From: Thermogemmata fonticola
Lineage (GTDB): Bacteria; Planctomycetota; Planctomycetia; Gemmatales; Gemmataceae
Reading direction: 5' to 3'
Length of the DNA stretch: 64,000 bases
Assembly: GCF_013694095.1 (NCBI RefSeq)
Contig: NZ_JACEFB010000001.1
Coordinates: forward strand, 434,001 to 498,000
How positions within the stretch are numbered: the first letter of the stretch is position 1; the number at the start of each line of letters is the position of its first letter. This document shows, piece after piece, positions 1-64,000 of this stretch. Both the position numbers and the translations under genes were made by a program. Below the pieces are notes generated by a model. It did no database searches. It had not been told where the DNA came from and saw only the letters and a program-made list of their open reading frames with translations.

Positions 1-1273
1 GCCAGCGCTGGAGTTGTAAGAGTTCCTCATCGACTTCCGGTCCGGTTGGCCCGCCCAAGAGGCGGACGTTGGTCAGCTTGACTTCATCCCGGCCTGGGCG
101 GAACCCCACGGCTTGTTTGATAATCTCCTCGGCATCCTGGAGGCTGATGACAGTTTGGCCCTCTGCGGCGGGAGTCAGGTCCACCAGGGCAGCCACCGTC
201 AGGCGGGTGATAGCGCCGCGCCCATCTTCCAGGTCCCGGATCGAGCGGGACACGAGATAGTCGGTCTGGATCACTTCTTCACTGGAGGTACCTCCTCCCG
301 TACCCGGCGGTGCAGGTGGTGCGCCGGCACGGACCACATTGCTGGCAGCACCCGCTATGCCCCGTGCTGTCGTTGCAGATGAGCGGATAGTGGTCAAGCG
401 TTCGGCTCCAACCGCTCGTTCGTCTGGATAGTAAGTTTCGCGCCGTTCCTTTACCTTCTGGAAGTTGATATCTGCACTCACCCGCACAATGGCGCGTCCT
501 GGCCCCAAGTGCTGGGCCAAGAGTTGCTCAGCTTTAGTCGCCAAATAGTTCTCCAGTTCCCGGCGGTATTCCAATTGCGGCGTCGGCAGCTCCTCGCGTT
601 CCCCCATGTGAGGGTCGGAGAGCAGCCGGCCCGTGGAGTCCACAACGGTTACATTTTCCGGCTTGAGTCCCTCTACCGAACGGGCCACGAGCGAGACGAT
701 GCTTTGAGCCATCGACCGGCTCAGGCTCGCTCCGGGTTTGAGAGTGATAACCACACTTGCCGTAGGGGGGCGTTGATCGCGGACAAACGGCGTCGGTTCC
801 GGACGGGCAATGAGGACACGAGCCGCTCGCACCGGTTCCAATTGCATGATAGCTCGCGCCAGCTCGGCTTGCAGCGCCCGCTGGTAATTGACACTCTGCA
901 CAAAGGGCGTCGCCACCAGCGAGGTCTCGTCGAATAACTCGTATCCCTTCCCGCCGCTGCGGGGCAGACCTTCCGCTGCCAACGTGACGCGGGCTTCTGC
1001 AAAGCGGTGTTCCGGTACCTCGATCCCTGTCCCGCCTTGAACCAAGCGGTAAGGTATGTTGGCGGAAGAGAGGCGTGCCCGGATGGCAGCGATTTCCTCC
1101 GGCGGCAGATCGGTGAACAAGGGTCGATAGGCGGAAGTTTGCGAGAGGTAGGCTACCAGCAACAGGGCTGCAACGGCTCCTACAGTCGCTGAAATGATCA
1201 AGACACGCCGGGCCAGGCTCAACCCCGCCCAGTACTGCCGCACCTGCTGCCAGAATCGCCGAAGAGTTTCCAT
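1..1273 (-). CDS. fliF: Flagellar M-ring protein FliF (C-terminus cut by window edge)
   Basis: FliF forms the MS ring in the inner membrane, the base on which the flagellar motor and export gate assemble. The first 424 codons lie in the window. After a short cytoplasmic N-terminus there is a membrane helix at about residues 19-44, then the YscJ/FliF-type ring domain (FTDLPPEEIAAI, SYRPLF-like start, GLPRSGGKGYELFDE near 110-125, VARSVEGLKPENVTVVDS near 195-210). The usual length is about 550 residues, so the second membrane helix and the FliG-binding tail are off the edge. ATG at 1273; 57 bp follow fliE, in the operon flgB-flgC-fliE-fliF. Identification is from family motifs that I recognise. 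Confidence 0.95.
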   Translation of the reverse strand, partial: METLRRFWQQVRQYWAGLSLARRVLIISATVGAVAALLLVAYLSQTSAYRPLFTDLPPEEIAAIRARLSSANIPYRLVQGGTGIEVPEHRFAEARVTLAAEGLPRSGGKGYELFDETSLVATPFVQSVNYQRALQAELARAIMQLEPVRAARVLIARPEPTPFVRDQRPPTASVVITLKPGASLSRSMAQSIVSLVARSVEGLKPENVTVVDSTGRLLSDPHMGEREELPTPQLEYRRELENYLATKAEQLLAQHLGPGRAIVRVSADINFQKVKERRETYYPDERAVGAERLTTIRSSATTARGIAGAASNVVRAGAPPAPPGTGGGTSSEEVIQTDYLVSRSIRDLEDGRGAITRLTVAALVDLTPAAEGQTVISLQDAEEIIKQAVGFRPGRDEVKLTNVRLLGGPTGPEVDEELLQLQRW

Positions 1274-1330
1274 GCTGCACCTGCGTCATGCTTGGGTGAA
1301 CAGCGGGGGGGTGCGCGGATCTGTGCCGCA

Positions 1331-1645
1331 TCACACCTGCATGCGCATGACTTCCTGGTAGGCCTCACTCAGGCGGTTACGCAGCTCCAGAATCAGGCGG
1401 AAGGAAAGGTCCGCTTGGGCAACCGCCAAGGCCACGGTATGCAAGTCCTGGGCTTGACCTGTGGCGAGGTCCCGTACCGCAGCATCTGCTGCTTGATGCG
1501 CCTTCTGATGCTGCCCGAGGACGCCCTGGAGCAGCAGGCCGAAACCGCTTCCCGCCCCAGGAACGGCTCCTGCTCTCACTTCGGCCCCCTCGACAGGTAC
1601 CAGCGGCGATAGGCGGCCTAAGGGAGTAAGTCCGGGGATTGCCAT
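1331..1645 (-). CDS. fliE: Flagellar hook-basal body complex protein FliE
   Basis: FliE links the MS ring to the proximal rod. The protein has 104 residues, the usual FliE length. The C-terminal two thirds carry the family signature: a helical stretch with VALAVAQADLSFRLILELR and the terminal RLSEAYQEVMRMQV, which fits the conserved NKLVEAYQEVMRMQV end. The N-terminal 35 residues are Gly/Pro/Ala-rich and variable, as is normal. It starts directly after the flgC stop (2-bp spacing) and precedes fliF, so the three genes are surely co-transcribed. Confidence 0.95.
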   Translation of the reverse strand: MAIPGLTPLGRLSPLVPVEGAEVRAGAVPGAGSGFGLLLQGVLGQHQKAHQAADAAVRDLATGQAQDLHTVALAVAQADLSFRLILELRNRLSEAYQEVMRMQV

Positions 1646-1647
1646 GA

Positions 1648-2082
1648 TTATCCTCGCAGTAACGTCAAAGCCAGTTCATTGAGCTGGCGAAACACTTGGG
1701 CCGTGCGGAAGTTAGCCTCATAGGCCCGCGCGGCGGTGATTAGGTTGACCATCTCGATGGGCAACTGAACGTTCGGGAAAGCGACATAGCCGTTTTCGTC
1801 AGCATCGGGGTGGCCCGGCATGTAAAGCCGAATCGGCTCGGTGGGGTCCTCGACCAGCTCCGCGGCACGTACCCCGCCCAAGGCTGGAGCTTCCCCGGCA
1901 CGTTGGGGGCGGCGCAGCACCTCCTCGAACACCACATCGAGCCGCCGGTAAGGTCCGCCTCGACTCGAGCGCGTCGTCTGGGCATTGGCGATGTTATTGG
2001 CGATGACCTCCATGCGGAAGCGCTCCGCGGCCATGCCGGAGGCACTGATACTGCTGGCCTGAAACATATCATAAAAGGCCAT
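1648..2082 (-). CDS. flgC: Flagellar basal-body rod protein FlgC
   Basis: FlgC is a proximal rod subunit outside the inner membrane. Residues 1-35 hold the rod-protein N-terminal motif (SASGMAAERFRMEVIANNIANAQT), and the C-terminus ends with the coiled segment VNLITAARAYEANFRTAQVF typical of rod and hook proteins. Length 144 residues, as usual for FlgC. A frame opening at 2100 exists, but the ATG at 2082 (MAFYDMF) is preceded by AGGAAGGGAG at good spacing, so that start is preferred. It sits between flgB and fliE. Confidence 0.94.
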   Translation of the reverse strand: MAFYDMFQASSISASGMAAERFRMEVIANNIANAQTTRSSRGGPYRRLDVVFEEVLRRPQRAGEAPALGGVRAAELVEDPTEPIRLYMPGHPDADENGYVAFPNVQLPIEMVNLITAARAYEANFRTAQVFRQLNELALTLLRG

Positions 2083-2201
2083 AGCTCCCTTCCTCTGCAC
2101 CCCTTCCTGACCTTCGGCGGACGCTCAGCCAGCGTAACGGAAGTCTCAGCAGACCAGACCAGATGATCGGTCACTAGGCCGCTGTCACTGCCCTGCCGCT
2201 C

Positions 2202-2555
2202 TCACCGTCCTGTGACGGCTGATCGCAGCGAGGCAAGCCGGCTTGCTAAAACTTGGGCCGCAGCCTGATAGAGCAAAGCGTTGCGATTCAAATCATTCAT
2301 TTCACGTTCGATGTCCACCGTGTTCCCGTCCATCCGCATGGGACCATCAACGATCACGATGCGCGGCTGAACGCGGCGGAGATCCATTCCCGGTTGATCC
2401 AAGGCCTGAGCCAGGAACTCCTCGAAGACAACGGCTCGCCGTCGATAACCCGGCGTGTTCACATTGGCCACATTTTGGGCAATCACTTGATGCCGGAAGG
2501 CGGCACCATCCAGCACGCGGGCCAGCAAATCTACTCCAAAGGCTGCGGGTGTCAT
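2202..2555 (-). CDS. flgB: Flagellar basal-body rod protein FlgB
   Basis: FlgB is the innermost proximal rod subunit. The 117-residue protein has the rod motif near residues 22-38 (HQVIAQNVANVNTPGYRR) and a C-terminal helix (MNDLNRNALLYQAAAQVLASRL) that matches FlgB. It is the first gene of the minus-strand flagellar operon; 119 bp separate it from flgC. Only a weak AGGA lies before the ATG. A TAAAGTTA/CCGATA pair resembling a flagellar sigma28 promoter sits just upstream and would leave almost no leader. The divergent fliK-like gene starts 138 bp away. Confidence 0.94.
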   Translation of the reverse strand: MTPAAFGVDLLARVLDGAAFRHQVIAQNVANVNTPGYRRRAVVFEEFLAQALDQPGMDLRRVQPRIVIVDGPMRMDGNTVDIEREMNDLNRNALLYQAAAQVLASRLASLRSAVTGR

Positions 2556-2677
2556 ATTTCCTGTATCGGTCTGTATCTGGGCTAACTTTAGCGGTTGTAA
2601 TGGCCAGTATGACTTTGACTATTATTCCGGTTATCCTGTGCGAAACTCCCAAGCCAAGTGCTCTCAAGCGGCGAATA

Positions 2678-2687
2678 TGCTAAAGTG
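2678..2687 (+). promoter_or_regulatory. Extended -10 promoter element abutting the fliK-like start
   Basis: TGCTAAAGTG reads as an extended -10 (TGn + TAAAGT). Six bases separate TAAAGT from the ATG at 2693, so transcription would begin at or next to the start codon, giving a leaderless message. No recognisable -35 hexamer or Shine-Dalgarno is present. The same 10-mer occurs at 34943 upstream of the sigma54 activator gene. Confidence 0.4.
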
Positions 2688-2692
2688 GACAT

Positions 2693-4315
2693 ATGCAGGT
2701 ACCGGCACCGGATTGGGCGGCATCGTTGCCAACCTCTCTCGCGACCGCGACGCTGACGGCCCGTGTGGAACGGGGCGACCTAGCCGCGTTGCCTGTCGGG
2801 GAACTGCTCCAGGCTGTGGTGGTGAAGGTGGAAGGGGGCGCCGCCACCTTGCTCGTTCAAGGCCGGGAGTTCGTGATTCGTCCTTCAGAGCAAATGCAAC
2901 CCGGCACGGTTTGGCTTCTGCGCCGCCCCTTAGGGGAATCAGGCCAGCAGGTCGAGTATTTGGCATCCAGCGCCCCCTCTTCCTCCCCTGGACCTCCAGG
3001 CCACGCGGCACGACCAATCACTTCGACCAACCGCGCAGAAACGTCGCCAGTTGCTCCTCAACTCTCCGGGAACACTTTGCCCCTTCCCCCTGCGTTGACC
3101 GCTATGGTGTCCACCCATTCCGCCCGGCCTCAGCTCGTCGAGGTGCAGGAACAGGTATCACCCCAAACCTATCGCATCACCTGGTTTGGCCAGACAATCC
3201 TTGCGCGAAGCGAACAACCGCTCTTACCGCAGCACCAACATTTGGTACAGTTCGAGCTGCGGCCTGACGGCTTGTGGCTGCTCCGACCTGCTGAGACCGC
3301 TCAATCCCCGCGCCTCCTGGCGGCGGCTTTGCTCAGCCAACTTCCCCCTGCTGATTTGGCTCCGGCCCTCGCCGACTTACATCAGACTCTCATGGGGCGC
3401 ACCCTGGTCGCATCATTTCCCACCGTTTTAGAAGGAGCAGCGGCTGAACATGTAGGGCCATCGGCAGATACCACATTGCGCCTTCTCCGAGATGTTCAGG
3501 CGGCATTGGAGTCATTTTGGCCTTCGGAACTGCGGCCTTTGACGGCCCAACAGTTGCGGCAACTCGTGGAGAACGGCGGCTTATTGTACGAGGCACGTTT
3601 GAGCAGTGCGCTGAGTGCCAGTCCACCACCAACTGATCCCCGTTCGGCTTCGCTTGGCGCTGGGGGGGACGCTCCGGGTCCTCCGATTCAAGCCCTAGCC
3701 CCCAACCTGGAGCATGCCGCCGCTCGCCATCCCTTGGTTTCGAATGATCTCAAGGGCAGCCTGCTCCGCCTCATCCAGTCCCCCAGCGGAGGCGGGGAAC
3801 CCACACTACAAGCCGCTGTACTGCCCGCTTTGCAGAGCATCGTTTCCCTTCAGGCGGCAAATATCCTCGCGGGCCATCAAGGAACCTCTTACTGGTTGCA
3901 AGTCCCCTTCCCCGATGGTTCGGCCTGGCGCACTCTTTACATGGCGGTGCAACCGGAGTATCCCTTCTCTGTGGAGGACCCTGCCCCGCGGAATAAGTCC
4001 TCCTTCTCCTCCACTATGCAGCGTTTTCACATTCTGATCCATGCACCTTTAGATACTCTAGGGAATGCATGGATCGATATAACGCTTCATGGGGATCGTC
4101 TCCATGCGGTTCTGTATTTTGAGCGTGAGGTAGCATTACAACAGGCTTTAGCGCTGCAAGGAGAATTGCATCAGATGCTACAAGACTCGGATTTTACGCA
4201 GATTGGGATCGAGTTTCGTTCTGCGGCGGACTTGCCCGCTCGTCATCGTCAGCATGCCGAAGCCATGCGTCAGGTCCGCCCGCCTTCCTTACACTTGGTG
4301 GATTGGGAGGTTTAG
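2693..4315 (+). CDS. FliK-like flagellar hook-length control protein
   Basis: A 540-residue protein whose C-terminal part (about 440-525) looks like the FliK/Flg_hook domain: a strand-rich stretch with PLDTLGNAWIDITLHGDRL, then VLYFEREVALQQALALQGEL and a final FTQIGIEFRSA. The first 430 residues are variable, rich in Pro, Ala, Ser and Gln, as in FliK rulers. It stands divergent from flgB and 3 bp before an FlhB-like gene; FliK and FlhB act together in the switch of export substrate. The start has no clear ribosome binding site and lies 6 bp after a -10-like element. Assignment is by domain appearance and context; sequence identity to known FliK will be low. Confidence 0.75.
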   Translation: MQVPAPDWAASLPTSLATATLTARVERGDLAALPVGELLQAVVVKVEGGAATLLVQGREFVIRPSEQMQPGTVWLLRRPLGESGQQVEYLASSAPSSSPGPPGHAARPITSTNRAETSPVAPQLSGNTLPLPPALTAMVSTHSARPQLVEVQEQVSPQTYRITWFGQTILARSEQPLLPQHQHLVQFELRPDGLWLLRPAETAQSPRLLAAALLSQLPPADLAPALADLHQTLMGRTLVASFPTVLEGAAAEHVGPSADTTLRLLRDVQAALESFWPSELRPLTAQQLRQLVENGGLLYEARLSSALSASPPPTDPRSASLGAGGDAPGPPIQALAPNLEHAAARHPLVSNDLKGSLLRLIQSPSGGGEPTLQAAVLPALQSIVSLQAANILAGHQGTSYWLQVPFPDGSAWRTLYMAVQPEYPFSVEDPAPRNKSSFSSTMQRFHILIHAPLDTLGNAWIDITLHGDRLHAVLYFEREVALQQALALQGELHQMLQDSDFTQIGIEFRSAADLPARHRQHAEAMRQVRPPSLHLVDWEV

Positions 4316-4318
4316 AGC

Positions 4319-4591
4319 ATGGCTCAAGCCCCGCGACCGCAGGCTGTGGCCTTACGTTACGATCCTGAGCGTGATGCCGCCCCCAAGGTCGTCGCCAAGG
4401 GCCAAGGGCGATGGGCCGAACAGATCGTGCGCACCGCCCGGCAGCATTATGTTCCTATCCATCATGATCCGCAGCTTGTGCGAGTCCTCAGTCACTTGCG
4501 CTTGGATCAGGAAATCCCGCCGCAGTTGTACCAGGCCGTGGCTGCTGTGTTGGCCTTCCTCTACCGCGTCCAACAACAACCCCGACGCTGA
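4319..4591 (+). CDS. FlhB C-terminal domain homologue (FhlB/YlqH type)
   Basis: This 90-residue soluble protein matches the cytoplasmic C-terminal domain of the export-gate protein FlhB: AVALRYDPERDAAPKVVAKG at residues 10-29 followed by a helix with IVRTARQHYVPIHHDPQLVRVL. It begins at the point that follows the NPTH autocleavage site of full FlhB, so the cleavable segment and membrane part are missing. Such free-standing domains are known beside fliK in several phyla and can partly replace the FlhB fragment. A GGGAGG site lies 9 bp before ATG, inside the end of the fliK-like gene, so the pair is co-translated. Confidence 0.85.
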   Translation: MAQAPRPQAVALRYDPERDAAPKVVAKGQGRWAEQIVRTARQHYVPIHHDPQLVRVLSHLRLDQEIPPQLYQAVAAVLAFLYRVQQQPRR

Positions 4592-4610
4592 TGCCCCCAG
4601 AGATCAGGAT

Positions 4611-4631
4611 TCAATCTATAAATAGACTTGA
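4611..4631. repeat. Short AT-rich inverted repeat between convergent genes
   Basis: TCAA-TCTAT and ATAGA-c-TTGA face each other around AA, in a locally AT-rich stretch between the ends of the FhlB and isocitrate dehydrogenase genes. There is no adjacent T-run, so it is at best a weak bidirectional terminator. Confidence 0.25.
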
Positions 4632-4726
4632 TATATCTACACAACAGGAATTCATAATCCATGTCTCTCTGGCATATCGACTTTCTTCTTCTCTAAGGCA
4701 GTGTACTATTCCTGTGTTGTCACCCA

Positions 4727-5770
4727 TTAGGAGAGTTTGTCCAGAATAGCATCGGTGAACTGGGTGGTCGAAGCCGAGCCGCCCAGGTCCTGCGTGCGAA
4801 CAGTTCCCTCCTTCAAGACGCCCACGATCGCCCGGCGCAGACGTTCGGCGACTGCTGCTTGACCCACGTCTTGGAGCATCTCCAGGGCCGGCATTAGCAG
4901 GGGCAACGGATTGGCAGTGTCAGGAGGAACGCTTTCGTATCCCGCTCCATAAACGGCCTCATAAACCCGCAGGTCTGGCCCGAAGTTGATGGCAGCGGTC
5001 CCGCTGATCCCGCCGATCAAACCGGCACCCAGATCGGAGAGCAAGTCCCCGTAGAGGTTGCCCACCGCCAGAACATCAAAGCGGGAGGGGCGGCTGACCA
5101 ATTGCATGCATGTGTTGTCGACAATCAAGTCCCGGCTGACTAGATCGGGATATTCCAGGGCGATCTCGCGAAAACAATCTAGGAACAGGCCATCCGCCAG
5201 CTTCAGGATGTTGGCTTTGTGGATGCAATGGACGGTCCGGCGGCCCCGTTGCCGGGCTAGCTCGAACGTAAAGCGGAAGAAGCGGCGGCACGCTGCCGCG
5301 GTGACAATCTTGAAACTTTGGACGACTCCCGGAATGATTTCATGCTCGGCTGTGGCGTACAGATCTTCAGTGATTTCCCGCACGAGCAGAATATCGACGT
5401 GGTCAAAGCGAGCCGGAATCCCTGGCAGATTCCGGATCAGCCGCACCGAGGCAAACAGCCCTAACGCGCGGCGGAAGGCTACGTTGTAATTCCCACTGAG
5501 GGCCGAGTGCCGCAGCGGCAGGGCTTCTTCCGGCGAAGGGGTCACATGGGGAGGAGGAGGCAACAATTTGGTCTTGAGTGCCAGGCCGTTGGCGCGCACC
5601 GCTTCGATGGTCTCCTCCGGCAGGGGCGGCAAGCCACGCTCCAAGGCGGCACGACCGGCATAGTGAGTCTCCAGATGCACATCTGCCTCCGCCGCCACCA
5701 GCAAACGGCGCAGGGCTTGCTCCTGATCGTAACCAACCCCCCCTCCTTGTACAAACACGACCCTGGGCAT
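4727..5770 (-). CDS. NAD-dependent isocitrate dehydrogenase family protein
   Basis: Belongs to the beta-decarboxylating isocitrate/isopropylmalate dehydrogenase family and probably oxidises isocitrate to 2-oxoglutarate in the TCA cycle. Evidence for the IDH3-like branch: SGNYNVAFRRALGLFASVR (substrate serine and arginines, near residues 100-118), VREITEDLYATAEHEI and GVVQSFKIVT (near 137-165), CIHKANILKLADGLF with the catalytic lysine, DNTCMQLV, and the metal-binding aspartates of NLYGDLLSDL. Oddly, the nucleotide-site glycine loop reads GGGVGYD where the family has GDGIGPE. The ATG at 5770 follows GGGAG; a longer frame begins at 5806. Homoisocitrate or isopropylmalate activity cannot be excluded. 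It stands alone on its strand. Confidence 0.85.
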   Translation of the reverse strand: MPRVVFVQGGGVGYDQEQALRRLLVAAEADVHLETHYAGRAALERGLPPLPEETIEAVRANGLALKTKLLPPPPHVTPSPEEALPLRHSALSGNYNVAFRRALGLFASVRLIRNLPGIPARFDHVDILLVREITEDLYATAEHEIIPGVVQSFKIVTAAACRRFFRFTFELARQRGRRTVHCIHKANILKLADGLFLDCFREIALEYPDLVSRDLIVDNTCMQLVSRPSRFDVLAVGNLYGDLLSDLGAGLIGGISGTAAINFGPDLRVYEAVYGAGYESVPPDTANPLPLLMPALEMLQDVGQAAVAERLRRAIVGVLKEGTVRTQDLGGSASTTQFTDAILDKLS

Positions 5771-6021
5771 GCCTGGTCTCCCGCTTGGGAAAATTTTCGT
5801 CATCATCCCGCTGGACAGGCTCGAAACGCCGATACTCTCACCGGACTAGGGACATCTTATGGCGCCTGCGGAAGGGATCACGGAGGGGAAGCGCAAAAGT
5901 GTCGCCCTTGCCCCGCCTTACTGCTTTGCAGCCGCTGCGGTCTCATTTCGCATCGGAGAGAGGATGAACATGGATGGAACAGCTGCGAAGGAAAAGTAGG
6001 ATGGGGCTGATGTTGAGGGAA

Positions 6022-7998
6022 TCAGCCGTCTGTTTGCTGCCGAGAGGTCCACTGGCGCGGCAGCCGAAGGCGGAATGTGCTTCCGACTTCCGGCTGGCTT
6101 TCCACCTCAATCGTGCCGCCTAGACGTTCGACATATTCTTTGACAATGGCCAATCCCAAGCCGGCGTGGACTCCTGCGGCATGGCGGGAGGCATCCGCCC
6201 GGTAGAAGCGCTCGAAAATCTTTTCCATGACCTCCGGCGTCATCCCGATCCCGGTATCGCGGACCTGCACGATCACCTCGTGTTGCTGAGTCCAGATAGA
6301 TAGTTCCACCAATCCCCCTGGCCGATTGTACTCCACTGCATTATGGAGCAGGTTCGTGAGCACTTCGCGCAACTTTCCGGCATCGGTTTCCATCACCAAG
6401 TCCGAGGGCACGTCATAATCGATCGTGATCTGATTCGTGGAGGCGAGCGGCCGAATGACCGCGACGCAAGCGGAAGCCAGTTCGTGAACCTGCACGGGGC
6501 CGATATCCAAACGGTCGTTTCCGGCGTCGAGTGTCGCCAAGGTCATGATGCGTTCGACCAGTTGACCCAACTGCCGGGCGATCAGGCGGCATTCTTGCAG
6601 GCAGGTGCGATACTGTTCCGGATCGCGCGGCTTCATCAAGGCGACATCCAGCGTAGCCAACAAGGCGGCGATGGGAGTGCGCAACTCGTGGGAGATGTCT
6701 GCCACCGCTTGCTTTTCGCGGGCGAAGGCTCGGCGCAAGAGGTCGAGGGTCTGGGTCAACCGGGCGTGAATCGGCGCCAGCTCCGCCGACAGGTCCGAAC
6801 CGTCATGGGGGAGTTTGAAATCTTTTTCGGACACCCGGCTGACAGCATCCGAAAGTTTGCCGAGGGGTCGCAATCCCCGTCCGACCAGTAGGGGTCCGCC
6901 AGCCGCCACAGCCAGAAAAGCTACAAGGCCGACACCGGCGATCCGTTGGCGGAGTTGATGGCGCACCGCTTCGATGTCGGCGGTCAGCTCCGCCAGTTCG
7001 CGGTCCCGTTCCTCGGCGAGTTGTTGCAGGCGGTGTTGAATCTCCCGATCTGGCCGGGCGCATTGGACGTAGATGCGCGGCAAGCCAGCCGTCCCGGAGG
7101 CGGCCGGTGGCAAGCCGATGCCGCCTGCTGCCGCCCACGCTCCCCAAGCTCCGAGCAAGGATCGCTGCGGCCAATCGCGCCGCCGTGGCGGCGAACGTAG
7201 AAAATACGGCACCTTATAGACCACCCGCCGCACTTTCTCACCATCCGGTTGCAACTCTACCGTCCCGAATGTCCAGTCGATCAGATTTTCCGCCTCCACA
7301 AGACGCTGAGCATCTCCGCCGCTCGAACTTCGGCTTTCCAGGTCGCTGGGGTTGAAGGGTAACTTGCGGCTCCCCAAGGAACGGGAACGCCATTCTCGAC
7401 CACCCGTCGTGTTGATCTGGAAGTAATCGCTGCTGCCTTTATCGTCATCGAAGTGCTGGATGAACTCCTCCGGCAACGGGAGATTGCCGAAGTAGAATTG
7501 CACCCAAGCGAAGTGATGTGGCAGAGGCCGGCGGAAGGTGACGAGCGGCGGACTTCCCCCCCCAGCCGGCGGACCGCTCCCTCCTGCGCCGCTCCCCAAA
7601 GAAGGGGGCGAACCACCTCCGCCGGTTGGCACGGGGAGTACCGGGACACTCCCGGATGTGGGAACGGCCCAGAGACCCGGCTGCGACGTCAGAAACATCA
7701 GGGGACTGACCGCTGTCACGGTGGGGAATTTGACCGCTTCGATCTCATAGCTCTGGCCGTAATGCAACTGCATGACATTGGCCAGCTCGCGCGCCTTGTC
7801 GAAGAGAATCTGATCAATCTGGGCCTGTTCCCGGCGGACATTCTCCTCGTAACGGGACAGGATGAGGTGCTGTCCGGCTTCTTCCCGCGCTGCAAACGCC
7901 TGCATCGCCGCCTGGTCGATGACGAACCACACCCCGGCCAGCATCAGGGCCACCAAAAGCAACAGGTACAACGTCAAAGAGCGGCGGATCGAACGCAT
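6022..7998 (-). CDS. Membrane sensor histidine kinase
   Basis: Sensor of the two-component pair with the preceding regulator gene (35-bp gap). Layout: membrane helix at about 8-28; a large extracytoplasmic domain of some 320 residues interrupted by a Gly/Pro/Ser-rich tract near 120-150; second helix near 350-375; HAMP linker; HisKA with SHELRTP, phospho-accepting His437; HATPase with LLHNAVEYN (N box), DTGIGM (G1) and GLGLAIV (G2). The C-terminal ATPase region is complete. The sensed signal is not evident. The low-complexity tract inside the sensor domain is unusual for this class. It autophosphorylates and should pass phosphate to Asp51 of the neighbouring regulator. Confidence 0.93.
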   Translation of the reverse strand: MRSIRRSLTLYLLLLVALMLAGVWFVIDQAAMQAFAAREEAGQHLILSRYEENVRREQAQIDQILFDKARELANVMQLHYGQSYEIEAVKFPTVTAVSPLMFLTSQPGLWAVPTSGSVPVLPVPTGGGGSPPSLGSGAGGSGPPAGGGSPPLVTFRRPLPHHFAWVQFYFGNLPLPEEFIQHFDDDKGSSDYFQINTTGGREWRSRSLGSRKLPFNPSDLESRSSSGGDAQRLVEAENLIDWTFGTVELQPDGEKVRRVVYKVPYFLRSPPRRRDWPQRSLLGAWGAWAAAGGIGLPPAASGTAGLPRIYVQCARPDREIQHRLQQLAEERDRELAELTADIEAVRHQLRQRIAGVGLVAFLAVAAGGPLLVGRGLRPLGKLSDAVSRVSEKDFKLPHDGSDLSAELAPIHARLTQTLDLLRRAFAREKQAVADISHELRTPIAALLATLDVALMKPRDPEQYRTCLQECRLIARQLGQLVERIMTLATLDAGNDRLDIGPVQVHELASACVAVIRPLASTNQITIDYDVPSDLVMETDAGKLREVLTNLLHNAVEYNRPGGLVELSIWTQQHEVIVQVRDTGIGMTPEVMEKIFERFYRADASRHAAGVHAGLGLAIVKEYVERLGGTIEVESQPEVGSTFRLRLPRQWTSRQQTDG

Positions 7999-8033
7999 AA
8001 CCTGTCAAGCCACCGGGTAGTCCTCCGGCCTCC

Positions 8034-8759
8034 TCAACGCGTGGCAGGACTGGATGCCGTCGTGGTCTGGCCCCCATCCTCCTGAGACTCTTCACCCCGC
8101 AGCATGTATCCCTCACCCCAGCGCGTCAGTATCAGCGGCGGATCGAAACCCTTGTCGATTTTGTTCCGCAGATAGCGGATGTAGACATCGACCACATTCG
8201 AGGTATTTTCGTCATATTCATCATACAGGTGTTCCCAGATCATGCTGCGCGTTACGACCTTGCCTTTGTGGTAGGCTAAGAACTCCAGCAGGGCATATTC
8301 TCGTGGCGTCAGGTGGATCGATTTGCCGGCCCGGCGTACTGTGCGGGAGGCCGTGTCAATCTCTAGATCATAACACCGCAGCACAGGGTCTTTCTGTTGG
8401 TGCTGCCGCCGAATCAGAGCACGGACCCGCGCGAGCAATTCCGCAAATTCAAACGGCTTGGTCAGATAGTCATCCGCCCCGGTGTCCAGCCCCGCCACTT
8501 TGTCGTGGGTGGTCGTTTTCGCGGTCAGCAGAAGCACGTGGGTGTCGATCCCCGCAGAACGCCAACGCTTGAGCAGAGTCAAACCGTCGATCTTAGGCAA
8601 CATAATGTCCAGAATGACCACATCATACGAGGTCGTCCGGCATTTGATGTCGCCTTCCTCGCCATCCATTGCCACATCGACGGCGAATCCTTCCTCCTCC
8701 AACCCTTGGCGGACCGCTTTGACAATGTGCGGACTATCTTCCACAAGCAGTATGCGCAC
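8034..8759 (-). CDS. OmpR-family response regulator
   Basis: A 241-residue DNA-binding regulator. Receiver domain: acidic pocket VEDSP at 6-10, phospho-acceptor in VVILDIMLPKIDG (Asp51), LLTAKTT and DDYLTKPFEFAEL with the conserved lysine. The C-terminal winged-helix domain (about 130-230) has LTPREYALLEFLAYHKGKVV and DVYIRYLRNKID, as in OmpR/PhoB. The start is taken as GTG at 8759 because GGAGAGG lies 9 bp upstream and the receiver fold begins at once (VRILLVED). A frame opening at 8870 would add an unrelated hydrophobic leader. It is upstream of, and surely co-transcribed with, the sensor kinase gene. Confidence 0.94.
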   Translation of the reverse strand: MRILLVEDSPHIVKAVRQGLEEEGFAVDVAMDGEEGDIKCRTTSYDVVILDIMLPKIDGLTLLKRWRSAGIDTHVLLLTAKTTTHDKVAGLDTGADDYLTKPFEFAELLARVRALIRRQHQQKDPVLRCYDLEIDTASRTVRRAGKSIHLTPREYALLEFLAYHKGKVVTRSMIWEHLYDEYDENTSNVVDVYIRYLRNKIDKGFDPPLILTRWGEGYMLRGEESQEDGGQTTTASSPATR

Positions 8760-9100
8760 GGCTCGGACCCTCTCCAGACTTGTCACCCACTTGTCCTCTC
8801 CCTTTACACGATAATCCAACCTCGATGAGGGGAATATGAGAATCGCAGCCAGCCATAACGCTGGGGGCAACTCTGCCAGAAACTGGACCGCTCAGCCTCT
8901 GGATAGCCTGCCTCACGAGGGAAATCGCCCCGCTTCGGCGGAAATCCGACCCTCCCCACAGGGTTCTCAGCCTAAAAACCTGGGAAATTAGCCCATCCAA
9001 CGAATCTGGACGATGGACGTGGAGAGAAATGGGCCGCCGTTCTGCCGTGCTCCAGCCTCGCAGAGAAGACTACCTTCAAACTGGGAAGGCAACGCGGAGT
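8760..9100. other. Intergenic region without a supported gene
   Basis: About 340 bp between the response regulator start and the end of ispG. Short frames exist but none shows a family resemblance or ribosome binding site. It should hold the promoter of the two-component operon, but I find no convincing -35/-10 pair, only scattered AT-rich hexamers near 8800-8840. Confidence 0.5.
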
Positions 9101-10282
9101 TCAGGTCGAAATCAAAGGCAAGCGGCGCCGACCCAGTCCCTCCACGTCCGTCTGTTTGGCCAGGCGATGCTGGTTTTCCTGTTCCCAACGGGCAATTTCT
9201 TCCATCAGGGCGTCCACAATTTCGGCTTCTTCCACCCGGCGGATGATTTCGCCGTTGCGGAAGATCATGCCTTTACCGTTACCGGCGGCGATGCCAATAT
9301 CCGCTTCGCGGGCCTCACCAGGGCCATTGACGACACATCCGAGAACGCTGATTTTGACCGGCAGGCGTTTGCCTTGCAGGCGCTTTTCCAGTTCGGCTAC
9401 GATTTTTTCCAGATCGATGGCCAATCGGCCGCAGGTCGGGCAAGCAATCAACTCGGGGCGGCGGACGCGCCGCTGCGTGGCTTGCAGGATATCGAAGGCG
9501 GCAGCAATCTCCGGTACTGGGTCCCCCAAGAGAGAGACGCGGATGGTATCGCCAATTCCATCGAGGAGCAACGGAGCCAGGCCAGCCGCCGATTTGGTCA
9601 CGGCATATGGTGGCTTCCCTGCTTCCGTGATGCCAATGTGGGTGGGATAGTCCGCTAACTGGGCATAGAGCCGATAAGCCTCTACGGCTACCAGCACGTC
9701 GCTGGATTTGAGCGAGACGACGATGTCATGATACCCCTCTTCCTCCGCCATTTCGATATAACGCAGGGCACTTTCCACCATCGCTGGCGGGCAAGGAAAG
9801 CCATATTTTTCGCATAAGTCTCGCTCCAGGCTTCCCGCGTTCACGCCAATGCGCATCGGAATGCCGCGGGACTTCGCCTTGCGGACCACCTGGCGGAAGC
9901 GCTCCGGTCCGCCGATGTTGCCGGGATTGATACGGATCTTATCGATGGGATGGTCCAACGCGGCCAATGCCATCTTGTAGTCGAAATGGATGTCGCAAAT
10001 GAGGGGAATGCCGATCCGCTCGCGAATCCGCGTCAAGGCGTGGGCATCTTCCGGCTTGGGGACTGTGACACGCACGAGTTCGCAGCCCGCCGCTTCCAAA
10101 GCCTGAATCTGCTGGACTGTCGCTTCAACATCATGCGTGTCGGTGGTCGTCATGGATTGAACGGCGATGGGATGATTCCCGCCGATGACCACGGAACCAA
10201 TCCGCACCTCGCGCGTCTTGTGGCGCGGTTTGCCAGGCAGGCGTGGTGCCTGTTCCAGGAGCGAATATTGGAATCGTCCCAT
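9101..10282 (-). CDS. ispG: 4-hydroxy-3-methylbut-2-enyl-diphosphate synthase IspG (GcpE)
   Basis: IspG carries out the penultimate step of the MEP isoprenoid pathway, converting MEcPP to HMBPP with a 4Fe-4S cluster. The 393-residue protein has the bacterial two-domain form: TIM-barrel part with GGNHPIAVQSMTTTDT, LVRVTVP, DIHFDYKMALAA, KIRINPGNIG and GVNAGSLE, then the iron-sulphur domain with ACPTCGR and LGCVVNGPGEA supplying the three cysteines and the glutamate ligand. It ends with a 15-20 residue basic tail. A GGGGAT lies before ATG. A perfect TATAAT -10 hexamer stands 45 bp upstream, so the gene is probably its own unit. Confidence 0.96.
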   Translation of the reverse strand: MGRFQYSLLEQAPRLPGKPRHKTREVRIGSVVIGGNHPIAVQSMTTTDTHDVEATVQQIQALEAAGCELVRVTVPKPEDAHALTRIRERIGIPLICDIHFDYKMALAALDHPIDKIRINPGNIGGPERFRQVVRKAKSRGIPMRIGVNAGSLERDLCEKYGFPCPPAMVESALRYIEMAEEEGYHDIVVSLKSSDVLVAVEAYRLYAQLADYPTHIGITEAGKPPYAVTKSAAGLAPLLLDGIGDTIRVSLLGDPVPEIAAAFDILQATQRRVRRPELIACPTCGRLAIDLEKIVAELEKRLQGKRLPVKISVLGCVVNGPGEAREADIGIAAGNGKGMIFRNGEIIRRVEEAEIVDALMEEIARWEQENQHRLAKQTDVEGLGRRRLPLIST

Positions 10283-10326
10283 GAGCGATCCCCGCTGAGG
10301 AGTCCGGACTTGTTCCCTTCAAACGC

Positions 10327-10332
10327 ATTATA
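10327..10332 (-). promoter_or_regulatory. -10 element upstream of ispG
   Basis: TATAAT on the minus strand, 45-50 bp before the ispG ATG, would give a leader of about 38 bases. No -35 hexamer at 16-18 bp; the position is instead occupied by a palindrome of two CGGCCG arms around six bases (10343-10360), which could be a regulator site. Confidence 0.4.
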
Positions 10333-10526
10333 GGAAATGCCACGGCCGCTCCGCCGGCCGTTCCAGGTAGTAGCAGAAAAGGTACGAGACGCAGCCGTTG
10401 GAAAAGAATACGCGCTTACAGGCATGCACGGGAAGACGACGGCAGGGGCTGGAACCTCTCCACGCAACTGAGGACAAGAGCATAATCGTAGCTGGCAGAG
10501 TATCCCAAACCGCCCGTGTGACGCCA

Positions 10527-12701
10527 TCAAGAGGTGGACCATTCCCAGAGGAGAATGCTGCCATCGGCTCCCGCCGCCGCTAGCCAGCGTTGGTCCGGAC
10601 TGAGGGCGACTCCCAGAATCGGAGCCGGCAGATTCTCCAGTAGCAGCACGCGGGTGAGCGACGAGAAATCCCAAACCGCGATCTTGCCTTGGTCCCCTCC
10701 GTAAATCAACCATTGGCCATCTCGACTCAGAGTCACACTGTGGACGCGCCCGACATCCCGGCCAATCACGGAGACTGGCTGGCCGCTGGTGATGTCCCAA
10801 ATACGCACGGTCTCATCCCAGCCGCCGGAGATTACCCAACGCTCATTGGGACTGAGGGCGACGCAGCAAACGCGGCCCGTATGGCCCTCCAGCCGATGGA
10901 CTTGGCGCTGGCTGGCGATTTCCCAAACCCGCACTGTCTGGTCGCTCCCGCCCGATAACAAATGGCGGCCATCGGCAGTGGTCGCAACACCCCAGATTTC
11001 CCCCTTATGTCCCGTCAAAGCGGCTACGAGCTGCCCTGTGCTGCTTTCCCAGATTTTGATCAAGCCATCTTCCCCCGCGGAGACCAGCCATCGGGTCTGT
11101 CCCAGGAACGAGACGTGGTTGACCCAAGCGGTATGAGCCTGGAACAGAAGATTGCACTGCCAATCGATGGTATCCCAGCCCTGGATCGTACCCTTCGAGC
11201 CGCTGCCCACCAGGCAGAGGCTGTCGTGACTAAACGCCAAGCTTGTAGCGATGAAACCGGAGGTGTCGACGTGGCGGAGCATTCGGCCGCTACCGGGATC
11301 CCAAAGGCGAATGATGCCATCAGCACCGACGGAAGCTAGCGCGGAACTCGCGGGGCTGAAGGTCAGCGCGTAAACTTTGCCCTTATGACCCAAGAGCGTC
11401 CGCCTCAGCCGGACTGTCACCCTGGCATGAGTATTCGCCTGAGGAGACGAAACAACGGGGGGTGATCCGGGAGGACTCCCGGAACCGGCGGAAGCGGCAG
11501 AAGGTGTCGTAGTCAAGAGGGGCGGTGAAGCCGAGGGCGAAGAGGCCGACGCAGAAGCAGTCGGATCTTGAAGGGGGCGAAGGGCGGCCAGCGGTGTGTT
11601 CAAATGATATGGGGATGACGATAGGTGGTACGGCGATGCCGAGGAAGATACAACCGATGCGGAGGAGGAAAGCACCTCCCGAGAGGATCCCAAAGCAGAT
11701 TTATCTGTGCGGGTGAAGTTATTGAAGTTAAGGACTCTCTCGATTAAGTGAAGTTGGTGCGGTTCCAGAGGTAAGACCTCCGGCTCGGCTAATGGTTGGG
11801 GATAACGGACAACCCTGGATAAGGGTAAGACCTGATCCACATACGTGTACAAGGATAAAACCAGATGGCCAATCAGATGCCGGAGTTTATCATCGGAGCC
11901 ACGCCAAAGCAGTTGGAATAAGGGAGAAAGTTCCGGCTGCTGGTAATCCTTTTCGGTAAAGAGAATGTTTTCCCCGTTGTTGTATTCCCGCCACAACTGC
12001 GGATTCCAGCGGAGGGCACATAACCCCGTGTAAATGGCAAGCAGGGAGAAGTGGTCGGCCAAAGGACCATAGTATTTGGGACGGCCCGGATGCTGGTAAT
12101 TCCGGTGCCCATACTCCGACGGAATCACTTTCTTCAATGCCGGGACCCACAACCCATCATAATCGACTAGACGAAGAACATACCCTGTTTTTCCTTTATC
12201 TTGATAATTTGCAATTATGATATTTCCATGCTGAAGATCGCCATGAGCAATATGCTTTTTCCTCATATCGACACTGGCGGCATACAATGAATACATGATG
12301 GCTTCGATATAACGTTTTCTCTCCAGAAAACGATCGATGAAATCTCGCAGTGTCAAACCGTTGACCCACTGCATCTTGACGATTGGATACCAGGTTCCCC
12401 GCACTCGGATGCCCTGTTGATGGTAATGAAACGGCAAGAGGAAGCGGCAATGGCGCTGCCGCAAGTGTTCTGATACGGCATGATAGCGTTGCTGCAAATT
12501 GGGAATGTCCCGCGTGAAGCATTTGACCGCCCAGTCCCCTGATGGTGTGGTGACACGAAAGACGATGGCAAAGTTGCCCGTGCACGCTAGCGGTAATCCG
12601 TGGGAATTCGTCACCACTTCCCCAGCTTGCAAGTCGGGGTCGTTGAAGCAATTCCGCGGGTTCTGCACCGTTTCAAAGTATGCCAGATTATCGGGAAGCA
12701 T
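10527..12701 (-). CDS. Kinase-like domain fused to seven WD40 repeats
   Basis: A 724-residue fusion. Residues 1-300 are a protein-kinase fold: GNFAIVFRV (glycine-loop remnant), WAVKCF (VAIK lysine), HGDLQHGN near 165 (catalytic loop with Asp but no HRD), VDYDG near 190 in place of DFG. Residues 340-430 are a Ser/Pro/Ala linker. From about 435 to the end there are seven WD40 blades, each beginning like LLGHKGKVYALTFS or ALTGHKGEIWGVATT, enough for one propeller. No signal peptide or membrane helix, so it is cytoplasmic. Kinase-WD40 fusions are common in planctomycetes; the altered motifs leave open whether this one phosphorylates. Its targets are unknown. Confidence 0.85.
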   Translation of the reverse strand: MLPDNLAYFETVQNPRNCFNDPDLQAGEVVTNSHGLPLACTGNFAIVFRVTTPSGDWAVKCFTRDIPNLQQRYHAVSEHLRQRHCRFLLPFHYHQQGIRVRGTWYPIVKMQWVNGLTLRDFIDRFLERKRYIEAIMYSLYAASVDMRKKHIAHGDLQHGNIIIANYQDKGKTGYVLRLVDYDGLWVPALKKVIPSEYGHRNYQHPGRPKYYGPLADHFSLLAIYTGLCALRWNPQLWREYNNGENILFTEKDYQQPELSPLFQLLWRGSDDKLRHLIGHLVLSLYTYVDQVLPLSRVVRYPQPLAEPEVLPLEPHQLHLIERVLNFNNFTRTDKSALGSSREVLSSSASVVSSSASPYHLSSSPYHLNTPLAALRPLQDPTASASASSPSASPPLLTTTPSAASAGSGSPPGSPPVVSSPQANTHARVTVRLRRTLLGHKGKVYALTFSPASSALASVGADGIIRLWDPGSGRMLRHVDTSGFIATSLAFSHDSLCLVGSGSKGTIQGWDTIDWQCNLLFQAHTAWVNHVSFLGQTRWLVSAGEDGLIKIWESSTGQLVAALTGHKGEIWGVATTADGRHLLSGGSDQTVRVWEIASQRQVHRLEGHTGRVCCVALSPNERWVISGGWDETVRIWDITSGQPVSVIGRDVGRVHSVTLSRDGQWLIYGGDQGKIAVWDFSSLTRVLLLENLPAPILGVALSPDQRWLAAAGADGSILLWEWSTS

Positions 12702-12872
12702 CGAGTTTCACTCGAAAACCTTAAGTTGGGATGCCAGCGCACATAACGCATTTTACTCCGTATTTTGCCTCTCACAATGCAGCAGAGGGCATACAGCGCG
12801 AAATCATCTCGCAGGAAAAGCCGGTTCGGATGGGGAAACGCTCAAAGAGGATTGGGGCGGGAAGAGGAGGGA

Positions 12873-14045
12873 TCAGGCGGCGCGACGCTCTTCCTTTTTG
12901 AGCCAGCTTTGCATGGCGTGCAACTCTTTCTCCCATTCACGGGTAAGCCGCCGTTGGACGAAGGCATCGTAGAGCAAGTCCAAGCTCTCCACCAGGTGGC
13001 GGAGTTGCGTCACGCGTTCTTGGCGCATCTGCTGCGGATCGGTGATGTCGTCGGGCAACGGAGGCAAGCGGATCGCGGACAGGGCGAGATTTTCGGCATG
13101 CAAGGTGAGTTCGTACTGTTCCTGGTGGCGGACAAGGGTCAACCCCAGCTTTCGGGGGAGTTTCCCGGCTTGTACGGCCCGGCGGGCTTCGGGTAATCGC
13201 GTCGGCGCATCGCTGCGGATCGTTTCCAGTCCTGTTTGTCCCCGCGGGCATTCGAGGGTCAATGTCTGCGAGGGGAACACCGCTAACTCGGAGCGGTCCG
13301 CTAAGGTGATGGTGTCGCCGCGGGTGTCGGTGTAGAACCAGAGCCAGAGGAGGAATTCATTTCCCAGGAAGTCGCGGTTGCGTTCATCGACGATCCAGGC
13401 CAGCGAGGCCGGCGTGATTCCGGGAACAAAGGGACTGGGAGCGGAGTCGTCCACTTGCCGAGTACGGGCATGGACCTCCGCCAAATGGTAGGCACGCCGT
13501 CCCGCTGTCATGCATTCCAGGGTCAGGTCGAAGGTTTGGGCCAGCAAGCCGGCCATGCGGTCGATCGCCGTGGCGGCTGTCGAGGAGAACCAGATCTCAT
13601 TGCTCAGTCGTTCCCAAAGCAGCGGGTAGCACTTGCGCTTGCGGAAGCGTCCATCCCTGGCTTCCTCCTCGAGACGAGCACGGGCGGCCTCTTTGGCCTC
13701 GCGCTTCTGCCGCAAGCTGGGGAAACCACTGGGGTTATTGCGGCTCAAGGCCAGCAATTCGATGGCGGTGTAGGCGCGCAACAAGTCGGGAGGAAGGCGG
13801 TCGGTATCCACACGCAGATCGAACACCAGAGCGTCGTTGACGATGTTTTTCGCCGGCTGAAAGTCCGTATCCAAAACATGTTCCCCGGCGGTCCACCCGA
13901 TTTCGATTCCATCGGCGGAAGCCACACGTTGACGGCCAGCCGCATGGGCAGCCAGCCGTTGCAAATGTTCCTCCCCGAAGATCTGCGGCGGTGCATTTAG
14001 CACTCGGAAGCGGATAAAGGCCGCCCGACCGGAAAAGAAACCCAT
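12873..14045 (-). CDS. RdgC-like protein (tentative), conserved hypothetical
   Basis: A 390-residue soluble protein. Features that recall the recombination-associated nuclease/DNA-ring protein RdgC are the N-terminal FFSGRAAFIRFRV, a charged helix followed by LSNEIWFSSTAATAIDRM, the tract NEFLLWLWFYTDTRGDTITL near 230-250, and a C-terminal pattern of basic strands ending in a long Arg/Glu-rich helix. RdgC binds DNA as a ring and modulates RecA. I recognise the layout, not strong motifs, so the name is provisional. AGGAGG lies about 8 bp before the ATG. The minus-strand neighbours (the downstream WD40-kinase and the upstream small gene) give no functional hint. Confidence 0.5.
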   Translation of the reverse strand: MGFFSGRAAFIRFRVLNAPPQIFGEEHLQRLAAHAAGRQRVASADGIEIGWTAGEHVLDTDFQPAKNIVNDALVFDLRVDTDRLPPDLLRAYTAIELLALSRNNPSGFPSLRQKREAKEAARARLEEEARDGRFRKRKCYPLLWERLSNEIWFSSTAATAIDRMAGLLAQTFDLTLECMTAGRRAYHLAEVHARTRQVDDSAPSPFVPGITPASLAWIVDERNRDFLGNEFLLWLWFYTDTRGDTITLADRSELAVFPSQTLTLECPRGQTGLETIRSDAPTRLPEARRAVQAGKLPRKLGLTLVRHQEQYELTLHAENLALSAIRLPPLPDDITDPQQMRQERVTQLRHLVESLDLLYDAFVQRRLTREWEKELHAMQSWLKKEERRAA

Positions 14046-14278
14046 GCGCCCTTTCCTCCTCGATTTTCTCCGCGGCCAGACGAAGGTCGGGACTCCCCGC
14101 GCTGTTCTTGACCGTGAGGCCGTACTTCCTGGCGGAGGGCTAGGGATTATGTCGTCTCAAGAGGCGGGTCAGGTTTGGCAAAAGACGATCCACGGGAAGG
14201 GCAAAAGCAAGCGCCGCTCACTTGGACCGACCGGCAGGGGTCCACCTAAGCTGAACACATACTTATCAGAGGGATAAT

Positions 14279-14470
14279 TCAGGTGACGAGGATGGGTTCA
14301 TTCACTTCGTCATCTTTGCGGCGCATTTCTTCGAGGATGATGGGATGCCAATTCGGGTCCCGCTGCTGAGGTGGAACGTAATTTTCCCGTGCCCAACGCC
14401 GCAGGCGCAATTCCTCGATCAGATCCACATCAGCCGACGAGGCGGGGGGAGAGGTGGTGCTGGAGATCAT
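14279..14470 (-). CDS. Small acidic hypothetical protein (63 aa)
   Basis: A 63-residue protein with a Ser/Thr/Pro start and a compact charged core: LIEELRLRRWARENYVPP, then RDPNWHPIILEEMRRKDDE. The spacing of Trp, Tyr and Pro suggests a real, conserved small protein, of a type I have seen in planctomycete genomes, but no function is known to me. AAGGG lies 8 bp before the ATG at 14470. A longer frame opens at a GTG at 14494 without better signals. It lies between the HtrA and RdgC-like genes on the same strand. Confidence 0.55.
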   Translation of the reverse strand: MISSTTSPPASSADVDLIEELRLRRWARENYVPPQQRDPNWHPIILEEMRRKDDEVNEPILVT

Positions 14471-14645
14471 GGCTACACCCTTCGCTAGCGACACTGCCGG
14501 GACTCATGACCTGGGAGACTATGCCGTAGCACCCGATGTAACTCTAGCGGTACAAAAGGGATCGGCAAGGGGACGGGCGCTAGATGAAGGAGAAAAGGGG
14601 CGTACAGGTTCGTGTTGCATCTTGGGGTTTTCTATGGGCGTCCGT

Positions 14646-15878
14646 TCAGGTTCCCCCCACGATCACTTCGACCTCGAAAGTGCGTTCCCCCCGCTCCACC
14701 GTGAGGCGGGCTATGCTGCCGGGCTTGAGGCTGCGCAAGAGACGCTCGTAATCTTCGATGTTATCTACGGGTTGACCATTGATGGCCAGAATCAGGTCGC
14801 CGGGTTCGAGCAAGCCGGTGCGGGGATTGCGGCGAATACCCCGTAGGCCGGCGCGATCCGCCGGTCCATCGGGAATGACTTGAGCAATCATGACACCTCG
14901 GTCGAATCCCGCTTGACGCAAGCGACGCTGATCGTACAGCTTGATACCCAGGTCCGGACGGAGAAGCCGGCCGGTGCGGATCAGTTGCGTCACCACTTCG
15001 TTGACGGTATCCGAAGGAATGGCGAAACCGATGCCAACATTGCCGCCGTGCTGACTCGGCGTCGTAATAGCAGTGTTGACTCCGATGAGCCGCCCGAAAC
15101 GATCCAACAGCGGCCCGCCAGAGTTGCCCGGATTGATCGCCGCGCTGTGCTGAATCACACCGGGAATCGGCGTCCCGGCGGGAGAATCGATGACCCGGCC
15201 CAGGGCGGAGATGATCCCTTTGGTCATCGTTAGGCTTAGCCCAAAGGGGTTGCCAATGGCGAAGGCTTTGTAACCCACTTGCAGATCCTCCGAGGAGGTC
15301 AGCTCGATCTTGCGGATTTTGCTTCGGGGTGGAAAGTCGTGCGGCGCGAATTGGATCACCGCCAAGTCGTAATCTGGGGCCACTCCAACGATGACAGCGT
15401 CGTAGGCGGAGCGGTCGGCCAGCACAACACGCAGAGCCAAGTGGGGTTGGCTGTATGCCTCGGCTACCACGTGGAAGTTGGTCACCATCCGGCCCTCGTC
15501 ATCCCACATGAACCCTGAACCGGTACCGGCCTTAAACTCAAAGATGCGATCATCCCACGGTGCCCGCTTGACTTTAGCCACAGTATCGACGTTGACTACC
15601 GAGGGCGAAACCTTCTTGAACAGCTCGACCGCTTCCTGTTCTTCAGCATCCAGACCCTCGCGGGGAGTCACCTGCCGCGGCTGCGCTTGGGGATTGAGCA
15701 GCGGCGGCGTGGGAACCGCCCAGCGATAGAGACGCATCCCTACCCAAAAGAACAGCCCGGCGAGGAAAAGCAGCACCAGCAAAAACGTCAGCCAGGCGCT
15801 GGGGGGCAAACCCGAAGTCGAAACGGGCCGGCGTCCTCCAGGCCAACCGGGCCCCTGATCATTTCCCAAACTCATCAT
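14646..15878 (-). CDS. HtrA/DegP-type serine protease with one PDZ domain
   Basis: Envelope protease for misfolded proteins. Residues about 30-53 form a single membrane helix (LTFLLVLLFLAGLFFWVGM) that anchors the protein with the protease outside. The trypsin-like domain has the full triad: His in TNFHVVAEA, Asp in PDYDLAVIQF, Ser in INPGNSGGPLLD. One PDZ domain follows (LGIKLYDQ to the C-terminus, with GDLILAINGQPVDN). Length 410 residues. The ATG at 15878 is preceded by AAGGAG at 8 bp, which argues against a longer frame from 15923. It shares strand with the sdh cluster and the 168-residue gene upstream. Confidence 0.93.
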   Translation of the reverse strand: MMSLGNDQGPGWPGGRRPVSTSGLPPSAWLTFLLVLLFLAGLFFWVGMRLYRWAVPTPPLLNPQAQPRQVTPREGLDAEEQEAVELFKKVSPSVVNVDTVAKVKRAPWDDRIFEFKAGTGSGFMWDDEGRMVTNFHVVAEAYSQPHLALRVVLADRSAYDAVIVGVAPDYDLAVIQFAPHDFPPRSKIRKIELTSSEDLQVGYKAFAIGNPFGLSLTMTKGIISALGRVIDSPAGTPIPGVIQHSAAINPGNSGGPLLDRFGRLIGVNTAITTPSQHGGNVGIGFAIPSDTVNEVVTQLIRTGRLLRPDLGIKLYDQRRLRQAGFDRGVMIAQVIPDGPADRAGLRGIRRNPRTGLLEPGDLILAINGQPVDNIEDYERLLRSLKPGSIARLTVERGERTFEVEVIVGGT

Positions 15879-16147
15879 GACCTCGTCTCCTTCCTCGAAG
15901 GTCCTCCCTATTCGGATTCCCACGCGGCAGAGCCACTCCTATCGTCGACTCATCGCCGTCACAGTAGGGATAGATGGCACAGTCACTATATCATCCCAGC
16001 TCGAACTTGCTGATAGTGGAATGGTTGCAGCCCAAATTTTCGATACCGCACCTGCGGGGATTGATTTTCCTCCTTGCCCTCCGCCGCTGCTGGAGGGATG
16101 AAAGTGGGAGGGGATCCAAAACCAGTGGTACCGCTCGTTGAGGAGAA

Positions 16148-16654
16148 TCAATCTTCGAGGCTATAGGTCGCTTCCGCCGTTTCGGGAGGTGGGGCGAGGT
16201 CGGGATGGGCCAGCAACATGCGGACGCAGGTGTTCCACCGAAGGATAGCGTCGTCATTCTGCTGAGGACGGAGAGCCTCCGCCGTTTCGTAATGTTCCAT
16301 AGCCTGCCGAAAACAAGCATACGCATGTTGAGAGCTATGAGGTTTATCTGAGCGCAGCCACGCCAGGCCTTCTCGTTCGGCAATCAAGCCGGCATAATAG
16401 GCCCGCTCATAGGGGCCTTGGAGTCGACTGAGCAATTCTCGGGCTTGGCGCGGGGAGGGAGGACGCGGTTCCTGAAAGCGGTCGGTAATCGCCAAGATCA
16501 AGGTGATCAGGGCTTCCTGATGATCCGGGTCAATCGCCAGAATGTCTTCGCAAATACTTTGCGCTAATTCCGGTTGGTTGAGGAGACGATAGCGTTCGGC
16601 TTTCTCCAGGGCGGCAGGGATGGCTTCGGGCCGTAAGCGTTTGAGAGTCCACAT
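16148..16654 (-). CDS. Hypothetical TPR-like helical protein (168 aa)
   Basis: Soluble, all-helical 168-residue protein. Residues 12-50 (ALEKAERYRLLNQPELAQ, CEDILAIDPDHQEAL) have the spacing of a tetratricopeptide repeat, and a second helical pair at 110-140 (AYACFRQAMEHYETAEAL) resembles another. TPR units mediate protein contacts. It follows sdhB by 66 bp on the same strand and precedes htrA, so it may belong to the sdh transcript, but a link to succinate dehydrogenase is not shown. I cannot name it further. Confidence 0.65.
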   Translation of the reverse strand: MWTLKRLRPEAIPAALEKAERYRLLNQPELAQSICEDILAIDPDHQEALITLILAITDRFQEPRPPSPRQARELLSRLQGPYERAYYAGLIAEREGLAWLRSDKPHSSQHAYACFRQAMEHYETAEALRPQQNDDAILRWNTCVRMLLAHPDLAPPPETAEATYSLED

Positions 16655-16720
16655 GAGTGAACCTCCACGAGGATGAAATCCAACCGCCGGCCTTCTGGGG
16701 CTTCCAGAGTAACCGCAGGA

Positions 16721-17542
16721 TCAGGACGAAGATGCCGGAACGGAAGAAGCGGAAGCGGGTGGCGCGGCCGGCGAGGGGGAATCCGCTGTCCCACTCCGGC
16801 GGGGGCGGAATACCAGTTGGATCAACTTGACAACCGGATCGTAAAACTCGTCGACGACACGTTCTTTGAGCGGAATGATGGCATTATCCGTGATCGTAAT
16901 CTGTTCTGGGCAAACCTTGGTACAGCATTTCGTGATGTTGCAATAGCCGATGTGGAACTCGCGTTTGAGGGCGGCGATGCGATCGGCAGTGTCGAGGGGG
17001 TGCATCTCCAGAGCGGCAGTGTGGACCAGAAATCTCGGCCCGATGAATTCCTCATGTTTGTGATGTTCGCGCAAGACATGGCAGACATCTTGGCAGAGAA
17101 AACACTCGATGCATTTGCGGAACTCCTGGACGCGGTCCACATCTTCTTGGCTCATGCGCCACGTGCCATCGGGGGCATCCGGCGGCCGCGGGCGGAAGGG
17201 AGTAATCCGCTTTTTCACCTCGTAGTTCCAGGAAACATCCGTGACGAGGTCCTTCACATGGGGGAAGGTTTGCATCGGTTCGACGATGATCGGTTCGCCG
17301 GGGGGAAAGTCGCTGAGCCGGGTCATGCACATGAGCCGCGGCATGCCGTTGACCTCGGCGGCGCAGGACCCGCATTTGCCCGCTTTGCAATTCCAGCGGC
17401 AGGCCAGGTCCGTCGCTTGCGTCGCTTGAATCTGGTGGATGGCATCCAGAACGACCATCCCTTCCCCGACTTCCACGGTATAATCCCGGAACTGGCCTTG
17501 CCCCCGTTCTCCGCGCCAGATGCGAAACAGCGCTTGCGGCAT
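16721..17542 (-). CDS. sdhB: Succinate dehydrogenase iron-sulfur subunit
   Basis: Carries electrons from the flavoprotein to the membrane quinone. Cysteine sets: 2Fe-2S in ACRWNCKAGKCGSCA with the fourth Cys in RLMCMT; a second cluster in CIECFLCQDVC; a third in CNITKCCTKVCPEQI. All three clusters of the family are thus accounted for. The tail after 250 is a Pro/Ala/Ser-rich extension of about 20 residues. GGGAGGA stands before ATG 17542 (MPQALFRIW); a longer frame from 17617 lacks such a site. Order on the transcript is membrane subunit, SdhA, SdhB. Confidence 0.94.
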   Translation of the reverse strand: MPQALFRIWRGERGQGQFRDYTVEVGEGMVVLDAIHQIQATQATDLACRWNCKAGKCGSCAAEVNGMPRLMCMTRLSDFPPGEPIIVEPMQTFPHVKDLVTDVSWNYEVKKRITPFRPRPPDAPDGTWRMSQEDVDRVQEFRKCIECFLCQDVCHVLREHHKHEEFIGPRFLVHTAALEMHPLDTADRIAALKREFHIGYCNITKCCTKVCPEQITITDNAIIPLKERVVDEFYDPVVKLIQLVFRPRRSGTADSPSPAAPPASASSVPASSS

Positions 17543-17703
17543 CAGACGATTCCTCCCTAGATGCGGTAATTGCAACCTGCAGGGCCGACCGTGCCAGCGG
17601 CTGGCGACCTGCCCCAACTTTCAACAATGATTCTCCCGCGTCGTTCCCCCTTCGCGTATCGTAGCAATCCCCGGTGTTAGCGCCCGATCTCCCAGATCGG
17701 ACA

Positions 17704-19581
17704 TTACCTCAGCTCCTCCGGCAGCACCCCGCCGTTTTCCTCGCGAATGATGTCAAGCAATTCCTGAGGCATCGGCGGGATCGGTTCCCAGCGGATTTGC
17801 ATGCGGCCATCCGGTCCTTTGGCAATGACGGTGTTGACTTTGCCGTACTGGGCCGAGTCTTTGCGCGGGTAGTCATCGCGGAATTGGGCGCCCCGGCTTT
17901 CCTTGCGTAAGAGTGCTGCTCGGGTGATGGCTTCCGAGACGGTCAGGAGGCTATGGAGGTCCAAGGCGGTGTGCCAGCCGGGATTATACTCCCGGTTACC
18001 GCTGACTGCCACGTTTTGCGCCCGCCGGCGAAGCTGTTCGATGCTCTCCAAAGCTCGCAGCATTTCATCTTCCCGTCGCACAATGCCCACCAGATTTTGC
18101 ATCAATTCCTGCAACTCCTGCTGGAGCTGGAAGGGATTCTCGCCTTGGGAGCGTTCAAACGGTGCCAAGGCCCAGCGTGCCGCCTCTTCCACCTGGCCCG
18201 CATCGATCACGGGCAAGCCGGTGCGTTCTTGGGCATACCGGGCGGCATATTCGCCGGCGCGTTTACCCAAGACGAGCAAGTCCGAGAGGGAATTGCCACC
18301 CAAGCGGTTGGCTCCGTTGATGCCGGCCGCACATTCCCCGCAGGCGAACAGGCCAGGCACGCGGGACATCTGAGTGTCGCTATCGACGCGGACCCCTCCC
18401 ATGATGTAGTGCGTGGTTGGCCCGACCTCCATCGGTTCACGGGTGATGTCCAGTCCTGCCAGCTCCTTGAATTGATGGTACATGCTGGGGAGTTTTTTCT
18501 TCCAATGTTCGACCGGGTCGAAGCGTTTGACTCGCTGGGCGTACCAGCGGGAGAAGGTTTGCAATTCCAGGAAAACTCCGCCATGGGGGCTTCCCCGTCC
18601 CTCTTTCACTTCTCGGACGATGCAGCGGGCGACGTGATCACGGGTCAACAATTCCGGAGGCCGTCGGGCATCTCGCCCTTGGTATTTCTCCGCCAAGACG
18701 TAAAGGAAGCCTTCCTCCTCGTTTTCCGCCGTTTGGGCTTTGTAGTTATCGGGAATATCCCGGAACATGAACCGCTCGCCCTGGCTATTGCGGAGCACCC
18801 CTCCTTCCCCGCGCACGCCTTCGGTGACCAAAATCCCGCGAACTCCCGGAGGCCAGACCATGCCCGTGGGGTGGAATTGCACGAATTCCATGTCGATCAA
18901 TTCAGCGCCGGCGTCGTAAGCCAGCGTATGGCCATCGCCGGTGTATTCCCAGGAGTTGGAGGTGATCTTGTAGGCCCGCCCGACGCCGCCTGTAGCCAAG
19001 ACAATGGCTTTGGCACGAAAGACGACAAAGCGCCCCCGTTCGCGATCATAGGCGATCGCCCCGGCGATCCGCTCGCCGTCTTTGAACAAGCGGAAGACGG
19101 TGCGCTCCATATACACGCTGATTCCGCGGTGGATGCCGTAATCCTGCAAGGTGCGGATCAATTCCAGTCCTGTCCGATCGCCGACGTGAGCGAGGCGTGG
19201 ATATTTGTGGCCGCCGAAGTTGCGTTGCAGAATCCTCCCATCCGGCGTACGGTCGAAGACAGCTCCCCAGGCTTCCAGTTCCTTGACCCGCGCCGGCGCT
19301 TCCTGGGCGTGCAGTTGGGCCATCCGCCAGTTGTTGACATATTGCCCGCCGCGCATCGTGTCGGCGAAGTGGACCTTCCAGTTATCGCGTGCATCTACAT
19401 TGGCCAGCGCTGCAGCAATGCCCCCCTCGGCCATCACGGTGTGGGCTTTGCCCAAAAGCGATTTACACACCAGTCCGACTGACACCCCCGCCGCGCTGGC
19501 TTCAATGGCGGCCCGCAAACCGGCACCGCCCGCCCCGATCACCAGGACATCATGCTCATAAATGGGATAGTTGATGCTCAT
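17704..19581 (-). CDS. sdhA: Succinate dehydrogenase/fumarate reductase flavoprotein subunit
   Basis: Catalytic subunit interconverting succinate and fumarate. N-terminal FAD site VLVIGAGGAGLRAAIEA at 11-27; the covalent-flavin region AHTVMAEGGIAAAL around 47-60 has His in the usual place; substrate-site segments include QFHPTG (near 235), LVTEGVRGEGG, and the C-terminal HYIMGGVRVD and GECAAGINGANRLGGNSL. Full length, 625 residues. Only a weak AGGA precedes the ATG. Flanked by the membrane anchor gene upstream (161-bp gap) and sdhB downstream (161-bp gap). Confidence 0.95.
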   Translation of the reverse strand: MSINYPIYEHDVLVIGAGGAGLRAAIEASAAGVSVGLVCKSLLGKAHTVMAEGGIAAALANVDARDNWKVHFADTMRGGQYVNNWRMAQLHAQEAPARVKELEAWGAVFDRTPDGRILQRNFGGHKYPRLAHVGDRTGLELIRTLQDYGIHRGISVYMERTVFRLFKDGERIAGAIAYDRERGRFVVFRAKAIVLATGGVGRAYKITSNSWEYTGDGHTLAYDAGAELIDMEFVQFHPTGMVWPPGVRGILVTEGVRGEGGVLRNSQGERFMFRDIPDNYKAQTAENEEEGFLYVLAEKYQGRDARRPPELLTRDHVARCIVREVKEGRGSPHGGVFLELQTFSRWYAQRVKRFDPVEHWKKKLPSMYHQFKELAGLDITREPMEVGPTTHYIMGGVRVDSDTQMSRVPGLFACGECAAGINGANRLGGNSLSDLLVLGKRAGEYAARYAQERTGLPVIDAGQVEEAARWALAPFERSQGENPFQLQQELQELMQNLVGIVRREDEMLRALESIEQLRRRAQNVAVSGNREYNPGWHTALDLHSLLTVSEAITRAALLRKESRGAQFRDDYPRKDSAQYGKVNTVIAKGPDGRMQIRWEPIPPMPQELLDIIREENGGVLPEELR

Positions 19582-19742
19582 GGCTTGTCCTGAATACCGT
19601 GGGAAAACCGCCCATCACACTGCAAGACTGCTGGTGTGTTCATGCGTCCACCACCGCGATCACACCCCTTTTCGTCCATCTTTGTCTGCGCTGGTTTCTC
19701 TCCCAACCCAACGCATGGGTCAACATTCTTCTCGTGGGGAGC

Positions 19743-20531
19743 CTACAACAATCGCCAATCCCGCCAAATGCCCATCGAACAGAGGCGGACGTAAACATCG
19801 GCAAAGAGGACGGAAAACAAGCTGAGCCAGGCCCAGAGCATATGGCGGCGATTGAGGGCGCTACAGCCGCGATAGATACCGGAGCAAACCGCCCCGCGGT
19901 GCAGACTGTCCCGCCGCCCGCCGACCAGGTGCCGCAAGGAATGGCAACCGAACGTGTACCCCGCTAGCAGTACCACGTTGATGGTGAGCACCAGGCTGCC
20001 CACGCCAATCCCCAAGCCATCCTCGAAACGGTAAGCCATGATGGCATCATAAGTCAGGATGCCGATAAACAGGATCGCGATGTAGAGGAAGTAGCGGTGG
20101 ATATTCATGATCCGCAAGGGCCAGCCGTTTTCACCGATGTATCCCTGCCGCGGTTCACCCACCGCACAGTTTGGCGGGTCAGCCCAGAACGCCTTGTAGT
20201 AAGCGCCGCGGTAGTAGTAACAGGTAAGGCGGAAGCCGGCGGGCGCCCAGAGAATGAGAATCGCTGGCGAGTAGGGAAGCCAAGCCGGCCACCAAGAGGG
20301 CGGCGGACCAAACCAGGCGTGCTCTGAGTTTCCCCACAACTCCGGAGAGTAGAACGGCGAGAGGTAAGGGCCATGAGTGTAATGCTCGCCCTGCAAAGCC
20401 GCCCATGTCGCATAAACCACAAAGAGCGTCAAGCCAACGAACACGGCCAAGGGTTGCAGCCACCACCGGTCCTGCCGCTGCGTCTGGCCGAATCCTCGGG
20501 GTTGCTGCAAGGGGAGAGGAAAACTCGCCAT
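19743..20531 (-). CDS. Succinate dehydrogenase membrane anchor, single five-helix type
   Basis: A 262-residue membrane protein with five predicted helices: LAVFVGLTLFVVYATWAA, SPAILILWAPAGFRLTCYY, HRYFLYIAILFIGILTYDA, VGSLVLTINVVLLAGYTF and MLWAWLSLFSVLFADVYV. The central CYYYRGAYYKAFWADPP and IHRYF, with His in GCHSLRHLVGG, fit the large single anchors that accompany SdhA/SdhB in actinobacteria and planctomycetes; the histidines are probable haem b ligands. It replaces the usual SdhC plus SdhD pair. GGAG lies 6 bp before ATG 20531. First gene of the sdh cluster. Confidence 0.8.
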   Translation of the reverse strand: MASFPLPLQQPRGFGQTQRQDRWWLQPLAVFVGLTLFVVYATWAALQGEHYTHGPYLSPFYSPELWGNSEHAWFGPPPSWWPAWLPYSPAILILWAPAGFRLTCYYYRGAYYKAFWADPPNCAVGEPRQGYIGENGWPLRIMNIHRYFLYIAILFIGILTYDAIMAYRFEDGLGIGVGSLVLTINVVLLAGYTFGCHSLRHLVGGRRDSLHRGAVCSGIYRGCSALNRRHMLWAWLSLFSVLFADVYVRLCSMGIWRDWRLL

Positions 20532-20670
20532 GCCGATCTCCACCAGGCTGGTTTAGCTATGCCGTTAGATCCGTAACGAAACGGCAGCATGCCGATGATA
20601 AAGTAGCTGCGTGTCCTCTGCAAGGGCCTGCTCGGAAAATCCCATAATTCTCCCTGGAAGCATGCTCTCC

Positions 20671-21615
20671 TTATCGGGTTCCGAGGTGCTGGCCGTTGCT
20701 GCCCCAATAATGCTCTAACCCTTCTTCCGTCACAAAACGGCGTAACTCCGCGGCCTGTTCCGGCGACAAGTTCTGAAGGGGGAGACGAACGGGGCCAAGG
20801 TCCACTCCCCGCAGGCGGACCAACTCTTTCGCCGAGGCCAAATAGCCCAGAGACATCATTTGACGGATGAGGCGAGCCGCCCGCCACTGTTCCCGCCGGG
20901 CAGCCTGCAAATCTCCTTTCTCAGCCGCTTGCCACAGGCGGTAAAAGAGGGGAGTAGCAAAATTATAACCGCTTCCCACGGCTGCCTGTCCTCCCAGCGC
21001 CCAAGCAGCCAGCAAGTGCTCGTCTATGCCGTAGAACACCTGCAACTGGCCGCCACACGCCTGCAAGAGCCATTGGAAGCCGAGCAGATCGGTGTGGGTG
21101 TATTTGACTCCCGCGAAGTTCGGAATCCGCTCGTAGGCGGTTTCGATCCAGTCGGTTATCGGTACATCGACGCCGGTCCAAGCGGGAATCTCGTAGTAGT
21201 AAAACGGCGTCTCCGGAGCCGAGGCCGCCACCTGGGCACAACAGGCGATCAGGGCTTCTCCCGATGCGGGTTTGAGATAATGGGGGCTGAGCATGGCAAT
21301 CCCGGCGGCTCCCAGCTTTTGAGCTTGCTTAGCCATGGCGCAGCTATCCGCCAAGCAATTTGCGCCGACGTGGATCAGCACCGTCCAACCCATCTCTCGG
21401 CCCACACGCAGCCAGCGTTCAGCTAACGCCATGCGCTCCTCAAGGGTCAGCGAGCTGAACTCCCCCGTGGTACCGCCAACAAAAACCGCTCTCACCCCAT
21501 CAGCGTGTAACAGGGCGGCTTGTTGCTCCACTTGCGAGAGAGCTAAAGAGCCATCGCTGGCAAATGGTGTCAGCACTGCGGGTATCAAAGGACCTCTAAT
21601 GATCGCCCCCCTCAT
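20671..21615 (-). CDS. Dihydrodipicolinate synthase/N-acetylneuraminate lyase family aldolase
   Basis: A (beta/alpha)8 class I aldolase of 314 residues. Visible motifs: GGTTGEFSSLTLEER near 50-64 (keto-acid binding loop), the catalytic tyrosine in FYYYEIPAWTGV near 137-148, and the Schiff-base lysine in FAGVKYTHTDL near 165. The YYYxIP form is closer to N-acetylneuraminate lyase than to DapA, so a sugar-acid substrate is likely; the exact one is not evident. GAGG precedes ATG 21615; a longer frame starts at 21666. It is upstream of the sdh cluster on the same strand but 139 bp away. Confidence 0.85.
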   Translation of the reverse strand: MRGAIIRGPLIPAVLTPFASDGSLALSQVEQQAALLHADGVRAVFVGGTTGEFSSLTLEERMALAERWLRVGREMGWTVLIHVGANCLADSCAMAKQAQKLGAAGIAMLSPHYLKPASGEALIACCAQVAASAPETPFYYYEIPAWTGVDVPITDWIETAYERIPNFAGVKYTHTDLLGFQWLLQACGGQLQVFYGIDEHLLAAWALGGQAAVGSGYNFATPLFYRLWQAAEKGDLQAARREQWRAARLIRQMMSLGYLASAKELVRLRGVDLGPVRLPLQNLSPEQAAELRRFVTEEGLEHYWGSNGQHLGTR

Positions 21616-21716
21616 GACCGCCTCATTTCTGTACCGAGACTCTCTGCTCGATGGCCCTCGCTGCAATCTTGCGTATCAACATTCTCCACCGCCAACATCC
21701 CTGAAGCTATGATACT

Positions 21717-21725
21717 TGATACAAT
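21717..21725 (+). promoter_or_regulatory. Extended -10 element upstream of the NPCBM-like gene
   Basis: TGATACAAT reads as an extended -10 with no clear -35. It lies about 100 bp before the ATG at 21823 and downstream of an alternative start codon at 21709, which favours the later start. Confidence 0.3.
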
Positions 21726-21822
21726 GGAACCGGTCCGCAGATGTAGGGAGTTGACGAGAAACCTTGCCGGATCGCGGACGCCTGTCTTCATTCACCCTGG
21801 CAGCCCATCACGGGGATCGCTG

Positions 21823-23166
21823 ATGCCAGTCCAAAACTTGTCCTGCCAATTCCTACCCCCGAGACCTCTCCGTTGGATCAGGCCGCCAGCTTGCGTTGGA
21901 ATGCTGGCCGCAGTTGTCCTGGCCTTGTGGGGATCTATGGTGCCATTGTCCGCACATACGGTCCAGGATCGGCAAAACGGCTTGGCCGCGGCATCGGATT
22001 CATACTGGTTCGTTTGGCATCCCGGCGAGTTAGCACCGCAGCGCGGCAAGATCAAACAACTGGAAGGCGGCGAGGTTCGTGTTTGGACGCCGGAAGGTCT
22101 GGAGCGCGTTCTCCGTGGCGCGTATCATTGGCACCGCGAGCAATTCCGTCTGCCTCCTTTTCCCACCGGCCCGCAAATCATTACCACTGCAGGAGACCGC
22201 TTGGCAGGAAGCGTTGAGGGCCTGGAAACGGGCCGACTTCTCTTCCAGCCGTCTGCCGTGCAACAGCCGCCACAAACCTGGAGGCTTCCCTTCTCCGCCG
22301 TCCAGGCCGCCTGGCTCGTGGGCCTTCCTGCTGACACACCCGTGGATCCGGCACTCTATTCCTGGGCGGAGGGCTACAAAAACCGCGATACTCTCCGTCT
22401 CCGCAATGGCGACATCTTGGCAGGGGTATTACTTGAGGAAACAGATGCTCGCGGAGACCATACCTGGCAGTTGCAAATACCATCAGGGCAAATACAGCGG
22501 CTGGCCCCCGAACAAATCGCCGCCATCCGCTTCAACCCCGCGTTAGCTCGCCGGCGCCTGCCCAAGGAGCCAATCCTACTCGTGGTGCTCCACGACGGCT
22601 CCCGCGTCCATCTGACTCGTTTCCGCCTTGAAGATGACCAGCTTCACGGGGTCACCCTCTGGAACGAAGCCGTGGCGATTCCCTGGTCAAAAGTCGTTTT
22701 GGGCAGCATGACCTCACCCGTAGCCCCTCGCCTGACGGACCTGGCCCCTGCCAAAATGGAGCGCCAACCGTACCTCGAAGGCAGCCCACCCCCCAGTTTT
22801 CAGCGACGCCATAACGGTCTGGAATTGCAGCTCGTAGGCCGAACGGCTCCCATTACGGTGGATTGGGGATTTGCCCTTCCCCCGTGGACGGCACTTCACT
22901 ACGAGTTGAAGCAACCCTATCGCCGACTCGAAACGTGGGTGTCGCTAGCCCCGGAAGCGGCGCCAACAAGCCGCGTACGCCTGCGGATACTCTGTGACGG
23001 CAAAGAAGTGGCTCTACCTCAAGAGGGCCTGTTGACCAGCGGTCCTGCCCAACTGTTGCAAATTCCCTTAGACAACGTTCGGCGTTTGACTTTGATCGTG
23101 GACTTCCCCTCGCGCGGCGAACCGGGGGCTGTTACGATCTGGGGCTGGCCGCGGTTGATTCCCTAA
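21823..23166 (+). CDS. Secreted protein with C-terminal NPCBM-like domain
   Basis: A 447-residue exported protein. Residues 1-45 form a signal peptide: basic start, hydrophobic VGMLAAVVLALWGSMV, then SAHT. The middle (about 50-320) contains repeated small beta units with RNGDILAGVL, DGSRVHLTRF and similar turns, a layout common in planctomycete surface proteins. The last 130 residues (LHYELKQPYRRLETWVSL, VRLRILCDGKEV, LTLIVDFPSRGEPG) match the carbohydrate-associated NPCBM jelly-roll. No catalytic domain is visible. A frame from 21709 would place the signal peptide 38 residues inside, so 21823 is preferred. Confidence 0.72.
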   Translation: MPVQNLSCQFLPPRPLRWIRPPACVGMLAAVVLALWGSMVPLSAHTVQDRQNGLAAASDSYWFVWHPGELAPQRGKIKQLEGGEVRVWTPEGLERVLRGAYHWHREQFRLPPFPTGPQIITTAGDRLAGSVEGLETGRLLFQPSAVQQPPQTWRLPFSAVQAAWLVGLPADTPVDPALYSWAEGYKNRDTLRLRNGDILAGVLLEETDARGDHTWQLQIPSGQIQRLAPEQIAAIRFNPALARRRLPKEPILLVVLHDGSRVHLTRFRLEDDQLHGVTLWNEAVAIPWSKVVLGSMTSPVAPRLTDLAPAKMERQPYLEGSPPPSFQRRHNGLELQLVGRTAPITVDWGFALPPWTALHYELKQPYRRLETWVSLAPEAAPTSRVRLRILCDGKEVALPQEGLLTSGPAQLLQIPLDNVRRLTLIVDFPSRGEPGAVTIWGWPRLIP

Positions 23167-23257
23167 TCTTGGGGAGATAACCTCGTGGCCAAGACTTTGC
23201 TCAAGTTGTGCCCAAAACCTCGAACGCACAGTAAAAGCCAAAAACCCTGAACAGGCA

Positions 23258-23300
23258 ATAAAAAGAAAGCGGGACAGTCCCTCAAGGCCATCCCCGCCTT
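23258..23300 (-). terminator. Probable Rho-independent terminator of rplM-rpsI
   Basis: On the minus strand a stem of AAGGCGGGGA with TCCCGCTTT (one bulge) is followed by TTTCTTTTTATT. It begins about 38 bp after the rpsI stop. Confidence 0.5.
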
Positions 23301-23338
23301 CCATTCTCATGACTTGGAGCTAACCAGAGCAGACAGCG

Positions 23339-23926
23339 TCAGCGCTTGGAGAACTGCGGGCCACGGCGTGCTCCACGCTTGCCGTACTTCTTGCGCTCTT
23401 TCATCCGAGCGTCACGGGTCAAGTAGCCCGAATCCCGCAACCGGCGGATCATGCCGCTCGGCCCCTGCTCCTCGGCGGTCATGACACCGTCACCACTTGG
23501 AGCTGCTTTCTCGGTTGTCGCCACCCGTGCCGTCAAGGCCTTAGCTCGCTCCCGCAGCTTCTGCTCATCGACGTAGGAACGGACTAGCACTGTGTTGTGG
23601 AACTGGTAACGCTTCTGTTCATCGGGGGGACTGAACATGGTCTTGAGCGCGCGAGCGATCCCTTGCGACACTGCTCCGGCTTGACCCGATACGCCGCCCC
23701 CGCGCACGTTCACGTACACATCAACCCGATTGCGCTGGTCGGTCACTAGCAGCGGGCCATACACTAAGGCGCGGTCCTTCTCTTCCGGGAAATAATCCTC
23801 TACCGTGCGCCCGTTGATCTCGATGATGCCTGAACCTTCGCAGATTCTCACGCGGGCCACCGCCTTCTTGCGCCGCCCGGTCCCCAAATAATACGTCCGT
23901 TCCCCTTTGCTCTTTTTCTCAGCCAT
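23339..23926 (-). CDS. rpsI: 30S ribosomal protein S9 with a large internal insertion
   Basis: S9 contacts 16S rRNA and P-site tRNA in the small subunit. N-terminal signature YYLGTGRRKKAVARVRI (12-28), core RGGGVSGQAGAVSQGIARAL (75-94), C-terminal GYLTRDARMKERKKYG and the essential basic tail ending in PQFSKR. The protein has 195 residues where about 130 is usual: roughly 58 extra residues sit between AL (94) and GY (167), charged then Ala/Thr/Gly-rich. The reading frame is continuous and both flanks are intact, so the insertion seems tolerated. Follows rplM by 213 bp, a wider gap than usual. Confidence 0.95.
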   Translation of the reverse strand: MAEKKSKGERTYYLGTGRRKKAVARVRICEGSGIIEINGRTVEDYFPEEKDRALVYGPLLVTDQRNRVDVYVNVRGGGVSGQAGAVSQGIARALKTMFSPPDEQKRYQFHNTVLVRSYVDEQKLRERAKALTARVATTEKAAPSGDGVMTAEEQGPSGMIRRLRDSGYLTRDARMKERKKYGKRGARRGPQFSKR

Positions 23927-24139
23927 GATTCGTTCTCGTCTTTAGGATACCCTGGAAGGCTTGCTTTTTCCGTTAATCACACTCCGATAGCCGTAATGTT
24001 CCGTGTCACAATTTTGCGACTGCCTTCACCGCCATTCGCAATCTTTGAGGATCGTCTATACGGGATGGATTGATCGGCGGTCTGATCAGGGGGATCCTTT
24101 CACGATGGAAGACCACCCCGCGTGTAAAGCCCCTCCACT

Positions 24140-24583
24140 TTAGGTTGTGGGCTTGTATTCCTTGGGCTGTTGGGCTTGGTGGGGATGCCGTGGACCAGCA
24201 TAGATCTTCAGCTTGGACAACTGTTTGTAGGCCAAAGGCCCCCGTGGCATCATCCGTTTGACCGCCCGCCGCAAAATCTCCTCCGGCTTACTGGCCAGCA
24301 TCTCGCGCGCCGGGGTAATTTTCAAACCGCCGGGATAGTGCGAGTAATCTTGGTATTCCTTCTGGTCCCACTTGCGGCCCGTAAAGCGGACCTTCTCCGC
24401 ATTGATCACGATGACGTAGTCCCCAGTGTCACAATGGGGGGTATATTCCGGCTTATGTTTACCGCGTAGCAAATTGGCGATTTGCACGGCCAGCCGGCCC
24501 ACAACTTGATCCGTGGCATCGATGACCAGCCACTCTTGTTTCACGCTGCCGGGTTTGGCCATGTAGGTTGTTTTCCAGGGCAT
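24140..24583 (-). CDS. rplM: 50S ribosomal protein L13
   Basis: Large-subunit protein that binds 23S rRNA early in assembly. The 147 residues match L13: [47 protein letters not shown], the Tyr/Lys-rich HYPGGLK and [31 protein letters not shown] precedes ATG 24583; a slightly longer frame starts at 24601. With rpsI it forms the classic L13-S9 pair. Confidence 0.96.
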
Positions 24584-24810
24584 AAAATCACCTGTTTGCA
24601 AGGACAGCGGCAGCTCGCTCTGGGCCTCTTCTCCGCCTCAGAACAGCGTGCTCGCCCTCAACTTCTCGCAGATTGAAATGTTAGCAGCTTCAGACAGACC
24701 GGCAAGACCTGACCGCAATCCGCACCGGTCCTTGTTTCGTGCACTCCCCGCTTCCGCTCGAATTACCGTGGAAACACGTACTTGGTTCTTTCGTCTGATG
24801 CGGCTATTCC

Positions 24811-24839
24811 TTCACCTCACGTTGGGAACTATGTATACT
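24811..24839 (+). promoter_or_regulatory. Promoter of the TIM-barrel isomerase gene
   Basis: TTCACC, a 17-bp spacer and TATACT make a plausible vegetative promoter with a start near 24846, about 30 bases before ATG 24875. Confidence 0.4.
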
Positions 24840-24874
24840 GAGCGGATATTCCCTTGCTTGAGGAACCCGCCGCG

Positions 24875-25732
24875 ATGAAACTGGCATTTTCCACGAATGC
24901 ATACTTGCATTATTCGTTCTCCGAAGCTGTCCGGCGATTGGCCAATATCGGCTACCGCGGTGTGGAAATCATGGCCGATGTTCCCCATGCCTGGCCGGCT
25001 TATCTGCTCCCGGAGCAGAAACAAGCCATCCGCGATGCCTTGCAGCAACATGGCCTGGCCATCTCGAATGTCAACGCCTTTATGATGCATGCCGTCAATG
25101 ACCCCAGGCAAAAATACTGGCACCCCTCTTGGATCGAACCCGACCCCCACTATCGGCAGATCCGCATCGACCACACGAAACGAGCATTGACCTTGGCCCG
25201 CGAACTCGGTGCAGCTTGCATCACTACGGAACCGGGCGGACCGCTGGAAGGGCGCACCTGGAACGAATGCCTCCGCTTGTTCCTAGACATGCTACAACCG
25301 GTCGTGGAACACGCCGAGCGGGAAGGTGTTTTACTTCTGATTGAGCCAGAACCCGGCTTGCTCCTGGAAACCGTGGACCAATACCTGGAGTTCGCGGAGA
25401 AGATCTCTTCACCATATCTGGGGCTGAACTTCGATATCGGCCATGCCTTCTGTGTGGGGGACGATCCGCCTTCAGCCATCCGCCGCCTCGGTTCCCGCAT
25501 CCGGCACGTCCACTTGGAGGATATCGCCGCTACCCGCGTTCATCACCACCTGATCCCAGGCGAAGGGGCGATCGACTTCGCGGCCACGTTGCAAGCCTTG
25601 CAGGAAATTGGGTATCAGGGCTGGATCACCATCGAGCTTTACACTTGCCACGAAAACCCCGATGCGGCCGCTCGCTTGGCACGTGAACGCATTCTGACCA
25701 TTGCTCATGCCCACAACATTCCTCTCGCATGA
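24875..25732 (+). CDS. Sugar phosphate isomerase/epimerase family TIM-barrel protein
   Basis: A 285-residue xylose-isomerase-like TIM barrel. The first strand is KLAFSTNAYLHYSF; metal ligands characteristic of the family are visible as Glu in LLIEPEP, Asp/His in LNFDIGHAF, His in RHVHLEDI and Glu in WITIELYTC. The family includes hydroxypyruvate isomerases, sugar epimerases and inosose dehydratases, and motifs do not choose between them. A GAGGA stands about 10 bp before ATG 24875. Single gene between divergent rplM and convergent lhgO; a promoter-like pair lies just upstream. Confidence 0.82.
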   Translation: MKLAFSTNAYLHYSFSEAVRRLANIGYRGVEIMADVPHAWPAYLLPEQKQAIRDALQQHGLAISNVNAFMMHAVNDPRQKYWHPSWIEPDPHYRQIRIDHTKRALTLARELGAACITTEPGGPLEGRTWNECLRLFLDMLQPVVEHAEREGVLLLIEPEPGLLLETVDQYLEFAEKISSPYLGLNFDIGHAFCVGDDPPSAIRRLGSRIRHVHLEDIAATRVHHHLIPGEGAIDFAATLQALQEIGYQGWITIELYTCHENPDAAARLARERILTIAHAHNIPLA

Positions 25733-25779
25733 CGAACCGAAGGGGGAAGGTTTGCTCGGCGAGGGATTCAAGAGAAAGC

Positions 25780-26979
25780 CTAGCCACTCCGCAGATGGTG
25801 CAGGATTCGCTCGGCGAGATATTCGCCAATCGCCAGAGAGGCCGTAGCCGCGGGGGAGGGCGCATTCAGCACATGGATCATACGCTGTTCCTCCTGGATG
25901 ACGAAATCATCCACCAACCGGCCTTGGCGATCCACCGCTTGGGCGCGGACTCCAGCCCCGGCGTACTCGAGGTCCGCACAGTGCAATTCGGGAACCATGC
26001 GCCGGGCCGCTGCGCAGAAGGCCGCGGGACTCAGCGACCGCCGCATCTCGTCGAGGCCGGTCCTCCAGAAGCGGCAAGCTAAACGCCAAAAACCCGGATA
26101 AAAGAGCATCTCGATGAGGTCGCGGCCGCTCACGTCCTGGATGCGATACCCTGTCCGCTGGAATGCCAGCACCGCATTCGGACCGCACTCCACACCGCCG
26201 CGGATCATCCGGGTGAAGTGGACTCCCAAAAACGGCAATTTCGGATCGGGGACGGGGTAGATCAGATTCCGGCACAGATGCTCTGCCGTGGGCTTCAACC
26301 GGTAGTATTCGCCCCGGAAGGGTATGATTTGGACCGACGGCCTAACACCACAAGCGGCGGCCACCCGGTCGCTATAAAGTCCGGCGCAGTTGAGAAGCAG
26401 GCGGGCGGAAATCGGCCCTTGTGTCGTTTCCGCGTGGAAAGTGTGGCCTTCAGGGCGGCCATTCACAAACTGCCGCTGAGTCTGAACCTGCCCTCCCGCT
26501 TCGTGAATCTGCTGGCGCAGTTTCTCCGCCACCGCCGGGTAAGATACGATGCCCGTGTGGGGAATATGGAGGGCAGCCACACCACGAACGTGCGGTTCGA
26601 TCTGCCGCATTTTCGCCGCGTCCACGTATTGCACGCCTTCCAACCCGTTAGCTCGGCCGCGGCGCTCCAGCTCTGCAAGCCGCGGCAATTCGCGCTCCTG
26701 CACTGCCACCACCAGCTTGCCACAGCGTTCATGCGGCACGCCATATTCAGCACAAAAGCGATAAAGCAACTCTCTCCCCCGCACGCACAGCCGAGCTTTG
26801 ATGGAACCGGGACGGTAATATAAACCGGAGTGAATTACTCCGCTATTGTGACCGGTTTGGTGGGATGCAATCTCCTTTTCCGCTTCGATGACCAGAACAT
26901 GGAGTTGTCTCCGCAAGGTCCACGCAGCGGCCAGTCCCACGATGCCGCCGCCAACAACCAGAAGATCGCAGTGTTCCAC
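25780..26979 (-). CDS. lhgO: L-2-hydroxyglutarate oxidase (LhgO family)
   Basis: FAD-dependent oxidase or quinone dehydrogenase of the DAO superfamily that clears L-2-hydroxyglutarate to 2-oxoglutarate. Motifs: dinucleotide site DLLVVGGGIVGLAAA at 5-19; SHQTGHNSGVIHSGLYY at 39-55, a hallmark of LhgO; RCGKLVVA; HTGIVSYPAVAE; LLNCAGLYSDRVAA; PFRGEYYRL; and C-terminal GAGVRAQAVD. Length 399 residues, as expected. It starts 20 bp after gmhB and probably shares its transcript with gmhB and purM. Confidence 0.9.
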   Translation of the reverse strand: MEHCDLLVVGGGIVGLAAAWTLRRQLHVLVIEAEKEIASHQTGHNSGVIHSGLYYRPGSIKARLCVRGRELLYRFCAEYGVPHERCGKLVVAVQERELPRLAELERRGRANGLEGVQYVDAAKMRQIEPHVRGVAALHIPHTGIVSYPAVAEKLRQQIHEAGGQVQTQRQFVNGRPEGHTFHAETTQGPISARLLLNCAGLYSDRVAAACGVRPSVQIIPFRGEYYRLKPTAEHLCRNLIYPVPDPKLPFLGVHFTRMIRGGVECGPNAVLAFQRTGYRIQDVSGRDLIEMLFYPGFWRLACRFWRTGLDEMRRSLSPAAFCAAARRMVPELHCADLEYAGAGVRAQAVDRQGRLVDDFVIQEEQRMIHVLNAPSPAATASLAIGEYLAERILHHLRSG

Positions 26980-26999
26980 GGTTGCTCAACCTGCTGCTA

Positions 27000-27626
27000 T
27001 TATGCCACCAGGCGCTGAGTTTGACGTTGTCCCATCTGCTGCTCAAGACGCGCTGAGACCAGGCCGAGCTTGCAGGCGGCGTCCGCGAGGTCAGCAGCCA
27101 CTAGCTCCAACCGCAGGGCGGAGCGATCCAGGGCAATTGTGTCCACACGCGCGCCGTAACCGGTCCGAACCAAAACCGTCCGGCATCCCGCCGCTGAACC
27201 CGCTTCCAGGTCGATGACGCGATCCCCTATCATCCAGGATTGAGATAAATCAATACCCAGTTCCTCCGCAGCTTGTAATAACAAACCCGGTTGTGGTTTG
27301 CGGCAATGACATTGGCGGCGGTAAATATCAATATCCGCCTCAGGATGATGGGGACATACATAGATGCCATCAATTTGAGCGCCATAACACCACAAGAGGT
27401 GTTGCAAACGCTCGTGAATGCGATCCAAGGCGGAGGGCGTGAAGAAGCCCCGGGCGATTCCCGACTGATTGGTCACGATCACGACACACCAGCCGGCACG
27501 GTTGAGCGCGGCGATCGTCTCCGCCGCACCAGGCAGCAAACGCACCTGGTCCGGAGTGGACACATATTCTCGCTCTTCGATAACGACTCCATCTCGGTCC
27601 AGAAAAATAGCGGGGCGTTTGTCCAT
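27000..27626 (-). CDS. gmhB: D-glycero-D-manno-heptose 1,7-bisphosphate 7-phosphatase family (GmhB)
   Basis: HAD-superfamily phosphatase. Nucleophile motif FLDRDGVV at 8-15; TNQSGIARGFF near 50-60; the zinc-binding loop CPHHPEADIDIYRRQCHCRKP near 91-110 with the four Cys/His ligands; third motif IGDRVIDLEAG. All match GmhB, which dephosphorylates heptose bisphosphate for LPS core or S-layer glycan synthesis. The C-terminal 30 residues are an extension rich in Gln and Arg. The partner genes for heptose synthesis are not in the window. Upstream is an AT-rich gap after purM. Confidence 0.88.
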   Translation of the reverse strand: MDKRPAIFLDRDGVVIEEREYVSTPDQVRLLPGAAETIAALNRAGWCVVIVTNQSGIARGFFTPSALDRIHERLQHLLWCYGAQIDGIYVCPHHPEADIDIYRRQCHCRKPQPGLLLQAAEELGIDLSQSWMIGDRVIDLEAGSAAGCRTVLVRTGYGARVDTIALDRSALRLELVAADLADAACKLGLVSARLEQQMGQRQTQRLVA

Positions 27627-27675
27627 AGTTCCCTCACCCTAATTAACCTTACAACCCTCACAAGCAACTCATCAT

Positions 27676-27690
27676 CCCCCATGGAGGGGG
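27676..27690. repeat. C5/G5 palindrome between purM and gmhB
   Basis: CCCCC-ATGGA-GGGGG forms a perfect short hairpin in the leader of gmhB, in an otherwise AT-rich gap. A related C5...G5 hairpin lies inside purM at 28762-28787. Confidence 0.35.
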
Positions 27691-27803
27691 AGCATCGCAA
27701 GAGCAAGTGGATGTGCCGGATTTTAATGTACAAAAGAACAAATTAAACCGAAGTGTCAAATGACAAGATTGCGACGGATACCTCCATCTTATCATAAAAA
27801 GAC

Positions 27804-28904
27804 TCACAATATATCGACAGCGGTATTTCCTTCCTGAATCATTCCTATGTTCCATGCTTGTATATCCATTTTTTTCAATTGTGTGATGATACTCTGGGCA
27901 AAGGCCGGTGCACAGACGACGATGAAGCCGATTCCCATATTAAAGACGCGGAACATTTCTGCGTCGGAAACATTACCGAGCCGCTGAAGCCAAGGGAAGA
28001 CAGGCGGTATAGGCCAACTGTCCCGCTGGATCACAGCTCGGCAATTGGGCGGTAGGATGCGTGCCAAATTGTCCACGATTCCTCCTCCCGTGATGTGGGC
28101 GAACCCACGCAAGACGCGTTTCTTCACCGGGTAATGTGCCACCAACTGGCGAACGGGGCGGACATAGATACGGGTAGGGGTCAGCAACAACTCGCCTACC
28201 CGGCTTTGGCATTCTGGCACTTCATCTTCCACACTCAGACGAGCTGCCTCAAACACAATTTTGCGGATGAGGGTGTAGCCGTTGGAATGTGGCCCGGAAG
28301 AGGCCAAGCCGATGACGGTATCCCCCGGACAGATATAGCGGCCATTGATGATCCGATCGCGCTCTACCACACCGACCGCAAAACCAGCCATGTCGAAATC
28401 ATCCGGCTGATAGATGTCGGGCAAGATGGCTGTTTCCCCACCTACCAACGAGCATTCGGCCTCGCGGCAGCCCTCACTGATTCCCCGGATGAGAGAAGCG
28501 GTCCACTGCGGATCATCCCGCGGCAGGGCCAGATAATCCAGGAACATTAGCGGCTCGCCCCCGGTGCAGATCAGGTCATTGACCGACATGGCGACCAAAT
28601 CGATACCGACGGTGTCAAAGCGTTGGCACATCGAGGCGAGTTTGAGTTTCGAGCCAACGCCATCGGTGCATGCGATGAGCACAGGGTGTTTGTACCGGCG
28701 GCGGAAAAGCCAGGCGTGCGGGTCGAGGTCGAATAGGGCAGCGAAACCGCTGCTGCCTTTACCCCCTCGCCGTGGAGGAAACGGGGGAGGAAGAACGCGC
28801 AACGGGTCCTGCGTTCGCTGCAGAAGTGGTGCGATGTTGGCCAAGGTTTCCTCGTATTTGTCCAAGTCGAGACCGGCTTTGCGATAGTCCCAGCTTTCTG
28901 CCAT
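27804..28904 (-). CDS. purM: Phosphoribosylformylglycinamidine cyclo-ligase
   Basis: AIR synthetase, the fifth step of purine synthesis (FGAM + ATP to AIR). Motifs: YRKAGLDLDKYEE near the start; CTDGVGSKLKLA (ATP site); DTVGIDLVAMSVNDLICTGGEPLMFLDY split across 95-122; SLVGGETAILPDIY; GLASSGPHSNGYTLIRKI; AHITGGGIVDNLARILP; FNMGIGFIVV. Full length at 366 residues. Between residues 38 and 55 there is a Pro/Arg/Gly-rich insert (LPPPFPPRRGGKGS) encoded by a palindromic, repeat-like sequence; the frame is kept and the site is a surface region before the ATP domain. Confidence 0.95.
   Translation of the reverse strand: MAESWDYRKAGLDLDKYEETLANIAPLLQRTQDPLRVLPPPFPPRRGGKGSSGFAALFDLDPHAWLFRRRYKHPVLIACTDGVGSKLKLASMCQRFDTVGIDLVAMSVNDLICTGGEPLMFLDYLALPRDDPQWTASLIRGISEGCREAECSLVGGETAILPDIYQPDDFDMAGFAVGVVERDRIINGRYICPGDTVIGLASSGPHSNGYTLIRKIVFEAARLSVEDEVPECQSRVGELLLTPTRIYVRPVRQLVAHYPVKKRVLRGFAHITGGGIVDNLARILPPNCRAVIQRDSWPIPPVFPWLQRLGNVSDAEMFRVFNMGIGFIVVCAPAFAQSIITQLKKMDIQAWNIGMIQEGNTAVDIL
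28762..28787. repeat. Palindromic repeat-like insertion inside purM
   Basis: CCCCC at 28762 and GGGGG at 28783 enclose CCTC-gccgtg-GAGG, giving a nested hairpin. It encodes the PPRRGG insert that normal PurM lacks. The look is that of a short REP-type element that entered a gene in frame. Confidence 0.35.
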
Positions 28905-28966
28905 AACTCACTCCATCTCCGAGCAGGGAGCTGCTTGCTTCGCCAATTGGTGCTGTTGTATCGGGC

Positions 28967-28996
28967 TTGACCATTTTTTCTGCTAGTGGCTATAGT
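28967..28996 (+). promoter_or_regulatory. Promoter of the MBOAT-SGNH operon
   Basis: TTGACC (28967-28972), an 18-bp spacer and TATAGT (28991-28996) make one of the best vegetative promoters in the window. Transcription would start near 29003, which excludes the in-frame start codon at 28967 and favours ATG 29036. Confidence 0.6.
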
Positions 28997-29035
28997 CCCG
29001 CCGAAATAGGCTCAGGAGTTCAGGGCTTTGCTGCT

Positions 29036-30586
29036 ATGGATGCCATCCGGGTCTTATCCCAATTGGCCAATGCGACGCAGGCCGTTTGGCAGGCGAGTCT
29101 GGCCGCGCTGGAAAGCTACTTTGCCGCCATCAGTGCCATCTTGCCGGAGCCGTTCTTCCATACTCAGGCCTTTCTCACCTTCTTTGCTCTCGTCTTCGTG
29201 GTGTATTGGTCGCTGCCCCGGCGCTGGGCGGAGATGCGCGTTTGGGTCTTATTGATTGCTAGTTTCCACTTTTACGCGGCTTGGAGTCGGGAACTTGCAT
29301 TACTCGTCACCGTGACGACCTGCGCCGACTATTGTTTCGGGCGGCTGATGAGCATCACCCATCGCCCTCCGTTGAGAAAAGTATGGCTCCTTCTCAGCAT
29401 CAGCATGAATTTGGGTATTCTCTGCTACTTCAAATATCGAGGATTCTTCCTCAACGAACTCTACGATTTCTTAACAAAATTGGGATATGATCCGGGATAT
29501 GGGCGTTTGGATATTGCTAACATCATAATTCCCTTCGGTATCAGTTTCTATACATTTGAAGCCATTAGTTATGCTGTCGATGTTTATACACGGAAGATCG
29601 AAGCGGAAAAAAGTTTGCCGAAGTTTCTGCTCTTTATCCTCTTTTTCCCTCATTTGGTGTCCGGACCGATTGTGCGCGCCGGGGACTTTCTTCGGCAGAC
29701 GCGGCGACCCAAGCGCTGGAACTGGGTTCGGATCCAAGTCGGCGTCCAATTGTTCCTCATGGGGGCTTTCAAAAAATTGGCGATTGCCGACCGGATGGCC
29801 TTGTTCTGCGACCCGGTTTTTCAAGACCCGGAAAACTTCCGCACCACCGCGTGCTGGCTCGCCGTCCTCGCATATTCCCTCCGCATCTACTGCGATTTCT
29901 CCGGCTACTCGGACATGGCCGTCGGGTTGGGGCACTTGTTCGGTTACAAATTGACCATGAATTTCAACATGCCCTACTTATCCGTTAACATCTCGGAGTT
30001 TTGGCGCCGATGGCACATTTCTCTCAGTAGTTGGCTCCGTGACTATCTCTTCATACCACTGGGGGGAAGTCGTGGGAGCCGATGGCAGACGTATCGCAAT
30101 CTCATGATTGTTATGACCCTAGGCGGATTGTGGCATGGCGCCGCGTGGGGATATATACTCTGGGGAATTGTTCACGGTGTGCTGTTGGTCATCCATCGCT
30201 GGTTCCGGGAGGTGATTGAGGGATATGCCGGTTGGAACGCGATACTCCAATCCCCTGCCGGTACCCTGGTGCGTGTCAGTTTGACTTTCCTAACTGTCAG
30301 CCTCTGCTGGGTTTTGTTCCAACCGGAATGGAGTCGGGCGTGGGCTATGTACCAGCAACTCTTTACCTGGCACAGTGGTGCTGCGCTGCCGTTGCATAAT
30401 CGCAGTTTATGGTACACGGCCCTATTTGTGTTGATGTGTCATCTGCTCGTCACTTCCGGAATATGGTCCCGGATTTACGAGCGATTGCCCGCAGCCCTGT
30501 TGGGAGCGGGCTATGCCGTCTGCGCCTGCCTGGCGATGCTATTGGCCCCAGGTCAAGGGTCCACCTTCATTTATTTCCAATTTTGA
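29036..30586 (+). CDS. MBOAT family membrane O-acyltransferase (AlgI-like)
   Basis: A polytopic membrane acyltransferase of 516 residues. Hallmarks of the AlgI/DltB branch: YWSLPRRWAEMRVWVLL early, IIIPFGISFYTFEAISYAVD near 165-185, LFFPHLVSGPIVRAGDF, YCDFSGYSDMAVGLG, NISEFWRRWHISLSSWLRDY and the catalytic histidine in LGGLWHGAAWGYILWG. AlgI-type enzymes pass acetyl groups through the membrane to SGNH partners that modify exported polysaccharide. Here three such SGNH-like genes follow at once, so an O-acylation operon is likely. The polymer is not identified. Confidence 0.92.
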   Translation: MDAIRVLSQLANATQAVWQASLAALESYFAAISAILPEPFFHTQAFLTFFALVFVVYWSLPRRWAEMRVWVLLIASFHFYAAWSRELALLVTVTTCADYCFGRLMSITHRPPLRKVWLLLSISMNLGILCYFKYRGFFLNELYDFLTKLGYDPGYGRLDIANIIIPFGISFYTFEAISYAVDVYTRKIEAEKSLPKFLLFILFFPHLVSGPIVRAGDFLRQTRRPKRWNWVRIQVGVQLFLMGAFKKLAIADRMALFCDPVFQDPENFRTTACWLAVLAYSLRIYCDFSGYSDMAVGLGHLFGYKLTMNFNMPYLSVNISEFWRRWHISLSSWLRDYLFIPLGGSRGSRWQTYRNLMIVMTLGGLWHGAAWGYILWGIVHGVLLVIHRWFREVIEGYAGWNAILQSPAGTLVRVSLTFLTVSLCWVLFQPEWSRAWAMYQQLFTWHSGAALPLHNRSLWYTALFVLMCHLLVTSGIWSRIYERLPAALLGAGYAVCACLAMLLAPGQGSTFIYFQF

Positions 30587-30590
30587 CTCC

Positions 30591-31721
30591 ATGCGATTGC
30601 CACGGGGAATAATCAGGTTAGACCATTGGCACGAGAAGGGAGAGCGAGTCGCGCTGTCCGCCGGGCGATCGCTAAAGCAATGTTCCCGCCGACGTCAGGC
30701 TTTCCAAGCCCTATTCGGGGGAGCGATAGTTTACCTGGTGTTGCATCTTGGGCTGGCCAGTGCTGCTGCGTGGTCGCGCTGGCTGCGGGACCCTGTGTAT
30801 GCCGATAAGGAGCGCAAGTGGCAGAAGCTGGTCTCCCAAGCGCCTCCAGCAGCACCGCGGATTGTATTTCTGGGTACGTCACGGGTGGCCAACGGATTTG
30901 CCGCCGGCGAGGCAGAACGCCGCCTACGCCTGGTCACGGGCCGTGCCACGGTGGTTTTCAACTGGGGTCTGCCCGCTTCCGGCCCTGTGACACAATACCT
31001 CCATTTCCGGCGACTGATTAGCAGTGGTCACAGGGTCGATGTCCTGCTGCTGGAGGTATTCCCCGCCTTGGTGACCGAGGCAGGCGGTATGCCGGTAGAA
31101 GCCCACTTCACCGATGCAATACCCTGGGACAGCTCCGAACTACCGCTCTTGGAACAGTACCACTTCCCGGTGGCATGCTGGCAGCACGAACGGCGGGGTC
31201 TCTGGATCGCTCCCTGGTGGAGCTTGCGGTGGCGGCTCATGGGGCGATTGGCACCTTCCTGGCTCCCTTATCACCAACGGTACGACTGGAGCCGAGGTCC
31301 TGACCCTTGGGGCTGGAGTCCTATCATTGATCTCGACCCTTCCGCTGAACAACGGTCCAAGCGCCTGGAACGAGCACGTCGAGAGTATGAACACCGCTTA
31401 CGTCACTGGCGAACTAGTCCGCCTGCGGAGAAAGCCATACGGGACCTACTCGATCTCGCCCGACAGCAGCATGTCACTGTTCTGTTGATCTGGATGCCGG
31501 AAGGTCCGAGCTTTCAGCGGCACTATTCCCCCCAGGCGCGGCAGAAGATGGAACGCTGGCTGGAGAAGCTGGCGGAGGAAGCAGAAGTCCGGGTGGCGGA
31601 CTGTCGAGATTGGATGGCGGAAGAGGATTTCTCCGATGGCCACCACCTGTTACCAGAGGGCGCCCTGCGCTGGACCCGGCGCGTTGCTGAGGAAGTTTTG
31701 CCCAGCGTGATGCGGGAGTGA
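30591..31721 (+). CDS. SGNH-hydrolase-like membrane protein 1 of 3 (AlgX/AlgJ role inferred)
   Basis: A 376-residue protein with one N-terminal membrane helix (LFGGAIVYLVLHLGLASAAA) after a basic start, then an extracytoplasmic domain. Block I is VFLGTSRVANGF with Ser in GTS; block V is FSDGHHLLPEGA, giving the Asp-x-x-His pair. The signature WLRDPVYADK, just after the helix, recurs in the two following proteins. The gene begins 4 bp after the MBOAT stop and overlaps the next gene region, so translation is coupled. Inferred role: acyl transfer onto a surface polysaccharide with the MBOAT protein. A longer frame from 30513 would overlap the MBOAT gene and is less likely. Confidence 0.75.
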   Translation: MRLPRGIIRLDHWHEKGERVALSAGRSLKQCSRRRQAFQALFGGAIVYLVLHLGLASAAAWSRWLRDPVYADKERKWQKLVSQAPPAAPRIVFLGTSRVANGFAAGEAERRLRLVTGRATVVFNWGLPASGPVTQYLHFRRLISSGHRVDVLLLEVFPALVTEAGGMPVEAHFTDAIPWDSSELPLLEQYHFPVACWQHERRGLWIAPWWSLRWRLMGRLAPSWLPYHQRYDWSRGPDPWGWSPIIDLDPSAEQRSKRLERARREYEHRLRHWRTSPPAEKAIRDLLDLARQQHVTVLLIWMPEGPSFQRHYSPQARQKMERWLEKLAEEAEVRVADCRDWMAEEDFSDGHHLLPEGALRWTRRVAEEVLPSVMRE

Positions 31722-31726
31722 CATGC

Positions 31727-32884
31727 ATGCCCTCAGTCGTCAGCACCGAGAACGGGACCGCACTTGTACGCCTCCGCTGGCTGGGAGAGGTGGAGAGCCG
31801 CCCCTTTCCAAGGGGTAAGCCGTCCTCTTCCTCTCGCCGTCGGGCCTGGTACAGCTTGATACTGGGAGTCGTGTCTTTCGGAGTATTCCAGCTTCTGGTA
31901 GCCTGGCCGCTCGATGAACTCGCTCCGGGATGGCGGGACCCGGAATATGCCCAGCGCGTGCGTAAGTGCCGCCAGAGACAGGCGGAGTATGTCCATCGGC
32001 CCTTGATTGCGGTCCTGGGGAACTCGCGGACGGCGATGGGAATCTGCCCGGCGGCTTGGGAAGCCTGCCTCGCTCCTCAAGCGGTGGATTCTGTTCCCAT
32101 GCTGTTCAACTTCGGCTCAGTTGGTGCCGGGCCGATGTTGCAGGAGCTGACAGCCCGCCGCCTTCTCCAAGATGGCATTCACCCCCAAGTCGTGCTGTGG
32201 GAATACTGGCCGCCGTTTTTGCATCAGGATGAAGAGTGGAACGAGTACCAGCGCGTCCGCCTGGAACGGCTCTCCCCACGTGACCTGCCTTGGGTCGATT
32301 CCTGTTATCCGTTGGAAAAAGCGTCTGCGGTCCGCCAGAAGATTTGGTGGCAACACCTGCTGCCCTGCTGGGGCAGTCGCGAACGCATTCTCTTACAACT
32401 CGTGCCCGAATGGCTCCCCCCACCCCGCCGCATCGATTGGACCTGGAAGCAACTGGACGGCTGGGGATGGTATCCGGGTCTGGATGCTCAGATACTTGGC
32501 GATAACGGACGAGAAACAATGACACAACAATGTCAAGCTATCTATCAGCCTCTTCTCGCACGCTACTGCTGCTCTGCTGAGGCGGAGGCATCGCTACGGA
32601 GGGGAGTACAGTTGCTGCAAAACGCGGGCTGCAAAGTCTTGCTCCTCTATCTGCCCGAATCCGAGCGGTTCCGCCGATGGTATCCCCCAGAAGTTGAGGC
32701 GACGATTCAAGAGCATCGCCAGCGATTGCAGGCGGAACTCGGTGCCGAGTGGCTGGATGCCCGCTCGTGGATGGCAGAAACCGATTTTGTCGATGGTTTC
32801 CACCTGTCCCGGCAAGGGGCAGCGGCATTCACCCAACGCTTGGGACAATCCTTGACGGGCCGGCTCCTGACTCCGCAAAGGTGA
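31727..32884 (+). CDS. SGNH-hydrolase-like membrane protein 2 of 3
   Basis: Paralogue of the preceding protein, 385 residues. Order is the same: an N-terminal helix (YSLILGVVSFGVFQLLVAW) after about 40 residues, the signature GWRDPEYAQR, block I in AVLGNSRTAMG, and block V in DFVDGFHLSRQGA. The first 40 residues are Arg/Ser-rich and cytoplasmic. GGGAG lies 8 bp before ATG 31727; the gene starts 5 bp after the previous stop. Catalytic Ser and Asp/His positions are kept, so it is probably active, not a decayed copy. Confidence 0.74.
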   Translation: MPSVVSTENGTALVRLRWLGEVESRPFPRGKPSSSSRRRAWYSLILGVVSFGVFQLLVAWPLDELAPGWRDPEYAQRVRKCRQRQAEYVHRPLIAVLGNSRTAMGICPAAWEACLAPQAVDSVPMLFNFGSVGAGPMLQELTARRLLQDGIHPQVVLWEYWPPFLHQDEEWNEYQRVRLERLSPRDLPWVDSCYPLEKASAVRQKIWWQHLLPCWGSRERILLQLVPEWLPPPRRIDWTWKQLDGWGWYPGLDAQILGDNGRETMTQQCQAIYQPLLARYCCSAEAEASLRRGVQLLQNAGCKVLLLYLPESERFRRWYPPEVEATIQEHRQRLQAELGAEWLDARSWMAETDFVDGFHLSRQGAAAFTQRLGQSLTGRLLTPQR

Positions 32885-32887
32885 AGG

Positions 32888-34105
32888 ATGGACACCTCCT
32901 TGAAACCGAGCACGCAGCGCCCCCCCGCGTTACGGCTGATCGCCGTAGTGACGGGTGAGCACCGTCCTCTCTCTGGGAAAAAAGAAGGACAAAATCCGCC
33001 TCAGACTCGAAGGAAAGCCCCCTCGCGCCAGAGTCGGGCGAAGCGGTCCTTGTTGGGGGGAATGCTGCTAGTGGCCCTGTTGCATTTGGGGTTAGCGGGG
33101 CTGCTGGAGACGGCTTGCCCCCATTGGCGCGATCCGGAGTTTGGGCACCGCTTGCACCAACTCCGGCGTTTGCAACAACAGGCCGCTGCTTCCCGCCCGT
33201 TGGTCTTGATTCTGGGCACCTCGCGGGCCCAAAACGGCCTGCAGCCTTCCGCCATGCTGCTAGGCGATGGCAGCTCCTCACCTCTGGTGTTCAATTACGC
33301 TCTGACCGGTTCCCCGCCCCTCAAGGTCTTGCTGACCCTGCATCGCTTGCTCGATTGCGGCATCGTTCCAGACGCCATCCTCGTGGAGCTCCTTCCTCTT
33401 TGGTTGGCTAGCGACGCCCCCGCGGAGGTCGTTTTCGCGCCAACGGCGGAACGGCTCAGTTGGAGCGATTTACACCATCTCCGCCCCTATTGTGCGGACT
33501 TTGATCTGCTGTACTGGCACTGGTGGAAGCTACGCCTCACTCCGTGGTCCACTCAGCGGGTGATTTTGAAAAGTCACTGGTGCCCACGCTGGCTGCCTTG
33601 GAACGAGCGGGTCGATCCGTTCTGGACCGGAATGACGGCCGACGGTTTCATGCCTTTCCTTTATGCAGAACCGACTCCAGAGTTCCGGCAGCGGACCTGC
33701 GAGCATGCCCGGCGAGAATACGCTTATGCATTCGGAGGCATCACCTTCGGCGAACGTTCGATTCAGGCTATGGAGGAGCTGGTGGCGATCTGCCGGCAGA
33801 GGGGGATTGCCCTGGCGTGGTTTGAGCCTCCCACGTCGCCGCGATTTCGGAGCTGGTTTGCCGCTGGCGTCTGGGAGCGCGGGCAGCAAGATATGCTGGC
33901 CTTGGCACAACAATGGAACATTCCTGTCTTCCTCTCTACTCTGGAGATGCGGGAGGAAGAGTTTGCCGATGGCCATCACTTGCTCCGCGCCGGCGCAGCC
34001 CGTTACAGTCAGTGGCTCGCGGAGCAGCACGTGCGCCCCTGGCTCACTTCCTCGGGGCTAATTTCATCTCCGCCATCAGAGTCCAAGTCCAGGGCCAAGC
34101 CGTGA
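32888..34105 (+). CDS. SGNH-hydrolase-like membrane protein 3 of 3
   Basis: Third paralogue, 405 residues, 3 bp after the second. A long basic cytoplasmic start (about 55 residues) leads to a membrane helix (LLGGMLLVALLHLGLAGLL), then HWRDPEFGHR, block I LILGTSRAQNGL and block V EFADGHHLLRAGA. The C-terminal 20 residues are polar and Ser-rich. AGGTGAAGG precedes the ATG. All three members keep the catalytic pattern while their middle parts differ, which suggests different acyl positions or polymers rather than dosage. Last gene of the operon. Confidence 0.74.
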   Translation: MDTSLKPSTQRPPALRLIAVVTGEHRPLSGKKEGQNPPQTRRKAPSRQSRAKRSLLGGMLLVALLHLGLAGLLETACPHWRDPEFGHRLHQLRRLQQQAAASRPLVLILGTSRAQNGLQPSAMLLGDGSSSPLVFNYALTGSPPLKVLLTLHRLLDCGIVPDAILVELLPLWLASDAPAEVVFAPTAERLSWSDLHHLRPYCADFDLLYWHWWKLRLTPWSTQRVILKSHWCPRWLPWNERVDPFWTGMTADGFMPFLYAEPTPEFRQRTCEHARREYAYAFGGITFGERSIQAMEELVAICRQRGIALAWFEPPTSPRFRSWFAAGVWERGQQDMLALAQQWNIPVFLSTLEMREEEFADGHHLLRAGAARYSQWLAEQHVRPWLTSSGLISSPPSESKSRAKP

Positions 34106-34147
34106 TCTGTATTTGGCTTCTCCTCGGGCAAAGGCGGGGGAAGAACC

Positions 34148-34179
34148 GGGAGGCGATTTTAGCGGGGAGGCGATTTTAG
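34148..34179. repeat. Tandem 15-bp repeat (period 17)
   Basis: GGGAGGCGATTTTAG occurs at 34148-34162 and again at 34165-34179, separated by two bases, in the gap between the third SGNH gene and leuD. Probably a recent slippage duplication. Confidence 0.7.
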
Positions 34180-34223
34180 GCTGTTTTCTGAAACTTCGAG
34201 ATCACAAGACTGGACCGAGGAGA

Positions 34224-34787
34224 TTAGGCGAGCATTCCAGCTTTGCGAGCATAGGGGAACAGTCCGCCAGCTTCCAGGATGGGCCGCACATCACCGAGGG
34301 GTTGCAAGTCGAAGGTTTGCCCCGTGGTCAGATTGGTCAGGCGGGACGCGTCGAGATCGATGAGTAGTTCATCGCCGGTACACACGTTATCGATAAGGCG
34401 CTGGCGGCTTTCCAGGGGGATGAGATAACCGCCGTTAATGGCATTGCGGTAGAAAATACGGGCGTAGAACTCCGCGACGACGGCTTTCACGCCTGCTGCT
34501 GCTAAGGCAATCGGTGCATGTTCGCGACTTGACCCGCAGCCAAAATTTCTGCCAGCCACGATAATGCGATAGGGGGAGACAAATTCGTCCTCCGGATCGT
34601 GAAAGGGGATGTGCCCCTTGGGCAAGCCGGCTTGGTCATCAGGCACACCGCTGAGGGCGTATTTGCCAAACATGCGGTATTCCTCGGGAATGGCCGGGTT
34701 ATAGGTCAAGTACTGGGCCGGGATGATCTGGTCGGTGTCGATATTGTCACCAAGAACATAAGCGCGACCGGTGATGCGAGATTCCAT
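34224..34787 (-). CDS. leuD: 3-isopropylmalate dehydratase small subunit
   Basis: LeuD completes the aconitase-like enzyme that isomerises 2- to 3-isopropylmalate in leucine synthesis. Motifs: GRAYVLGDNIDTDQIIPAQY at 6-25, GRNFGCGSSREHAP near 78-91, FYARIFYRNAINGGYLIP near 107-124. Length 187 residues, within the family range. GAGGGGGAAC precedes ATG 34787; the frame opens at 34841 with an unrelated basic stretch. The large subunit leuC is not nearby. The similar homoaconitase small subunit is possible, but NIDTD and GCGSSREHAP fit LeuD. Confidence 0.92.
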   Translation of the reverse strand: MESRITGRAYVLGDNIDTDQIIPAQYLTYNPAIPEEYRMFGKYALSGVPDDQAGLPKGHIPFHDPEDEFVSPYRIIVAGRNFGCGSSREHAPIALAAAGVKAVVAEFYARIFYRNAINGGYLIPLESRQRLIDNVCTGDELLIDLDASRLTNLTTGQTFDLQPLGDVRPILEAGGLFPYARKAGMLA

Positions 34788-34942
34788 GTTCCCCCTCACG
34801 TTTGGCCCGCGGTGTACGCCTCTGGACTTCCCTCCCCGCACACTCCAGGATTACATTCAAATTATGCGTCCCTTCATGCTACGCCCAGAGCCAGACTTTG
34901 TCACACAATTGTGCCAGGGAGACAGCAAGCAGGCGAATTGCG

Positions 34943-34952
34943 TGCTAAAGTG
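34943..34952 (+). promoter_or_regulatory. Extended -10 element upstream of the FHA-sigma54 activator gene
   Basis: TGCTAAAGTG, identical to the element before the fliK-like gene, with a similar upstream GGCGAAT. It would give a leader of roughly 85 bases. No clear -35. A perfect CACAATTGTG palindrome lies 30 bp upstream (34904-34913). Confidence 0.35.
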
Positions 34953-35044
34953 TCGGAGAAAGAGACGCCGAGGTCGTCCGCCCACGCCCAGCGCGACAGC
35001 CGAAAAATCTATCTGACGCCTGAATCATCCGGAGTATGGGGAGC

Positions 35045-37066
35045 ATGCGCGTACGTATCCTCGTCGAATCTGGCCAGTGTCAGCCGCCTGTCCTGGAGTG
35101 GTCCGGGGATCAGCCCATCACCATCGGACGAAGCCGGGATAATACGATCGTGGTTCGGGATGAACTGGCTTCCCGCTTGCACGCTAAGATTTACTTCGAG
35201 GAAGACCAATGGCTGATCCGGGACTTTAGCCTCAATGGCACCCGCGTCGATGGCGTGCGGGTCCAGGGCGCCCTGCGGCTCCAGGATGGACAGCAGATTC
35301 GCATCGGCGATACCGTCCTGCGCTTCCAGGTGGAACCAAAGTCGAATCTCCAGAGCAAATCCAGTTCGTCCAGTGCCACCTCTCTCACCAACGTCAATCC
35401 CACCGCTTCTTCAGCGAGCGATACTGTCAAAGGCGTGCCGATCAATCCTTATGGCCAAACCAAGGTGCATCCCATACCCGCCGAGCGGACAGCAGTTGCT
35501 GACCCGTATGAGACGGATCGGCAATTCCGCATGGACGAGCTGACGGCTTTATGCAAGTTCATGCAGCAAGCAGTGGAGGTGAAAACGCCCCATGAGCTGA
35601 TCACAGCCGCCCTGCGCGTCATTCTGCAGCAGACAACAGCACGCTTGGCAGGATACCTGGCTTTGGACCCGGACGATCCAGCGCCGCGCGTAGTGCTGCC
35701 CGAATCCGCCTCGGTCGATGTTCCCTTGAGCAAACGCTTGACCGCCCAGGTACAGCGGGAAGGGAAAACAGTTTGGCTGCTCTCGCAGGTGTCGGCCACG
35801 CATTCTCCGACCGATTCGTTGTCCGCGTTTGCCGACGCGCTCTGTATCCCCCTGCGGGCTTCCGGAGAGCCTTTCGCTGCCTTGCACGTGTACCGCACGG
35901 GCCGGGCCTTCACGGAGCGAGACGTCCGCTTCATCGAAGCGTTGAGCGGCTATTTGGCCCATGCCCTGGAATTGCATCGCAGCCGCCGCATCTTGTGGGC
36001 GGAAAACTCCCGCTTGCGGACTCATGTGCCTGCTGCGGACGAGATCATCGGCTCCAGCAATGCAATCACTCAGTTGCGCCAGCAGATCCTCCGGGCAGCA
36101 CCCCAGCCATTTACGGTCCTCGTGCAAGGGGAAAGCGGTTCTGGCAAGGAGTTGGTCGCCTTGGCTTTGCACCGGAACAGCCGGCGGGCCAATGGACCTT
36201 TGGTCGTCGTCAACTGTGCGGCGATCGCTCCGACGCTGCTCGAGGCGGAACTCTTCGGCTACAAAAAAGGAGCCTTTAGCGGGGCCGATCATGACCATCC
36301 CGGTCTCTTCCAGCAGGCTGATGAAGGCACTCTGTTCCTCGACGAAGTCGGCGAACTATCCCTGGAATGCCAGGCGAAGCTGCTCCGCGTCATCGAGGGC
36401 AAGTCTTTCCGCCCCGTGGGTGGCACGAGTGACATCAAAGTGGACGTGCGCATCGTTGCAGCGACCCACCGGAACCTGGAGAAAGAGGTGAAGGCCGGCC
36501 GATTCCGGGAAGATTTGCTCTTCCGTCTGCGGATCATTCAAATTCGCGTGCCACCCTTGCGTGAACATCCTGAAGACATCCCGGAGTTGGCAGAGTTCTT
36601 CCTGGCACGTGTGTCGGCGGAATGCCGCCGCAAGTTCCGGTTGACCCCGGCGGCGATGTTCAAATTGCAATCGTACACCTGGCCTGGGAATGTCCGGCAA
36701 TTGCGGGCCGCCATCGAAAATGCCGCCGTCATGAGCGAAACTGAAGTCATCGATGCGGATGCCTTCAACTTTGGAAGCAGCGATCCTCCTTCTGGCTCGT
36801 ACAAGGGCTTGGACCTACCGGCCAGCTTGAGCATGGAAGACGTGGAAACCTGGGCTATCCGCCGGGCGTTACGCCAGACCGGCGGCAACGTATCGCATGC
36901 TGCCCGCCTCTTGGGCATCAGCCGAGATACTCTCCATACCAAAATCAAAGCGAAGGGAATTGATCGCTTAGCCCTGGCTCAAGGTAATCCTTCACCTCCC
37001 CCGCCGACCCCACGGCCTGCCGTCGCCAACAAAGCAGGTACTAACCCGCCCCATCCCTCAAGCTGA
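35045..37066 (+). CDS. FHA-GAF sigma54-dependent transcriptional activator
   Basis: A 673-residue enhancer-binding protein. N-terminal FHA domain (about 1-100) with GRSRDNTIVV, SRLHAKIYFE and FSLNGTRVDG binds phosphothreonine; residues 160-310 form a GAF-like domain; 330-570 is the AAA+ domain with Walker A GESGSGKELVA, the sigma54-contacting loop GAFSGADHDHPG (GAFTGA variant, Thr to Ser), Walker B GTLFLDEVGEL, and the arginine-finger region. The C-terminus has a Fis-type helix-turn-helix (GGNVSHAARLLGISRDTLHTK). No receiver domain: input is via FHA or GAF, so a Ser/Thr kinase may control it. ATG 35045 follows GGAG by 10 bp; 35036 is an alternative. It could act on the -24/-12 element at 45578. 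Confidence 0.92.
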   Translation: MRVRILVESGQCQPPVLEWSGDQPITIGRSRDNTIVVRDELASRLHAKIYFEEDQWLIRDFSLNGTRVDGVRVQGALRLQDGQQIRIGDTVLRFQVEPKSNLQSKSSSSSATSLTNVNPTASSASDTVKGVPINPYGQTKVHPIPAERTAVADPYETDRQFRMDELTALCKFMQQAVEVKTPHELITAALRVILQQTTARLAGYLALDPDDPAPRVVLPESASVDVPLSKRLTAQVQREGKTVWLLSQVSATHSPTDSLSAFADALCIPLRASGEPFAALHVYRTGRAFTERDVRFIEALSGYLAHALELHRSRRILWAENSRLRTHVPAADEIIGSSNAITQLRQQILRAAPQPFTVLVQGESGSGKELVALALHRNSRRANGPLVVVNCAAIAPTLLEAELFGYKKGAFSGADHDHPGLFQQADEGTLFLDEVGELSLECQAKLLRVIEGKSFRPVGGTSDIKVDVRIVAATHRNLEKEVKAGRFREDLLFRLRIIQIRVPPLREHPEDIPELAEFFLARVSAECRRKFRLTPAAMFKLQSYTWPGNVRQLRAAIENAAVMSETEVIDADAFNFGSSDPPSGSYKGLDLPASLSMEDVETWAIRRALRQTGGNVSHAARLLGISRDTLHTKIKAKGIDRLALAQGNPSPPPPTPRPAVANKAGTNPPHPSS

Positions 37067-37279
37067 AGGATTCCGAGGCGGATTAGTAGCAAAACCTTCC
37101 TGCATCAGTCGGCCTCAGCGCCGCCTTGCACCACATCGGACGTTCCTCTCTCGACACCTGCGCGTCAGTTTTGAACATAGAAACGATCGGCACCGGGAAT
37201 GTCAAAATGCCGCTGATAAGGTGCTCGGTATCCCTCGCTTTTCCGTTGCGGGAACCGTTCAGGGAGCAGGCCGACATCG

Positions 37280-37786
37280 TCACGATGATGTCGACGACGT
37301 GGCGGACGAGGGCAAAACCGTGGCGATGCGCCAGGGCGGCCCTAACTGCTCGGCGGCCTGTTGGGGAGTCAAGTTGAACAGTACGCGGCCTGCCGCTTCC
37401 CATTCTCCTCGGCGGAAGAAAAACAAGACCACCCCGCGCCGCGGTTCCTCTACAGGGTGGCCTTCCCAACTCTCCGCCTCGCCATGAGGTTCAAACTCAA
37501 TCGTCACGGGGATCAGCGCGGCGACTTGACCCTTCTCCTCTTCATGGAGCCACAATGGTTCCCCCTCGAATTGGCAGCGCCGCCATTTCATACCCCGAGG
37601 CTTGCCAGAAGCCATCCCCTGGCGCAGCACCATTTCTTCCAATCTCTGTTGTTGCAAACGGAGGGATTCCTGAGCTTGCTCCAGCCGGATGGCTAGAATC
37701 AGACGCGGAATCCAGCGGAAGAGAAAATAGACCAGCACGGCCAGTGTGGTGATGGCTGACACCCAGAGGAAGGCAGCCAGGCTCAT
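37280..37786 (-). CDS. Hypothetical single-pass membrane protein (168 aa)
   Basis: An N-terminal membrane helix (LWVSAITTLAVLVYFLFRW, residues 7-25) is followed by a coiled-coil-like stretch of Glu, Gln, Arg and Leu (about 33-58) and a soluble strand-rich domain with a Trp- and Pro-containing core. I recognise no family. AAGGAA lies 8 bp before ATG. It follows the polytopic membrane gene by 85 bp on the same strand and may be co-expressed with it. The end (ATSSTSS) is polar and unstructured. Confidence 0.6.
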   Translation of the reverse strand: MSLAAFLWVSAITTLAVLVYFLFRWIPRLILAIRLEQAQESLRLQQQRLEEMVLRQGMASGKPRGMKWRRCQFEGEPLWLHEEEKGQVAALIPVTIEFEPHGEAESWEGHPVEEPRRGVVLFFFRRGEWEAAGRVLFNLTPQQAAEQLGPPWRIATVLPSSATSSTSS

Positions 37787-37871
37787 AAGCGCGTTTCCTT
37801 AGTCAGAACTTGGCAACAGGTGGGATCTCTGGCGGACCTCTTTCCTGGCACGGACATTGTCGCGCCACAAC

Positions 37872-39188
37872 TTACGGCTGTGACAGTCGGAATATACCAA
37901 TACCGGCCTGGCGTAACAACGGAATGGCGACACGCCCACGCTCCTCCTGTCCGGCATTGAAGGAGTCTGGAAAGTGGCGTTCGACCAGCCGATCGGCAGG
38001 CCATCCCGCTGCTGCATCTTTGGCCAACGCTTGCTGCCGTATCATGACGTTTCCACCATAGTATAGCCCTTGAATCATATTTCCAGGAAAGAACAGGGCC
38101 GCCGCCAGACATAGGGCCACGGTGGCACGCCGTTGTCCGTAGCGCACCGCCATCAAGTAACCAAGTCCTGCCAGCGGCCAGATCAGGAGAGAGTACCGCG
38201 ACCACAATCCCATATCCGCTCCGAAGCCGCCGCGAGCAATCCCGATAGCCACGGCTAAGCCGAGTTGACCCACTATCACAGCTAATACTCCCCAACGTGC
38301 CGGGATCGAGAGATGATCCCGCCACATGCGTCCGAGCAAATAACACACCGGCAGGAGAACTCCCAAAGCGGCCAGCGGCCAGAGTGGGGCAGCCGATATT
38401 CCCCAGGCCATCGCGATGACCTGCCCCGAAACCGGCAGCACCTTCGTCCCGTCCATGCAGGGAGGCGGGTGATGCTCTGGGCGGTGATAATCCCAAAAAT
38501 AGGCCGCCAGATAGGCGAGGACCGCCAATAGCACGCCCAGCGGGAGCAGGGCCTCTCTCCGGCGCTGTTCGCGTCCCAAAAGAACCGCCAGATACCCCAA
38601 CCACAGACTCATGGCCAGAGCGACCGGCAAGCCGAAACCCCCGGTCGTTGCAACCAGGAGCGTGAGTAGCCCCGCCAACCACGCTGTCCTCACAACACTT
38701 GAACGCTCCGCGGTCAATGCCACCACAATCAACAGCGTCACGCCCACCGTGTATAGGGCGAAGCAAAGCTGATAACCCATGATCCAATTTTCCCAATGGC
38801 CCGCGTGCAATAGGGTCAAAGGGAAAAACAGGTCGGGCCAGTCATTTTGTCCCCGCCAACGCCCGACTAAACGGAGTAACCCAAGACACAGCATCGCTAG
38901 CATCACCACTTGCAACAGCGATCCCGTTCGGAAGTCTTTCGTCCAGCGGAAAGTCACGAAATAAATCGTGCGCGATAACGGCATCCGGTGCTCATTATGC
39001 TGCGCCCACAGGGCCGGTCCCATCGGTTCCGCACCCACCAATACCGGGACGAATTCCCACTCATCGGCATACGGAGCATTGGCGACAAACATCAGCACGA
39101 ACATCACCGCCAAGGCACTTAGCAGTGCCCAGATGACGGCTAGCACCGCCCGCCATTGTCCGCGACGATCCCCCATGGCCGATCCCAT
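37872..39188 (-). CDS. Polytopic membrane protein of unknown function
   Basis: A 438-residue protein with about ten hydrophobic segments, starting with VLAVIWALLSALAVMFVLMFV. After helix 1 the acidic APYADEWEFVPV and HNEHRMPLSRTIY resemble the outer loops of GT-C glycosyltransferases, as do the large outer loop with EHHPPPCMDG and a polar C-terminal domain. The classic Asp-Asp or Asp-Glu motif is not clear, so I do not assign a sugar. Start unclear: ATG 39188 is taken, ATG 39176 or a TTG at 39236 are alternatives. A different minus-strand frame in the same region is a shadow. Confidence 0.7.
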   Translation of the reverse strand: MGSAMGDRRGQWRAVLAVIWALLSALAVMFVLMFVANAPYADEWEFVPVLVGAEPMGPALWAQHNEHRMPLSRTIYFVTFRWTKDFRTGSLLQVVMLAMLCLGLLRLVGRWRGQNDWPDLFFPLTLLHAGHWENWIMGYQLCFALYTVGVTLLIVVALTAERSSVVRTAWLAGLLTLLVATTGGFGLPVALAMSLWLGYLAVLLGREQRRREALLPLGVLLAVLAYLAAYFWDYHRPEHHPPPCMDGTKVLPVSGQVIAMAWGISAAPLWPLAALGVLLPVCYLLGRMWRDHLSIPARWGVLAVIVGQLGLAVAIGIARGGFGADMGLWSRYSLLIWPLAGLGYLMAVRYGQRRATVALCLAAALFFPGNMIQGLYYGGNVMIRQQALAKDAAAGWPADRLVERHFPDSFNAGQEERGRVAIPLLRQAGIGIFRLSQP

Positions 39189-39346
39189 GCTTTGAAGCCG
39201 TTCTCGGAACCCATTATCTGGTGCATATGTCAGCAATTTCCCCCGTTTCTGGCTAGGACTGAGATGGCTAGCAAAGCTTCAGCCGCAATCCCCACACAGT
39301 CTTGCCCCTGGCCAACCGCTGAGGGTCAGCGTGGACGCGCACGATG

Positions 39347-39371
39347 CCAGAATGTAACTATGATATTCTGG
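39347..39371. promoter_or_regulatory. Inverted repeat flanking a -10-like hexamer (operator candidate)
   Basis: CCAGAAT and ATTCTGG, perfect 7-bp arms, lie 11 bp apart. The space between contains TATGAT, a good -10, on the plus strand. It stands 72 bp before the 54-residue protein gene and also in the shared upstream region of the divergent membrane gene. A dimeric repressor site is the natural reading. Confidence 0.4.
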
Positions 39372-39442
39372 AGTCGTGAACTGCCGGCTGATAGTCCAGC
39401 GAATGTTCATACTCAGCAGTATTTTGGCGGAGGACAGTTCCA

Positions 39443-39607
39443 ATGGTTGAACGTCGCATTGAACTGAATCGGCGTTATCGCCGGAAGAAAAAGATGAAGA
39501 AATTGAAAGCTAAACTGCAAACCGCGACAGGAGCGGAACGAGAAAAAATTCTTTACAAGATTCGCCGGCTGAGTCCCTTCTGGAAAGAACCCCCCGCTCA
39601 GGCTTGA
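39443..39607 (+). CDS. Small basic protein, 54 aa (DUF6800-like)
   Basis: Reading from ATG 39443: a very basic helix MVERRIELNRRYRRKKKMKK, then LKAKLQTATGAEREKILYKI, then RRLSPFWKEP. The pattern of an ERR-x-ELRRRRHRKKK start and a short Leu/Lys second helix agrees with small planctomycete proteins I recall as DUF6800; that name is from memory and needs checking. GGAGG lies 9 bp before ATG, and a promoter-like hexamer inside an inverted repeat is just upstream. The charge suggests contact with RNA, DNA or ribosomes. Function unknown. Confidence 0.72.
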   Translation: MVERRIELNRRYRRKKKMKKLKAKLQTATGAEREKILYKIRRLSPFWKEPPAQA

Positions 39608-39704
39608 GATGGCCTGGTGATCTTGTCACGGCTTTGGGGTGCATACGGTAGCGGCCGTGTTCCCGGCGGGATTTGCTTGCTACCAATAATGCGACGGCAT
39701 CCGT

Positions 39705-41042
39705 TCAGCGGCTGAGTTGCGCCAAGTCCAACCAGTACTGAGGGTACGTTTTCACGACGCAGGCGGGATTGCGAATAATCACACCGGGGACACGGAGGCC
39801 GATGAGAGCCAGACTCATCGCCATGCGGTGATCGTTGTAGGTGTCGAGAACAGCCCCGCGCAGCGGCTGAGGATGAATGGTCAGCCCATCGTTCGCTTCC
39901 TCGACACCGGCTCCCAATTTGCGCAGTTCCGTGGCCAAGGCGGCGATGCGGTCAGTCTCTTTGTAGCGAATGTGTGCCACGTTGCGAATCCGTGTCGGAC
40001 CCGTGGCGAAACAAGCAACAGCCGCCAAGGTCATCACGGTGTCGCTGATGGGATTCATATCCGCCTCGATACCGCGCAGCGGCCCGCCGTGCACCGTGAT
40101 CCCCTCGGTACAGGCAGTAACTCGGCAGCCCATTTGCTCCAATAGCTCAACAAAGCGGACATCGCCTTGGAGTGAAGAGGGAGTAAGGCCAGTCACGGTC
40201 ACTTGACCTCCCGTGATGGCTGCGGCTGCCCAGAAGTAGGACGCCGCTGAGGCATCCGGTTCGATAACATAATGACCCCGCCAGGCTGAATCCGAAGCAC
40301 CACCGATGCGAAAGCCCTCTGCCACCTCCACGACTGAATGACGCCATTGGCGCAGCATGGCCACGGTCATGGCAATGTACGGCTCCGACACACGCTCGCC
40401 GCGGACGTGGATTTCCACTTGTTCCCCTTCTTGGACCCAATACGGCGCCGCCAAGAGCAAGCCGCTGAGATACTGGGAACTTGTGCCCGCTCGGACCGCT
40501 ATAGGCTGCTCGGCCCGTGCGCCGGTCGTCTCGATGACTACAGGGGGGCATCCCGTGCCCGCTTCACTCCAGGCTCGGACCCCGGACAACTGATTCAAAG
40601 CAGCCAGCAAATCCTGAATGGGACGCTGCCGCATGCGCGGGATGCCATCGAGCCGATACCGTCCCTGTCCCAGACTCGCCACGGCGGACAGAAACCGCAT
40701 CGTCGTGCCGGAATTGGCCACGTGCAAATCGGCCTCACAAGCCGGAATCCGCCTCCTGCTCGGATTGCTGCGCACAACAATCCGCCGCTGCGGCCAATCG
40801 ACATCCAAATGGAATCCCAACTGTTTCAAGGCAGCGACCATTACCTCGGTGTCTTCGCTCTCAAGGACATTCTCCAGGCAACAATCCCCCTGCGGACTCG
40901 CCAAAGCTGCCAACACCAGCGCCCGATTGGTGATGCTCTTGCTCGGCGGTACCTGCACCACTTTGCGAATCTTTTGGGAAAGCGGCTGGATCTCCAGATC
41001 CGCCGGATACTCGCTGAGATTGTCCGAGCGATTCCCTATCAT
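39705..41042 (-). CDS. aroA: 3-phosphoshikimate 1-carboxyvinyltransferase (EPSP synthase)
   Basis: Transfers enolpyruvate from PEP to shikimate 3-phosphate in chorismate synthesis. Motifs: VPPSKSITNRALVLAALA near 31-48, HVANSGTTMRFLSAVA near 108-123, the RPIQDLL stretch, GTSSQYLSGLLLAAPY near 182-197, EPDASAASYFWAAAA, DMNPISDTVMTLA, IRYKETDRIAALATELRK and DTYNDHRMAMSLALIG. All substrate-binding residues seem present. Length 445, as expected. It is the only aromatic-pathway gene in the window and stands alone; tRNA-His is upstream on the same strand. Confidence 0.96.
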   Translation of the reverse strand: MIGNRSDNLSEYPADLEIQPLSQKIRKVVQVPPSKSITNRALVLAALASPQGDCCLENVLESEDTEVMVAALKQLGFHLDVDWPQRRIVVRSNPSRRRIPACEADLHVANSGTTMRFLSAVASLGQGRYRLDGIPRMRQRPIQDLLAALNQLSGVRAWSEAGTGCPPVVIETTGARAEQPIAVRAGTSSQYLSGLLLAAPYWVQEGEQVEIHVRGERVSEPYIAMTVAMLRQWRHSVVEVAEGFRIGGASDSAWRGHYVIEPDASAASYFWAAAAITGGQVTVTGLTPSSLQGDVRFVELLEQMGCRVTACTEGITVHGGPLRGIEADMNPISDTVMTLAAVACFATGPTRIRNVAHIRYKETDRIAALATELRKLGAGVEEANDGLTIHPQPLRGAVLDTYNDHRMAMSLALIGLRVPGVIIRNPACVVKTYPQYWLDLAQLSR

Positions 41043-41211
41043 TCACCTCTTCTCCCAAACAGCCGATTCGAGTCCCTTTTCCCGAATCAGCTAGTTCAAG
41101 TGCGTCTTGGCCTCGTCAAACGGCTGTCGTGGGATTCATCCCAGCTCATGATTGCCACTCGCTCTTGTATTTTCCTCCCGGAAACACTCGTCCTCGGTCT
41201 TTATCGCTTAC

Positions 41212-41253
41212 GTGAAATTAAAATGATGGAAGCGAGCTAGGAACGCTCGCTCC
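41212..41253 (-). terminator. Probable terminator of tRNA-His
   Basis: On the minus strand GGAGCGAGC-gttccta-GCTCGCTTCC (9-bp stem, one bulge) is followed by ATCATTTTAATTT. It begins 57 bp after the tRNA 3' end. Confidence 0.5.
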
Positions 41254-41309
41254 GCAAGGATGGACAAATTGGGCGTGCATTCACAGGTCTGTCACTTGCT
41301 GTTCCTCAG

Positions 41310-41383
41310 GGTGACTGAGGGGATTCGAACCCCCGACACCCAGATCCACAGTCTGGTGCTCTAACCAGCTGAGCTACAGTCAC
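41310..41383 (-). tRNA. trnH: tRNA-His (GTG anticodon)
   Basis: Full cloverleaf on the minus strand: acceptor GTGACTG/CAGTCAC, D arm GCTC-AGCTGGTTA-GAGC, anticodon arm CCAGA-CTGTGGA-TCTGG with anticodon GTG, and T arm GGGGG-TTCGAAT-CCCCT. The base before the acceptor is G and the discriminator is C, so the G-1:C73 pair that marks tRNA-His is encoded. CCA is not encoded in the DNA and must be added. Confidence 0.97.
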
Positions 41384-41443
41384 CACAATTGGAGGTGTGA
41401 TGCTCCAGGATAGCTCTTAGGCCAGGAGCACCCTCCTGATACC

Positions 41444-41472
41444 TTTTTATCCCAGGGGCGAAACAAAAGCAA
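41444..41472 (-). promoter_or_regulatory. Probable promoter of tRNA-His
   Basis: Minus strand TTGCTT, 17-bp spacer, TAAAAA. A start near 41437 would leave about 54 bases of leader, within which TGCTCC and GGAGCA can pair. Confidence 0.35.
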
Positions 41473-41587
41473 CTGCTGAAACTGCTGAATTGGGAAAACC
41501 TCCGGCATATCATGAGCCTGGGGTGATCCGAGCCTCGAACCAGGTTCAACTTCGAGAGTTTTCCTCCCGAATGTGGAGCTATCAGCT

Positions 41588-42883
41588 ATGGCTGCCCAGT
41601 ATGTCGAGCACGTAGAGATGTCCGGGCATATTGTGGATTCGCTTCTGTTGCCAAAAGTCCTGGACGCCATTTTGGCCCGCGGCGGCCGCTACCAGATTTT
41701 GGAGTTCCGCCTCGGAGAACGCCAGGATGATCCGAGCTACGCCCGCCTGGAGATACGAGCCGACCAGCCGGAACAACTGGAAACGATCCTGGCGGAGATC
41801 CACCAGCACGGCGCCGAGCCGATCCACAAGGAGGACTGCCGCCTGGAATGCGCTGACATGGACGGGGCTTTCCCGGATGGATTTTATTGCACGACGAACT
41901 TCCGCACTCAGGTCCGTATGCAAGGAGAATGGATCGACGTAGAAGATCAGGAAATGGACTGCGGCATCGTGGTGGACCGGGAAGGCGGAGCGGCCCGCTG
42001 CGTGCCGATGGCCAGCGTGCGGAAAGGGGATTGGGTGGTCGTGGGGCGGCGGGGTGTGCGAGTCTTCCCCCCCGAATCGGAATCTCGGCGTCGGGACCTG
42101 TTTGAATTCATGGCCAGTCCCATCTCCAGCGAACGGCCCAAATCCGCAAGCATCCGCGAAATCGCCCAGATGATCAAGCGGACCAAGGAAGGAAAGGAAA
42201 AAATCCTGGCTGTTCTGGGACCGGCTGTGGTTCACACGGGTGGAGCGGAACTGGTCGCCTGGATGATCCGCGAAGGGTACATCGACGTCCTCTTTGCCGG
42301 CAATGCCCTGGCGACCCATGACATGGAGCAAGCCTTTTATGGGACCAGCCTCGGAGTTTCCTTGGACCGAGGTTTGCCCACGGCGGAAGGGCACGAGCAC
42401 CACCTGCGCACGATCAACACCATCCGCCGCCTCGGGGGCATTCGCCAGGCGGTTGCCCTGGGGAAACTCCGCAGCGGCATCATGTACGAGTGTGTGATTC
42501 GGAACATCCCGTTTGTCCTTGCAGGAAGCATCCGGGATGACGGGCCGCTGCCTGAAGTCATCACCGACACCCTGCGCGCGCAGGATGCCATGCGCGAACA
42601 CATCCCCGGTGTCGGCTTCTGCCTCATGATTGCCACGACTTTGCACTCGGTGGCGGTAGGCAATCTCCTGCCGGCCTGGGTTAAGGTCGCCTGCGTGGAC
42701 ATCAATCCCGCCACTGTGACGAAACTTATGGATCGGGGGACGACTCAAACCGTCGGGATCGTCTCGGATGCTGAGCCTTTTCTCCGCCTCCTGGTTGCCG
42801 AGTTGAAAGGGGACCGCGAGGCAGCCGCGGGACAAGCCGAACGCTTGGCCTTCGGCCGATCCTCCTGTCCGACTCACTCCTGA
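41588..42883 (+). CDS. LOR/SDH-type ornithine cyclodeaminase (TIGR00300 family)
   Basis: A 431-residue protein of the LOR/SDH (TIGR00300) family, whose archaeal member and the C-terminal part of cyanobacterial ArgZ/AgrE convert ornithine to proline plus ammonia. Visible: N-terminal YVEHVEMSGHIVDSLLLPK, the acidic ADMDGAFPDGFYCTTN, the PMASVRKGDWVVVG turn, an NAD-binding half with LAVLGPAVVHTGGAE and VLFAGNALATHDMEQA, and GIVSDAEPFLRLLV near the end. GGAG lies 9 bp before ATG 41588. The next gene is an arginine dihydrolase homologue, the other half of ArgZ/AgrE, which makes the ornithine cyclodeaminase role credible. Older annotations call it saccharopine-pathway related. Confidence 0.85.
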   Translation: MAAQYVEHVEMSGHIVDSLLLPKVLDAILARGGRYQILEFRLGERQDDPSYARLEIRADQPEQLETILAEIHQHGAEPIHKEDCRLECADMDGAFPDGFYCTTNFRTQVRMQGEWIDVEDQEMDCGIVVDREGGAARCVPMASVRKGDWVVVGRRGVRVFPPESESRRRDLFEFMASPISSERPKSASIREIAQMIKRTKEGKEKILAVLGPAVVHTGGAELVAWMIREGYIDVLFAGNALATHDMEQAFYGTSLGVSLDRGLPTAEGHEHHLRTINTIRRLGGIRQAVALGKLRSGIMYECVIRNIPFVLAGSIRDDGPLPEVITDTLRAQDAMREHIPGVGFCLMIATTLHSVAVGNLLPAWVKVACVDINPATVTKLMDRGTTQTVGIVSDAEPFLRLLVAELKGDREAAAGQAERLAFGRSSCPTHS

Positions 42884-42965
42884 TGGCAGCGGCAGTCGGT
42901 GCGGCGTTCATGACGCCTGGGCGAGGCTGGTTCCCTCACAACCCCACTCCCTTGAGGATGGTTCC

Positions 42966-43793
42966 ATGACGACTCCCCGCATCTTGATGTGCCCACCGGA
43001 CCACTATGGGATCGAATACGAGATCAACCCGTGGATGAACCGCTCGATGGGAGCGATTCGAGCGCTGGCCTTTCATCAATGGAAAACCTTACGGGATACC
43101 CTGGCCTCCTTGGGTGTGCAGGTCGAACTTTTGACCCCGCAACCCGGACTGCCCGATTTGGTGTTCACCGCCAATGCAGGATTGATCTACAAGGATGTTT
43201 TTGTGAGCAGTCGTTTCCGGCATGAAGTGCGTGCGCGGGAGTCCCCCTACTTTGATGCCTGGTTTGCTGAGCATGGTTTTCAGGTGGAGCATCTGCCGGC
43301 GGGGATGTATCACGAAGGTGCGGGGGATGCCCTGTTCTGTGGGGACACCCTCTTCGCCGGTTACCGCATCCGCTCCGACGCTCTCGCGCACCAATGGGTG
43401 GGCCAGCGCTTTGGCATCCGCGTGCTGCCATTAGAACTGGTCAACCCGCGTTTTTATCATCTCGACACCTGTTTCTGTCCCTTGTCCTTCGACGAGGCCC
43501 TTTATTATCCCCCCGCGTTTGACACCTATGGCCGGCGCGTGTTGCAAACCCACATCCCCAAGCTCATCGAAGTCAATGACGCGGAAGCCCATCGCTTCGG
43601 TTGCAATGCGGTGGTCGTGGGCCGGACGGTCGTCCATAACAGTCGTTGTCCCGAACTGGCTGAAAAACTCGCGGCTGCGGGGTATCGTTCGATTGAAGTC
43701 GAACTCGATGAGTTCCTCAAAGCCGGAGGAAGTGCCAAGTGTCTGACCCTACGCCTCGATGGCGAGGATGCCGCGGGATGGAAGTACCAATGA
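42966..43793 (+). CDS. Arginine dihydrolase / amidinotransferase-fold protein (ArgZ/AgrE N-domain type)
   Basis: A 275-residue protein of the guanidino-group-modifying fold (DDAH, arginine deiminase). Residues that match the cyanobacterial arginine dihydrolase active site are in order: Asn21 (NPWM), Asn70 (FTANAG), Glu117 and Asp121 (EGAGD), His165 (YHLDTCF) and the nucleophile Cys259 in GGSAKCLTLRL. This enzyme hydrolyses arginine to ornithine, CO2 and two ammonia. It lies 82 bp after the ornithine cyclodeaminase gene on the same strand, so the pair should turn arginine into proline and ammonia. Plain dimethylarginine hydrolase or deiminase activity is the main alternative. Confidence 0.82.
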   Translation: MTTPRILMCPPDHYGIEYEINPWMNRSMGAIRALAFHQWKTLRDTLASLGVQVELLTPQPGLPDLVFTANAGLIYKDVFVSSRFRHEVRARESPYFDAWFAEHGFQVEHLPAGMYHEGAGDALFCGDTLFAGYRIRSDALAHQWVGQRFGIRVLPLELVNPRFYHLDTCFCPLSFDEALYYPPAFDTYGRRVLQTHIPKLIEVNDAEAHRFGCNAVVVGRTVVHNSRCPELAEKLAAAGYRSIEVELDEFLKAGGSAKCLTLRLDGEDAAGWKYQ

Positions 43794-43846
43794 AATCAGC
43801 GGCCCAATTCGCAGCGGCCTAGCCCGCGCAACGGCCTGGGCCTTTA

Positions 43847-43932
43847 GACATGGCTTCAGGCGGATTGTATTCTCGGCGTATCCAAGGGTTTGGACATAGC
43901 TTCAGGCGGATGTGTCCTCGGCGACCCAAGAG
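43847..43932. repeat. Direct repeat of about 42 bp between two genes
   Basis: Two imperfect copies, 43847-43888 and 43893-43932. Each starts GACAT(G/A)GCTTCAGGCGGA, continues through TCTCGGCG or CCTCGGCG, and ends near CCAAG. The pair lies upstream of the glycerate kinase gene. Divergence between copies is small, mainly short indels. Confidence 0.75.
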
Positions 43933-43997
43933 TGCTGCCGTAGAGGACATCCCTGGGAGAGTGCGACTTCGTGCCGTAAGGTGGAGAGGGAAACACG

Positions 43998-45308
43998 ATG
44001 AGCCGTGCTGACGCCGAAACCATCTGGTGGGCCGGTGTCCGGGCCGTGGATCCCGGACGTTTGGTGGAACAGGCCCTGGCCCAGGAAAGGAACTGGCACG
44101 GAGCCAGGCGCATCCTGGTGGTGGGTGCGGGCAAGGCCGGAGCGGGGATGGCCGCGGGAGTCGAGCGGGCACTGGCCGACTGCTTGGATCGGGTCAGTGG
44201 CATTGTGAATGTTCCGGCGGGTACTTTTGCCCCTTTGCGACGCATCCGCTTGCACCCCGCCCGCCCTCCTGGCGTAAATGAACCACGCCCGGAAGGCGTC
44301 GCCGGCTCAGAAGAAATGCTTCAGCTTCTCAGTACTGCGGGTCCTGACGATGTCGCCCTCTGCCTGCTGTCCGGAGGCGGCTCGGCCCTGCTTCCCGCTC
44401 CCGCTCCAGGGATCACGTTGGATGAGAAAGTGGCTGTCACCCGGCTTCTGCACCGATGCGGAGCCAGCATCATGGAGATGAACTGCGTCCGCAAACATTT
44501 GTCCCGGATCAAAGGCGGGCAACTCGCCCAAGCCTTCCGCGGGCAGCGCCTCCTCACCCTCATCATTTCTGATGTCGTCGGGGATCCTGTCGATGTGATC
44601 GCCTCTGGCCCCACTGTGCCCGACCCCACGACCTTCGCCGATGCCTGCCAGATTTTGGAACGTTACGGCCTTTGGATGCAAGTGCCCGCTTCCGTCCGGC
44701 AATATCTGGAGGCAGGACGGCGCGGAGAAATTCCTGACACGCCCAAGTCTCTCCCGCCTTCCATCGATTGCCGGATTGTCGGGAACAATCGCCTGGCGTT
44801 GAACAGTGCTAGGCATCAGGCCTTGGCCCTCGGCTACTCGGTCCTGGATTGCGGCGCTTTCATCGAAGGAGAAACTCGCTCCGTGGCTCAAGTTTGCGCC
44901 GGGTTGATTCGCAGCATCTGCCGGGATGGGCAGCCGTTATCGCCGCCCGCTTGTATCCTGCTAGGCGGTGAAACAACGGTGACTTTGGGTCCTACGTCCG
45001 GTCTAGGTGGACGAAACCAGGAATTTGTCTTAGCTCTGTGTGGCTACCTCGATCCTCAGGACATGCGTCGGGTTACCCTGCTGAGCGGCGGAACGGATGG
45101 CGAGGATGGTCCGACCGATGCCGCCGGAGCGGTGGCGGACCTGACTATTTGGCAAAAAGCCGCTGAACTCGGCCTCCGCTGGCAAGAGTGCCTGCAACAG
45201 CATAACTCCTACCACTTCTGGAAACAATCCGGCGGATTGCTCATGACGGGCCTGACGGGCACCAACGTCATGGACCTGCGTGTCCTACTCGTGCATGCCC
45301 TCCAATAA
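43998..45308 (+). CDS. Glycerate 2-kinase (GckA/MOFRL family)
   Basis: A 436-residue kinase that phosphorylates D-glycerate at C2, feeding serine, glyoxylate or sugar-acid breakdown into glycolysis. The N-terminal domain has ILVVGAGKAGAGMAAGVE near 39-56, LCLLSGGGSALLPAPAP near 117-133 and the ion-pair segment CVRKHLSRIKGGQLA near 160-174; LIISDVVGDPVDVIASGPTVPDP near 189-210 is a hallmark. The MOFRL C-terminal domain has LLGGETTVTLG, GGRNQEFVLAL and SGGTDGEDGPTDAAGA. Complete by length. A 42-bp direct repeat precedes it. Confidence 0.93.
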   Translation: MSRADAETIWWAGVRAVDPGRLVEQALAQERNWHGARRILVVGAGKAGAGMAAGVERALADCLDRVSGIVNVPAGTFAPLRRIRLHPARPPGVNEPRPEGVAGSEEMLQLLSTAGPDDVALCLLSGGGSALLPAPAPGITLDEKVAVTRLLHRCGASIMEMNCVRKHLSRIKGGQLAQAFRGQRLLTLIISDVVGDPVDVIASGPTVPDPTTFADACQILERYGLWMQVPASVRQYLEAGRRGEIPDTPKSLPPSIDCRIVGNNRLALNSARHQALALGYSVLDCGAFIEGETRSVAQVCAGLIRSICRDGQPLSPPACILLGGETTVTLGPTSGLGGRNQEFVLALCGYLDPQDMRRVTLLSGGTDGEDGPTDAAGAVADLTIWQKAAELGLRWQECLQQHNSYHFWKQSGGLLMTGLTGTNVMDLRVLLVHALQ

Positions 45309-45577
45309 TTAGCCTAAAACCGACGCGAAACCTTGCATGCCCCGTGCCGCCGCCCGAAAACAGGAACGCGTCGTGTACAAAGTCACGAATTTGAAGCACC
45401 CAAAAAGTCGAGCGAACGTCCACTCAGAACCACGGTCAACCGCCTCGTGGCCTATCGGTAGTTTTTTCACACCGACTGAGCCGAGGAATTGTAAAAGCTA
45501 CAAGCACCCCGCCGTTGGTCGGTGTTCCCCGCCATTTTCTAAGGGTAAAATCGGCCGAATCATACGAGAATGACGAA

Positions 45578-45593
45578 TGGCACGCAAAATGCA
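45578..45593 (+). promoter_or_regulatory. Sigma54-type -24/-12 promoter element
   Basis: TGGCACGCAAAATGCA matches the consensus TGGCACGnnnnTTGCA at 11 of 12 fixed positions, with GG and GC at correct spacing. The expected transcript start is about 45604. It lies in a gap and not inside a supported gene. A sigma54 activator is encoded at 35045-37066. Confidence 0.5.
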
Positions 45594-45603
45594 TAGATTT
45601 TCC

Positions 45604-45750
45604 CTCAAGTTCCCAGACGCAGGTGAGTCCATCTTCTACGGCTGGGGCCGGTTGAGAAGAGGCAGGGCGTGGTCCGGAACCCACGCCGATCGCCACGAGC
45701 GGAGGACAACGGACTTGTTTGGAGACGTTGTTCCTCCGCTTGATGTTTTT
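45604..45750 (+). ncRNA. Candidate structured small RNA under sigma54 control
   Basis: Downstream of the -24/-12 element three inverted repeats follow in line. First, 45632-45660: TCTTCT/AGAAGA around CGGC-TGGG-GCCG. Second, 45666-45687: GGCGTGG/CCACGCC with an 8-base loop. Third, 45699-45739: GCGGAGGACAACG with CGTTGTTCCTCCGC (one bulged base), then TTGATGTTTTT. The last stem plus T-run looks like an intrinsic terminator, giving a transcript of about 147 bases. An open frame covers the region but has no family resemblance. No known RNA family is recognised. This is inference from structure only. Confidence 0.33.
45699..45750 (+). terminator. Possible intrinsic terminator of the candidate small RNA
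   Basis: A 13-bp stem with one bulge (45699-45711 with 45726-45739) and a T-run at 45746-45750, set 6 bases after the stem. Confidence 0.4.
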
Positions 45751-45990
45751 CCCCATCCCTGGCGTCGGATAAAAACAGATGCAGGTTTGGTCCAGGAGCA
45801 TTGGCTCTGCCAAGGCTCATTCCGCACGCTGTTCCGTTCACTTGCAACTACTTGAGAACATTTTCCCCCCTTTCTGGAGCAAAGGCGCTGGCAATCGGCG
45901 GTATGATCTGCTAGGTTGAAGACAAACTCCTCCCGATCGTAGTCCAGCCTTTAGGGATGAATCCGTAAGTCCGCTAGGAGTCAGGTTATC

Positions 45991-46770
45991 ATGAACCGTA
46001 ACTTGGCAGGCCGTTATGGTGCAACGGTTACACTGGTGTTGAGTCTGGGGCTATTGGGGACAGCGCAGGAGCAGAAACCTGCCGACTCGCCGATCAAGAC
46101 CGGTTTTGTCGAGCGGGTTTTCAAGAACGCCAACGGGACGGAATCTCCATATGTGGTTTTCATTCCGCATGACTACGATGGCAGCAAGGCTTATCCTGTG
46201 ATCCTGTTCCTCCATGGAGCGGGCGAGACGAAAGACCCGACGGGCAAGAAGGCCTCCGGAAAAATGCCGGTGGAAGTCGGGATTGGTCCGGCGATCAAGA
46301 AGCGCGAGAAGACCTTCGCCTTCATCGTGGTGATTCCGCGGGCGGAAGGGTTCGGTTGGGGAGCCAACACCGCCAACGGCAAGCGGGCCATGGCGATTCT
46401 GGATGAGGTGATGAAGGATTACAAAGTCGATCCGCAGCGGCAGTACCTGACGGGCCTGTCGATGGGCGGGATGGGGACTTGGAGTCTGGCGGTGGCCCAT
46501 CCAGACCGTTGGGCGGCTATTGTTCCCATCTGCGGACGGGGCGATCCCTCGGCGGCGGGCAAGATCAAGCATCTGCCCTGCTGGTGCTTCCATGGGGATG
46601 CGGATAAAGCCGTGCCGGTGTCCGGTTCGCGGGATATGATTGAAGCCCTGCGCAAAGCCGGCGGCACGCCCAAATATACAGAATATCCGGGTGTAGGCCA
46701 CAACTGCTGGGATCGCGCCTACAACACCGAAGAACTGTATCAATGGCTTTTGGAACAAAAACGAAAGTGA
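45991..46770 (+). CDS. Secreted alpha/beta-hydrolase (esterase, PHB-depolymerase-like)
   Basis: A 259-residue exported hydrolase. Signal peptide at 1-26 (VTLVLSLGLLGTAQ). The alpha/beta core has YPVILFLHGAGE (oxyanion region near 69-80), nucleophile Ser in YLTGLSMGGMGTW near 151-163, acid Asp in FHGDADKAVPVSGS and His in GVGHNCWD near the end. The pattern fits the peptidase-like esterase group that removes acyl or feruloyl groups from carbohydrates; substrate unknown. It stands just before a Tat-exported oxidoreductase, so both may serve breakdown of external organic matter. No good Shine-Dalgarno at ATG 45991 beyond CTAGGAG. Confidence 0.85.
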   Translation: MNRNLAGRYGATVTLVLSLGLLGTAQEQKPADSPIKTGFVERVFKNANGTESPYVVFIPHDYDGSKAYPVILFLHGAGETKDPTGKKASGKMPVEVGIGPAIKKREKTFAFIVVIPRAEGFGWGANTANGKRAMAILDEVMKDYKVDPQRQYLTGLSMGGMGTWSLAVAHPDRWAAIVPICGRGDPSAAGKIKHLPCWCFHGDADKAVPVSGSRDMIEALRKAGGTPKYTEYPGVGHNCWDRAYNTEELYQWLLEQKRK

Positions 46771-46851
46771 CTGACTCTTCAGGACCGGCCGACAGGAGGT
46801 GTTTCCAAACCTTACCCCCCAGTTTCTTCTTCGTTACAGGAGAGGCCAGCC

Positions 46852-48393
46852 ATGAGTGATGTTGTGCATCGGCGCGAGTTTTTAGCGGTCAGTGCGGCCG
46901 CGGGAGCTGCCGTGGCGCTGCCAGCAGCCAGTTATGCCCGCATCCAGGGCGCTAATGAGAAATTGCGCATTGCCTTCCTCGGTGTGGGCGGACGCTGCCA
47001 GCAACACATCGACGTCATCTTGCAAATGCAGAAAGAGGGCAAAGGGGTGGAACCATTTGCCGTGTGCGATGTCTGGGATGGGGATCCGGAGCTGGGCAAC
47101 AAGAAAGGGCGGGGTCTTTATCCCAGTGCCAAGCGTTGCGGCATACCTCTTGATGCAGGCAAGGACCGTGTATCCAAGGATTATCGCACCATCCTCGACA
47201 ACAAAAACGTAGATGTCGTCTGCATTGCGACGCCGGACCATTGGCATGCCCGCATGGCTATCGATGCGATGGAGCGCGGTAAGGATGTCTATCTGGAAAA
47301 ACCCATGACCCGCACCATTGCGGAAGCCCACCTCGTGGTGGATACGGCTCAAAAGACTGGGCGCACAGTGACCATCGGCGTACAGTCCATGGCGGACCCC
47401 ACATGGCAAGCGGCTTATGACTACATCAAAGCGGGAAACATCGGCCATGTTTTCCAGGGGCAAACCAGCTACTACAGGAACTACATCGGGGGCCAATGGC
47501 GCTACTATCCGCTCAAAAAGGAGATGACCCCCCAAACAATTGATTGGCGGATGTTCCTCGGCTGCGACTTTGAATGTGCTGGAGAGCGCCTCGGCCCAAC
47601 GCCCGAAGAGATGCCCTTCGACCGTGCCCTGTGGGCCCAATGGCGCTGCTACTGGCCCTTTGGCGGCGGCATGTTCACCGACCTGTTCGTGCACCAGACC
47701 ACCCACCTCATTGCCGCAATGGGTGTCCGCTATCCGGCACGCGTGGTGGGCGCGGGCGGCATCTACCTGGAGTACGACGGCCGCGATGTTCCCGACACCG
47801 CCACGGTGGTCGCCGACTATGACGAAGGCTGCCAACTGATCATTTCCGCCACGATGTGTAACGACACACAATTGGGAGAGATGATCCGCGGGCGGCTAGC
47901 CACGATCAAATTCGTCGGCGGCGGCGACTACCTGCAAGGCTTCGAGGTGTACGCCCAGAACATCCAGGGCGGACCGGCCAAGCCGATGCAAAACTTGGGC
48001 GAGCCGATCTATGTCTTCAAGAATCCGCGCCGCGGTAACGCCACTTACGATCTGTGGGAGGACTTCCTGGCCCACTGCCGCATGAATGACAAAGTCAAGC
48101 GCCGTCAGACTCTCAGCACCCCGGAGTTGGGAGCAGCCGCTTTCACCACGGTCAACTTAGGCGTGCAGAGCTATCGTTCCGGCAAAGTCTTCTTCTGGGA
48201 CAAGGAAAAGCGCCAGGCACGGGAAGCGGATGCCTCATGGGCCGCTCGCTGGGAGGAACGCAGCAAAAAGCGCGGCAAGCCCAACAACATCATCGGTTGG
48301 GAAGGCGGGGATAAGGGCAACATCCTCGTGCCACCGCCCTATCAGAAGCTGGAAGGACTGTGGATCAACGGTAAAGACCCCGCCGGTTCGTGA
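46852..48393 (+). CDS. Tat-exported Gfo/Idh/MocA family oxidoreductase
   Basis: A 513-residue NAD(P)-dependent sugar or polyol oxidoreductase. Twin-arginine signal at 1-30: HRREFLAVSAAAGAAVALPAA. Rossmann domain with RIAFLGVGGRCQQH near 40-53, VCIATPDHWHARMAIDA near 122-138 and the conserved EKP in VYLEKPMTRT near 147-156. The C-terminal Gfo/Idh domain has WRMFLGCD, the GGGMFTDLFVHQ segment and late LWEDFLAHCR, common in the planctomycete expansion of this family. GGAGAGG lies before ATG. Substrate cannot be read from the sequence. Confidence 0.92.
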   Translation: MSDVVHRREFLAVSAAAGAAVALPAASYARIQGANEKLRIAFLGVGGRCQQHIDVILQMQKEGKGVEPFAVCDVWDGDPELGNKKGRGLYPSAKRCGIPLDAGKDRVSKDYRTILDNKNVDVVCIATPDHWHARMAIDAMERGKDVYLEKPMTRTIAEAHLVVDTAQKTGRTVTIGVQSMADPTWQAAYDYIKAGNIGHVFQGQTSYYRNYIGGQWRYYPLKKEMTPQTIDWRMFLGCDFECAGERLGPTPEEMPFDRALWAQWRCYWPFGGGMFTDLFVHQTTHLIAAMGVRYPARVVGAGGIYLEYDGRDVPDTATVVADYDEGCQLIISATMCNDTQLGEMIRGRLATIKFVGGGDYLQGFEVYAQNIQGGPAKPMQNLGEPIYVFKNPRRGNATYDLWEDFLAHCRMNDKVKRRQTLSTPELGAAAFTTVNLGVQSYRSGKVFFWDKEKRQAREADASWAARWEERSKKRGKPNNIIGWEGGDKGNILVPPPYQKLEGLWINGKDPAGS

Positions 48394-48434
48394 GCTAGAC
48401 CGTTGAGTCGCTGCTACGATCCTACCTTTTCCCG

Positions 48435-48466
48435 CGGCCTGGTAAGTCCCGCCAGGCCGTTTTCCT
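48435..48466 (+). terminator. Rho-independent terminator after the oxidoreductase gene
   Basis: CGGCCTGG (48435-48442) pairs perfectly with CCAGGCCG (48452-48459) over a 9-base loop and is followed by TTTTCCTTT. Confidence 0.75.
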
Positions 48467-48597
48467 TTGGGGTGGCCTCCCAACCGACAGCAAGGCCGCT
48501 GCTTTCGCTTGTATCCAGCGGGCAGTCCTGCGTAATTTACCCACATCTGCTGCTTGATAAGGTTCAATGAGCTCAATCCCGGAGGGCAAGCAAAACC

Positions 48598-49455
48598 ATG
48601 AGATTCGTCAAGATGCACGGCCTGGGAAACGATTACATCTATGTCGATTGCACGCACAGTCCGCCGCCTTCCAAACCGGAGGAATTGAGCCGGCGTATCA
48701 GCGATCGCCATTTCGGCGTCGGTTCCGATGGCTTGATCCTGATCTGTCCTTCGGAACGTGCGGACGTGCGCATGCGCATTTTCAATGCAGATGGTTCTGA
48801 AGCTGAGATGTGCGGCAACGGGATTCGCTGCCTCGCCAAATATGTTTACGATCACGGTCTGGTGCGGAAACGATCGCTGCGCGTTGAAACGGGCCGGGGA
48901 GTTCTGGAGGTGGAATTGGAAGTCGGTGCTGAGGGCCGCGTGGAGCGCGTGACGGTGAACATGGGTCCGCCGATCCTCCGTGCCGAGGAGATTCCGACGA
49001 CCTTAGCGGGGGAACCGCCGCGCGAGGCCCCCGTAACTGTGGCGGGGCGAACATTTGCTGTCACCGCGGTGTCCATGGGAAACCCGCATGCCGTGATCTA
49101 TGTGGAACCTGAGTTCCTCAAGTCAGACAGCCCGGGGGATGCTGTGGCGGAGTGGGGTTCCCGTCTAGAAGTCGCACCCGAATTCCCGCGGCGAGTGAAT
49201 GTACACTTCGTGCAGGTGCAATCCCCGCATGAAGTCACGATGCGCACATGGGAACGAGGGAGCGGCCTGACCTTAGCTTGCGGCACGGGGGCCTGTGCGG
49301 TCTGTGTCGCTGGGGTAGTCACAGGGCGGACGCAGCGCCGACTCCGTGCTCATCTCCCTGGCGGCGATCTGGACCTGCACTGGTCGGAGGCAGACAACTG
49401 CGTGTACATGACAGGACCCGCGGTCGAAGTCTTCGAGGGAGTTTGGCCGGACTGA
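48598..49455 (+). CDS. dapF: Diaminopimelate epimerase
   Basis: Interconverts LL- and meso-diaminopimelate for lysine and peptidoglycan. Both halves of the two-fold fold are present: MRFVKMHGLGNDYIYVDC at the start, first catalytic Cys in EMCGNGIRCLAKY near 80-92, and second Cys in LACGTGACAVCVA near 226-238. Length 285 residues. GGAGG lies upstream of ATG 48598. It shows that this organism makes meso-DAP, in keeping with peptidoglycan in planctomycetes. Flanked by a terminator upstream and the acyltransferase gene downstream. Confidence 0.96.
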   Translation: MRFVKMHGLGNDYIYVDCTHSPPPSKPEELSRRISDRHFGVGSDGLILICPSERADVRMRIFNADGSEAEMCGNGIRCLAKYVYDHGLVRKRSLRVETGRGVLEVELEVGAEGRVERVTVNMGPPILRAEEIPTTLAGEPPREAPVTVAGRTFAVTAVSMGNPHAVIYVEPEFLKSDSPGDAVAEWGSRLEVAPEFPRRVNVHFVQVQSPHEVTMRTWERGSGLTLACGTGACAVCVAGVVTGRTQRRLRAHLPGGDLDLHWSEADNCVYMTGPAVEVFEGVWPD

Positions 49456-49540
49456 CCGAGCGCTTACCGACGGTGCCTGAACCTCTGGCATAGTTCCCAC
49501 AAACATAAAAACGGGTTGATGGAATGGAGCGAGGAAAACT

Positions 49541-50296
49541 ATGAGGATCCGTCATCCCGGTGTACTCCGCATAATCGGCTGGTGTGGGGCGAGATTGGTC
49601 CGTACCCTGTCAGCCACTCTGCACTTCGATTACACGCTGTTGGGACCTCCGGAAACAGACCCTCGCCTGCCGGGACCCCAACGCTACATTTACGCCCTCT
49701 GGCACGAGCATTTCCTCATCCCGATCGTTCGCTTTTCCGATGCTCCGCTCACAGTGCTGGTCAGCCGCCATCGGGATGGAGAACTGCTGGGATACTTGTT
49801 CGCCCGGACCCACATGGAAGTGGTGCGGGGTTCGACCCGCCGGGGCGCCGTGGCTGCGACGCTAGGCCTGTTGGAAGCAGCGCGGAAGGGGCGTCATCTG
49901 GCCCTCACCCCCGATGGACCGCGTGGACCTCGCCGCACGGTGCAACCGGGCATTCTTTACTTGGCCTCCCGCACCGGCTGGCCCATCGTTCCCTTGGGTA
50001 TCGGCTTCCAGAAAGTGTGGCGTATGCCCAGTTGGGATTGTTTCGTCGTACCCCGGCCTTTCACCCGCGTCCGCTGTATCGTGGGCGCACCGCTTTCCAT
50101 CCCGCCCTGTTTGCCGCGGGAGCAATTCCCCCTCTACGCCGCCCGACTCCGCCAGACCCTCAATCATCTCTGCGCTCAAGCCCGCCTGTGGGCGAAACAC
50201 CGCCTCGATCCCGCGACGCATTCGCCCCTGGAGCAGCGAAAACATCCCCGCTGGATATCCTGGAACATCTCCCAAACTCCCGTTACGGTATCCTAA
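49541..50296 (+). CDS. DUF374-type lysophospholipid/lipid A acyltransferase
   Basis: A 251-residue membrane-associated acyltransferase. After an N-terminal amphipathic segment it has the PlsC-like H-x4-D region ALWHEHFLIPIVRF near 51-64, SRHRDGELLGY near 73-83 and the DUF374 signature LTPDGPRGPRRTVQPG near 120-135. DUF374 proteins transfer acyl groups to lipid A precursors or lysophospholipids. The C-terminal 40 residues are basic and Pro-rich. 26 bp separate it from the next gene, a glycosyltransferase-87-like protein, so both may act on envelope lipids. Confidence 0.87.
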   Translation: MRIRHPGVLRIIGWCGARLVRTLSATLHFDYTLLGPPETDPRLPGPQRYIYALWHEHFLIPIVRFSDAPLTVLVSRHRDGELLGYLFARTHMEVVRGSTRRGAVAATLGLLEAARKGRHLALTPDGPRGPRRTVQPGILYLASRTGWPIVPLGIGFQKVWRMPSWDCFVVPRPFTRVRCIVGAPLSIPPCLPREQFPLYAARLRQTLNHLCAQARLWAKHRLDPATHSPLEQRKHPRWISWNISQTPVTVS

Positions 50297-50322
50297 CCAA
50301 GAGGATGAAGTAGAGAACGCAG

Positions 50323-52107
50323 ATGGCCATGGTGCCGACGTCCAACGCTTCGGATGGACCCACGTGGTATGAGCGGGTGGTGAGACACCGTGGGTGCCTC
50401 GCGGCGCTCTGGGGCGTTTGTTTCCTCGCGGCGGGTACGGTATTGCATTTGGCTTGGCACACTTTCGACGATGCGGCCGGATCTCCCCCTGAACGTTGCC
50501 GGGCGGACGGCAACTGCGGGCATGCCCAAATCGATTTCGGCGGCCAATGGGTGATGGGTCGCATGATTGTCACGGGGCGGGGCCGCCAGCTTTATCACCG
50601 CCAGCAGCAGTGGCTCGTGGTCCAAGAGGGCTTCGATCCGAAAAACGAACCCGCCGTCATCCGCGAACAAGTCCTCCTGCCGCCCCACGCTCGCCGTCAT
50701 CTGGAACCTGAGGACGACGTTCGCCACGATGCGGAAAAACTGATGAGCTGGTTTATGGGGGAGGATGCCGCCGCTTGGAGTTATGCCGGCGGAGCGGTGG
50801 GAGCTACGTTGGCAGTCGCCCCACAATCCCCCGTGCCGCTATGGCATCCTCTACTCCTGCAAGCGGCGCAGGAGACCCTAACCCCTCAACGGCGGGCAGA
50901 ACTAGAAAAGCCGGCCATCGGCGGCCCCCTTTACCCTCCCATCCATGCCCTGCTCTACGCCCCTTTGGGCCTCCTGCCGCCTCAGATCGCCTATCGCCTG
51001 TTTCAGGTCCTGGCCCTGCTCCTCGTCTTCCTGGCGGGGCGAGCGGCGAGCCGACTGACCCACGGCTGGATTCCTTGGCCGATGGCGGTGCTCGGACTGT
51101 TGTTCTATCCCGGCACGCGGGCCGCCCTGGATTTGGGGCAAAATCCTACCGTCACCTTGAACCTTCTCCTGTGGGGCTGGCTCGCCTTCTGCCGCAAGCG
51201 GGAAGTGGCGGCGGGTGTCTTGTGGGGGTGCCTGGCATTCAAGCCCGTATGGGCGGTGGCTTTCCTTCTTGTGCCTCTGTTAATGAGGCGCTGGATATTC
51301 CTTTTGTCCATGATCGCCACCGGTTTAGGCTGGATTCTCATCACGTTGCCGGTGGTGGGGCTGCAATGCTGGTGGGACTGGCTGGAGGTCGGCAAGCTCG
51401 CCACCGCCTTGTATTGTGTCAACGACAACTGGATCCACTTGAGCCGGGACCTACATGGCATTCCCCGACGGATTCTTCACGACTTCTCCGCGCCTTCGCA
51501 TCTGCGGGACACAATCCTGGCCCAGGTCCTGGCCTGGACCCTCTGGGGCACTGTTCTACTTGCGACGATGACGGTGTACCTCGGATTTGCCCAACCCCGA
51601 CGCACTGTGGGAATAGGAGCAGCCTTCCTGCTCCTAGGCGCCTGGATGGGTTGCTACCGCTTCATGTACTATGACGTTCTCTTGACAGCTCTCCCCATAG
51701 TCGTGTTGCTGGCGGATCGTCGCCGTTGGTTCCCCAGCCAGCACTATATTCTTATGCCCGCCGTCTCTTCAGCGTCGCTCACCGTACCAACAGCCCCCTT
51801 GGCGTCTGGTATCCCCGCCAGCGCGAATATGGCATGGCGGATTTACATCAACTCTTTTCCCCTCACGATCCTGGGATTGCTCTATTTGGTGGAAAACATC
51901 CTGATGGGGCTGAACCTGCAAGCCACATTTGCCCTGGGTTATTCCGCGGACATCGTGACACAGAACGACGGTACCACAGCGCTCCGCGCTCCCCAACTGA
52001 CGACGGCGACGGGAATCCGCTACCCCTGGGATACGGCATTGCTGTTTCTCCTGTGGCTGTGGTGTGGTGTACAATTGCTGCGCGGCAAAGAGCGGAGGGA
52101 ATCCTGA
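50323..52107 (+). CDS. Glycosyltransferase family 87-like (DUF2029) membrane protein
   Basis: A 594-residue polytopic protein with about ten membrane helices. The acidic motif after helix 1, IDFGGQWVMGRMIVTG near 66-81, the loop IGGPLYPPIHALLYAPLG near 199-216, LGQNPTVTLNLLLWG near 265-279 and CLAFKPVWAVAFLL near 299-312 match the DUF2029/GT-87 group. These use polyprenyl-phosphate sugars to mannosylate or glycosylate lipids on the outer face. The outer loop after helix 1 is long (about 120 residues), which is a little unusual. No sugar can be named. Confidence 0.83.
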   Translation: MAMVPTSNASDGPTWYERVVRHRGCLAALWGVCFLAAGTVLHLAWHTFDDAAGSPPERCRADGNCGHAQIDFGGQWVMGRMIVTGRGRQLYHRQQQWLVVQEGFDPKNEPAVIREQVLLPPHARRHLEPEDDVRHDAEKLMSWFMGEDAAAWSYAGGAVGATLAVAPQSPVPLWHPLLLQAAQETLTPQRRAELEKPAIGGPLYPPIHALLYAPLGLLPPQIAYRLFQVLALLLVFLAGRAASRLTHGWIPWPMAVLGLLFYPGTRAALDLGQNPTVTLNLLLWGWLAFCRKREVAAGVLWGCLAFKPVWAVAFLLVPLLMRRWIFLLSMIATGLGWILITLPVVGLQCWWDWLEVGKLATALYCVNDNWIHLSRDLHGIPRRILHDFSAPSHLRDTILAQVLAWTLWGTVLLATMTVYLGFAQPRRTVGIGAAFLLLGAWMGCYRFMYYDVLLTALPIVVLLADRRRWFPSQHYILMPAVSSASLTVPTAPLASGIPASANMAWRIYINSFPLTILGLLYLVENILMGLNLQATFALGYSADIVTQNDGTTALRAPQLTTATGIRYPWDTALLFLLWLWCGVQLLRGKERRES

Positions 52108-52199
52108 ATGCCTCGCCTCGCTGACTGATCGCCGTTGGGGACAAGGATGGCGAGGGTATACGTTGCACACTTCTCCGATGGAGGCGCAGGAGTGGTTTT

Positions 52200-53024
52200 A
52201 TGTCCCTATTGTGGGTGGATGGGGAATTGGTGGACAAGCGGGAAGCTGCGGTCCATCCCTGTGATCACGGCTTTCTTTACGGCGATGGGGTTCGGATCGG
52301 CTGGCGCTTTAGTCAAGGCCAAGCCGTCTTTCTCCCGGAGCATATCGAGGACCTGTTGGCTGCCGCGGCGGAGCAGGAACTGCCCCTTCCCTATTCTCGT
52401 GACGAAATTCGAGAGGCTGTCGCCAATACGATAGCAGCCAATGGGCGCCCCAGCGGGTATGGTCATATCATTGTCACTCGCGGGATGGGCGGTTTTGGCC
52501 CGGACCCGCGCAAACTGGACCCCCATCTGTTGATCTGGGCTGAGGAATACTGGCCGTTTCCTCCGGAATTGGTGCAAGGGGGCCTTCACGCTGCCATCGC
52601 TACCGTACCGGCTCATGACCCCCGATTGTTGGGCAATCCGTATTTGGTGCGTGCGAAGATCACCGCCTTGAAACAGGGTTGCCTGGAGGCCGTCTTGAGC
52701 AATCGCTTGGGCGAGATTTGCGGAACAACGGAAGGCGCTTTATTCTTCCGTCAAGGTGCGGAGTGGTATTTTCCAGCGACACAGATAGCTGACCCTCATG
52801 CCCGCATGGCAATAGACTGGTTCCAACGGAATGGTTATCCGCTGATTTCTTGCCCTGTGCAGCATGGGCGGTTATTTGACGCCGAGGAGGCCGTGCTAGT
52901 CGGTGCCTCAGCGGGAGTCGTTCCAATCGTTCGGATTCAAGGAAGAGAGGTGGGGAATGGACAACCAGGTGCGACCACCCGGCAATTGCAGGGATGGTGG
53001 CGGCAGCAGGTCCATGGAGAGTAG
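52200..53024 (+). CDS. Aminotransferase class IV fold protein, catalytic lysine not evident
   Basis: A 274-residue member of the fold type IV PLP family (PabC, BCAT, D-amino acid aminotransferase). Recognisable: VDGELVDKREAAVHPCDHGFLYGDGV at the start (in two parts), VFLPEHIEDLLAAA, GHIIVTRGMGGFG, ADPHARMAIDWF and EEAVLVGASAGVVPI. Where the family has the lysine (K-x-LNYL), this one reads LLGNPYLVRAKI, so no Lys is in place, though a Lys follows six to ten residues later. GEICGTTEGALFF replaces the typical E-x-x-x-xN-F. Activity is therefore uncertain. GGAG is 7 bp before ATG 52200. Confidence 0.75.
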   Translation: MSLLWVDGELVDKREAAVHPCDHGFLYGDGVRIGWRFSQGQAVFLPEHIEDLLAAAAEQELPLPYSRDEIREAVANTIAANGRPSGYGHIIVTRGMGGFGPDPRKLDPHLLIWAEEYWPFPPELVQGGLHAAIATVPAHDPRLLGNPYLVRAKITALKQGCLEAVLSNRLGEICGTTEGALFFRQGAEWYFPATQIADPHARMAIDWFQRNGYPLISCPVQHGRLFDAEEAVLVGASAGVVPIVRIQGREVGNGQPGATTRQLQGWWRQQVHGE

Positions 53025-53072
53025 AATTCAGAAAACCCCTCCGCCCGTCTGGCTTCCCACGAGGAATAGCTC

Positions 53073-53534
53073 ATGAAACCCATCCGCCGCATTCTCGTGC
53101 CGACAGACTTTGGGGAATGTTCCGCACCCGCCCTGCGTTTGGCCGCTTTCCTCGCCGAACAACTCCATGCCGAATTGATCCTGTTGCATGTGGTCCAAGA
53201 TATCGCATTGGCCCTGCCAGATGCTGTCATGCCGACGCCCGTCCCTGCTCCCGATCTCGCCGAAATGATTGAAGCAGGCAAACAGGGGCTGGCCAACTTG
53301 ATCCGTTCGGAACATCTGGAACATCTCCATCCGCAGATAGAAATCCGGGTCGGCTCTCCTGTGGCCGAAATCGTAGCCGCCGCCAAAGACCTTCAGGCCG
53401 ACTTGCTTTGCATCGGCACCCATGGGCGCACCGGCCTCGCTCATCTCATCCTCGGCTCCCAAGCGGAGCGGATCCTCCGCGAGGCCCCTTGTCCGGTTCT
53501 GACCGTCAAACCCGCCAGTGCTGCCACCAACTAA
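53073..53534 (+). CDS. Universal stress protein UspA family
   Basis: A 153-residue single USP domain. The first strand ILVPTDFGECSAPALRLAA (6-24) and the C-terminal ATP-binding loop GTHGRTGLAHLILGSQAER (117-135), followed by APCPVLTVK, fit the ATP-binding USP subgroup (G-x2-G-x9-G-S). These proteins help survival under starvation or stress, with no defined reaction. GAGGAATAGCTC leads to ATG 53073. It follows the aminotransferase-fold gene by 48 bp on the same strand. Confidence 0.92.
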   Translation: MKPIRRILVPTDFGECSAPALRLAAFLAEQLHAELILLHVVQDIALALPDAVMPTPVPAPDLAEMIEAGKQGLANLIRSEHLEHLHPQIEIRVGSPVAEIVAAAKDLQADLLCIGTHGRTGLAHLILGSQAERILREAPCPVLTVKPASAATN

Positions 53535-53701
53535 TTTTCCCGGACCTGTTGACTCCTGCCTGCTTCGGATACCGTAAATCTACCGACTTCTCCTCATCTG
53601 CCCTCCGCCGAGAGAAGCGGATTCCCGGATGCTATCCGCGGTGAGCGGCATGACGATAACACTCACGGTGTGAGATTCCAACACGAGAATAGCCGCACGT
53701 T

Positions 53702-55483
53702 ATGAGTGCCGAGCAGAGGTTTAGACTTCCACTCTCCGCTTTGGACCGCTTTTGGCGAAGCCAAGGGGCCATCTACCCCCTCCTGCTCGCCACAGTGGTG
53801 ACCACATGCAACGCCGCCAAGCCCGTGGTCATTGACGATACAGCTTATCTCCTCTACGCCCGGCACATTGCCCAGCATCCCCTCGACCCCTACGGCTTTA
53901 CCATTTTCTGGTACGATCAACCGGAGTCTGCTTTCGAGGTCTTGGCTCCCCCCGTCTATCTCTACTGGCTGGCTGCGGGCTGGCAGTTGTTCGGGGACCA
54001 AATCGTCTGGCTGAAACTGTGGACCTGGCCGTGGCTCATCCTTCTGGCGTATGGTTTGCGATCCATACTCCGATATTTCGCTGGGTCAGCAGAAGGCTGG
54101 ATGCTCGCGGTTTTGATGCTGTCCCCCGCGATCCTTCCTGCGGTCAACCTGATGCTGGATGTACCGGCCTATGCCCTCGGTGTCACGGCGCTGGCAGTCT
54201 GGTGCCGGGCTGGCCATATGGATTGGCGCGGGGGAGCATGGTTTCTGGCTCTGATGGCGGGAGCACTTTTGGGTCTGGCCATGCAAACCAAGTACACCTT
54301 GCTCACCTTCGTGCCGGTGCTTCTTCTGGGGCAACTCCCCCGACGCCGCTGGTCGCTCACCCTAGCAGCGAGTTTCACGGCTATTGCCATCTTTCTCGCC
54401 TGGGAAGGGTTCTGCCTCGTCCGTTATGGCAACTCACACTTCTGGTACCACGCCTCCAGTCAAGCTCACAGCAGCCTGTGGGAGCAGTGGCAGGCGAAGG
54501 CCGCACTCACGGGACCGCTGCTGGGATATTGGGGATATTTCGGGGCTGCCATCGGGCTGATCGTTGTCCTCCGTTTGGGATTACCTCGCCGCCCGGTGTA
54601 TTGCGCTGCCTGTTTTTGGCTGGTCGGTGCACTGCTCGCCAGTTGTGTCCCGGAACATTTTCTCCTCCTTTCAGACCAGTTGTCCCTCCCCGTGCTGTTT
54701 TGGCAGGTGGCGGGGTGTTGCTCCGGCATTGTCATCGTGTTAGGTCTACTAGCCCTCGCCTTTTCCCCCGCGGCAGACCCAGCGGAGCAAAAACTTTCGC
54801 GTTTTCTCGTGTTGTGGTGGGGTGTGGAACTAGCAGGCTATTATCTGTTGACGCCGTTCGGGGCAGCCCGGCGGCTTATAGGACTGACCCTGGTCACTCA
54901 CTTAGCGGCGGCCCGCCTTTATTCCCAGGGCGGGGAATTACCACGATACCTGCTTCTATCTTGGGAAAATGCCAAGCAGGCGCTTGCGGTCCAAGGCCCT
55001 CACCGACTGCCCGTGCTTCTGGCGGCCCTGTCCCTGGTGGCGGGCGGGGCCATTGCTGCCGTCGATTTGCTGGATGCTCAAGCGGAAAAGTGGTGCGTCG
55101 AACAAGCGGCGGCAGTTTTACAGGAACTTCCTGAGCGCAACTGCAGTCGCATCTGGTTCGCCGGACATTGGGGCTTTCAATACTACGCTCAGCGGCTAGG
55201 CTGGGAACACATTGTGCCCGGTTCGTCCCACATCCGACCGGAGGATTTCGCAGTCTTGCCTGTTCCTCCCAAACCGGGGATATTGCACCGCCCGCATATC
55301 GGGAGTATTCCGATCCTCTTGCCTGAGGGAAATTACGACACTGTTGCGGAAGTCATTTGGGACGATCCCATCGCTGCCCAAACGATTCCGAATTACTACG
55401 GCGGCAGTGTGGCCCTGATCGGGAGAAGCCATCCTCGTTTGCGGGTGGTGGTAGCCCGTCTTCGGAGCGACTGGTATCCTTGA
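53702..55483 (+). CDS. GT-C glycosyltransferase-like (GT39/PMT type) membrane protein
   Basis: A 593-residue polytopic protein with about ten to twelve helices. The early outer loop has the acidic pair in VVIDDTAYLLYARHIA near 46-61, as in ArnT and protein-O-mannosyl transferases, followed by HPLDPYGFTIFWYDQPESAF and PPVYLYWLAAG. LMLDVPAYALGVTALAVW and MQTKYTLLTFVP are also typical. A periplasmic C-terminal domain of about 150 residues follows. It likely moves a sugar from polyprenyl phosphate onto lipid or protein; which is unclear. A 21-bp tandem duplication lies at its end and reaches past the stop. Confidence 0.83.
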   Translation: MSAEQRFRLPLSALDRFWRSQGAIYPLLLATVVTTCNAAKPVVIDDTAYLLYARHIAQHPLDPYGFTIFWYDQPESAFEVLAPPVYLYWLAAGWQLFGDQIVWLKLWTWPWLILLAYGLRSILRYFAGSAEGWMLAVLMLSPAILPAVNLMLDVPAYALGVTALAVWCRAGHMDWRGGAWFLALMAGALLGLAMQTKYTLLTFVPVLLLGQLPRRRWSLTLAASFTAIAIFLAWEGFCLVRYGNSHFWYHASSQAHSSLWEQWQAKAALTGPLLGYWGYFGAAIGLIVVLRLGLPRRPVYCAACFWLVGALLASCVPEHFLLLSDQLSLPVLFWQVAGCCSGIVIVLGLLALAFSPAADPAEQKLSRFLVLWWGVELAGYYLLTPFGAARRLIGLTLVTHLAAARLYSQGGELPRYLLLSWENAKQALAVQGPHRLPVLLAALSLVAGGAIAAVDLLDAQAEKWCVEQAAAVLQELPERNCSRIWFAGHWGFQYYAQRLGWEHIVPGSSHIRPEDFAVLPVPPKPGILHRPHIGSIPILLPEGNYDTVAEVIWDDPIAAQTIPNYYGGSVALIGRSHPRLRVVVARLRSDWYP

Positions 55484-55501
55484 CCGAACGACTGGTATCC
55501 T
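55468..55501. repeat. 21-bp period tandem repeat at a gene end
   Basis: CGACTGGTATCCT occurs at 55468-55480 and 55489-55501. The first copy encodes the last residues DWYP before TGA of the GT39-like gene; the second, in the same frame, comes after the stop. Confidence 0.75.
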
Positions 55502-55535
55502 CGAACGGCGGGCTTCCCAGTTCCGCAAGAGGTCT

Positions 55536-56531
55536 TCACGACATCGCCGTCGGACCCAACAACCAGCGACCCAGGTTGAAATACAGCAGCAGTGTGATCA
55601 TATCAGCACTGGCCAGGGCAATCGGACCAGAGGCCACTTGGGGATTGTAACGCAGGATGCGCACAATCAAGGGTATGCTCATGCCGACGATCGCCGCCGC
55701 GGCCACGCTCCCTCCGATTCCAAGAAACAGACTCAACCCGGCGTAAATGTTTTTCTTCCATAGCCAAGCCGCCAAAGCTACCACCGTGCCGCATGCCGCT
55801 CCGAGCATCAGGCCGACCAGGGCTTCGCGAATGAGCCGCCGCAGGTACAGATGCCACGTCGCACGCACTCCGTGCAGCGTCTCCAAGGCCAAACTGACGG
55901 ATTGAATACTGACACTTTCCGCCAAGGCGAGAACCACGGGAATGAACGGCGTCACGAGGACCAGAGTGGCGACATCGGCATAGGCATCTGCCAGCCAAGC
56001 GGCCAGCAGTCCGCCCGTGATGTTGGTCAGTAACCAGGGAAAGCGTGAGCGGAATGCCAACACGACACGTTTCTGGTTCGATTCCGTGAGGTGGACGCCG
56101 ATGAGCTGGAAGAGGTCCTCATTCCCTTCGCGCCGTTCCAAATCGGTCAGCTCATGGGTGTACAAATCTACGTCCACGACGCCGACGAGGCGTTTCTGGT
56201 CATCCACCACAGGGAAGGCCAAAAAGCGGTGCATAGTAAAAAACTCGCAGGCTTCCAGCACCGTGGCGGTGTGTGGAATGGCGATAACGGAGCGGACCAT
56301 GATGTCATCGACCCGTGTGTGGGGATCGCTCAGGAGCAAGCGCCGGGTGGGCACCACTCCGAGCAAGCGATTGTCCTGATCCACCACATAGAAATACACA
56401 ACCCGGCCGGAAGGAGCTTGCCGGCGCAAGTGTTCCAACGCCTCCCCGACTGTCTGGCCTGCCAGCAATCGGCAGGGATCGGTCCGCATGTGGCGCGAAA
56501 CGGGTTCGTTGAGGATACTCTGAACGGCCAT
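55536..56531 (-). CDS. MgtE-type divalent cation transporter lacking the N domain
   Basis: A 331-residue protein: two CBS domains (about 1-130; LLGVVPTRRLLL, AFPVVDDQKRLVGVVDVD), then five membrane helices with the MgtE signature PWLLTNITGGLLAAWLAD, the pore-region PFIPVVLALAESVSIQSVSL, and a late ALASADMITLLLYFNLGRW. The pore acidic residue in the last-helix ASAD segment is kept. Full MgtE has a regulatory superhelical N domain of about 130 residues ahead of CBS; it is missing here. AGGAG stands 5 bp before ATG 56531. Transport of Mg2+ or a related ion is likely. Confidence 0.86.
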   Translation of the reverse strand: MAVQSILNEPVSRHMRTDPCRLLAGQTVGEALEHLRRQAPSGRVVYFYVVDQDNRLLGVVPTRRLLLSDPHTRVDDIMVRSVIAIPHTATVLEACEFFTMHRFLAFPVVDDQKRLVGVVDVDLYTHELTDLERREGNEDLFQLIGVHLTESNQKRVVLAFRSRFPWLLTNITGGLLAAWLADAYADVATLVLVTPFIPVVLALAESVSIQSVSLALETLHGVRATWHLYLRRLIREALVGLMLGAACGTVVALAAWLWKKNIYAGLSLFLGIGGSVAAAAIVGMSIPLIVRILRYNPQVASGPIALASADMITLLLYFNLGRWLLGPTAMS

Positions 56532-56796
56532 CCGCTCTCCTGAAGCATTGTCGGGCTGACACCGGACTGGAATACCTTGGGGGATTCTGCCGCTTTCGTC
56601 AAGGTGCCGCCCTACCACAGCAGCTAAACGGTGGGTAGCTATACTGGGGGGTCGTACAGGCGCAGCAAGGGGTCAGTGATACATCACAAACGGCGAAAAA
56701 AGTCCCCGGCAGCGAGAACCCGCAGCATAGCCGGATATCTTCCCCCGACAGAGGCGGATTCCGGGAAGAGAATGGGGAGATCGCTGTTGAGCGGCG

Positions 56797-58815
56797 TTAG
56801 CGTCGGGGAACGGAGGGCGACGTGTGGAAGGGAGTTGGGTCGAATTCATCCGCAGGTGGCAGCATATCGCCGGGACCGAGCGAAGGAACAGGCGGGGGCG
56901 GGACGGCGGGCAAGGGCGGAGGTGGCATCGATGGCATTCCCTGGGGAGCCGATGCTGGAGGCGGCACGGGGGGTAAAGCCGACGGCGGGACGGCGGGCAA
57001 GGAGATCGAGGGGGCCGTGCTGCCGCTCGGCTGGGGAGCTGGGGAAGGAACAGGGGGCAAGGGAACGGTGGGGGCTGAACTGCTGCCCGGCTGCGCCTCC
57101 GGGGAAGGAAGCGGCGGATGGCGCGGCGGTGACACGCGAGTGTCCTCGGTCTGGGCAGGCGGGATCGCCGGGGGTGGTGGAGGCGTCTCCTCAGAGCGCG
57201 CCGGCGGAATTACGGCCGGAGCGGGAGGCGGCACTGCGGATAACACCCAGGCTTCCAGAGCCTTGTAGCCTGGCGCTTGCCGCGATAGAAACGCCGGTTG
57301 CTTCATCGCCCCATGGGCCGACAAGGCCTTACGCAACAGCGGACTTTGGGCAGGCTCTTGACGATCCAGTTGAGCCGCCACCGCGCGCAGGTTCTGCCAC
57401 GTGTGCTGCCATCCCACTTCCAGACCACTGACACGGGTCAAGCGGAAGGGACCGGAATAGTCCGGTCGTGCGTGGCAATCCATGCATTGATTCGCCAGCA
57501 CCGGTTGAGCCTGATTGGCGAACGAGAGAATCCCCTGGGTTGTAAGTTGCAGCTCCTGGGACCAATCCGTGAGCATCTGGCCTCCTGCTCCAGAGCGTGA
57601 GGTCTGGCTGGAAGAAGGAAATTGTTGTAGGGACAGCTCCAGACTTCGGACCAGGTCTTGGGCTTGTTTCTGTTGGGAGTCGTGCTGCACGATGGCGCGG
57701 GCTTCCGCCAAAGCCTGCTCGCGCAAACCCTGGAACATCAACCAGCGGGCCAAAGCCAGGCGGGCCGTCAAATCTGTATCCGGAATCTGCTTTCGCAGAG
57801 TTTGCCACACGGCTTGGGCATCCTCAACTACGGCGATCACCTCCGTTTTCGGCCAACGGCGATCTAAGGCCCCTTGCCGGACGACCACTTCATCTCCCTC
57901 AAACCGCACGGGACCGACAATAAGCTTGTTGTTCTTCAGAAGGACATAACGTGCAGCACCCGTTGTGGGAGCCTGGACGTTCGGAGTTGTTGGAAGCTGG
58001 ACGCTGGGAGTCGTCTGGTGCAGCTCTGAGGGTGGAGGAACCGGAAGCGTGGGTTTCTGGGGCTGAGGCAGCGGCAACTGCGACCCGACGATCGGTGCGG
58101 GCTGAGGAGGAGCTGGGACAGCCTGAGGAGCAACCGATGGTGGCGAAACGGGGCGAGATTTGCCAATACTTTCTGGGTCGGAGTTAGGTTTGTCAATGTT
58201 TCGCGGCTTGGGCAGAGGAGAAGTGTCTGACCCGGGAGGCGGCACAACAGGCAGTTTGGGCCAAGGAGCCGGCGCGGAGGGTGGCCGCACTGGCGCAGGG
58301 GAGGGTTCAGAATCACGAGGCGGCGGCACAGAGGGCAAGGGGGGCAACGCCGGCACGGAGGTCTGAGCGGTTGGAAGCGGCCTCCCTGGAGCTGCCGGCG
58401 CACTGGAAACAGGTAAAGGCAGCGTCGGAGAATCTGCTGAGGCAGGACTCACATCCGGGGGCATCACGATCGGAGGCAAGGAGACATCCACGATAGCCGG
58501 ACGCACGACGGCGGGAGCCGAAGGGTTCGATGCTATCGTTGGAGGTGGAGGCGGCACGACGGGAACGACCGGCAAAGCCGGAGCGGCAGAAGCAGGGGGA
58601 ACGTGAGGCTCAGCAGGAGCGGCGAGCGGACCGTCGGCAGAAGTGGCCTGGACGCCCGGAATACCCCCCATCCGCCCGCTCTGCCCAAGGTCGCCCATTC
58701 CCCATAAGCATACTGCTGTGAAGCCTGCCAAAATGGACATCGGCGTGATCCCCCTAGTACGAGCTGGCGCTATCCCCCGTCCATCCTGCCAGCCAGTCTC
58801 GTCCTGCGCTGCCAT
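56797..58815 (-). CDS. Proline-rich exported protein with a cytochrome c-like CxxCH motif
   Basis: A 672-residue protein in three parts. An N-terminal hydrophobic stretch (PMSILAGFTAVCLWGMG, about 25-42) looks like a signal or anchor. Residues 50-260 are extremely Pro-, Ala- and Ser-rich. Residues 265-500 are folded: VLLKNNKLIVGPVRFEGDEVVV, a helical pair, and PVLANQCMDCHARPDYSGPF with CMDCH, the haem-binding pattern of planctomycete cytochromes. The C-terminal 170 residues are again Pro/Ser-rich. GGGGGAG precedes ATG 58815. A haem protein at the envelope is possible; its partner is unknown. Confidence 0.7.
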   Translation of the reverse strand: MAAQDETGWQDGRGIAPARTRGITPMSILAGFTAVCLWGMGDLGQSGRMGGIPGVQATSADGPLAAPAEPHVPPASAAPALPVVPVVPPPPPTIASNPSAPAVVRPAIVDVSLPPIVMPPDVSPASADSPTLPLPVSSAPAAPGRPLPTAQTSVPALPPLPSVPPPRDSEPSPAPVRPPSAPAPWPKLPVVPPPGSDTSPLPKPRNIDKPNSDPESIGKSRPVSPPSVAPQAVPAPPQPAPIVGSQLPLPQPQKPTLPVPPPSELHQTTPSVQLPTTPNVQAPTTGAARYVLLKNNKLIVGPVRFEGDEVVVRQGALDRRWPKTEVIAVVEDAQAVWQTLRKQIPDTDLTARLALARWLMFQGLREQALAEARAIVQHDSQQKQAQDLVRSLELSLQQFPSSSQTSRSGAGGQMLTDWSQELQLTTQGILSFANQAQPVLANQCMDCHARPDYSGPFRLTRVSGLEVGWQHTWQNLRAVAAQLDRQEPAQSPLLRKALSAHGAMKQPAFLSRQAPGYKALEAWVLSAVPPPAPAVIPPARSEETPPPPPAIPPAQTEDTRVSPPRHPPLPSPEAQPGSSSAPTVPLPPVPSPAPQPSGSTAPSISLPAVPPSALPPVPPPASAPQGMPSMPPPPLPAVPPPPVPSLGPGDMLPPADEFDPTPFHTSPSVPRR

Positions 58816-58860
58816 AACGACTCCCCCGGCCACTGTCAACCAGATTCAGAGGTCGGATTC

Positions 58861-60111
58861 ATGAGAGCGGAAATCCTCGCCATCGGTACGGAATTAACGA
58901 CCGGCCAGACGGTGGATACCAACAGTCCCTGGTTAAGCCAGCGGCTGGCGGAGGTGGGAATACCAACCGGTTATCACACGATCGTACCCGATGAGCTGAC
59001 CGACATTGTCGAGGCGTTACATATCGCCGCGGGGCGGGCCTCGCTTATCCTCATCAGCGGAGGATTAGGGCCGACACAAGACGATCTGACACGTGAAGCC
59101 CTGGCACAGGCCGCACAGGTTTCCCTCGTGGAAGACCCGGCAGCACTGGAGCATATACGCACCTTCTTTTCCAGCCGCGGCCGTCCCATGCCGGAGCGCA
59201 ACCGCCAGCAAGCCCTGCGCCCAGAAAATGCCGAGTTGCTCCCCAATCCGATTGGAACCGCACCCGGCTTGTTTCTCCATCTCAGCCAGGCCCTAGTCTT
59301 TGCCCTGCCCGGAGTGCCGCGGGAATTGCAACTCATGTTCCAGGAGCAGGTCCGCCCTCGATTGCTGAAGCACGTCGGTAGTGCGGGTGTTATCCTGTAT
59401 CGCAAGATCAACACCTTCGGCCTGGGCGAATCCGCCGTGGAGGAAAAAATCGCCGACCTGACGGCTCGCGGGCGCAATCCCGAAGTGGGAATCACCGTCA
59501 GCGACGCCGTGGTCTCCTTGCGGATCATCGCCCGTTACCCCACCTTAGCCGAAGCGCAGGCTCAAGTCAGCGCTACAGAATCCTTGATCCGGCAACGGCT
59601 GGGGGAGATCGTGTTCGGTGTCGAGGACGAAGAGCTGGAAGACATCGTCGTGCGATTGGCCCAGGAGCGGAAAGCCACCTTGGCGGCGGCGGAGAGTATC
59701 ACGGGCGGGCTGGTAGCCCATCGCATTTGCCGGGTGCCAGGAGCTAGCCAATACTTTCGTGGCGGCATCGTGGCCTATACGGAGGAGATCAAGCATCAGG
59801 AATTGGGTATACCTTGGGAAATGCTCCGCGAGTTAGGGGCCGTCAGTGCGCCGGTTGCTCAGGCGATGGCGGAAGCAGTCCGGCGTCGCTTCGCTGCGGA
59901 CCTCGCTGTGGCCACCACCGGCTTTGCCGGCCCTACGGGAGGAACGCCGCAAGAACCCATCGGCACCGCCTACGTCGCCTTAGCTAGCCAGCAAGGAACC
60001 GAGGTCGTGCGGCACGTCTGGAGCGGAGAACGCACGGAAATCATGAGCCGCACAGCCAAACTCGCCTTGAATCTCCTCCGGCTTCATCTTTTGAGACGTC
60101 CTACGAGTTGA
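58861..60111 (+). CDS. cinA: CinA family protein (competence/damage-inducible; NMN deamidase)
   Basis: A 416-residue, two-domain CinA. N-terminal MoaB-like domain: EILAIGTELTTGQTVDTNS near 3-21 and LILISGGLGPTQDDLTREAL near 61-80, linked to ADP-ribose pyrophosphatase activity. C-terminal deamidase domain: TLAAAESITGGLVAHRI near 274-290, GGIVAYTEEIKHQELG and ATTGFAGPTGG near 351-361, which hydrolyses nicotinamide mononucleotide for NAD recycling. Both are full. ATG 58861 starts 45 bp from the divergent proline-rich gene. Single gene. Confidence 0.93.
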   Translation: MRAEILAIGTELTTGQTVDTNSPWLSQRLAEVGIPTGYHTIVPDELTDIVEALHIAAGRASLILISGGLGPTQDDLTREALAQAAQVSLVEDPAALEHIRTFFSSRGRPMPERNRQQALRPENAELLPNPIGTAPGLFLHLSQALVFALPGVPRELQLMFQEQVRPRLLKHVGSAGVILYRKINTFGLGESAVEEKIADLTARGRNPEVGITVSDAVVSLRIIARYPTLAEAQAQVSATESLIRQRLGEIVFGVEDEELEDIVVRLAQERKATLAAAESITGGLVAHRICRVPGASQYFRGGIVAYTEEIKHQELGIPWEMLRELGAVSAPVAQAMAEAVRRRFAADLAVATTGFAGPTGGTPQEPIGTAYVALASQQGTEVVRHVWSGERTEIMSRTAKLALNLLRLHLLRRPTS

Positions 60112-60166
60112 TAGCATTACGATCCACAAAATAGCAACAGGGTCGGATAGGGCCCATCCCACCTCC

Positions 60167-61150
60167 TTACCCTCGCGGCAGCCAACGGACCTCGCGGAAC
60201 CAGGCGATCATCTCCTGGAGGGATTGGATAACGGGGCGAGGTAGCAGGCAGAGCACTTCCCGAGTTCGCTGGGTGTCAAAGTGCATGCGGCGCCGGGTGA
60301 GCTTGACGCCCGTCACCGTTGCTTGAGGTGGGCGACCCGTGAGGTCGGCCAGAAACTCGTCCGCGTAGGCCACCGTCAAGGCCAGCGGATAGGGAATGCG
60401 CCAGCGTGGGGGTGGCACCCCGGCTAGTCGTGCCACAGTATCGAAGAGTTGGCGGATTGTCCAATTCTCGCCGCCGAGGATATAACGGTGCTCGGAGGGA
60501 GGCCGCTCCGCCGCTGCCGCCAGGCCCAAAGCCACATCGCGCACGTCGATCAAGTTCAACTCCCCCACTACGTAGGCTGGCCGTTTCCCCAAGCAGATGT
60601 CAAGGATCATCTGTGTCGGCGGTGTGCGCAGCCAGTCCCCCGGACCAATCGGCAGCGTGGGATTCACAATCGTGACTGGCGCTCCGGCACGAGCTAGCAG
60701 CCAGACGTAGCGCTCGGCACGCCATTTGGACAGGCAATAAGGACCGATCACCTCTCGGCGAGAAACATCGTGGTTCTCGGTGATGACATCCTCTAGTCCG
60801 CGGCGGGTCAGAATGCTTTCCGTGCTGACATGCACAATACGGCGGACCCTGTGCCGCAACGCCGCTTGCAGGACATGCACCGTGCCCCAGTAATTGACTC
60901 GCTGGAATTCGCCGCGCCGGTGCGCCCAGAGTTGCGGATTGGCAGCCAGATGATACACCACCACGGCATCGCAAAAAACGGTTCGCAAAGTGGCATCGTC
61001 GCAGATGTCCACCGACACAAAGTCCGCCGACAGAGCGATGTCACAGGGCGGTTCCCGCCGATCCGCAATGCGGACCTTCTCGCCCCGCGCCAGCAAGAGG
61101 CGGACAAGATGGCTCCCCACAAAACCGCTTCCCCCTGTGACAACGATCAC
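60167..61150 (-). CDS. NAD-dependent epimerase/dehydratase family protein
   Basis: Extended SDR protein of 327 residues. NAD site VIVVTGGSGFVGSHLVRLLL at the N-terminus; VVYHLAANPQLW near 73-84; the Ser of VHVSTES; active-site YCLSKWRAERYV (Tyr-x3-Lys) near 148-159; VTIVNPTLPIGPGD near 168-181. It is of the 3-beta-HSD/NAD-sugar epimerase type, as used on hopanoid, sugar or aglycone substrates. The GTG at 61150 overlaps the TGA of the upstream FAD-oxidoreductase gene (GTGA), so translation is coupled. A longer frame from 61600 is only the other frame of that gene. Confidence 0.86.
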   Translation of the reverse strand: MIVVTGGSGFVGSHLVRLLLARGEKVRIADRREPPCDIALSADFVSVDICDDATLRTVFCDAVVVYHLAANPQLWAHRRGEFQRVNYWGTVHVLQAALRHRVRRIVHVSTESILTRRGLEDVITENHDVSRREVIGPYCLSKWRAERYVWLLARAGAPVTIVNPTLPIGPGDWLRTPPTQMILDICLGKRPAYVVGELNLIDVRDVALGLAAAAERPPSEHRYILGGENWTIRQLFDTVARLAGVPPPRWRIPYPLALTVAYADEFLADLTGRPPQATVTGVKLTRRRMHFDTQRTREVLCLLPRPVIQSLQEMIAWFREVRWLPRG

Positions 61151-62259
61151 GCGGCCTTCATCCCGGTTGAGGCTTTGGCGAATCGGGTCGCTGGCACAGC
61201 GGCCAGGCGGCCTATCACTTCCTGAATGCGGCTCCACGCATCGGCTAGCAGAAACGTCCTGGGTTGCGCCTTCGCTCCGAGAATATAGTACGTCCCCTCT
61301 GAAACAGATAATCCAGAAGCAACCAACGGCGCCGGCCGATACCCCACGCAGGCAATCACGCGATCGACACACCAGGAGACCGACTTGCCCTGGCTCCTGC
61401 CAGCAATGTGAAAACCAGCTTGAGAACCGAGGTAAGAGACCTCGTCGAGGACGGTCTGAGGGTAGTATTCCACATGGCCATCGCCGCGAGTGGCCAGCAT
61501 GTTGGCACGAGCTGCTAGGCGGTCGCGTTCCTTGAGAGGATCGGCGGGGAGGCGGGGCAGGGGTTGACCGCGAGGCAGATGAGTGACCCAGAAAGTCCAA
61601 GTTTCACGTTCCTCTTCGGCTAAAGTCGCCAGGGCCACTACATTGCTCGCGGCGGAATAGCCCCCACCCACCACGAGGACGCTGCGACTCGCATAATCCG
61701 CCCGGTCTTTGCCAAGAATATCGACCACACCATGGGGAATGTGGGGACGTGCTGCCCGTTCTCCCCGTGCGGGAAGGTCGCCTTCTCCCAACCAACGGGG
61801 CTGCCCATAGACCCCGCTGCAATCCAGGATCACATCCGCCTCTGCCAGATGTTCCTGTCCCTGTCTATCCTCCAGCAATAAGCGCCAGCTCTGACCATTC
61901 CGGCTCTGGCCTACCTGCACCACGCGCATCCCTAGTTGCAAGCTATCTCGCAGAAGAGAACACTCCGCCAAAGGAAGCAGATACTCCTGACGATACTCGT
62001 GGCCCGTGAGCAACTCTCCCTCCCCCGGCCACGTTCGCTGGGGATACTCTGCCTGGAGAACTTGCAGACCCCACGGGGACACGTTCCAACTCCAGGGTGT
62101 GAACATCCGCACGTGACCCCAGCGCTGCACGTACTCCCCCACTTCCCCCTGTTCGTACACCATCACTGGCAAACCGCAGAGCCGAGCATATAAGGCCGCC
62201 TCGATACCGACGGGTCCGGCTCCAATCACGGCCAGGCGGCGAATCTCTTGCTTCCTCAT
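61147..62259 (-). CDS. FAD-dependent oxidoreductase (thioredoxin-reductase/flavin-monooxygenase-like)
   Basis: A 370-residue flavoprotein with two dinucleotide sites: RLAVIGAGPVGIEAALYARL at 8-27 for FAD and VLVVGGGYSAASNVVALA near 190-207 for NAD(P)H. Between them HVRMFTPWSWNVSPWG near 49-64 is specific for a lesser-known branch of the family. ADVILDCSGVYG closes the first domain. No redox CxxC, so it is not a true thioredoxin reductase. The gene overlaps the next one by 4 bp, so both products may act in one pathway that modifies a lipid or secondary product. Confidence 0.82.
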   Translation of the reverse strand: MRKQEIRRLAVIGAGPVGIEAALYARLCGLPVMVYEQGEVGEYVQRWGHVRMFTPWSWNVSPWGLQVLQAEYPQRTWPGEGELLTGHEYRQEYLLPLAECSLLRDSLQLGMRVVQVGQSRNGQSWRLLLEDRQGQEHLAEADVILDCSGVYGQPRWLGEGDLPARGERAARPHIPHGVVDILGKDRADYASRSVLVVGGGYSAASNVVALATLAEEERETWTFWVTHLPRGQPLPRLPADPLKERDRLAARANMLATRGDGHVEYYPQTVLDEVSYLGSQAGFHIAGRSQGKSVSWCVDRVIACVGYRPAPLVASGLSVSEGTYYILGAKAQPRTFLLADAWSRIQEVIGRLAAVPATRFAKASTGMKAA

Positions 62260-62574
62260 TGTTCCATCCCTGGGAATGCCCTGTCTTGAAGAATCTGAAG
62301 TGGAGGCATCCTATCCTGCTTGGCGGTTTCGACTCAAGAGGCATCGGGATGTTGCCGGTATGAGTCTGTGAGCTTTACCGGGAAGTTGGTCCAGGGAATC
62401 CGTCAGACAACATTTGGTGCAGCCTCTTTCTCCGCCCGCTGATGGGAATCGGGATTGTCAGGGTCCGCCGTAGCGGGGTAGAAATAACACCCTGTGTCTG
62501 CGGCGGGAAACCGTGCCTGGACCGATAGGGATTTTCCGCAGAAGGCATCAGACAGGCGGGGAAAGGATCAGGGC
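62260..62574. other. Intergenic region with a promoter, no gene seen
   Basis: A 315-bp gap between divergent genes: FAD oxidoreductase (minus) and polysaccharide deacetylase (plus). Apart from the promoter at 62455-62484 I see no repeats and no likely protein-coding frame. Confidence 0.5.
62455..62484 (+). promoter_or_regulatory. Probable promoter of the polysaccharide deacetylase gene
   Basis: TTGTCA, an 18-bp spacer and TAGAAA. Transcription would begin near 62491, about 85 bases before ATG 62575. Confidence 0.4.
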
Positions 62575-63510
62575 ATGGAAGCATTCACAAACAGATCCCT
62601 AACTCTTGGGGATCAAGCCGAGTACATTTTGAGTTTCGATGTCGAAGAACACGATCGAATCGAGGCGGCCCAGCGTTTGCATTGTCCTGCTGGCCTGCGT
62701 TACGAGTATGCCCGGCGCATGGAAGCGCGGACGCGCGACATCCTGGCTTGGCTGGCAACTCACCGCCAACGGGCCACATTTTTTATCGTCGGAGAAGTTG
62801 CCCAGAAACACCGGAGCTTGATTCGCGAGCTGGTCGCCGCCGGACATGAAGTGGCAGCCCATGGCTGGTGTCACGAACGCGTGGATCGGATGACGCGCCA
62901 GCAGTTTCAGGAGGATGTGCGGCGCTGCAAGGCGGCCCTGGAAGATGCCGCTGGCGTGCTGGTGTTCGGCTACCGCGCACCTAGTTTCAGCATCGGTTGG
63001 CGGACGCCGTGGGTCGCAGATGTGCTGGCGGAGTGTGGCTATCGCTACGATGCCTCGATTTACCCGGTGCGGCATGACCGCTACGGCATCCCAGAAGCTC
63101 CCCGCGGACCCTTCTGGTTGCTGGGAGAGCAGCATCGTCTTCTGGAGCTGCCAGCCTTGACCTGGCGGGGGTTGGGTCGGAATTGGGCGGTTGGGGGGGG
63201 CGGGCATTTCCGCCTTTGGCCGCTGGCCTTCCTGCACGCCGGCTTGCACCAAGTCCGCCGGCTGCCCTGCCCCATCGGCGTGCTCTACTTCCATCCCTGG
63301 GAGTTTGATCCCGATCAACCCCGTCTTCCCCTACGCGGACTGGCCCGGTGGCGGACCTACGTGGGTCTGCGCCGTACGTCTCGCCGATTCCAGAAACTCC
63401 TGCAACGTTATCGCTTCGTGCGCGCTTGGGACGTGGTGGAAAAACTGCTGCGAACGTTCCCTCCGCTTCCCACCTTTTCCCTGGACCAGGCGGGGACGCT
63501 GGCGGCATGA
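62575..63510 (+). CDS. Polysaccharide deacetylase family protein (DUF3473 type)
   Basis: A 311-residue NodB-homology deacetylase. [14 protein letters not shown] near 19-32 carries the catalytic and metal aspartates; [13 protein letters not shown] near 96-108 gives the two metal histidines (H-x3-H region); [15 protein letters not shown] near 134-148; and [14 protein letters not shown] near 160-173. The tail with [16 protein letters not shown] is DUF3473, found in deacetylases of exopolysaccharide/PEP-CTERM clusters. No signal peptide, so it acts in the cytoplasm or on lipid-linked glycans. AAAGGATCAGGGC leads to ATG 62575; 62494 is an earlier, weaker start. Confidence 0.9.
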
Positions 63511-63589
63511 TTCCTCTTTTCCGCTCCTGAATGGATGCGTTAGAGTGCCCCAGCCAGAAGGCACGATCAGTGTGCTGGAGGACACTAGG

Positions 63590-64000
63590 ATGTGCGGAAT
63601 CATAGGTTTCACGGGCCGCCGGGAGGCCGCTCCAATCCTGCTGGAAGGCCTGCGCCGCCTGGAATACCGCGGATACGACAGCAGCGGGATCGCCACGGGC
63701 ACGGGCCGGCAATTGCATATCCGGAAAAAAGCGGGCCGACTTCAGGCATTGCAGCGGTTGATTGCCGAATATCCCGCGGCGGGATGCTATGGCATCGGCC
63801 ACACCCGCTGGGCCACGCACGGGGGAGCAACGGATCGCAACGCTCATCCCCATACGGATCAGACTGGGCTGATCGCCGTCGTCCACAATGGAGTCATCGA
63901 GAATTACTTGGCGCTGCGGCAGCAACTTCAGAGCCAGGGAGTCATATTCCGCTCGGAGACAGACACCGAAGTGCTGGCCCATCTGATCGCCCATTATTAT
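63590..64000 (+). CDS. glmS: Glucosamine-fructose-6-phosphate aminotransferase, N-terminal part
   Basis: GlmS makes glucosamine 6-phosphate from fructose 6-phosphate and glutamine, first step to UDP-GlcNAc. The window holds the first 137 codons of about 610. The glutaminase domain begins with the catalytic Cys2 in [17 protein letters not shown], then [15 protein letters not shown] near 23-37, [21 protein letters not shown] near 70-90 in two parts, and [15 protein letters not shown] lies 8 bp before ATG 63590. The gene runs off the right edge; no upstream ribozyme-like sequence is seen. Confidence 0.96.

Follow-up and report, generated by a model that had tools for sequence, protein, structure and literature searches.

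The window analyzed here is a 64,000-nucleotide stretch of the Thermogemmata fonticola genome, and coordinates refer to it unless a contig is named. On its + strand, a glycerate kinase-type gene with DUF4147 and MOFRL domains by Pfam (43998..45308) is followed by a symmetric activator-type site, TTGTAAAAGCTACAA (45489..45503, +), and a sigma54 -24/-12 promoter of the form TGGCACG-N5-ATGC, TGGCACGCAAAATGC (45578..45592, +), which is conserved in relatives and rare in the genome. Next comes a predicted sigma54-dependent non-coding transcript of 147 nt, here called RNA A (45604..45750, +), delineated by its fold and by a covariance model; its predicted start, at about 45604, lies at the right distance from the -24/-12 element. 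An earlier, sequence-only reading of the locus had described this element, its correct spacing, three inverted repeats, a T-tract and the 147-nt length, all of which we confirmed in the sequence; the upstream site, putatively bound by an enhancer-binding protein, was absent from its list.

Structure and conservation of RNA A

All three inverted repeats are present in RNA A, and the fold as a whole was equaled by 1 of 200 shuffles (z = -3.05). Most of this signal comes from P3, the intrinsic terminator hairpin (45696-45742; with its T-tract, 45696..45750, +), which is very strong (z -6.05) and precedes TTTTT (45746-45750). Most other members of the family also have a strong hairpin at the 3′ end, though without conservation of its sequence. 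P2, with the loop CCGGAAC, contributes next (45666..45687, +; z -2.27, moderate), and P1 (45604..45656, +; z -1.09) is weak and unremarkable when considered alone. The 3′ strand of P1 carries the 5′ half of a module, GGGGCCGGTTGAGAAGAGGCAG (45644..45665, +), that is complementary to the seed of a second small RNA, B, described below; the module includes a GAAGAGG linker that is invariant in the family. The columns of this linker are 96-100% conserved and mostly unpaired, an accessibility that is visible when P1-P2 only are folded and hidden when 100 nt of downstream sequence is added. The P2 loop is a second B-complementary element, able to pair with GUUCCGG of B. In agreement with the earlier claim that no known RNA family is involved, Rfam 15 gave no match to RNA A at gathering score; weak matches (SPRY4-IT1, miRNAs) fell far under their gathering scores and were rejected.

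A DNA search returned 86% identity in the congener and a trace in one more distant genome. Searched with a pattern for the core that ignored the promoter, 10 of 95 Gemmataceae genomes gave a match and the reversed control gave none; such conservation rules out chance. The covariance model built from these ten copies recognized clear members of the family in roughly half of the 95. Among 47 aligned loci, 84.6% of the cells counted were paired and 138 cells changed on both sides, compared to 36 in shuffles, counts that lean towards the model because the alignment was fitted to it; the covariation score was 0.498 versus 0.146 and dropped sharply when the alignment was slid by one column. Most of this covariation sits in P2, where compensatory change is extensive (0 of 500 shuffles), both-side changes are seen in every pair counted, and pairing is kept in 95-96% of cells. 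In P1, the CCGG/CCGG helix shows both-side changes in three of its four pairs, and support for the outer helix is weak and limited to lineages.

A protein-coding reading of the same DNA was rejected. The 92-amino-acid frame covering the locus is not conserved as a protein; even the congener has an unrelated 5′ half, with a 17-nt insertion, and in distant relatives the stems vary in a compensatory way. The protein frames had been suspected of being artificial, and the comparison bears this out.

Both B-complementary motifs are enriched in A RNAs over shuffles, GGAAC at 1.49 per RNA versus 0.21 and GAAGAGG at 0.94 versus 0.04. Outside Gemmataceae, where the A model is weak, A is longer, with about two GAAGAGG per RNA; the signature GGGGYCGG...GAAGAGG often occurs two or more times, and GGGGCCGGAACAGAGAAGAGGC is the form that the invariant motif takes in these outgroups. 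T. fonticola itself has a single strong copy (next match, E 0.25). The model overlooked one copy (L164, in G023), whose P1 loop contains an additional GAAGAGGC, and thus undercounts A. Conversely, model matches in G177 and G189 (L104, L105) and at L063, L067 and L068 are without the module and were treated as false, as were three weak matches in a phylum sample outside the class. As judged by sequence comparison, a planctomycete-specific distribution of RNA A is supported among the sampled genomes.

Transcriptional control and genomic context

A GG-N10-GC promoter lies upstream of the core in 10 of 10 copies found with the promoter-free pattern. The near-consensus sigma54 pattern TGGCAYGNNNNWTGCW occurs three times in the 4.8-Mb genome, compared to zero for its reversed control. 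A site of the form TTGTA-N4/5-T(T/A)(C/G) is present 67-118 nt upstream of the -24 element at 35 of 47 family loci, with 0.4 expected from shuffles. Its spacings cluster at 67, 78, 88-89, 99-101 and 109-113, that is, approximately one helical turn apart; the variant TTGTAACAATT is mostly offset, at 114-118. Such phasing is what an enhancer-binding protein looping to sigma54 polymerase would require. Both marks of a sigma54-dependent unit, a conserved GG-N10-GC promoter and an upstream activator-type site in helical phase with it, were thus found, and, judged by comparison among relatives, the A promoter is real. With a promoter at every promoter-blind match and stems that covary, the proposal of a sigma54-driven structured regulatory RNA has held up; wherever computation could have told against it, the outcome favored it, in that the stems and the GG/GC element proved conserved and the covering frame did not.

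At several loci (L071, L072, L080-L082 and relatives, one genus-level group), the stretch separating the enhancer-type site from the promoter contains a conserved block, TTTTTCCTATTGAC, possibly the site of a DNA-bending protein. Elsewhere in the T. fonticola genome, at G000:C2:218712 (L148, L100), the sigma54 promoter pattern is matched again, by TGGCACGGTGGATGCA, ahead of a GC-rich hairpin and a terminator-like repeat. This element is without the B-complementary module and is possibly another sigma54-driven sRNA.

In most Gemmataceae loci examined, the conserved neighbor is the glycerate kinase gene, on the same strand and usually ending 115-170 nt before the -24 element; no conserved downstream gene was seen in these loci. 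The sequence-only reading had pointed to the region upstream of the esterase gene as the place to look in related genomes. The esterase adjoins A in the congener only; at the other loci tested, a tblastn query did not detect it. The earlier reading had also thought control through an FHA-domain activator conceivable. An ORF reading as an FHA-GAF-AAA+ sigma54 activator is indeed present 8.5 kb upstream of A (35036-37066, +), and no evidence obtained here links it to A or to the upstream site.

RNA B and its complementarity to RNA A

The A signature was found in 138 of 298 Planctomycetia genomes (0 with the reversed control), mostly at a second locus as well. The opposite strand of that locus carries a promoter followed by a compact predicted sRNA of about 75 nt, B, which consists of the 5′ seed GCCUCUUCUCUGUUCCGGCCCC, a hairpin and a U-tract. 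In T. fonticola, it lies at G000:C18:73951-74025 on the minus strand (E 2.2e-19), with the promoter TTGACG-N17-CATAAT. The B promoter is sigma70-type: a TTGACA-type element, almost always with 17-bp spacing, was present at 33 of 38 loci, compared to 0.6 in shuffles; of the five loci that lack it, four belong to genomes outside Gemmataceae. A T-tract follows the hairpin, also at 33 of 38 loci; promoter and T-tract together give the orientation of B. The terminator stem covaries, and Rfam holds no match for B. The B covariance model hit 172 of 298 class genomes at E<=0.01 and 155 at E<1e-4; strongly matched so widely, B may be the more important of the two genes. Its seed is invariant, and the A module in the window is complementary to the seed sequence 5′-CUGCCUCUUCUCUGUUCCGGCCCC. 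In T. fonticola, the loop and 3′ arm of the B terminator hairpin (GGCGATACCCATCAATGAACGGTGG) are repeated just downstream of B (L222). One candidate B target within the window has a seed match at its start codon; several matches of that length are expected by chance in the window, not specifically at a start codon.

A and B tend to occur together. Among 298 genomes, 84 have both, 6 have A only, 71 have B only and 137 have neither (Fisher p 2e-23 without phylogenetic correction, with G177 and G189 kept in the count though treated as false A). All six A-only genomes are assemblies broken into at least 530 contigs, and one family, f4, yielded neither RNA convincingly.

Across 34 genomes, the best A:B duplex had a median energy of -47.4 kcal/mol, compared to -31.8 kcal/mol for shuffled A; it lay at or spanned the A module in all 34, and in 28 it beat all 100 shuffles. 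In T. fonticola, the duplex reaches -50.5 versus -32.5 after shuffling; the module there has UU in place of AACA, which leaves a small internal loop. The GGGG half of the module pairs both within P1 of A and with B's terminator stem, at a cost in energy; in T. fonticola, the net cofold gain once both partners are unfolded was -18.0 kcal/mol, compared to -7.0 +/- 2.9 when the seed was shuffled and -9.8 +/- 3.2 when A was, the best of the A shuffles reaching -17.0. B was reached via an A-derived pattern, and its complementarity to the A consensus is therefore partly by construction. Not built in are the B promoter, its terminator, its abundance, the co-occurrence, the extension of the match past the pattern and covariation in the flank. 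The seed is invariant, and the first variable base beyond it pairs in 25 of 32 genomes, compared to 15.7 on permuting partners (p 0.001, with relatedness left uncorrected), and positions farther out in these genomes gave no covariation signal.

Long perfect mRNA targets for A were considered and rejected. The 14-mer GCCTCTTCTGTTCC was found in 18 genomes, and in 16 of these it was the complement of A itself, one being the new A copy in G023; the remaining 2 of 18, elsewhere, are at chance level.

Discussion

The sequence-only reading offered no mechanism; the evidence here favors base pairing with another sRNA, and we think it probable that A is a sigma54-induced sponge for B. A has its own promoter and terminator, is predicted to be transcribed and is non-coding by the lack of a conserved frame; partly by construction, it is complementary over an extended stretch to the seed of B, an sRNA predicted at another locus of the genome. 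From the promoter, structure, conservation, complementarity and co-occurrence, all computed directly, together with the existence and orientation of B, we infer transcription of A, its pairing with B in cells and the direction of regulation. We imagine that an enhancer-binding protein on the TTGTA...TACAA site would activate the -24/-12 promoter, yielding A as a free-standing, intrinsically terminated RNA whose main role would be base pairing with B. A would offer the complement of B's single-stranded 5′ seed at two places, the loop of P2 (CCGGAAC) and the linker GAGAAGAGGC, which is left unpaired. Contact there could extend into the GGGGCCGG strand. Conditionally made and presenting one to several B sites, A would titrate B, as a sponge or anti-sRNA does, and free whatever B controls. 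B itself, predicted to be constitutive and with an exposed CU-rich seed, resembles an sRNA that covers GA-rich ribosome-binding sites; its targets are probably mRNAs in which such sites match the seed. The 71 genomes with B and without detected A count against the sponge reading, as do the energy cost of engaging the GGGG half and the small internal loop in the T. fonticola duplex.

The main rival reverses the roles: A would be the effector, acting on mRNAs via GAAGAGG and CCGGAAC, and constitutive B would be the antagonist that restrains it. The same complementarity would fit this, and A is the conditionally made partner. However, half a class shares an invariant B seed whereas A varies, which suggests that B has many partners, A being one of them; B is again found without detected A in those 71 genomes; and the only long complements of the A module are B-type loci, the antisense strand of A and the two chance-level matches. 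We consider a reversal of roles unlikely.

A could instead be a cis-acting leader or attenuator of a downstream gene, rather than acting in trans, and its context outside Gemmataceae gives this some appeal. There A is located elsewhere in the genome, and the next same-strand gene, some 500-800 nt farther along, is time and again one and the same DUF1549-like gene, which we take to be DUF1549-type by sequence recognition. Yet a strong terminator with its T-tract intervenes in most loci read, and in Gemmataceae the conserved neighbor lies upstream, with no conserved gene seen downstream; taken together, these points make a leader quite improbable. At several of the loci outside Gemmataceae (L110, L113, L117, L118, L120, L121, L123), the gap between the A terminator and the DUF1549-like gene contains repeated elements of the TTGCAAAAT-N-ACAC type, perhaps operator sites.

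It is just as improbable, in our estimate, that A originated when part of B was duplicated in inverted orientation and that the sequence was kept by descent or for some other reason, with no interaction between the two RNAs. Such an event would leave two oppositely oriented halves of a single sequence, as is seen here, but it does not fit a module that stays complementary and a linker that stays mostly unpaired while the surrounding stems vary freely, nor the co-varying flanking base, nor the recurrence of extra partial copies (GGAACAG loops, a second GAAGAGG) in different lineages.

Finally, titration of an RNA-binding protein such as CsrA via GGA in hairpin loops, in the manner of CsrB or RsmZ, has very little in its favor beyond the GGA in the P2 loop and the presence of CsrA in 95 of 95 Gemmataceae genomes: GAAGAGG and CCGGAAC are far above chance and GGA is not (2.83 versus 2.96 in shuffles; 4.85 versus 6.33 outside Gemmataceae), so loop GGA are not present in the number expected of such an RNA, AGGA is depleted, the invariant linker GAAGAGGC is without GGA, and a sigma54 promoter was found upstream of 0 of 20 csrA genes.

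The sponge reading must also accommodate the apparent lack of Hfq. A search of 59 genomes of the class detected no Hfq gene and was positive in five control genomes, so A and B do not answer to the description of Hfq-dependent sRNAs, and titration of Hfq itself, suggested by a linker readable as A-R-N repeats, was rejected. A:B pairing would then be chaperone-free or would proceed via another protein. CsrA, for its part, is often encoded in several copies in the 95 Gemmataceae genomes, in contrast to the missing Hfq gene.

A wider picture can be drawn tentatively, and we hold it with somewhat less than even confidence: in much of Planctomycetia, apparently without Hfq, a constitutive B with a near-invariant seed of about 22 nt would mask ribosome-binding sites rich in GA, and A, as a sponge switched on by sigma54, would relieve the masking, in a class-wide two-RNA circuit without a described relative. 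The work adds two new RNA families, together with a defined promoter for A, its likely enhancer site and exact predictions of the base pairing. A and B offer a way into sRNA pairing in bacteria where no Hfq gene was found, and they would link the sigma54 system of the class to post-transcriptional control.

GlmY/GlmZ and the Qrr RNAs are gammaproteobacterial sRNAs made from sigma54 promoters with upstream enhancer sites. A differs from them in its structure, the lack of Hfq and the lack of an Rfam match. The literature that we searched described no small-RNA circuit for Planctomycetes. A survey of sigma54 regulons that includes Planctomycetia makes no mention in its text of small or non-coding RNA (PMC12316311). 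The Rhodopirellula-1 motif, like A, is a candidate structured RNA from Planctomycetes; it is listed as probably cis-regulatory and as occurring also in Proteobacteria, and it has no Rfam entry (PMC2864571). Closer in proposed function is CrfA of Caulobacter crescentus, a non-coding RNA that a physiological signal induces and that inactivates the SisA-D sRNAs by base pairing (PMC12559287). A would likewise, in outline, be an sRNA sponge acting by base pairing; CrfA and the Sis RNAs were found as Hfq-associated pairs, whereas A has a sigma54 promoter and belongs to a class in which 59 genomes yielded no Hfq gene. Closer in transcriptional control is CrcZ of Pseudomonas, an RpoN (sigma54)-dependent non-coding RNA of 407 nt whose A-rich sites titrate the protein Hfq (PMC4063720). 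A resembles CrcZ as a predicted sigma54-driven RNA with repeated sites for a post-transcriptional regulator; in A, where Hfq is absent, those sites are instead the complement of another RNA.
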